DNA from: a virus
Virus record (IMG/VR): IMGVR_UViG_3300011013_000105
Span: 1-23,032 of that record
Reading direction: 5' to 3' (one strand)
Length of the DNA: 23,032 nt
In this document: piece by piece, positions 1-23,032 of the stretch
How positions within the stretch are numbered: the stretch's first letter is position 1
Layout: each line of letters starts with the position of its first letter
Translations under genes and position numbers: made by a program
The notes under the pieces: model-generated
The model's input: the letters and a program-made list of their open reading frames with translations, nothing else
The model's database searches: none
What the model was told of the DNA's origin: nothing

Positions 1-1839
1 TACATGAATTACCAGATAATGTATGAAATGGAGGAGTATGAGCCTGAGTTTGACCAGATGCTTTATTACTTGGGTTTAGCAGGGAGTGCATTTAAGAAAG
101 TATACCGCGATGAAATGCTTGATAGGCCAGTAAGTAAGTTTGTGCCAGCCGAGGAAGTGGTTGTTCCGTATATTGCTACTGATCTACAGTCTGCAGAGCG
201 GATAACTCATGTGATAAAGATGTCACAAAATGAGTTGAAGAAGCTACAGCTTTCTGGTTTTTATATGGAAATGGATAGTGAGAGCAGTGCTTCCCCTTCT
301 ACGGATGATGTACAGACTGCCTATGATGATATTGAGGGTGTAAGTCCGTCATATAATGATGAACAGTTTACATTGTACGAATGTCACTGTTTCTTAGACC
401 TTGAAGAGTATACAGATAAGGGTGATGATGGCGAAAGTACGGGATTAAAACTGCCTTATATCGTAACTGTATGTAAGGATACAGGCGAAGTGCTGTCCAT
501 TAGGCGTAATTACCTACAAGATGACCCTAATAAAGATAAAATTCAGCACTTTGTACAGTATAAATTTACTCCGGGACTTGGTTTTTACGGTTTTGGGCTG
601 ATACATTTGCTTGGTAATTTATCTAGAACGGCAACGGCTAATTTACGCCAGTTAATTGACTCTGGTACATTGGCAAATATGCCAGCAGGGTTTAAAGCTC
701 GCGGTTTGCGGATTGCAGATGAGCAAAGCCCATTAAATCCAGGAGAATTTAGGGATGTTGATGTTCCAGGAGGTGATTTAAAAGCATCTTTAATGCCATT
801 ACCGTATAAAGAGCCTAGTGGAACGCTGTTTCAGTTGATGGGTTTTGTTGTTGATGCTGCACAACGGTTTATTGGCACGACTGATATGGGTGTTGGGCAG
901 GGTAACCAAGAAATGCCTGTTGGTACAACCATTGCGTTGCTTGAAAGAGGCAGCCGTATTGTTTCTGCAGTGCATAAACGATTACATGCGTCATTAAAAC
1001 AAGAATTAAAAATGTTAGGTGGATTATTTGCACAAGATCCACGGCCTTACCCTTATGATACAGGTGTAGATGGGCAGATAAAGAGCCAAGATTTTGATGG
1101 CAGGATAGATATTTTGCCAGTAAGTGACCCGAACATTTTTAGTATGTCACAAAGGGTTGTTTTAGCACAAGAGCAGTTAAAATTAGCGGTAGCGGCCCCC
1201 GATATGCACAATTTGTATGAAGCATATCACCGTGTATATGAGGCATTGGGTGTGAATAATATTGATCAAATATTGAAACCCGAACCCGAACAACGTCCCA
1301 TGGATCCCACAATGGAGAATATGGAAACGAGTAATGTGGCTAATGGGCAGGGTAAATTACAAGCTTTTCCAGAGCAAGACCACGATGCCCATATTGCGGT
1401 GCATTTAGCCTATATCAATAGTAGGGTTGCTCAGATGCAGGCACCTGTAGCGATATTACTAGAAAAACATATTTACGAACATTTAGGTTTAAAAGCTAGG
1501 ATAGTTGTACAGCAACAGATGCAGGGACAACAGGTTTCGCCAGAACAGCAAGAAGCTATGATTGCTCAAACGCAGGCACAATTAATCACACAATTCCAGC
1601 AATCAATGCCTCCAGCACAAGAGGAAGACCCACTTGTCAAGATCAAGCAACAAGAGTTAGCATTGCGTGAGCAGGAAATGATGGCTGACCAGCAAACAGA
1701 CCAAAGAAAATTACAGTTAGACCAGCAAAGACAACAGCAACAATTCCAGTTAGGCCAAGATAGGATAAACAGTACAGAGGATATTGCACAAATGCGAGCA
1801 AGGATTGCACAACAGAAAAATGCTAACACTAGAGGTTAG
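1..1839 (+). CDS. Portal (head-to-tail connector) protein, 5'-truncated by the window
   Basis: Forms the dodecameric ring at one capsid vertex through which DNA is packaged and ejected. The frame is open at base 1 and the first Met (base 4) falls inside conserved sequence (EEYEPEFDQMLYYL), so the true start lies upstream. The middle has portal-like features: TATANLRQLIDSGTLANMPAG, then PVGTTIALLERGSR and HKRLHASLKQELK, where P22-type portals of marine podoviruses have similar text. The C-terminus (about residues 501-611 from base 4) is extremely Gln-rich and predicted helical, resembling the long C-terminal barrel helices of P22-like portals. A GTG-start gene follows after 6 nt. Family assignment is from recognised sequence; the P22-barrel comparison is inference. 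Confidence 0.85.
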   Translation, partial: YMNYQIMYEMEEYEPEFDQMLYYLGLAGSAFKKVYRDEMLDRPVSKFVPAEEVVVPYIATDLQSAERITHVIKMSQNELKKLQLSGFYMEMDSESSASPSTDDVQTAYDDIEGVSPSYNDEQFTLYECHCFLDLEEYTDKGDDGESTGLKLPYIVTVCKDTGEVLSIRRNYLQDDPNKDKIQHFVQYKFTPGLGFYGFGLIHLLGNLSRTATANLRQLIDSGTLANMPAGFKARGLRIADEQSPLNPGEFRDVDVPGGDLKASLMPLPYKEPSGTLFQLMGFVVDAAQRFIGTTDMGVGQGNQEMPVGTTIALLERGSRIVSAVHKRLHASLKQELKMLGGLFAQDPRPYPYDTGVDGQIKSQDFDGRIDILPVSDPNIFSMSQRVVLAQEQLKLAVAAPDMHNLYEAYHRVYEALGVNNIDQILKPEPEQRPMDPTMENMETSNVANGQGKLQAFPEQDHDAHIAVHLAYINSRVAQMQAPVAILLEKHIYEHLGLKARIVVQQQMQGQQVSPEQQEAMIAQTQAQLITQFQQSMPPAQEEDPLVKIKQQELALREQEMMADQQTDQRKLQLDQQRQQQQFQLGQDRINSTEDIAQMRARIAQQKNANTRG

Positions 1840-1845
1840 TTATTA

Positions 1846-2538
1846 GTGCCTTATTTGATTAGTAATATCCCGCACTTTAATTGTTGGGTGCGGAGGGAGT
1901 TTACTTATAACCATATGGATTATCATGGCGAGTTTCTCCATGCAGTTGCTTTTGCCGTAAATACAATACCTGATAGGTCGTTAAGTTTTCAGGTTGTATT
2001 TACAGGTTGTGAAGAGCTAGAGGAACCAAGCGAAAATGTACATGGCGGAGCTATGTGGGCAAGGATGCCAATAGAAGGATTAGTTGCAGATATACCATTG
2101 CAGGAATGGCCTGAGCCAATGTTGAATCATTTATGCCAACCTTGGGATTGTGAATCTAGAGACCATAGTGTTGTTATTATGGATCGTGTCAGCTCTTCAC
2201 CGTGGATATGTAAAATAGATGGTGAGTTTTACACTGGTAAATATATGTTTACTGTAGATTATACAGGTAATGATATAGCAGATGATCCTGCCCAACATAA
2301 ACAATCCCATGTAATTTATTTAACTGATGCAGGTGAGTGGACTGGTAATTTTGTAGCATTGCCTAATAATAGGGTGCGAGCTACTAGTCCAGCTCTTTGG
2401 CGTACAGGCGAGGGCGCTCCTAATTTTGCACCATCGCAATGGGTACATTCTGCAGAGGACCATGAATCTTATTTAGACCCTGTTACTACGTTTGATAATT
2501 TGTATTCTGATAATAGGAAGAAGAGGAAAAAAGCATGA
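1846..2538 (+). CDS. Conserved phage protein of unknown function (GTG start)
   Basis: 230 aa. I do not recognise a functional domain. A GTG at 1846 is the likely start: AGAGG at 1831-1835 lies about 10 nt upstream, whereas the first in-frame ATG (near 1915) would remove 23 residues. The protein is rich in Trp, His and acidic residues (for example WARMP, QEWPEP, QPWDCESRDH), has no signal peptide or membrane segment, and ends in a very basic tail (RKKRKKA). Its position between portal and lysis genes fits a head-completion or accessory virion role, but nothing in the sequence proves it. Its last 4 nt overlap the next gene (ATGA), implying translational coupling. Confidence 0.7.
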   Translation: MPYLISNIPHFNCWVRREFTYNHMDYHGEFLHAVAFAVNTIPDRSLSFQVVFTGCEELEEPSENVHGGAMWARMPIEGLVADIPLQEWPEPMLNHLCQPWDCESRDHSVVIMDRVSSSPWICKIDGEFYTGKYMFTVDYTGNDIADDPAQHKQSHVIYLTDAGEWTGNFVALPNNRVRATSPALWRTGEGAPNFAPSQWVHSAEDHESYLDPVTTFDNLYSDNRKKRKKA

Positions 2539-2804
2539 CTCCAGCAAAAGATTATGATGGCGATGGACAAGTTTCTATTGAAGAGGAACAAGCCAGCGAT
2601 GCCCATGATAAACAAGAAACGCAGAGATATATGGCTATTTGTGCGTTTGCATTGATGGTTTGCATTACAATCCTTATGTGTACCCCTGTAATACCAGAAG
2701 CTCGGGTTACAGCATTAAGTGGATTAATTAGTTCTATGTATTTTGCTCTTGCCAGTTTGTGCGGTGCATACATGGGATTTACAACATGGGCGAATAAAAA
2801 ATGA
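2535..2804 (+). CDS. Small EF-hand plus two-transmembrane protein, possible holin/antiholin-type lysis protein
   Basis: 89 aa. Residues 6-17 form a textbook calcium-binding EF-hand loop: Asp at 6, 8 and 10, Gly 11, a hydrophobic residue at 13, Glu at 17. A charged linker follows, then two hydrophobic segments of membrane-spanning length (about 31-51 and 60-82), and it ends WANKK. It overlaps the upstream gene by 4 nt (ATGA) and the downstream 3TM holin by 4 nt. A purine-rich GGAAGAAGAGG at 2516-2526 can serve as the ribosome-binding site. Small two-TM proteins beside a holin and an endolysin are often second holins or antiholins; that role is inference. The EF-hand and TM segments are seen directly. 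Confidence 0.75.
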   Translation: MTPAKDYDGDGQVSIEEEQASDAHDKQETQRYMAICAFALMVCITILMCTPVIPEARVTALSGLISSMYFALASLCGAYMGFTTWANKK

Positions 2805-3202
2805 TAAATTTGTTAGGCTCATTAGTCCAACCTGTTACAGGATTGCTTGATAAATTTATAGAAGATAAAGACCAAAAGAACCAACTCGCGCATGAAATAT
2901 CTACAATGGCAGAACGCCATGCTCAAGAGCTTGCTAAAGGCCAGCTTGAGATAAACAAAGCGGAGGCACAAAGCCGTAACATTTTTGTAGCAGGATGGCG
3001 TCCTTTCATTGGTTGGACGTGTGGCGTAGCAATGGCGTATAATTATGTTGTGCATCCAATATTGATTTTTACATTAGCACAATTAAATTATCTTGTTGCG
3101 TTACCTGCACTTGACTTAGGTGAAATGATGCCTGTATTGATGGGAATGTTAGGGTTGGGTGGCCTCAGAAGTTTTGAGAAATATAAAGGGATAAGCAAAT
3201 GA
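2801..3202 (+). CDS. Holin, 3TM (gene-transfer-agent/phage holin) family
   Basis: 133 aa. Holins permeabilise the inner membrane at lysis time and release the endolysin. The N-terminal half (about 15-60) is a charged amphipathic helix with many Lys/Glu/Gln residues. The signature NIFVAGWRPFIGWTCG (60-75) is characteristic of the GTA_holin_3TM family. Hydrophobic segments follow at about 68-104 and a final short one at 108-122 (MMPVLMGMLGLGGLRS), ending in the family's basic tail. Length is normal for the family. The gene overlaps its neighbours by 4 nt on both sides and directly precedes the endolysin, as in a classical lysis cassette. Confidence 0.88.
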   Translation: MINLLGSLVQPVTGLLDKFIEDKDQKNQLAHEISTMAERHAQELAKGQLEINKAEAQSRNIFVAGWRPFIGWTCGVAMAYNYVVHPILIFTLAQLNYLVALPALDLGEMMPVLMGMLGLGGLRSFEKYKGISK

Positions 3203-3651
3203 CGTTTATATTATCCGCAGCAAGTAAAGCTAAATTAGAAGGTGTAAACAGCCTGTTAGTCAAAGTAGTACAAAAAGCGATTACTGTATCTACGGTTGAT
3301 TTTGGCGTTATTTGTGGTAGGAGAACAATAGAAGACCAACAATCTTTGTTTGCTAAAGGTGCAACAAAAACGATGAAATCAAAACATTTAGATGGCAAGG
3401 CTGTTGATTTGATGGCTTATATTGATGGTCGAGCTTCTTGGGAAATAAATGTTTATGATGAAGTAGCAGATGCAATGGCAGAAGCTGCTCGGGAATGTAA
3501 TGCCGCTGTCCGTTGGGGCGGCGCTTGGACTACAGCAAATATAGCTGCATGGGAAGGTACAATGGAAGAAGCAATGATGAATTATATAGATATTCGTAGG
3601 GGGGAGGGTAAACGACCATTTATCGATGGCCCACATTTTGAGTTAATGTAA
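3199..3651 (+). CDS. Endolysin, M15-family peptidoglycan peptidase (L-Ala-D-Glu / D-Ala-D-Ala type)
   Basis: 150 aa. Cleaves peptide bonds in peptidoglycan to release progeny. The M15 zinc site is visible: SKHLDGKAVD carries His63 and Asp70, and C-terminal DGPHFEL carries the third ligand His146. An upstream GRRTIEDQQSLFAKG segment and the VRWGGAW motif (about 105-111) are typical of phage M15 lysins such as the T5 endolysin type. There is no signal peptide, so it depends on the holin. The ATG overlaps the holin stop (ATGA). The exact bond cut (L-Ala-D-Glu versus D-Ala-D-Ala) cannot be decided from sequence alone. Confidence 0.9.
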   Translation: MTFILSAASKAKLEGVNSLLVKVVQKAITVSTVDFGVICGRRTIEDQQSLFAKGATKTMKSKHLDGKAVDLMAYIDGRASWEINVYDEVADAMAEAARECNAAVRWGGAWTTANIAAWEGTMEEAMMNYIDIRRGEGKRPFIDGPHFELM

Positions 3652-3845
3652 TGTCAGAGCTTTACATATACGAAAAAATGTTGAAGAATATCCGCGAACG
3701 GAAAGATGTGGTAGCAGATGCCCTATGTCATGGGCCTGTACCAGATTTTACCGCATTCAAGGAACTCCGCGCAAAACTCGCGGAACTTGCAATAACAGAA
3801 CAGGATCTTAGAGACCTGCTAGAAAAGGTGGAAGATGATGAGTAA
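3651..3845 (+). CDS. Small helical protein of unknown function
   Basis: 64 aa, mostly charged and probably helical, with a Leu-rich heptad-like C-terminus (FKELRAKLAELAITEQDLRDLLEKVEDDE). No signal peptide or membrane segment. Its ATG shares the last A of the endolysin stop codon (TAATG), so expression is probably by reinitiation. It overlaps the GroES-like gene by 11 nt. The position between lysis and head genes does not assign a role; a small head-assembly or adaptor helper is possible but unproven. Confidence 0.6.
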   Translation: MSELYIYEKMLKNIRERKDVVADALCHGPVPDFTAFKELRAKLAELAITEQDLRDLLEKVEDDE

Positions 3846-4326
3846 AACACTATTGGTCCCCGATCATTATGTGGACCAAAAACCAAAAGAACCCCCAAAA
3901 ACAAAACAGAAGATAGGTGTTCTAGAAGAAGCATACGTTCGTGCTGAAGATCGTTTTTTAGACCCTTCAAAAATTACAGATACTGTTATGGGTAGATTGC
4001 CAGAACCTACAGGGTGGCGAGTTTTATTGCTACCGTATCAAGGTAAAAAGCAAACGGATGGCGGTATTTTGTTGCCAACAGAGGTTAGAGAGAAAGAAGC
4101 ATTAGGAACTGTTTGTGGTTACGTGCTGAAAGTAGGGCCTCTGGCTTATTTAGATGCAGATAAGTTTGGTGAAAACTCAGAGCCTTGGTGTAAAAAAGGT
4201 GATTGGGTTATTTTTGGAAGGTATGCAGGCAGTCGGTTTAAAATAGAAGGTGGTGAGGTTCGTCTTCTTAACGATGATGAAATCTTAGCTCGTATAACTG
4301 ATCCTGACGATATATTACATTATTAG
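3835..4326 (+). CDS. GroES-like co-chaperonin (Cpn10 family) with N-terminal extension
   Basis: 163 aa. Co-chaperonins cap GroEL and help fold capsid proteins, as T4 gp31 does. The Cpn10 fold is recognisable from about residue 59: TGWRVLLLPY, the mobile loop with GGILLP (76-81, the hydrophobic GroEL-contacting tripeptide), GTVCGYVLKVGP, then KKGDWVIFGRYAG and EVRLLNDDEILARI, which matches the GroES C-terminus. The roughly 55-residue charged N-terminal extension is absent from bacterial GroES. Start is ATGATG at 3835/3838, after AAGGTGG at about 3825-3831. Its place immediately before the scaffold and capsid genes supports a role in capsid folding with host GroEL, since no phage GroEL is seen. 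Confidence 0.87.
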   Translation: MMSKTLLVPDHYVDQKPKEPPKTKQKIGVLEEAYVRAEDRFLDPSKITDTVMGRLPEPTGWRVLLLPYQGKKQTDGGILLPTEVREKEALGTVCGYVLKVGPLAYLDADKFGENSEPWCKKGDWVIFGRYAGSRFKIEGGEVRLLNDDEILARITDPDDILHY

Positions 4327-4339
4327 CACGGAGTGAAAA

Positions 4340-5251
4340 ATGGCAGAGGCTGAAACACAACAAGAAATAGAGTTTGAAGAAAATGCAGAAGAAGCAAAAG
4401 AGGCAAAGGTAGAGGTAGACTTTTCTGATCAAAAACAACCTGTTGTTGAGGTTGTAGATGAGCAACCAGAACAAAAAGATACTGACGAGTTAGAGCAGTA
4501 TAGTGAGGGTGTAAAAAAACGTATAAATAAGCTCACAGCAAAAATGCGAGAATCAGAGCGACGTGAACAAGCTGCACTTGTATTTGCAGAAGCAACTAAA
4601 CAGGAGCTTGATAATCTCCGCAGAAATGCAAATACTTTAGATACCTCGTATGTTTCAGAGTTTGAGAATAGAGTTACGGCTGAAAAAGAGCTTTGGAAAA
4701 CTACATTAAAAGAAGCTATCGACCGTGGTGATGTTGATGCCCAAGTAGAGGCACAAGGTAAACTTGGTGAGTTAGGTGTACACTCAGAACGAGTAGCGCA
4801 AGTCAAAGCGCAAAAACAACGACAAGCTCAACAACCCGTTCAACAGATTCCTCAATATCAACCGCCCATGCAACAGGCTCCTGCACCACCTGACCCCAAA
4901 GCATCTTCTTGGGCATCAAAAAATGAGTGGTTTGGTGCAGATGAGCCTATGACATTAACCGCATTTAGTATCCATAAAGCTTTAGTTGATACCGAAGGGT
5001 ATGATCCACAGAGTGATGAGTATTATAATGAGGTTGATAAAAGAATGCGAGTTGAGTTTCCGCATAAATTTTCGGATACAGGCTCTCAATCTCGTAATTC
5101 TGGTCCTGCGGTTGCCAGTGCAAACCGTAATTCTAGTAAATCAAAACAACAAAAAATCAAACTTACAAAATCTGAGGTTGCTATTGCTGACAAACTCGGT
5201 GTAAGTTATGAACAATATGCGAGGCAGAAACAACGCCTCCAACCTTCGTGA
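4340..5251 (+). CDS. Putative capsid scaffolding protein
   Basis: 303 aa. Scaffolds direct procapsid assembly and leave before DNA packaging. The protein is very hydrophilic: an acidic N-terminus (about 1-55), a coiled-coil-like helix (about 55-150), a Gln/Pro-rich stretch (about 160-190), a conserved-looking SSWASKNEWFG block, and a Lys/Arg-rich C-terminus that would suit capsid binding. This organisation, the position upstream of the major capsid gene and similarity to proteins annotated as scaffolds in marine podoviruses support the call. GGAG at about 4330 precedes the ATG. No protease gene is visible nearby. Confidence 0.75.
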   Translation: MAEAETQQEIEFEENAEEAKEAKVEVDFSDQKQPVVEVVDEQPEQKDTDELEQYSEGVKKRINKLTAKMRESERREQAALVFAEATKQELDNLRRNANTLDTSYVSEFENRVTAEKELWKTTLKEAIDRGDVDAQVEAQGKLGELGVHSERVAQVKAQKQRQAQQPVQQIPQYQPPMQQAPAPPDPKASSWASKNEWFGADEPMTLTAFSIHKALVDTEGYDPQSDEYYNEVDKRMRVEFPHKFSDTGSQSRNSGPAVASANRNSSKSKQQKIKLTKSEVAIADKLGVSYEQYARQKQRLQPS

Positions 5252-5260
5252 GGAACTCTA

Positions 5261-5725
5261 ATGTCTGAAAGAAACCCACGCACTTCCCAAACAAGGGAAA
5301 AACAGAGCCGAGCTAAACCTTGGCGACCCCCGTCTCAATTAGACGCACCACCAGCCCCAGAAGGCTATCATCATCGTTGGATCCGAGCTTCGGTTATGGG
5401 GTACGACGATAATAAAAACCTTTCTGCTCGCCTCCGCGAAGGCTTTGAACTTGTTCGCGCTGATGAGTATCCAGATTTTGAAGCCCCTACAGTCCAAGAT
5501 GGCAAACATGCCGGAGTGATTGGGGTAGGAGGTCTGATACTTGCAAGGTTCCCTGCTGAAACAAATCGTGAAAGAAACGCATATTTCAAAGAAAAAACAG
5601 ATGATCAAATGAAAGCTGTGGATAATGATTTGTTGAGGGAGCAACATCCATCGATGCCTATTAGTAAACCTGATAGGCAGTCTCGTGTAACCTTTGGTGG
5701 ATCCGAAAACGGATCCGATTCTTAA
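5261..5725 (+). CDS. Conserved protein between scaffold and capsid genes, unknown function
   Basis: 154 aa, soluble. It has a basic Pro-rich N-terminus (1-35), then a conserved-looking core with HHRWIRASV, LREGFELVRADEYPD and HAGVIGVGGLILARFP, and a charged C-terminus. Proteins with this RWIR / REG.E.VRADE pattern recur beside scaffold and capsid genes in marine phages, usually as hypothetical proteins. A capsid-assembly or accessory capsid role is inferred from location only. AGGAAC before the ATG serves as a modest ribosome-binding site. The 3' end contains an inverted repeat (5699-5716). Confidence 0.7.
   Translation: MSERNPRTSQTREKQSRAKPWRPPSQLDAPPAPEGYHHRWIRASVMGYDDNKNLSARLREGFELVRADEYPDFEAPTVQDGKHAGVIGVGGLILARFPAETNRERNAYFKEKTDDQMKAVDNDLLREQHPSMPISKPDRQSRVTFGGSENGSDS
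5699..5716 (+). promoter_or_regulatory. Hairpin at the end of the 5261-5725 gene, just before the capsid genes
   Basis: A perfect 7-bp inverted repeat, GGATCCG-AAAA-CGGATCC, overlaps the final codons. The following bases are only moderately T-rich (ATTCTTAATCTTT), so it is a poor intrinsic terminator. It could be an mRNA-processing or stabilising hairpin that raises expression of the decoration and capsid genes downstream, or partly attenuate transcription. The structure is seen; the role is inference. Confidence 0.45.
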
Positions 5726-5746
5726 TCTTTAATAGGAGAAAAACAC

Positions 5747-6361
5747 ATGGCGAATACAGATTCACCATTTGGTCTTCGTCCACATAACAAGATAGGATCT
5801 ACACCGAACGGCAATGGATTGACGCCTTATAAAGTACAAATTCCTGGAGTAGCAGGTTCATCAAGCGCAATATACCAAGGCGATATGGTGATTCCTCTTA
5901 CAAACGGTCTTGTAGATGTGAGTGCGGCAGACGGTGGTTCGGTAGCGATTCTTGGTGTTATGGGCGGTTGTCAGTATACTGCTTTGGACGGAACGCCTAC
6001 TTTTACTAACTACTATCCTGGAACGGCATCTCTTAAATCAGGCACAGAAGCAACTGTGTTTGTTTATGATGATCCCATGCAAGTGTATGAAGTACAGTGT
6101 GATGCTTCGCTAACTAATTTAGCAACAGCCACCGCACTAATTCATTCAAATGCCGAGGGTACTAATTTTGGTTCTACAACAGGAAGTGCTAATATTTCAA
6201 TTGGTGAACTTTCTGTATCCACAGCAGGAGCTACTACTGCGACGGATAATTTTAGAATCGTTGGGTTTAAAGACGTTGAGGGTATTGATTACACCGCAGC
6301 AGGTGTTGTCGCTCTTATCAAATTGAACCTTCCCTTCCATGTAGCTACAACCGGACTTTAG
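5747..6361 (+). CDS. Putative capsid decoration / accessory head protein
   Basis: 204 aa, beta-rich and small-residue-rich with no membrane segment. It begins MANTDSPFGLRPHNK, a start shared by a family found directly before the major capsid gene in many marine phages. The YQGDMVIPL, AILGVMGG and FVYDDPMQVYEVQ segments fit a small beta-barrel virion protein. AGGAG (5733-5737) is well placed before the ATG, and the major capsid gene follows 11 nt later with a strong Shine-Dalgarno sequence. The role as decoration or minor capsid protein rests on synteny and composition; virion proteomics would decide it. Confidence 0.7.
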   Translation: MANTDSPFGLRPHNKIGSTPNGNGLTPYKVQIPGVAGSSSAIYQGDMVIPLTNGLVDVSAADGGSVAILGVMGGCQYTALDGTPTFTNYYPGTASLKSGTEATVFVYDDPMQVYEVQCDASLTNLATATALIHSNAEGTNFGSTTGSANISIGELSVSTAGATTATDNFRIVGFKDVEGIDYTAAGVVALIKLNLPFHVATTGL

Positions 6362-6372
6362 GAGGATATGAT

Positions 6373-7284
6373 ATGGCTATAGCAAGATCTCAACTCCTTA
6401 AAGAGCTTGAACCCGGACTCAATGCGCTTTTTGGAATGGAATATGATCGGTATGATAATGAACATGCCGAAATTTACGAAACGGAATCTTCAGACAGAGC
6501 GTTTGAAGAAGAGGTAATGTTATCAGGGTTTGGTAGCGCACCAGTAAAAGGTGAAGGACAAGCGGTTTCATTTGATACTGCTAACGAAGCCTATACTGCT
6601 CGTTACACCCATGAAACAATCGCTCTTGCGTTTGCGATAACTGAGGAAGCAGTAGAGGATAACCTCTATGACCGACTTAGCTCTCGTTACACAAAAGCGT
6701 TAGCTCGTTCCATGGCAAATACAAAGCAAGTTAAAGCAGCTGCTATTCTAAACAATGCGTTTGATGACACTGTTACTTATGGAGATGGTAAAGAGCTTTG
6801 TGCTACTGACCATCCAACTGTAGGTGGTGGTAATTTTGCTAACGAATTGTCAACAGCAGCAGACCTTAACGAAACATCGCTAGAGCAGTCTTTAATTGAC
6901 ATTTCTGCTTTTATTGATGAGCGTGGGTTAAAAATTGCTTTGCAAGGCCGTAAGATGATTATTCCACCAGCACTTCAGTTCGTAGCTGAAAGGTTGATGG
7001 CTTCTAATCTTCGTACTGCAACAGCAGATAATGATATTAATGCTGTCCGTAATATGGGAATGCTCCCAGAAGGTTATGTGGTGAACCACTTCTTAACCGA
7101 TACGGATGCGTTTTTTATCAAAACAGATGCTCCTAACGGTTTTAAACATTTTGAGCGTAGCGCAATCAAAACTTCTATGGAAGGTGATTTTGATACAGGC
7201 AATGCTCGGTATAAAGCCCGTGAAAGATACAGCTTTGGCGTCTCTGACCCAAGGTGTGTATTTGGTTCTCCTGGAGCCGCCTAA
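6373..7284 (+). CDS. Major capsid protein
   Basis: 303 aa. Likely the HK97-fold shell subunit. Recognisable features include an acidic N-terminal helix region, FGSAPVKGEGQAVSFDTANEAYTARYTHETIALAFAITEE split over residues 52-92, the DHPTVGGGNFAN loop, and a C-terminal HFERSAIK / KARERYSFGVSDPR stretch, all typical of marine podovirus capsid proteins. AGGAGG at 6360-6365 overlaps the preceding stop codon and sits 7 nt from the ATG, the strongest ribosome-binding site in the head module. Two intrinsic terminators follow, as expected for a highly expressed gene at the end of a transcript. Confidence 0.88.
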   Translation: MAIARSQLLKELEPGLNALFGMEYDRYDNEHAEIYETESSDRAFEEEVMLSGFGSAPVKGEGQAVSFDTANEAYTARYTHETIALAFAITEEAVEDNLYDRLSSRYTKALARSMANTKQVKAAAILNNAFDDTVTYGDGKELCATDHPTVGGGNFANELSTAADLNETSLEQSLIDISAFIDERGLKIALQGRKMIIPPALQFVAERLMASNLRTATADNDINAVRNMGMLPEGYVVNHFLTDTDAFFIKTDAPNGFKHFERSAIKTSMEGDFDTGNARYKARERYSFGVSDPRCVFGSPGAA

Positions 7285-7288
7285 TATT

Positions 7289-7314
7289 AAGGGGGGATTA
7301 TTCCCCCCTTTTTT
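7289..7314 (+). terminator. Intrinsic terminator after the major capsid gene
   Basis: Stem AAGGGGGG (7289-7296), loop ATTATT, complement CCCCCCTT (7303-7310), with a T tract running 7309-7314. It begins 5 nt after the capsid stop codon, so it should end or reduce transcription from the head module. Confidence 0.9.
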
Positions 7315-7329
7315 CTTTTATTTATAAAT

Positions 7330-7345
7330 TGTTTCACGTGGAACA
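7330..7345. promoter_or_regulatory. parS-like palindrome (chromosomal ParB-binding site consensus)
   Basis: The 16-mer TGTTTCACGTGGAACA differs at one base from each of the two symmetrical chromosomal parS forms, TGTTTCACGTGAAACA and TGTTCCACGTGGAACA, and carries the core CACGTG. It is preceded by a 10-bp AT palindrome (7320-7329). It lies between the two terminators of the only large non-coding gap. No parA or parB gene is in the window. Match to consensus is seen; binding by host or phage ParB is inference. Confidence 0.65.
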
Positions 7346-7347
7346 TT

Positions 7348-7375
7348 ATCCCCCCTTGTGTTCGGGGGATTTTTT
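7348..7375 (+). terminator. Second intrinsic terminator downstream of the capsid gene
   Basis: Stem ATCCCCC (7348-7354) pairs with GGGGGAT (7364-7370) around a 9-nt loop, with T's at 7370-7375. It starts 3 nt after the parS-like site, so that site sits exactly between two terminators. Confidence 0.85.
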
Positions 7376-7397
7376 GTGTACGGTAACTTATCCCTGA

Positions 7398-7416
7398 CAG
7401 TTACATCGTGTAGCTG
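7398..7416 (+). promoter_or_regulatory. Leader hairpin upstream of the 7442 virion gene
   Basis: Inverted repeat CAGTTACA-TCG-TGTAGCTG gives an 8-bp stem with one G-T wobble and a 3-nt loop. CTGACA occurs on both flanks (7394-7399 and 7414-7419). It lies 25 nt before the ATG. It may be an operator or an mRNA 5' stabiliser. No convincing -10/-35 pair is seen around it, although a promoter is expected after two terminators. Confidence 0.4.
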
Positions 7417-7441
7417 ACACTAGCCAAGACAGGAGAAACAA

Positions 7442-8071
7442 ATGGCTAATACTACTTTTAGCGGTCCCGTTCGCTCAGAAGGCGGTTTTGAACAAGTCAC
7501 AAAAAGCGCAACTACTGGAGCTTTTACAACTAATTTAGATGTAGACTCTTCGGGCAATCTTCTTACTACAGGATATGTGATTGGTCAAACTCGTATCTAT
7601 AGACAAACTTCCGCAGATGGCTGGAATGATGCAGCCTATGCCCCTACCATTTCACAAAGAGGCTCTATTTTTCTTTTAGATAAAGATGAAGCAACAACAG
7701 TAACTCTACCTGCTGTCACTTCTTCCGACCTTGGTGCTACGTTTACTTTTATAGAAACAGTAGCTTCTAACGCTGCTCGTGCAATCACCACTACTTATGA
7801 TAATGATTACTTTGTAGGTGGGTTGAATGTAGGAACAACAGCCGCAGAAAGTGGAGCAATCGGTTTTATCGTTGCAGCGGGAACAGATAGAATCCTCACT
7901 TTTGACGATAACCTTGCTAACGGTATGGGAGCAGTTGGCTCACACGCAACTTTCACTGCTGTTCTTACAGGGAACACTGGTGCAGGTGGAGGAGCAAAAC
8001 TCGTTTGGGCTGTTACTGGTTCAGTAGGCTCTGCTGACGCAGATACTGATGGAACAGCAATCTTTACTTAA
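7442..8071 (+). CDS. Beta-rich virion protein, probable head or tail structural protein
   Basis: 209 aa rich in Thr, Ala, Gly and Ser with few Lys, typical of an extracellular beta-structured phage protein. The N-terminus MANTTFSGPVRSEGGFE is a pattern I associate with marine-phage structural proteins. The middle (SIFLLDKDEATTVTLP) and the FTFIETVASNAARAITT stretch suggest a repeating beta fold as in fibres or decoration proteins. AGGAG at about 7431-7435 precedes the ATG. It is the first gene after the double terminator, so probably the first gene of a new transcript. Exact virion location is unknown. Confidence 0.7.
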   Translation: MANTTFSGPVRSEGGFEQVTKSATTGAFTTNLDVDSSGNLLTTGYVIGQTRIYRQTSADGWNDAAYAPTISQRGSIFLLDKDEATTVTLPAVTSSDLGATFTFIETVASNAARAITTTYDNDYFVGGLNVGTTAAESGAIGFIVAAGTDRILTFDDNLANGMGAVGSHATFTAVLTGNTGAGGGAKLVWAVTGSVGSADADTDGTAIFT

Positions 8072-8095
8072 TAAAAAGAGTAGGAGAATAATACG

Positions 8096-8704
8096 ATGTC
8101 AGGTTCTGATGTACAAGCTACCTTCATCGCTCCTGCTGTTGCTGACCCAAATGGTATATCTACTGCGGCTACGTTAAGTGGAGCAGGGAACCTTACTATA
8201 AATGGGGCTTTGGCAGACGGTGGAAGTGTTACTTTTGATCAGCCGAGGAATGTTACTATTTTAAGTGCGGCTAATGATACAGGAGACACTTTTACCGTTA
8301 CTGGTACAGATGAAACAGGGGCGGCCCAAACAGAGGCTATTACTGGTGCAAACAGTGACACGGCTGTTGGTACAAAATATTTTTCAACAGTCACTCAAAT
8401 AGCTTCTTCTGGGGCTACAGGAGGAGATGTTAGTGCTGGATCCGGAACAGCTATTGCGGCTCCTGTTTTCAGAGGCAGTGTGCGTCTGAGAGGTTTATAT
8501 GTTGTCAATTCAGCAACAGCAGGAACGATTGCTTTTCATGAAGGAAGCAGTTCGGGAAGTATTAAACTTAAATTTAATACTATTGCTGGAGCAAACACTA
8601 CCTCCTACCCAGACATTCCTGATTCAGGGATACGATGTGCTGGCGGTGGGTATGTTGTTTATACACAAACTCACTTTTCTTCTATGACTGTGTTTTATGC
8701 GTAA
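8096..8704 (+). CDS. Beta-rich virion protein, likely structural
   Basis: 202 aa, low in charge and rich in Gly/Ser/Thr/Ala. A region such as TFTVTGTDETGAAQTEAITG (about 64-83) and the C-terminal RGSVRLRGLYVVNSATAGTIAFHEG stretch look like an Ig- or jelly-roll-like beta fold. AGGAG at about 8082-8086 precedes the ATG. It follows another beta-rich gene and precedes the small basic genes, in a region usually encoding accessory virion proteins. Function beyond structural is not supported. Confidence 0.65.
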   Translation: MSGSDVQATFIAPAVADPNGISTAATLSGAGNLTINGALADGGSVTFDQPRNVTILSAANDTGDTFTVTGTDETGAAQTEAITGANSDTAVGTKYFSTVTQIASSGATGGDVSAGSGTAIAAPVFRGSVRLRGLYVVNSATAGTIAFHEGSSSGSIKLKFNTIAGANTTSYPDIPDSGIRCAGGGYVVYTQTHFSSMTVFYA

Positions 8705-8712
8705 GGAATCCT

Positions 8713-8997
8713 ATGGCTACAACAAAAGATGTAAAAAGAAGCCCATCTGGTAGGCTTACCTATCGTGGGGTGACTTTTTCAGGATGCAATAAACCTAAAC
8801 GTACCCCGAACGAGTCGAAAAAATCTGCTGTTTTAGCTAAAAAAGGTAAAAACGTCAAATTAGTGCGGTTTGGTGATCCTAATATGTCGATTAAAAAAGA
8901 CCAACCTGCTAGAAGAAAGTCATTCAGAGCAAGGCATAATTGCGCTACTGCAAAAGATAAATTCAGTGCGCGATATTGGTCGTGTAAGGCATGGTAG
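8713..8997 (+). CDS. Small basic conserved phage protein with Cys/His residues
   Basis: 94 aa; I chose the ATG at 8713 because AAGGA (8703-8707) lies just upstream and the reading frame upstream overlaps the previous gene. About 28% Lys+Arg. The conserved-looking core KLVRFGDPNMSIKKDQP is followed by a C-terminal cluster with His75, Cys77 and Cys91 (FRARHNC ... ARYWSCKAW), plus Cys25; this could bind metal. The family recurs in marine phages as a hypothetical protein. DNA or RNA binding is plausible from charge but unproven. Confidence 0.75.
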   Translation: MATTKDVKRSPSGRLTYRGVTFSGCNKPKRTPNESKKSAVLAKKGKNVKLVRFGDPNMSIKKDQPARRKSFRARHNCATAKDKFSARYWSCKAW

Positions 8998-8999
8998 CT

Positions 9000-9158
9000 A
9001 TGGATCCAAAAGAGGTATTGAAGTTGCTAGAAAAGCATGAGGCAGAGTGCATCAGAAGATACTCTCATATAGAAAAAGTATTAGACAAACTAGACTTAAG
9101 AATGTGGGGCATCGTTGTTTTAATTATCGGTGCAGCTGCTTTAGATAAATTAATTTAA
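9000..9158 (+). CDS. 52-aa bitopic membrane protein, XhlA/holin-like architecture
   Basis: MDPKEVLKLLEKHEAEC begins an amphipathic, highly charged helix (1-34); a single hydrophobic span follows (35-51, MWGIVVLIIGAAALDKL). This helix-plus-one-TM layout resembles XhlA-type accessory holins and other small phage membrane proteins. AAGG at 8986-8989 favours the ATG at 9000 over the one at 8991. The stop overlaps the next potential ATG by one base. A lysis role away from the main cassette (2535-3651) is inference; an accessory membrane function is equally possible. Confidence 0.6.
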   Translation: MDPKEVLKLLEKHEAECIRRYSHIEKVLDKLDLRMWGIVVLIIGAAALDKLI

Positions 9159-9178
9159 TGACTATATCGAGGTCTCAA

Positions 9179-9352
9179 ATGGCAAAACAAACTAAAAAAG
9201 GCGGGGGCAAAAAACCTCCTGGACTTTATGCCAATATCCATGCAAAAAGAAAAAGGATAGCTGCAGGAAGCGGTGAAAAAATGCGTAGGGTTGGACAAAA
9301 GGGCGCTCCTAAAAAAGGTGTATTTGCAAAAATTAAAAGAAAGACAACATAA
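9179..9352 (+). CDS. Small very basic conserved phage protein (GLYANIHAKRKRIAAGSGEK type)
   Basis: 57 aa, 19 of them Lys/Arg and only one acidic residue. I place the start at the ATG at 9179, with GAGG at 9169-9172 six nt upstream; an in-frame ATG at 9158 would add seven unconserved-looking residues. The central motif LYANIHAKRKRIAAGSGEKMR followed by GQKGAPKK (about 39-46) recurs in many marine phages, where the function is unknown. The charge suggests nucleic-acid binding or packaging with the genome; that is inference. Its stop overlaps the next ATG (TAATG). Confidence 0.7.
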   Translation: MAKQTKKGGGKKPPGLYANIHAKRKRIAAGSGEKMRRVGQKGAPKKGVFAKIKRKTT

Positions 9353-9687
9353 TGGCAAAAAAAACTAAAAAAGCACCACCAAAGCCTAAAAGTGCTAAAG
9401 AAGCAAGATTTCGTAAAGATATGAAAGAACTAGGTAAAGATCCCGAAACGGTTAAATACCTACGAGAGCAAGCTAAACGAAATGGACCTGTAAAAGAAGA
9501 CCCACCACCTAAACCAAAGAAAAAACCAAAACCAGTTAAAAAAAGAGGAGGGGGAGAAGTGAAATACCCTAAAAAAATGAATCGTGGCGGTAAAGTATCA
9601 ATGCCTAAGAAAATGTCTCGTGGCGGTAAAGTATCAATGCCTAAGAAAATGGCCCGAGGTGGTGTAGTCAAAGGCCCTTACAGTTAA
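9352..9687 (+). CDS. Lys/Pro-rich basic protein with C-terminal tandem repeats
   Basis: 111 aa, about a third Lys/Arg. The N-terminal half (1-47) is a charged helix; a Pro/Lys-rich linker follows (48-65), then near-identical repeats of MPKKMSRGGKVS ending KMARGGVVKGPYS. RGGKV-type C-terminal repeats are frequent in small marine-phage proteins and could bind DNA or the virion interior. It shares the TAATG overlap with the preceding basic gene, so the two are probably co-translated. Function is not known. Confidence 0.7.
   Translation: MAKKTKKAPPKPKSAKEARFRKDMKELGKDPETVKYLREQAKRNGPVKEDPPPKPKKKPKPVKKRGGGEVKYPKKMNRGGKVSMPKKMSRGGKVSMPKKMARGGVVKGPYS
9582..9651. repeat. 36-bp tandem repeat inside the basic-protein gene
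   Basis: Bases 9582-9615 and 9618-9651 are identical over 34 nt with a period of 36 nt, encoding two RGGKVSMPKKM units; a third, diverged unit lies on each side. In-frame period keeps the gene open if copy number changes. Confidence 0.85.
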
Positions 9688-9697
9688 GGTGTAGTTT

Positions 9698-10600
9698 ATG
9701 GCAGTTTCTGGTTCTACTGATTTTGAGCTTGATGTAGCTGAGTACGTCGAGGAAGCATTTGAAAGGTGTGGCCTCGAGGTACGCACAGGTTATGACCTGA
9801 CGAGTGCGCGTAGATCTTTAAATTTATTGTTTGCTGATTGGGCTAACCGTGGTCTTAATAGATGGACAATAGAGCAAGCTACGTTGCCTCTAGCTTCAGG
9901 TATAGCTATATACCCTGCTGGAACACTTACTATGACAGTTGCAGCTAGTGGTTCCTTTTCAGTAGCAGAAACAATAACAGGAGGTACGAGCGGAGCTACA
10001 GCAAGTATAACCAGCATCCGCTCTTCTACTGCCATAGATATTACGGTGCCAGATGGAACTTTTGCAGCATCAGAAACAATAACAGGAGGTACGAGTTCAG
10101 CTACCACTACTGTTTCTTCTGCTATATCTTTAACACCGATACAATCTACTGTTGATATACTGTCTGCTGTGATTAGAACAGGAACTGGCTCTGGTCAAAC
10201 AGATGTTGCTATAAGTAGAATTAGTAGAGATGCTTTTATTAATCTTGCAAATAAAAACAGCACCTCACGCCCTACGCAGTTTTATATAGATAGATTGATT
10301 ACTCCTGAAATAAAACTTTGGCCTACTCCTGATAATAATACCTATACGTTAGTTTACGATAAACTTACTCGTATTGATGATGTAGATAACCCACAAAACA
10401 CAGTGGATGTGCCGTTTAGGTTTTACCCTTGTTTATCTGCAGGGTTAGCTTATTACGTTTCTTTGAAACGAGCGCCACAAAGAACCCAACTTCTTAAAGC
10501 AGTATACGAAGAAGAGTTTGAGCGAGCAGCAGCTGAAGATAGAGATAGAGCAAGTTTGAGTTTAACCCCTAGTCGTGATTATTATACGTTTATAAGATGA
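9698..10600 (+). CDS. Putative head-tail adaptor/connector protein with inserted beta-repeat module
   Basis: 300 aa. The N-terminus, AEYVEEAFERCGLEVRTGYD, ARRSLNLLFADWANRGLN, is a helical block I recognise from connector-type proteins of marine podoviruses. The C-terminus returns to conserved helical sequence (PFRFYPCLSAGLAYYVSLKRAP, YEEEFERAAAEDRDR). Between them sit two copies of a 35-residue module containing ETITGGTS (about 91-98 and 126-133). The same module occurs in the adaptor gene at 10896. A role at the portal-tail interface is inferred from position and helical composition. The P22 gp4-like class is possible but not certain. Confidence 0.65.
   Translation: MAVSGSTDFELDVAEYVEEAFERCGLEVRTGYDLTSARRSLNLLFADWANRGLNRWTIEQATLPLASGIAIYPAGTLTMTVAASGSFSVAETITGGTSGATASITSIRSSTAIDITVPDGTFAASETITGGTSSATTTVSSAISLTPIQSTVDILSAVIRTGTGSGQTDVAISRISRDAFINLANKNSTSRPTQFYIDRLITPEIKLWPTPDNNTYTLVYDKLTRIDDVDNPQNTVDVPFRFYPCLSAGLAYYVSLKRAPQRTQLLKAVYEEEFERAAAEDRDRASLSLTPSRDYYTFIR
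9966..10095. repeat. Two ETITGGTS modules, period 105 nt
   Basis: Bases 9966-9990 and 10071-10095 are identical over 25 nt, exactly 105 nt (35 codons) apart. The same core with a few substitutions occurs twice, again 105 nt apart, in the gene at 10896-11750. Confidence 0.85.
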
Positions 10601-10899
10601 AGTATGTTTCTGGAAAATACGCTAGAGCGATTTGTGATAGGTGTGGGTTTGAATACCCATACACCTCATTGCAAAAAGAATGGAATGGCTTAAAAGTTTG
10701 TACAGATTGTTTTGAGCCTAAACATCCGCAATTAGAGCCTCCCCCACCACCATTTGAACCAGAAGCATTGTATGACCCAAGGCCAGATAGAGCGGAGGGC
10801 TTAGATGTTTTTGTTGGACAAAAAACATTCCCTGTTTTGTCAAATGTTTCCACACATGCAATTACTTCTATTGGTAAAGTAGAGGTTGTCATATCATGA
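10597..10899 (+). CDS. Zinc-ribbon protein between two connector genes
   Basis: 100 aa. Cys13-x2-Cys16 and Cys35-x2-Cys38, separated by 18 residues, form a four-cysteine zinc ribbon (CDRCGF ... KEWNGLKVCTDCFEPKHPQ). A Pro-rich segment follows (PPPPPFEPEA), then a short beta-rich C-terminus. The KEW.GL.VC..CF..KHPQ pattern is recurrent in marine phages beside connector genes. The gene overlaps its neighbours by 4 nt at each end (ATGA), so it is tightly coupled to both. It may be a small tail or connector component, or bind DNA in the channel; neither is proven. Confidence 0.75.
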   Translation: MKYVSGKYARAICDRCGFEYPYTSLQKEWNGLKVCTDCFEPKHPQLEPPPPPFEPEALYDPRPDRAEGLDVFVGQKTFPVLSNVSTHAITSIGKVEVVIS

Positions 10900-11750
10900 G
10901 TTTTACATATACCACTCTTAAAGATGCACTTAAAAACTACACGCAAAACACAGAAACTGTTTTTCTTAACTCTATGGATATGCTTATCCGTTTAGCAGAA
11001 GAGCGTATTTTGAAATCAACTCAATTAAATGTGTTTCAAAAAAATGTAACCGGAGCTCTTTCCTCAGGTAATGAGTATCTAGCTGTCCCTAGTGATTTTT
11101 TATCGCCACACTCACTTAGTATTACTAACAATAGTTTGTATGAGTATTTACAATTAAAAGAGTTAGAATTTGTCCAATCGTATAACCCTAATTCTTCCTC
11201 AACAGGAACCCCCAAATACTACGGACAATTTGATGTCGATTATTTTGTTTTAGCTCCTACTCCTGATTCAACGTATACGGTGAGTTTAAGCTATTTTTAT
11301 AGGCCCACTAGTTTGACTCAAAGTTTGTACCTTTTAAGTTTAAGCACTGTATCAGGCACGTTTGTTGTTGGTGAAACAATAACAGGGGGCACGAGTGGGC
11401 AAAGCTCCACAATATCTGTTGTTGAAAGTGCAACAAGCTTAACGGTTGGAATACCAAGTCAAAATTATACTGTTGGTGAAACAATAACAGGGGGCACGAG
11501 CGGTGCGACTGCTGTAATTACTGCCGTTGGTGCAGACACAACAAATAGTTGGTTAAGTGAAAATGCTGAAGTTGCATTATTATATGCTTCTCTTTCTGAG
11601 TGTTACCTTTTTATGAAAGGTGAACAAGATATGATGAATATGTATAACCAAAGATACGGAGAAGCAATCAATCGTCTTAAAAACTTTGGAGAAGCACTTG
11701 AGGTTACAGATGATTACTCCGCAGGGTATATAAAGAAGGCTAGAACGTAA
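10896..11750 (+). CDS. Phage adaptor protein (tail-connector type) with inserted repeat module
   Basis: 284 aa. The N-terminal MSFTYTTLKDALKNYTQNTE, AEERILKSTQLNVFQKN, YLAVPSDFLSPHSLSI and GTPKYYGQFDVDYFVLAPTP segments are hallmarks of the adaptor family of marine and SU10-like podoviruses, which joins portal to nozzle. The C-terminal helix WLSENAEVALLYASLSECYLFMKGE also fits. Between YFYRPTSLT and SWLSENAE, where relatives run almost directly from one to the other as I recall, this protein carries about 65 extra residues with two GETITGGTSG modules. The gene is coupled to its neighbours by a 4-nt ATGA overlap upstream and a 1-nt TAATG overlap downstream. Confidence 0.8.
   Translation: MSFTYTTLKDALKNYTQNTETVFLNSMDMLIRLAEERILKSTQLNVFQKNVTGALSSGNEYLAVPSDFLSPHSLSITNNSLYEYLQLKELEFVQSYNPNSSSTGTPKYYGQFDVDYFVLAPTPDSTYTVSLSYFYRPTSLTQSLYLLSLSTVSGTFVVGETITGGTSGQSSTISVVESATSLTVGIPSQNYTVGETITGGTSGATAVITAVGADTTNSWLSENAEVALLYASLSECYLFMKGEQDMMNMYNQRYGEAINRLKNFGEALEVTDDYSAGYIKKART
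11366..11500. repeat. Two GETITGGTSG modules, period 105 nt, in the adaptor gene
   Basis: Bases 11366-11395 and 11471-11500 are identical over 30 nt, exactly 105 nt apart. They differ from the copies at 9966-10095 by a few bases in the shared core, so copies within a gene are more alike than copies between genes. Confidence 0.85.
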
Positions 11751-12043
11751 TGTTTACAGATAGTTTAAATTTATCGAATAATTTTCAAGTTGAAGTGCAT
11801 ACTACTAGTAATAGAGGAACTTCCCCTGAAGAGGTTGCTTCTATGTGTGTTAAAAAATTGGTTTTTGTTTCTGATAAAGCAGAACCTGCTATAAGAGACC
11901 AAGCTCGTGCATTTAGTGCTCATATTGAGAAAGTGATTGCTTCTTACATGAAACAGGCGGTACAAAGTGATAGAACGACAGTTTTTAACGCTTTAGTAGA
12001 CGCAGGACACCCAGAACTAGCTGAACTGATAAGGAGACTTTAA
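11750..12043 (+). CDS. Small conserved helical protein, unknown function
   Basis: 97 aa. The N-terminus is short and beta-like (FQVEVHTTSNRGTSPEEVA); the rest is helical with conserved-looking SDKAEPAIRDQARAFSAHIE and a C-terminal DAGHPELAELIRRL. Similar small proteins follow the adaptor gene in many marine phages without a known role. TAATG overlap with the adaptor suggests coupled translation, so it may join the same tail sub-complex. No membrane segment or enzymatic motif is visible. Confidence 0.7.
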   Translation: MFTDSLNLSNNFQVEVHTTSNRGTSPEEVASMCVKKLVFVSDKAEPAIRDQARAFSAHIEKVIASYMKQAVQSDRTTVFNALVDAGHPELAELIRRL

Positions 12044-12044
12044 T

Positions 12045-12503
12045 ATGGCGTTTAGTGGGAATTTTATGTGTAGCTCTTTCAAAAAAGAGTTGCTTTTTGG
12101 TGTACACGATTTTGATACTTCTGCTTCAGGAGATACATTTAAACTCGCTATGTATACTAACAGTGCTTCGTTCACAGCAGCAACGACTGCGTATACCACA
12201 AGTAATGAAGTTTCTGGCACAAACTACAGTGCAGGAGGGGGAACTCTTAACTCAGTAGACCCTACTGTTTCAGGAACAACAGCGTTAGTTGATTTTGATA
12301 ATTTAGTTTTTTCAAATGTTACTCTTACTGCTGTTAGGGGAGCATTGATCTATAATACTAGTCCTGATACTACTTCTATTTCTGTTACTAACCCTACAGT
12401 ATTAGTTTTAGATTTTAGTGCAGATAAAGCGGCAAGTTCTGGTGATTTCACTATTATTTTTCCTGCCGCTGATGCTTCAAATGCGATAATACGGATTGCT
12501 TAA
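12045..12503 (+). CDS. Beta-rich tail/virion structural protein
   Basis: 152 aa. It begins MAFSGNFMCSSFKKELL, then FKLAMYTNSASFTAATTAYTT, a pattern I recognise from structural proteins of marine phages, and closes with DFTIIFPAADASNAIIRIA. The composition (Thr, Ser, Ala, Gly, few charges) indicates a beta-sandwich virion protein. AAGGAG (about 12030-12035) precedes the ATG. It leads a run of four small beta-rich genes before the kelch-like fibres, so tail or fibre-network location is likely. Precise function unknown. Confidence 0.75.
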   Translation: MAFSGNFMCSSFKKELLFGVHDFDTSASGDTFKLAMYTNSASFTAATTAYTTSNEVSGTNYSAGGGTLNSVDPTVSGTTALVDFDNLVFSNVTLTAVRGALIYNTSPDTTSISVTNPTVLVLDFSADKAASSGDFTIIFPAADASNAIIRIA

Positions 12504-12968
12504 ATGGCCGATGCTGTTGTTCCATATTTAGGTTGGGGAAGCCTTAGTCAAGCGTGGAACACTGGAACGTGGAATACTGATACAAATTCAATCATACCTG
12601 TTGCAACAGGAGCTTTTTCTGCTTCTAGCGTAACAGGAGATGCAAATTTTACGATAACTACTACAGATATTGTAGGAACTGGAGCATCAGGAACGGCCTC
12701 TACCGCTATAACAGCAACAATTACTGTTACAGGCATCGCAGGAACTGGAGGTTTATCTGCAGTTAGTATAACAGGAGATGCAAATTTTACGATAACTACT
12801 ACAGATATTGTTGCCACTGGAACGGTTAATGGTGTTACTGTAACAGGAGATGCAAATATTCCTATTGAAGTTACAGGAGCTGGCGCAACGGCAATCGTAG
12901 GGGTAGGGTTTGTTTGGGGTCTCAATTTACCTAGTCAAGACCCTAATTGGCAAGAAATAGCTGCATAA
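12504..12968 (+). CDS. Repeat-bearing beta-rich tail protein
   Basis: 154 aa. The ends are conserved-looking (MADAVVPYLGWGSLSQAWNT and a C-terminal NLPSQDPNWQEIAA), while the centre is three VTGDAN(F/I) units; two are identical through TGDANFTITTTDIV. Almost no charged residues in the centre. The ATG directly follows the upstream stop codon (12501-12503). A tail-surface or fibre-attachment role is likely from the neighbours; the expanded repeat suggests recent growth of the central domain. Confidence 0.7.
   Translation: MADAVVPYLGWGSLSQAWNTGTWNTDTNSIIPVATGAFSASSVTGDANFTITTTDIVGTGASGTASTAITATITVTGIAGTGGLSAVSITGDANFTITTTDIVATGTVNGVTVTGDANIPIEVTGAGATAIVGVGFVWGLNLPSQDPNWQEIAA
12631..12811. repeat. 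43-nt perfect direct repeat
   Basis: Bases 12631-12673 and 12769-12811 are identical over 43 nt, 138 nt (46 codons) apart. A third shorter copy (17 nt) is at 12841-12857. The absence of any synonymous change implies recent duplication or gene conversion. Confidence 0.88.
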
Positions 12969-12977
12969 GGAGTTAAT

Positions 12978-13949
12978 ATGAGTACATATGTAAATAATTT
13001 AAGATTAGAAGAAATAGGCTCTGGAGAACGTTCTGGAACATGGGGAACAGCAACAAACACTAATTTAGAGCTAATAGGTGAGGCTTTTGGTTATGGCACA
13101 GAAGCATTAAGTGATGCTTCTACTGCTACTATTACAATGGCAGATGCAGCATCTGACGGTGCAAGAGCTATCTATCTCAAACTTACAGGATCGTTAGGAC
13201 AAAACTGCACAGTTACTTTAGCTCCTGACACTATTTCTAAAATATGGATTATAGAAAACGCTACTACAGATTCAGGTTCTAGTGGGCCGTACTCTACAAT
13301 TATTAAACAAGGAAGTGGCGGTGGGGCGTCAATCACTATTCCAAACGGCAATGTAAAAGTTATTATTACAGATGGTGGTGGTTCTGGTGCTATTGTTTAT
13401 GATGCTTTTACAGATTTGAGTTTAGCAGGAACAACCCAAGCCGTTACTTTAAATGCTTCTACTAGCGTACAAACACCTTTAATTGAGTTTACTGATGGTG
13501 ATGATGCAATAGGGATTGCAGATGGCGGTTTGCTTACAATGGCGAAAATAACTGCTATAGGAGGGACTACTCCGGGGACAGGAGTATTCACGACATTGAC
13601 CGGAACAACTATCACTGCTTCTACCGCTATTGTACCAGATGCCTCTGGTGGAGCTGATATAGGGACGAATTCGTTAGAGTGGGGTGACATTTATATTGCT
13701 GACGATAAGCAAATTAAATTTGGAAATGGTCAAGATGTCACAATGGAGTATGATGAAGATGGTACGGACAGTTTGCTTGTAACAGGAGATATGACCATTG
13801 CTGATGGGTCAAATGATTTTACTATTGCTTCCCATGATGGTACTAATGGGTTAATATTAGGTTCCACTCTAGTTACTGTTGGAGCAGCAGAAATAAATTC
13901 AGCGGCAAGTACTGGAAAAGCGATCGCAATGGCAATGGTTTTCGGGTAA
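12978..13949 (+). CDS. Tail fibre-like structural protein
   Basis: 323 aa. The N-terminus (MSTYVNNLRLEEIGSGERSG, TWGTATNTNLELIGEAFG) is a conserved module of marine-phage fibre proteins, probably for attachment. It is followed by beta-rich segments and the phrase SLEWGDIYIADDKQIKFGNG and VTGDMTIADGSND, common in fibre shafts. AAGGAG (about 12967-12972) lies before the ATG. Length and composition fit a trimeric fibre or fibre-base protein. Receptor binding cannot be read from the sequence. Confidence 0.78.
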   Translation: MSTYVNNLRLEEIGSGERSGTWGTATNTNLELIGEAFGYGTEALSDASTATITMADAASDGARAIYLKLTGSLGQNCTVTLAPDTISKIWIIENATTDSGSSGPYSTIIKQGSGGGASITIPNGNVKVIITDGGGSGAIVYDAFTDLSLAGTTQAVTLNASTSVQTPLIEFTDGDDAIGIADGGLLTMAKITAIGGTTPGTGVFTTLTGTTITASTAIVPDASGGADIGTNSLEWGDIYIADDKQIKFGNGQDVTMEYDEDGTDSLLVTGDMTIADGSNDFTIASHDGTNGLILGSTLVTVGAAEINSAASTGKAIAMAMVFG

Positions 13950-13961
13950 AGGAGATAAAAT

Positions 13962-14324
13962 ATGGCAAACCCAAATATTGTAGCGGTTTCATCGATATAC
14001 GCTAATACCGTATTTGATGCGGACGTTGCGGCTTCTGCAGTATCACTACTAACTTGCGGATCAGATAAACTTCAAAAAATTAATTCTTTAGTCATAGCAA
14101 ATATCGATGGAACTAATGCTGCATCTATTGATGTATGGATTACAAGGAGCTCTGCAGATTATTATCTTGCAAAAACAATATCAGTTCCTGCTGATGCAAC
14201 GCTAGTTGTTCTTGATAAAAATATGGGTCTGTACCTCATGGAAAGCGACATTTTGAAGATCCAAGCCTCGTCAGCAGGTGATCTTTCTGCTGTACTCTCC
14301 TATGAGGAAATAGACGACGCTTAA
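13962..14324 (+). CDS. Small conserved virion protein (MANPNIV type)
   Basis: 120 aa with MANPNIVAVSSIYANTVFD at the start, KINSLVIANIDGTNAASIDVW in the middle and DILKIQASSAGDLSAVLSYEE at the end. This pattern recurs beside fibre genes in marine phages and looks like a single beta-sandwich domain. AAGGAGA before the ATG (about 13948-13955). It may bridge fibre and tail or act as a fibre accessory; that is inference from position. Confidence 0.72.
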   Translation: MANPNIVAVSSIYANTVFDADVAASAVSLLTCGSDKLQKINSLVIANIDGTNAASIDVWITRSSADYYLAKTISVPADATLVVLDKNMGLYLMESDILKIQASSAGDLSAVLSYEEIDDA

Positions 14325-14336
14325 TAGGAGCAACAG

Positions 14337-15545
14337 ATGGCTCGGGGAAGAGGTGGCTTTGTAGGTGGTTATGATGGTCTTAGTGTACCTGATGCACCAA
14401 CTATAGGTGAAGCTACTGCTGGAAATACTCAAGTATCAATAGCATTTACTGCACCTTCTGATGTTGGTGATGATGCTATTACAGGGTATGCAGCTAAAGC
14501 CACTGATGGCACAAACACATTTAATGCTACAGGTTCATCTTCTCCTTTAACGATAACTGGTCTTACAAATGGAACTAGTTATACAGGGCAAGTATGGGCT
14601 ATCAATGATTATGGCGTTAGCCCATTATCTGCTGCTACTTCTAGTTTTACTCCTCAATTGGCTAGAGGATTGTTTATGGGAGGACAATCTGAAAAAAATG
14701 AGATAGATTACATTGATATTTCTACAACTGGTAATGCTACAGACTTTGGTAATTTAACTGAATGGAGGCAGTGGCTTTGTGGGTTTGGTAATAGTTCTAG
14801 AGCTATTGCATCAGCAGGACAAATAGCAAGTACCATTTATGGAAATAACAGTATGGACTATGTGACGATTGCCAGTACAGGCAATGCGTCAGATTTCGGC
14901 GATCTTACAACATCAAGAAAAGAACCAGCAGGTGCGGCAAGCAGTACAAGAGGAATAACTTATTCTGGTAAGAACGGTAGTAGTAGTAATACGAATGTAA
15001 TTGATTATGTGACGATAGCCTCAACGGGAAATGCAATAGATTTCGGTGATTCAGCTACTATGAGAGGATTAGCAACAGGTAATCTTAACAGCACTACAAG
15101 GGCTTGTTTTGCAGGAGGTTATAGTGAAAGTGGCGGTAATAGAAACACAATAGATTATATCACTATTGCCTCTACTGGAAACACTACAGATTTTGGGGAT
15201 ACAGTTGGTGCATCGGCTGGTATGGGTGGGTGTTCAAATAGTACAAGAGGTTTGATGTCTGGCCCTATTTCCGGTCTTACTAATAATAACACAATACAGT
15301 ATATCACGATAGCATCAACAGGTAACGCTACAGATTTTGGCGATCTTACAGCCGTAGCTAGTTACGGTTCGGGTTGTGCTAGTTCTCTTAGAGGAGTTAT
15401 GACGCTGGGTACGTCTGGTGGTAGTTACTCTAATGTTATGAATTATGTCACCATAGCTTCAACTGGTAATGGTACAGATTTCGGTGACTTAACAGTTGCA
15501 AGAGATGGTATGGGAGCTACCTCTTCTGCTCATGGAGGAACGTAG
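14337..15545 (+). CDS. Receptor-binding/fibre protein: fibronectin III domain plus six kelch-like repeats
   Basis: 402 aa. Residues 17-107 are a fibronectin type III domain (PDAPTIGEATAGNTQVSIAF ... TGLTNGTSYTGQVWAIN). Six repeats of about 48-50 residues follow, each with a Y(V/I)TIASTGNATDFGDLT-like core; the DFG triplets start at residues 136, 186, 236, 285, 333 and 381, each unit followed by a TRG...GG turn. Such arrays fold as beta-propellers and act on host surfaces, as kelch-like fibre proteins of marine phages are thought to do. AGGAG at about 14325-14329. First of three adjacent paralogues; it alone has the FNIII domain. Confidence 0.78.
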   Translation: MARGRGGFVGGYDGLSVPDAPTIGEATAGNTQVSIAFTAPSDVGDDAITGYAAKATDGTNTFNATGSSSPLTITGLTNGTSYTGQVWAINDYGVSPLSAATSSFTPQLARGLFMGGQSEKNEIDYIDISTTGNATDFGNLTEWRQWLCGFGNSSRAIASAGQIASTIYGNNSMDYVTIASTGNASDFGDLTTSRKEPAGAASSTRGITYSGKNGSSSNTNVIDYVTIASTGNAIDFGDSATMRGLATGNLNSTTRACFAGGYSESGGNRNTIDYITIASTGNTTDFGDTVGASAGMGGCSNSTRGLMSGPISGLTNNNTIQYITIASTGNATDFGDLTAVASYGSGCASSLRGVMTLGTSGGSYSNVMNYVTIASTGNGTDFGDLTVARDGMGATSSAHGGT

Positions 15546-15547
15546 TA

Positions 15548-17425
15548 ATGGCTCCATCTTATTCAGGCGTTTGGAGACTAAACACTCAGTACCAGTATAG
15601 AAGTCAATGGCCTCTTGATCCTAATCTTGAACCAGTAGGATTATTTGCAGGAGGACAAGATTCCTCTGCTGTAATAAACACAGTTCAAAAAATAGTACCG
15701 AGTATAGCAAGTGATGCTACAGACTTTGGAGATTTATCAGCAGTAAGACAGGCAACAGCAGGTGGAGGCAGTGATACTAGGTTTATTGTTGCTGGTGGGT
15801 ATCAGGCTTCAAAAGTAAATATTATAGAATACTTTACTTATACGACAGCAGGAAATGCAACAGATTTTGGAGATCTTGGAGCGACTAGAGATTTACTGTC
15901 TTCTACTTCTAATAATACTAGATTTATTACTATGGGAGGAGCCTCTGCAACAGACACAATAGAGTATGTCACCATAGCCAGTACAGGCAATGCCACAGAT
16001 TTTGGCGATCTCACTGCAACATTAGAAGAAGGTCATGTAGGTATTATATCTAGTTCCACAAGGGGTATACTTGCAGGAGGTAAAAAAGGTGGTAGTAGGG
16101 CTAACGTAATTGAATATCTCACTATTGCTAGTACAGGAAATGGTAGAGACTTTGGTGATATGACTGCTGCTAGAAATTTATTAGCAGGTGCATCTTCTAC
16201 AACTAGAGGATTAATGATTGGTGGAGATACTGGGTCAGGAACAGGAAGCAATGTAATTGATTATATAACAATTCAAAGTATGGGTAATGCGACAGACTTT
16301 GGTGATACTAGTGGAAATAGAACGACTAGCGCAGGTCTTGCATCTTCTACAAAAGCAATAGTTGGTGGTGGTAATAACAATGGAGCTCAAACAAATATTA
16401 TTGAATCAGTTACAATAGCATCCACTGGTAACGCTTCTGATTTTGGAGATCTATTAACAGTAAATACATTTCTTTCAGCAGGTTGTGCTGGTCAAGCATC
16501 AGTCCAACCAAATCTTTTACCATCTTTACCATCATCAGGTAACACTGGTTTATATACTTATGCAATCGATTCATTCTTACAATCAATAGATATAGCTTCT
16601 CTAGGAAACGGTGTGGCATTTGGTGATATAAGTTATGTATATGTAAATGGAACGTATGGTGCAGCTTCAAGTTCTACTAGATGTTGCTTTGGTGGTGGAG
16701 CCTTTACTCCTCCTGGAGGTAGTTTTGCTAGGCAAAATGTAATTGATTTATCCATATTTGCTACAAGAGGTTTAGGTACAGATTTTGGTGACTTAACGAC
16801 AGCAAGGCAAACAACAGGTGGATCTAATAGTACAAGAGGAATGTATGTAGGAGGACAACCAAGTTCTTATACAAATGTCGTTGACTATATAACTATTGCT
16901 AGTGCTAGTAACGCCACAGATTTTGGAGACTTGTCTGCCAATGTAGGTTTTCCTGCTGTTTCTGGAAACACAACAAGACTTCTTTCTTTAGGTGGTAGAA
17001 CTAGTACCTATATAAATACAATAGAATATTTTACAATATCGTCTACTGGTAATGCAACAGATTTTGGTGATCTTACGCAAGGTATAGGATTTAATGCAGC
17101 AACATCAAGTAGCACTAGAGTTGTAAATTGTGGAGGAACTGATGGTAGTTACACTAATGTTATGGATTATGTGACAACGGCTTCAACTGGAAACGCCACA
17201 GATTTCGGAGATCTCACTGTTGCAATAGGTCAGGGTGGTTGTTTCGGTAATAAAACTACAGGTATATGGGCTGGTGGATATGTTGGAGACGGCAGTAGCA
17301 CTGTAAGCACAATGATGAATTTTACAATAGCCTCAACAGGTAATGCCTCAAATTTTGGCGATCTAATAGCTAGTGCATATACAACAGGAGCAGCACAATC
17401 TAATGGACATGGAGGCATATCGTAA
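15548..17425 (+). CDS. Double kelch-like propeller fibre protein (12 repeats)
   Basis: 625 aa. A short N-terminal anchor (SGVWRLNTQ ... WPLDP, 6-25) resembles residues 27-46 of the next paralogue. Twelve repeats follow, with (D/A/N)FGD cores starting at 59, 106, 151, 201, 250, 298, 357, 412, 458, 505, 552 and 602. Spacing is 45-50 except around residue 312-345, where a low-complexity linker (CAGQASVQPNLLPSLPSS) separates two groups of six, so the protein looks like two six-repeat propellers in tandem. It is likely a surface fibre. It overlaps the next gene by 1 nt (TAATG). Confidence 0.78.
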   Translation: MAPSYSGVWRLNTQYQYRSQWPLDPNLEPVGLFAGGQDSSAVINTVQKIVPSIASDATDFGDLSAVRQATAGGGSDTRFIVAGGYQASKVNIIEYFTYTTAGNATDFGDLGATRDLLSSTSNNTRFITMGGASATDTIEYVTIASTGNATDFGDLTATLEEGHVGIISSSTRGILAGGKKGGSRANVIEYLTIASTGNGRDFGDMTAARNLLAGASSTTRGLMIGGDTGSGTGSNVIDYITIQSMGNATDFGDTSGNRTTSAGLASSTKAIVGGGNNNGAQTNIIESVTIASTGNASDFGDLLTVNTFLSAGCAGQASVQPNLLPSLPSSGNTGLYTYAIDSFLQSIDIASLGNGVAFGDISYVYVNGTYGAASSSTRCCFGGGAFTPPGGSFARQNVIDLSIFATRGLGTDFGDLTTARQTTGGSNSTRGMYVGGQPSSYTNVVDYITIASASNATDFGDLSANVGFPAVSGNTTRLLSLGGRTSTYINTIEYFTISSTGNATDFGDLTQGIGFNAATSSSTRVVNCGGTDGSYTNVMDYVTTASTGNATDFGDLTVAIGQGGCFGNKTTGIWAGGYVGDGSSTVSTMMNFTIASTGNASNFGDLIASAYTTGAAQSNGHGGIS

Positions 17426-18471
17426 TGACTGAAAGATATTTAGGCTCCATAATAACTGCAACCCCAGTTGAACCATCAGAGGGTTTTGAGAACAGTTTAG
17501 CATCTGGTGTGTGGCATTTACGTGATCCACTAATATTTGGTCAGGCAGGTGATTGGCCTACTGCTGGAAATACGACTAGTGTTGGTTTATTTATGGCTGG
17601 TTATGTTGGAACTGCTCCAGTAAACATAGTTGATAAAATAGTTCCAGAAACAACAGGTAATGCCACTGACTTTGGAGACACTTCTAATAATACATATCAT
17701 GGTGCTGGTTTTAGTTCTGATACGAGATCGATTGTTGCTGGAGGATATGGTTCTTCAGCAGCATTGAATGTAATAGAATACTTTACTTTTGCCAGTGCTG
17801 GTAATGCTACAGATTTTGGGGATCTAAATTTTACAGCATACGCTAGTACAGGTTTTTCAAACAATGCTAGAGGAATAGATGTATTGGGATACACTGCCTC
17901 TCCTTCTGCTGGATATTCGAATGTTCTTGAGTATGTAACGATAGCATCTACAGGTAACGCGACAGATTTTGGTGATACATCAATAGCACAAAGAGGAAAT
18001 GCAGGTGCATTAGCTAGTACAACTAGGGGTGTTATTGGTGGTGGGTATAATGGGGGAGCCAAAACAAATGTTATCGACTATGTAACGATAGCATCTACAG
18101 GTAACGCGACAGATTTCGGTGACTTAACTGAAGCAAGATTTAATCCAGCAGGAGCAGGTAGTAATACAAGAGGTATTTTTGCTGGTTCTGGAAGTGGAAC
18201 TTATGGAAATGTTATAGACTATATTACTATTGATTCAACAGGAAATGCTACTGATTTTGGCGATACGTTAGAAGTTCGTGATGGTTTAGCTGGTTTAGCT
18301 ACCTCTACAAAAGCAATATATGGAGGTGGTAGAAATGACTCAGGAGGTAGTACTATAATACAACAAGTTACGATAGCTACTACAGGTGATGCAACAGATT
18401 TCGGTGATTTAACTGCTGCTAAAAGTTTTGCTATGGGTGCTGGTTCTGGTGCTGATGCAGTACAAAGTTAA
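17425..18471 (+). CDS. Kelch-like propeller fibre protein (six repeats)
   Basis: 348 aa. Residues 1-52 (MTERYLGSIITATPVEPSEG ... SGVWHL ... DWPTAGN) form an attachment segment typical of marine-phage tail proteins. Six repeats follow, with DFG starting at 82, 130, 181, 230, 277 and 325. Each repeat runs NVIDYVTIASTGNATDFGDL-like text, a variable stretch, then TRG..GGG. Two repeats share a 38-nt identical DNA segment. No linker or second set of repeats is present, unlike the 15548 paralogue. It ends GADAVQS, without the GHGG-type end of its neighbours. Confidence 0.78.
   Translation: MTERYLGSIITATPVEPSEGFENSLASGVWHLRDPLIFGQAGDWPTAGNTTSVGLFMAGYVGTAPVNIVDKIVPETTGNATDFGDTSNNTYHGAGFSSDTRSIVAGGYGSSAALNVIEYFTFASAGNATDFGDLNFTAYASTGFSNNARGIDVLGYTASPSAGYSNVLEYVTIASTGNATDFGDTSIAQRGNAGALASTTRGVIGGGYNGGAKTNVIDYVTIASTGNATDFGDLTEARFNPAGAGSNTRGIFAGSGSGTYGNVIDYITIDSTGNATDFGDTLEVRDGLAGLATSTKAIYGGGRNDSGGSTIIQQVTIATTGDATDFGDLTAAKSFAMGAGSGADAVQS
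17932..18116. repeat. 38-nt identical segments in successive propeller repeats
   Basis: Bases 17932-17969 and 18079-18116 are identical over 38 nt, 147 nt (49 codons) apart, equal to one repeat length. Other repeats of the same gene differ at several synonymous positions over this core, so this pair was probably homogenised recently. Confidence 0.85.
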
Positions 18472-18502
18472 ATATTTGACAATAACAAAGGAGTTAATTT
18501 GT

Positions 18503-19342
18503 ATGAGTAAAAAAATAAATCAAGTAGCAGTTCAACAAGAGTTGAATATAAGCCTGCCTGCTAATGTTAAACCAGAATACAAAACCATGTTGGCAAACAT
18601 AAAAGAAAAAATGCCTGCTGTTGCAGAGGCCACATCTAACTTCCACAAATCACACTCACAGTTTATGGGTGTTACTTTAGATGTAACCGCTATTACACCG
18701 ATTCGTAGTATTAAACATACATTGGCTGAAGTGGATCGTACTAGAGGTGCATTGCAGGAAGCCTTTATTAATATGAAAAAGAAAGAAGTAGAGCTTAAAC
18801 AGAAAGAACGTGAGTTAGAAGAATGCACAGATGACCTAGACAAAGAAATGTTGGAAGTAGAAATACTGGAAATACAGGGTAATCTAACAAATGGTCAAAA
18901 TAGTGTGCAAGGTGCTATTCGTAAAATGAATTTTTTTACTAATCAATATGAGAAATTAATGGAGCATCTAGGTAAAGATGAACTTACCGAAGAAGATTAC
19001 GAATTAGAAGAAGCACGATACCATATAATGACTTGTATGAAACAGGCATTAAACAGTGCTAGACCTAGAGGCGGTCAGATAGATGAGGGTAATTTAATAT
19101 ATCTATTTGATCTAGGTATTAATGCAGCACAGGCACAAGCTGAAGTGTTTGCATATCTTCAGTGGGAGAATAAAGTTCTTAGCGAAGGTAAAGCCCCTGA
19201 ACATGAAGCAACTGTTAAATGGTTGGAAGGTTGTGCAGACAAATGGGCAGGGTGTCCAGCTAAGTTTGCAAACAGCCGTGGTTTTGATATATATGATCCT
19301 AGTTCTGTAACAAACACACGTAGGTTAGAAGCAGCTGAATAA
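18503..19342 (+). CDS. Coiled-coil protein of unknown function downstream of fibre genes
   Basis: 279 aa from the ATG at 18503, preceded by AAAGGAG (18487-18493); an in-frame ATG at 18428 lies inside the preceding gene and lacks such a site. The protein is highly helical with a strong Lys/Glu coiled coil (about 75-125) and a second helical region (about 130-240). The C-terminus is Trp/Cys-bearing (KWLEGCADKWAGCPAK, 239-254). Its composition differs sharply from the beta-rich genes before it, so it is unlikely to be a fibre. A fibre-assembly chaperone or tail-associated role is possible, but I do not recognise the family. Confidence 0.72.
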   Translation: MSKKINQVAVQQELNISLPANVKPEYKTMLANIKEKMPAVAEATSNFHKSHSQFMGVTLDVTAITPIRSIKHTLAEVDRTRGALQEAFINMKKKEVELKQKERELEECTDDLDKEMLEVEILEIQGNLTNGQNSVQGAIRKMNFFTNQYEKLMEHLGKDELTEEDYELEEARYHIMTCMKQALNSARPRGGQIDEGNLIYLFDLGINAAQAQAEVFAYLQWENKVLSEGKAPEHEATVKWLEGCADKWAGCPAKFANSRGFDIYDPSSVTNTRRLEAAE

Positions 19343-19352
19343 GGAGGCAATT

Positions 19353-19697
19353 ATGGCTTACAAAGTATGTAAATATCGATTGAATGCAGATGGTACAATA
19401 CCAGATTTTTTACATTTTGGACATGATCCAATGGGTATGCACGGAGTGTATCTGGTAGTAGACAGTGATACTGCTTCTCCTAGAGATAATGTTATGATTG
19501 GCATTGTTAAAGACGGTGGTAGTGGAGACTTTGAAGAAATTGCAAGTAAAAATGCTCTTCAAACATATTTAACTTCGGTATCGGGTGATTGGACTGATCC
19601 TGATCCAGACGATCCAGAAAAAACCGTAGCATTTGATAATGCAGCTCATGCTAAACGAGTATGGGATGCCTTAGACGCTTGTAATGCTACCTTGTAA
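19353..19697 (+). CDS. Small conserved phage protein, unknown function
   Basis: 114 aa, soluble and acidic. It begins MAYKVCKYRLNADGTIPDFL, includes HFGHDPMGMHGVYLVVD and an acidic Asp/Pro loop (SGDWTDPDPDDPEKTV), and ends KRVWDALDACNATL. AAGGAGG (about 19341-19347) gives a strong ribosome-binding site. The acidic DPDPDDP loop might bind calcium or another metal. Position between the coiled-coil protein and the nozzle-like gene suggests a tail accessory role, but there is no direct evidence. Confidence 0.7.
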   Translation: MAYKVCKYRLNADGTIPDFLHFGHDPMGMHGVYLVVDSDTASPRDNVMIGIVKDGGSGDFEEIASKNALQTYLTSVSGDWTDPDPDDPEKTVAFDNAAHAKRVWDALDACNATL

Positions 19698-19708
19698 AGT
19701 GTTTAAAT

Positions 19709-21634
19709 ATGCCTTTGACCAAATTAACTTTTCGTCCAGGAATTAACAAAGAAACTACTTCTTATTCTAACGAGGGTGGTTGGTTTGATTCAGACAAAGT
19801 GCGTTTTAGAGCAGGTTTTCCTGAAAAAATAGGCGGTTGGCTCAAAAAAGCAGCAGATGCGTTTCTTGGTTCTGCACGAGTATTGCATAATTGGACTACA
19901 TTAGATGGTGGAACTTTTATCGGTATAGGCACACATTTAAAATATTACCTTTTGGCAGGACAAACATTTTTTGATATTACCCCTGTTCGTTCAACTGTAA
20001 CAGGAGAAGCTACATTTGCCGCAACTAATGGCTCTTCTACTATAACTGTTACAGATAGCGGTCACGGAGCAATGCTAAATGATTTTGTTACTTTTACTTC
20101 TGCTGCTTCTTTAGGGGGAAATATTACTGCTGCGGTATTAAACCAAGAATATCAAATTACTTCTGTTCCTGATAGTAACACTTTTACAATACAAGCTAGA
20201 GCAGCGTCGACATCTATACAATCTATTACAACAACAAGTGGTTTAAACCCCTCCCTTGTAACAGCGAGTGGGAGTGATTCAGGTAATGGCGGTGGATCAA
20301 CTGTTGCGGCATATCAAGTAAATGTAGGTCTTGATGTTGCCGTTCCAGGAGTTGGCTGGAACGCAGGAGCATGGGGCAGAGGCACTTGGAACTCTGATGC
20401 AGATATAGCAGTAAGCACAAACAATTTAAGAATTTGGTCACACGATAACTTTGGTGAAGATTTACTATTAAATATTAGAGATGGGCAAATTGCATATTGG
20501 GATAAATCAGGGGGAACAGCAGCTAGAGCTGTTTTACTAAATTCACTGTCTGGGTCTACCTCAGCTCCTACGATAGCTAAACAGGTTTTAGTTTCCGATG
20601 TTGATAGACATGTGATTGCATTTGGTTGTGACGCTGCTGATAGTATTGGCACTCAAGACCCTTTGCTTATCAGGTTTGCAGATCAAGGCAGTTTGACAGA
20701 TTGGGCTTCTACGGCTACAAATACCGCAGGTGATTTAAAGCTTGGTGTTGGTTCTGAAATAATTAGAGCAGTCGAAACACGCCAACAAATCCTTGTGTTT
20801 ACAGATACCAGCGTACATGCGATGCAGTTTATTGGGCCTCCTTTTACTTTTGGATTAAGTACAATAGCAGATAATACAACTATCGCAGGGCCATTAACAG
20901 TAATTTCAGTACAAGATACTGTGTATTGGATGGGTAAAAATGAGTTTTATATGTATACAGGCACGATTCAAAGGATGCCTTGTAGTGTACGAGACCATGT
21001 GTTTTCTGACTTAAACTGGAATCAAGGCAGAAAAATAGTTTCTGGATTAAACTCCTCTTTTGCAGAAATTTGGTGGTTTTATCCTTCAGAAACAAGCGAT
21101 GAAAACGATAAGTATGTTGTCTACAATTACGAACAGCAAATTTGGTATACAGGTTCGTTAGCTAGAACAGCTTGGTTAGATAGGGGTATAGAAGCATACC
21201 CTGTAAGTGTAGGTACAGACCATTATGTATATGACCACGAAAAAGGTTTTGATGATGGCAGCACAGATCCAGCTTCGGCTCTTGATGCACATATAGAGTC
21301 AAGTCAATTTGATATAGGTGATGGTGATCAATTTACCTTTGTTCATCGTCTTATACCCGATATTACGTTTAGAAACTCTACAAATAGTTCACCTTCTGCT
21401 TTATTTACTTTGCAAACTAGAGTAAGTCCTGGAAGTGCTTATACACAAAATGACCCTAGTACAATCACACAGACAGTAGCAGAAAGCACCACTACTGTAG
21501 AGCAGTTTACAGATTTAGTGCATGTAAGATTACGAGGCAGGTCATTTGCTTTAAAGGTTTCTTCTTCTGATTTAGCAGCAGGCTGGAGGCTAGGCTCGCC
21601 AAGGGTAGATATAAGACCAGATGGGCGTAGGTAA
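19709..21634 (+). CDS. gp10/nozzle-like DNA-stabilisation tail protein
   Basis: 641 aa. N-terminal MPLTKLTFRPGINKETTSYS, GGWFDSDKVRFRAGFPEKIGGW is the hallmark of the P22 gp10-like (packaged DNA stabilisation) family in marine podoviruses. Repeated beta-propeller-like blocks follow (GQIAYWD, VLVSDVDRHVIAFGCD, QQILVFTDTSVHAMQFIGPPFTFG, VYWMGKNEFYMYTG) and a C-terminal RLRGRSFALKVSS..GWRLG..RVDIRPDGRR. An inserted beta domain (about 103-162, TFAATNGSSTITVTDSGHG and DFVTFTSAASLGG) resembles FCCH-like inserts seen in this family. It closes the DNA exit channel below the adaptor. Its last base overlaps the next ATG. Confidence 0.8.
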   Translation: MPLTKLTFRPGINKETTSYSNEGGWFDSDKVRFRAGFPEKIGGWLKKAADAFLGSARVLHNWTTLDGGTFIGIGTHLKYYLLAGQTFFDITPVRSTVTGEATFAATNGSSTITVTDSGHGAMLNDFVTFTSAASLGGNITAAVLNQEYQITSVPDSNTFTIQARAASTSIQSITTTSGLNPSLVTASGSDSGNGGGSTVAAYQVNVGLDVAVPGVGWNAGAWGRGTWNSDADIAVSTNNLRIWSHDNFGEDLLLNIRDGQIAYWDKSGGTAARAVLLNSLSGSTSAPTIAKQVLVSDVDRHVIAFGCDAADSIGTQDPLLIRFADQGSLTDWASTATNTAGDLKLGVGSEIIRAVETRQQILVFTDTSVHAMQFIGPPFTFGLSTIADNTTIAGPLTVISVQDTVYWMGKNEFYMYTGTIQRMPCSVRDHVFSDLNWNQGRKIVSGLNSSFAEIWWFYPSETSDENDKYVVYNYEQQIWYTGSLARTAWLDRGIEAYPVSVGTDHYVYDHEKGFDDGSTDPASALDAHIESSQFDIGDGDQFTFVHRLIPDITFRNSTNSSPSALFTLQTRVSPGSAYTQNDPSTITQTVAESTTTVEQFTDLVHVRLRGRSFALKVSSSDLAAGWRLGSPRVDIRPDGRR

Positions 21635-21930
21635 TGGCTAGGTTATTACCTCCACCACAATTTCCTGTTGCTCCTGCAGAGTACAAAAAAGAATATGCGG
21701 ATGCTGTAGTAAGTATTTTTAGTGTTTTTTTACAACAGTTTTTGAGTCCTGGAGAAGGTAGAAATACAAATTTAACACTTACTACGTTACAACAAGATGG
21801 ATTTGGTTTAGAAACAGGAGCTCTTTTTCAAAGGGATGGGTTTGTTAAAATAGTAACAATTGACCATTCTGATGTTAGGGGTCTTTCTGCAACAGGAGAT
21901 GTAGGCTCGGTTTCGGTGACGATAGGATGA
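21634..21930 (+). CDS. Small conserved phage protein beside the nozzle gene
   Basis: 98 aa. MARLLPPPQFPVAPAEYKKEYADAV opens the protein, followed by a helical FLQQFLSPGEGRN stretch and a beta C-terminus (LETGALFQRDGFVKI, GLSATGDVGSVSVTIG). Proteins with the PPP..PVAP.EY and G.LFQRDG.V.I patterns follow gp10-like genes in marine podoviruses; their role is unknown but a tail-tip or fibre-junction component is plausible. ATG overlaps the previous stop (TAATG). It ends at a 97-bp gap with structured RNA. Confidence 0.75.
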   Translation: MARLLPPPQFPVAPAEYKKEYADAVVSIFSVFLQQFLSPGEGRNTNLTLTTLQQDGFGLETGALFQRDGFVKIVTIDHSDVRGLSATGDVGSVSVTIG

Positions 21931-21937
21931 AAGTAGG

Positions 21938-22026
21938 TTGCGAAAAAGTTTTCTTGACTGTATGCTTCTTGAAGCGTAGTCAGGAATCGCTCCCTGCATA
22001 GATGTAAACGATTTAGGATATCGCAA
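21938..22026 (+). promoter_or_regulatory. Structured RNA region upstream of the internal virion gene
   Basis: Bases 21951-21959 and 21978-21986 pair (9 bp, one wobble), continuing after a 2-nt bulge (21960-21961) into 21962-21968 with 21971-21977, giving a 16-bp hairpin with a CTTG-type tip. An outer perfect 6-bp stem TTGCGA (21938-21943) with TCGCAA (22021-22026) would enclose the whole region and end 1 nt before the ATG at 22028. The ribosome site AGGA (22015-22018) lies inside it. No T tract follows the hairpin, so it is not a simple terminator. Translation control is inference. Confidence 0.5.
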
Positions 22027-22027
22027 T

Positions 22028-23032
22028 ATGCAAGGAATTGAATCTTTAGGTTATGAGGTTAAAGACCAACCGTTAGTTCCTGATGGTGGTATGCAACAAC
22101 TTAAAGGTGCTGCCGATTTACTTGCAGAGTTTGGCAGAAACGGCGATACGTATGTAGTCCACGCAGCTGAGGGTGAAACAGTTCTTCCGTTAGAGGTTCT
22201 AGAAAATAACCCTAAACTTAAGAGTATGATATACCAACAAATGGAAGAGCTTGGGTTACAGCCAGAGCGATATGTTGTTGGTAATGAGATGAACTCATTA
22301 AATCCTGTTACAGGACAACCTGAGTTTTTCTTTAAAAAGTTATTTAAGAAAATTAAAAAAATAGGCAAAAAAGTTATCAATATTGCTAAAAAGGTAGCTC
22401 CTATTGTTTTGCCGATTGTTGCTCCTTTTTTATTACCTGCTATGCCTCTTTTCCTTACCGCAGGTATTGGCAGTTTGGCAGGTAATTTGATTGCAGGTAA
22501 TGATTTTCAAACATCGTTGAAGAATGCAGTTATTGCAGGTGGTTTGGCAGGAGCTGGTTCTGCTTTATCTGCAGGTAGTTTGAGCGGTTTTACAGCTTCA
22601 CCTGAAAGTATGGGTATTCCTGCAAAATTAGGTGAGTTTTTTGGTCAAGCCCCTACTCCTACCCCTGTTTCAGCAATCGGTGCTGAAGCTTTAGGCGTTC
22701 CTGCAGGAGAGTTTGGTGGTTCGGCTTTTGGGGTATCATCTAGTTCTCCAATTACAACCCAAGTATTTGCAGATGCTGGATTAGGGATAAGCGGCATGGA
22801 GGGTATTACTTTAGATACAGGGTTAGGTAACATAGCTAATCAAGTGGCTAGTGTTGATCCTAATTTAGCAGGGATAGGTGTTGAAGCAGGGCCAGTAGTT
22901 CCGTCAGCAGGAAAGGCTGGAGCGATTTTAACAAACCAAGCAACTGCTAGATCTGGGCCTGAATTAGCAAATTTCCAAAGTATAATGGATCAAGCTCAGT
23001 TTGGTTCTATCCCACCTGCCGGAACTAATGTA
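22028..23032 (+). CDS. Internal virion / DNA-ejection-type protein, 3'-truncated by the window
   Basis: 335 codons visible, still open at the window end. Start ATG 22028 follows AGGA (22015-22018); upstream in-frame codons to the TAG at 21977 contain no ATG, GTG or TTG. The N-terminus (VVHAAEGETVLPLEVLENNP, LQPERYVVGNEMNSLNPVTG) is a segment I recognise from large glycine-rich proteins of marine podoviruses, probably internal virion proteins. Residues 101-122 form a very Lys-rich helix, followed by a hydrophobic stretch (about 124-156) and Gly/Ala-rich segments (from about 170), a composition suited to membrane insertion during DNA ejection. A tape-measure-like role is the alternative. Confidence 0.72.
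   Translation, partial: MQGIESLGYEVKDQPLVPDGGMQQLKGAADLLAEFGRNGDTYVVHAAEGETVLPLEVLENNPKLKSMIYQQMEELGLQPERYVVGNEMNSLNPVTGQPEFFFKKLFKKIKKIGKKVINIAKKVAPIVLPIVAPFLLPAMPLFLTAGIGSLAGNLIAGNDFQTSLKNAVIAGGLAGAGSALSAGSLSGFTASPESMGIPAKLGEFFGQAPTPTPVSAIGAEALGVPAGEFGGSAFGVSSSSPITTQVFADAGLGISGMEGITLDTGLGNIANQVASVDPNLAGIGVEAGPVVPSAGKAGAILTNQATARSGPELANFQSIMDQAQFGSIPPAGTNV

Follow-up and report, generated by a model that had tools for sequence, protein, structure and literature searches.

Genomic context of the 16-mer

The window, i.e., the whole 23,032-nucleotide stretch of the viral record analysed here, is probably a fragment, so that the genome of this phage is incomplete here. We found that its major capsid gene is separated from the next ORF by a 157-bp gap (7285-7441), which contains the 16-mer TGTTTCACGTGGAACA between two terminator-like hairpins, followed in the same gap by a Mu-gpT-DE RNA (Table 1). 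The sequence-only reading fairly described this gap as the only sizeable one, since a 55-aa ORF occupies the only other interval of that size (8998-9157). Two further features of the gap were considered and rejected. The AT palindrome ATTTATAAAT, said to precede the 16-mer, does exist (7320-7329), but the sister phage lacks it and it thus lies outside the parS element, and the leader structure downstream of the 16-mer, considered as a novel element, equals the Rfam Mu-gpT-DE family. Elsewhere in the window, a GroES-like co-chaperonin (PHROG 3188), annotated also in phages HTVC027P and CRP-902, is encoded within the structural module (3835-4326), and three consecutive large repeat ORFs with the STGNATDFGDL motif, probably tail or adhesion repeat proteins, occupy positions 14337-18471.

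Table 1. Features of the gap downstream of the capsid gene and of its two flanking genes.
Feature	Position	Strand	Remarks
Major capsid protein gene, Mu gpT-like	6373-7284	+	PHROG 371; PF25209, PF10124
Terminator-like hairpin after the capsid gene, 5' of parS	7289-7310	+	Letter-for-letter identical in the sister phage
parS site TGTTTCACGTGGAACA, host chromosomal form	7330-7345	.	Unique in the window; beside parAB in alphaproteobacteria; conserved in the sister phage (G017/L327/L328)
Second terminator-like hairpin and T run, 3' of parS	7353-7374	+	Kept in the sister phage, letters changed
Mu-gpT-DE RNA (Rfam RF03012), known element of the same gap	7392-7444	+	70.8 bits; gathering score 49
ORF of unknown function, 3' of the gap	7442-8071	+	PHROG 36974, weak and N-terminal only; no Pfam match

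Apart from its own reverse complement (TGTTCCACGTGAAACA), the 16-mer has no other match in the window at up to three mismatches. It fits the TGTTNCACGTGAAACA-type consensus of chromosomal parS sites. The expectation by chance in 23 kb is 1.2e-5 exact copies, or 6e-4 with at most one mismatch, in agreement with the previous estimate of well under 0.01. The 16-mer does lie, as had been stated, one base from each of two symmetrical parS forms, TGTTTCACGTGAAACA and TGTTCCACGTGGAACA, but this description proved too modest, as the 16-mer is itself found as a parS beside parAB on bacterial chromosomes.

Occurrence of the same string in alphaproteobacterial chromosomes

Sites of the TGTTYCAYGTGRAACA type were detected in 64 of 76 sampled alphaproteobacterial genomes, while the reversed control pattern gave none. 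The exact window form is present in several of these genomes, where the neighbourhood of TGTTTCACGTGGAACA as a chromosomal parS is mnmE-mnmG-rsmG-parA-parB. In two of them (G090 and G045), it lies near the start of mnmG, around 2 kb from a canonical site and adjoining rsmG-parA-parB; for G090 the ParB, ParA, MnmG and MnmE neighbours were verified by Pfam. Some low-GC genomes, including G103 and G104, carry two copies of TGTTTCATGTGAAACA adjoining parAB; the order-level host search around G103 reached a single genome. Judged by its letters and this setting, the window 16-mer represents a true form of chromosomal parS and not a degenerate one.

The variants seen in phages also match those of host parS, at times in forms that are incompatible with an RNA hairpin. 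In particular, CATGTG forms of parS in some alphaproteobacteria parallel the CATGTG variants of the phages. One form that is common in a single phage clade, GTTCCACATGGAAC, was not among the host sites listed; this parS-like sequence with an altered centre was noted in the capsid gap of L355, L360, L362, L363, L365 and L381.

Phage family and conservation of the site in the capsid gap

The capsid relatives of the window are HTVC023P-like marine phages, namely Pelagibacter phages HTVC027P and HTVC023P and Roseobacter phages CRP-901 and CRP-902, and the window phage is a member of this lytic group. The life cycle of CRP-901 and CRP-902 has been described as strictly lytic (PMC10149686). An attempt to derive the host from MAG and single-cell contigs with capsid relatives was abandoned; their titles cover several groups (SAR116, Maricaulis, Rhodobacteraceae, Flavobacterium, and others) and none of these contigs has parS in the capsid gap, so that the host cannot be assigned.

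Comparison of the gap between relatives, which the sequence-only reading had proposed, revealed that the sister phage retains parS amid altered surrounding sequence. The sister contigs L327 and L328 (97% capsid identity) carry TGTTTCACGTGAAACA at an equal distance from the capsid stop, and the letters around it have diverged, including both arms of the second hairpin. In directed scans, around 30 contigs with capsid identities from 97% down to 33% contain the core right after the capsid stop. In the same context, a control palindrome gave 9 matches, compared with at least 120 for the parS core; by no means all of the latter come from the HTVC023P-like family, and many matches outside it are unrelated and were left out of the counts.

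Retrieval by capsid homology, which is blind to parS, yielded 165 distinct capsid gaps (the window included). GTTYCACGTGRAAC was found in 4 of them, and the number rises to 15 when CATGTG/CACATG forms are included; dinucleotide shuffles of the same gaps contained no sites. In the remaining 150 relatives, the capsid gap contains no site, and many of the site-less contigs are too short to cover the terL region. On the capsid tree, several changes between presence and absence of the site are needed, at least three of which are forced by well-supported branches.

Other palindromes were also observed at this position. Seven contigs (L028, L030, L033, L036, L039, L041, and L054) carry CGAACAATTGTTCG after the capsid stop, and CGAACAAATGTTCT-like forms occur as well. 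The CGAACAATTGTTCG palindrome, which resembles Gram-positive SOS boxes, is possibly another protein-binding site. In the distant L244, L304, and L312 (33% capsid identity), parS abuts the stop codon of the capsid gene, with a second palindrome, GTGAACCGGTTCAC, just 3' of it.

A second position upstream of terL and one copy per genome

Many of the other scan matches turned out to belong to the same phage family and to lie 5' of terL, which makes this region a second hot spot. The terL set was built by terminase-homology retrieval only, again blind to parS, and comprises 61 distinct loci with sufficient upstream DNA. A core lies no more than 450 bp upstream of terL in 43 of these loci. The sites of the set are mostly placed at -106 to -110 or at -150 from terL, others near -1055. 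Counting the site anywhere in the locus DNA, one core is present in 51 of the 61 loci and two in none. The outer T and A, although not required by the search pattern, are conserved in 39/39 sites, with flanks averaging approximately 0.68, and the full TGTTTCACGTGAAACA is nearly invariant across these 39. Most contigs of the terL clade (L508-L586) carry a single perfect parS around 108 or 150 bp 5' of terL. In G113, the gene 5' of terL begins with the site itself, which supplies the codons for MFHVKQ.

The two positions appear as alternatives. In the contigs in which both places are readable (L514, L545, and L582), the site is at terL and not in the capsid gap, while in three genomes of 59-60 kb (G001, G017, and G019) it is in the capsid gap only. 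Cultured HTVC027P carries a single core site, a perfect GTTTCACGTGAAAC at 16413-16426 (2914-2927 of L507), within an unannotated ORF at neither hot spot, and it is the only cultured relative with such a site. None was found in HTVC023P, CRP-901, CRP-902, 023Pt_psg01, and DSL-LC04, or in some uncultured relatives of 54-58 kb (G008, G009, G112, G114, and G158). Many members of the family therefore carry the site, but not all of them do. A virus record of 59,551 bases whose family placement is unknown (G015, L325) contains five copies of the parS core and gave no match to ParB_N.

Absence of phage partition genes

The absence of parAB from the vicinity, noted previously, holds for the whole window, in which neither family searches of the main ORFs nor tblastn with host ParA and ParB detected these genes. 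The sequence-only reading had left room for a parABS cassette elsewhere in the phage genome and proposed a search for parA, parB, and further copies of the 16-mer. The sister-phage genomes of approximately 60 kb supply the answer, for their single site is accompanied by neither ParA nor ParB. More generally, each of the parS-bearing relatives of 59-60 kb examined possesses a single site and none gave a match to ParB_N (PF02195), ParA-type AAA_31 (PF13614), or integrase families, while control families were detected; tblastn with host ParA and ParB found no match in 2.2 Mb of phage loci. We therefore reject a phage-encoded cassette for the near-complete relatives, a status judged for those of 58-60 kb on length alone.

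Discussion

The identity of the site and the action of selection on it are well supported. The terL loci, the conservation, and the one-copy pattern satisfy what we require of a borrowed parS, i.e., a site retained by selection in an element without ParB. The relatives retain a single parS per genome, in one of a few positions, and lack partition genes; this pattern suggests that host ParB is borrowed by these viruses. This supports the previous proposal of a chromosome-type parS for host ParB in a phage without parAB, for which the one-site relatives of approximately 60 kb, the conservation in the sister phage, and the single parS kept at alternative positions across relatives speak. A further suggestion, control of capsid versus tail transcription, seems unlikely, since the position of the site moves between relatives (capsid gap, upstream of terL, other places); this favours a role for the whole genome, and a benefit of that kind is likely because one copy is kept while its place changes.

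We consider it probable that the 16-mer functions as a host-type parS and brings host ParB onto the phage chromosome. Binding of ParB to the phage site is likely, although it is inferred from sequence in the absence of binding data. Host ParB would bind the 16-mer, load as a CTP clamp, and slide onto the neighbouring phage DNA. The cell would thereby handle the phage genome like a chromosome marked by ParB, with the phage supplying the site and neither ParA nor ParB. Host ParA and ParB, possibly with ParB-loaded SMC, might then position, hold, or separate infecting and replicating phage genomes. What recruitment would bring about, be it positioning, segregation, SMC loading, or titration, is likewise inferred, without functional data.

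Among other explanations, titration remains possible but is unlikely. Replicating phage copies, expected to be many late in infection, might pull ParB off the chromosome and so block host segregation or free resources, as in the SGI1-IncC pair, in which parS copies on SGI1 destabilise the helper plasmid in a dose-dependent manner (PMC10954446). Such an effect would, however, favour several sites per genome, and the lack of any terL locus with more than one makes titration the weaker option.

We hold it to be quite improbable that bound or spreading ParB acts locally, as a roadblock or silencer of nearby late genes such as those of the capsid and terminase. The window site does lie between two terminators, and ParB silenced nearby promoters in plasmid tests with P. 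aeruginosa; however, in most of the bacteria studied, chromosomal parS sites silence their surroundings only to a limited extent (PMC5521831), and the place of the phage site varies among relatives, from directly after the capsid gene to -108 or about -1055 of terL and elsewhere.

It is very doubtful that the palindrome is primarily a stem-loop of the capsid mRNA (a 3' stabiliser, processing site, or part of a terminator) with only a secondary likeness to parS. Most variants can form a GTTYC/GRAAC stem, some flanks lengthen the palindrome, and different palindromes, e.g., CGAACAATTGTTCG, occupy the equivalent gap of other relatives. Yet, the L242 and L357 forms cannot pair (-0.5 and -0.6 kcal/mol) and remain within host-type parS variation, the minimum-energy fold of the window gap omits the stem, and the variation, loop letters included, tracks host parS, all of which favours a DNA site. 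In addition, terminators occur with or without the palindrome, and the identical string is present 5' of terL and at the G113 gene start, away from the capsid mRNA. Finally, it is hardly credible that the site serves a different regulator that recognises a CACGTG core, or that it is host DNA copied without function, readings which only the missing ParB binding data leave room for, as the 16 bp equal host-class parS exactly, asymmetrical and CATGTG forms included, and the conservation and one-copy pattern speak against neutrality.

As for known systems, the closest likeness is to chromosomal ParABS of alphaproteobacteria, where the identical 16 bp and also the asymmetrical and CATGTG variants stand beside parAB, whereas the phage site stands alone in a lytic genome without parA or parB. 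The genome of the virulent Bacillus phage phi29 is reportedly handled by host Spo0J during entrapment in spores, which is likewise a case of a virulent phage genome managed by a host chromosomal ParB; it differs in involving a sporulating Firmicute host and one phage type, and we know of no family-wide one-copy pattern for it. P1 and N15 are temperate phages that persist as extrachromosomal prophages with their own parABS. Some mycobacteriophages also form extrachromosomal prophages that carry parABS (PMC7157519). All of these are phage genomes with partition sites, but they are temperate and encode ParA and ParB, whereas the HTVC023P-like relatives gave no sign of ParA, ParB, or an integrase. 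The proven case of borrowing is the mobile element SGI1, which has 'stolen' parS sites only and uses the ParB of an IncC plasmid (PMC10954446). Both SGI1 and the phages bring just the site and would take ParB from another replicon, but SGI1 exploits a helper plasmid system with two copies, as opposed to one chromosome-type site in the phages. The statement that nothing of the kind had been described thus stands in part: the phage-family papers checked make no mention of parS, and literature searches on parS, phages, and host ParB gave us no description for marine phages, but mobile elements are known to recruit a ParB that is not their own.

ParABS is regarded as machinery of chromosomes and plasmids. 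On balance, we lean towards the view that lytic marine phages of a widespread family, devoid of lysogenic genes, each possess one centromere of the host type, which can occupy interchangeable positions and has the variant of the host, and through which host ParB, with ParA or SMC, would organise phage chromosomes during infection. If true, a conserved single host parS without parAB would reveal virulent phages entering the host segregation system. The variant of parS in a phage should then match host ParB and would offer a new clue to host range. The idea is testable on cultured SAR11 phages and bears on the location of phage genomes inside infected marine cells of small size and slow growth.

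Follow-up and report, generated by a model that had tools for sequence, protein, structure and literature searches.

Two nearby genes of a marine phage encode proteins that each contain the octapeptide ETITGGTS twice, which raises the question of what the repeated unit is, how it came to lie in both genes, and what it may do on the virion. The stretch of DNA analyzed here (the window) is a 23,032-base IMG/VR virus fragment whose closest named phages are DSL-LC04, Roseobacter phages CRP-901/902, Pelagibacter phages HTVC023P and HTVC027P, 023Pt_psg01, and Synechococcus phage MinM2. An initial annotation had proposed one mobile 35-residue repeat, copied between two adjacent connector genes, that may form a shared surface of two rings.

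Two adaptor proteins and a two-half domain

Both genes encode connector proteins, as had been proposed. The first (ad1; positions 9698–10600, plus strand, 300 aa) matched the Pfam family PF24175 (SU10_adaptor; E 8.9e-9) and PHROG 12985 (E 1.4e-27), and the second (ad2; 10896–11750, plus strand, 284 aa) matched PF24175 (E 4.1e-21) and PHROG 2941 (E 2.7e-22). The PF24175 scores of 36.5 bits for ad1 and 76.7 bits for ad2 exceed the curated cut-off of 27 bits. An AlphaFold2 model of ad1 (pLDDT 82.9) resembles solved podophage adaptors, most closely that of cyanophage A4 (9k09_d, E 2.4e-7), and also those of SU10 (7z47_B, E 2.4e-4), DEV, B2, VP1, GP4, and N4. Because of the SU10_adaptor matches and the matches of the ad1 model, we regard ad1 and ad2 as paralogous head-to-tail adaptors, the assignment resting on a predicted fold for ad1 and on sequence for ad2. 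Of the conserved helical connector folds described in the initial annotation, the helix bundle is borne out, but the proteins are not purely helical, as a beta domain is also present; this beta domain corresponds to the fibre-dock region of the SU10 and T7 adaptors. The order of portal, capsid, and adaptor genes in the window fits a portal-bound ring. Podophages carry one to three dodecameric adaptors (PMC11784390), and the paper on HTVC023P-type pelagiphages contains no statement on these adaptor proteins.

Several neighboring genes have features of their own. A small ORF between ad1 and ad2 (10597–10899) contains two CxxC pairs, is zinc-ribbon-like, and belongs to PHROG 28581; the cysteines are lost in its homologues from HTVC023P, HTVC027P, and CRP-901, and the homologues of HTVC027P and CRP-901 are far longer proteins. 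Upstream of ad1, a small, very basic protein (9352–9687) includes a 36-nt tandem repeat at 9568–9651 (PKKMxRGGKVSM, 2.3 copies), and an ORF at 3835–4326 resembles a GroES-type co-chaperonin, a function to which a gene at a similar place in Roseobacter phage CRP-901 is annotated. Downstream, a 154-aa protein (12504–12968) is made of another repeat (VTGDANFTITTTDIVGTG), with 79-nt DNA copies that are 86% identical, and found no match in Pfam or PHROG searches. Three successive large ORFs (14337–18471) contain many kelch-like repeats (YVTIASTGNATDFGDLT...) and are apparently paralogous. They are followed by a tail protein (19709–21634, plus strand; PHROG 3287, E 4.8e-66) that is termed nozzle-like by analogy and lacks the module in the window.

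The motif copies are placed with the same period in both adaptors, all on the plus strand. In ad1, a 25-nt sequence recurs exactly at 9966–9990 (copy A; ETITGGTS core at 9968–9991, residues 91–98) and 10071–10095 (copy B; core at 10073–10096, residues 126–133). In ad2, a 30-nt sequence recurs exactly at 11366–11395 (copy A; core at 11373–11396, residues 160–167) and 11471–11500 (copy B; core at 11478–11501, residues 195–202). The spacing between the motifs is exactly 105 nt in each gene, so that the two copies and the 105-nt period that had been noted are confirmed to the base. Copies were also correctly described as identical over 25–30 nt within a gene and different between genes: the longest exact match between ad1 and ad2 is 14 nt, and the 23-nt core differs at two synonymous positions. 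As codon shuffles (2000 per gene, in-frame offsets of 60–150 nt) never produced a repeat longer than 14 nt, the 25- and 30-nt repeats are not due to chance. Any two of the 35-residue halves, within or between genes, are identical at only 13–17 of 35 residues and 48–58 of 105 nucleotides, and the striking identity is therefore confined to the motif. A literature search for the motif returned a single match, an unrelated paper on hepatitis C.

The unit that carries the motif is larger than the proposed 35-residue repeat. Judged by its sequence, it is one domain of ~70–75 residues composed of two homologous 35-residue halves, occupying residues 76–150 of ad1 (9923–10147) and residues 144–213 of ad2 (11325–11534), with borders defined to within a few residues by clean gaps in relatives. 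Nearly all inserts that could be measured with the pattern used, which left out some genes, have one fixed size and two halves; inserts of one or three halves were not recognized among the measured carriers, and a model of the two-half unit matches most other carriers across both halves. The only exception in size was a longer and divergent ad2 insert of about 105 residues at the same site (L359:10571–11509). We rejected a recent duplication as the source of both halves, since half A is closer to half A of other genomes (0.71 in ad1, 0.55 in ad2) than to its own half B (0.40). Both inserts lie between the N-terminal and C-terminal helix pairs of the adaptors, that of ad1 close to where the beta domain begins and that of ad2, which was placed by alignment only, at its end and ahead of the C-terminal helices.

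The insert region of the ad1 model has a pLDDT of about 95, and when modeled alone the ad1 domain is predicted to form six strands (pLDDT 87, pTM 0.75), suggesting that it folds independently. Among solved structures, the isolated domain is structurally most like a beta domain in a chain of the T4 baseplate (PDB 5hx2_A, 1030 residues, which by its length we take to be gp7), with a TM score of 0.62 and a probability of 1.00, but kinship is not established because the E-value is 0.15 and the identity 14%. Four predicted viral structures in BFVD matched with E < 0.001, followed by weaker matches to neck gp14, baseplate gp53, and wedge initiators of the gp7 type. The Pfam search yielded no family for the ad1 domain and only two sub-threshold, unrelated matches for the ad2 domain; neither an Ig-like nor another named Pfam family matched the domain alone, and no description of it was found in our literature search.

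Optional presence and history of the inserts

The named relatives of the window lack the module in ad1 and ad2, and IMG/VR relatives provide clean empty sites in both genes. In ad1, the sequence ...YTLGADTIDILSAVIR aligns with ...YPAG-[75 aa]-TVDILSAVIR, and in ad2, ...RPTSLTAGADSGTTWLSENA aligns with ...RPTSLTQS-[~70 aa]-TTNSWLSENA. The module is thus an insert, as had been proposed: aligned relatives with and without it are separated by clean gaps, and they do not all carry it. When the insert columns were excluded from the trees, ad1 required at least six changes of state (four forced by well-supported branches) and ad2 at least five (two forced).

All four combinations of presence and absence in the two adaptors were found. 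To obtain frequencies blind to the insert, loci were gathered by their capsid protein and the insert was scored by length; of 33 loci with both adaptor genes, nine carried the insert in ad1 only, five in ad2 only, one in both, and 18 in neither. The frequency of both inserts is about that expected under independence. Linked presence in the two rings was thus not seen in this sample (both in 1 of 33), and a shared collar spanning two rings, as suggested in the initial annotation, is not required. Genomes without the insert suggest that the domain is dispensable. Its optional presence also fits a near-neutral passenger, a compact domain lacking any function that exposed loops can accommodate and recombination can spread, and both the predominance of insert-free genomes in the blind sample and the repeated gain or loss on the trees are in line with this. 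Where present, however, inserts are about as conserved as the adaptor cores (0.60 vs. 0.63 in ad1; 0.57 vs. 0.60 in ad2), which argues that they are held by selection, and the nearly fixed length and almost invariant motif likewise speak against a passenger, which we consider quite unlikely.

The inserts of the two genes form separate lineages. The ad1 and ad2 domains of the window are 36% identical, ad1 domains of other genomes are 53–91% identical to that of the window, and a weakly resolved tree of the domain, built from 77 columns, separates the inserts by gene and not by genome. The low identity and the grouping by gene imply that there was no recent copying of the domain between the adaptors, and that most changes in presence are better read as loss, or as exchange of alleles with and without the insert, than as fresh insertion. 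Recent copying from ad1 to ad2 is rejected on the same observations, and the proposal that the adjacent genes came to share one module by exchange is contradicted, since the inserts of either gene cluster with their counterparts in other genomes. The mobile repeat of the initial annotation could draw on the close proximity of two genes with the same motif and on codon identities between ad1 and ad2 that are higher within a genome (0.56–0.61) than between genomes (0.47–0.54; 14 genomes, non-independent). Against it stand the divergence and grouping described above, the two-half nature of the unit, and the absence of the second insert from most blind-sample genomes that carry one, and we consider it highly improbable. 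The most likely history consists of one or a few old insertions per site, followed by loss of the insert or by exchange of alleles with and without it between related phages by recombination.

Codon homogenization between motif copies

Separate evolution of the two halves since a single ancient duplication predicts that copy A of a gene resembles the copy B beside it no more than it resembles copy B of another genome. The two kinds of pairs were compared. Synonymous motif codons agreed more often within a gene than between genomes, at 0.53 vs. 0.36 in ad1 and 0.60 vs. 0.44 in ad2, an excess reached in 0 of 5000 shuffles of sequences that are related to one another. The excess is concentrated at homologous positions (synonymous identity of 0.46 vs. 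0.28 in ad1 and 0.58 vs. 0.40 in ad2) and not at non-homologous positions (0.32 vs. 0.27 and 0.37 vs. 0.39, respectively), by which an explanation through codon usage alone was rejected. Motif codons 2 and 5 of ad1 provide an example: ACT/GGT is found in both copies of one genome (L011) and ACA/GGA in both copies of the window, and in a third genome (L010) copy A reads ACT/GGT and copy B reads ACA/GGA. For the eight ad1 sequences most similar to that of the window, the difference was not significant (0.70 vs. 0.67).

No within-gene excess was found for the amino acids of the motif (0.83 vs. 0.82) or, in ad1, for the protein outside the motif (0.25 vs. 0.26). The homogenization that had been proposed thus occurs within genes at the DNA level, at synonymous sites of the motif, and does not extend to the repeat as a protein. 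Its simplest reading is that short-tract gene conversion or template switching acts between motif copies, in which case the two copies of a gene would keep exchanging short DNA tracts. The amino-acid result counts against conversion, because conversion should homogenize differing amino acids too. Selection would maintain the motif, probably for its part in structural turns of the domain.

Other carriers and a possible role at the neck

A search for the module in other phage proteins, which had been suggested together with the initial proposal, found it in many families of virion proteins. Our motif scan of IMG/VR matched at least 120 stretches, and among the matches listed the domain recurs in more than a dozen other virion-protein families of the neck, baseplate, and tail, including the head closure Hc2, a head-tail adaptor Ad2, several baseplate wedge families, a minor tail protein, the tail protein PHROG 376, and others. 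Carriers also include PHROG families with the name tail fibre. A tblastn search of named phages with the isolated domain yielded no match, most likely owing to the low-complexity filter. One genome (L181) carries the module in both adaptors and, cleanly inserted, also in its homologue of the nozzle-like protein at 19709–21634. In a collection of 84,980 prokaryote genomes, 29 loci had the DNA pattern and 21 of these had some match to the model, several of the matches being very weak, and a cellular origin of the domain is not suggested. PHROGs contain the domain only as part of several larger families, and it is here that several families of the tail, neck, and baseplate match one another. Because it is optional at one site among close relatives and occurs in several unrelated virion proteins, we conclude that the domain is an unnamed promiscuous accessory domain of phage virions and not a special mobile 35-residue repeat of two rings.

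Other inserts were observed at the same and related sites. HTVC027P carries a different plug-in domain (TTLTSAINATALTIPV... / TTLSGAITVDDTTLPL...) at the insert site of ad1 (L004:4001–4939), and its next gene (L004:4939–5811) contains a stretch similar in appearance to the TTLTSAINATALTIPV insert. This type shares the ad1 site with the ETITGGTS domain, from which its sequence differs as judged by eye, and recurs, cleanly inserted but at a different position, in a homologue of the nozzle-like protein (L168:1–1803). In 023Pt_psg01, ad1 (L005:3617–4714) has about 130 extra N-terminal residues that by eye resemble a cupredoxin and that match parts of PHROGs for tail fibre and baseplate proteins. 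One might tentatively suppose that marine podophages swap a small set of plug-in beta-domains (ETITGGTS and TTLT types, and others) among a few surface loops of adaptors, nozzles, and fibres, with the recombination-prone DNA core of the ETITGGTS type itself helping exchange.

For the adaptors, structures of related phages point to a role at the neck surface. The DEV adaptor is encircled by a collar of fibres, and its insertion between helices 2 and 3 points outward (PMC10925440). The dock domain of the SU10 and T7 adaptors holds long tail fibres, and P22 and Sf6 have neither such fibres nor the dock domain (PMC9509320). By analogy with DEV and SU10, the inserts would face outward and be exposed on the virion, about twelve to each adaptor ring, where they would brace the ring or provide docking sites that position appendages. 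Because both inserts occupy the stretch that is outward in DEV and docks fibres in SU10 and T7, we prefer, with a probability of roughly 0.6, an accessory beta-domain in loops of virion proteins that here serves as an optional neck-surface add-on with a bracing or docking function. Participation in fibre attachment or in a collar would be one form of such a role.

A role in host-surface binding has been proposed for Ig-like domains on phages. The ETITGGTS domain may similarly act as an adhesin, a weak binder of host surfaces (e.g., of glycans) in many copies around the neck and tail, a reading that would suit its occurrence in surface-type proteins of many phages, including the tail fibre families, and the twelve or so copies that the adaptors would place outside. 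However, the insert evolves at about the rate of the adaptor core, unlike a host-range determinant or fast-evolving receptor binder, no carbohydrate-binding family matched in the Pfam search, and the domain also occurs in head-closure and baseplate-wedge families. We therefore consider an adhesin unlikely and retain neck decoration with bracing or docking as the preferred reading. Whatever its role, the domain is common in marine phages and has no Pfam family; its stretch may create false links between unrelated proteins in PHROGs, and naming it would clean up phage annotation. Clean pairs with and without the domain at fixed sites constitute a natural experiment on add-ons at the phage neck.

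With SU10 gp11, T7 gp11, DEV gp83, and the adaptor of cyanophage A4, ad1 and ad2 share the sequence family PF24175, and the solved adaptors have helix pairs flanking a beta domain, as does the predicted fold of ad1. What is inserted between helices 2 and 3 of DEV gp83 has been described as the dock-type domain proper (101 residues), whereas the adaptors of the window carry an extra domain of ~70–75 residues that is nested in the beta region (ad1) or lies at its end (ad2). The general kind of domain is already known: Fraser and colleagues reportedly described promiscuous accessory domains, Ig-like ones included, on the virion proteins of phages. The Ig-like domains are likewise small beta-domains that vary in presence between close relatives and occur in virion proteins unrelated to one another. 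The ETITGGTS domain differs from them in its two similar 35-residue halves and in having no Ig-like match in Pfam, and is a new, unnamed case of this kind.
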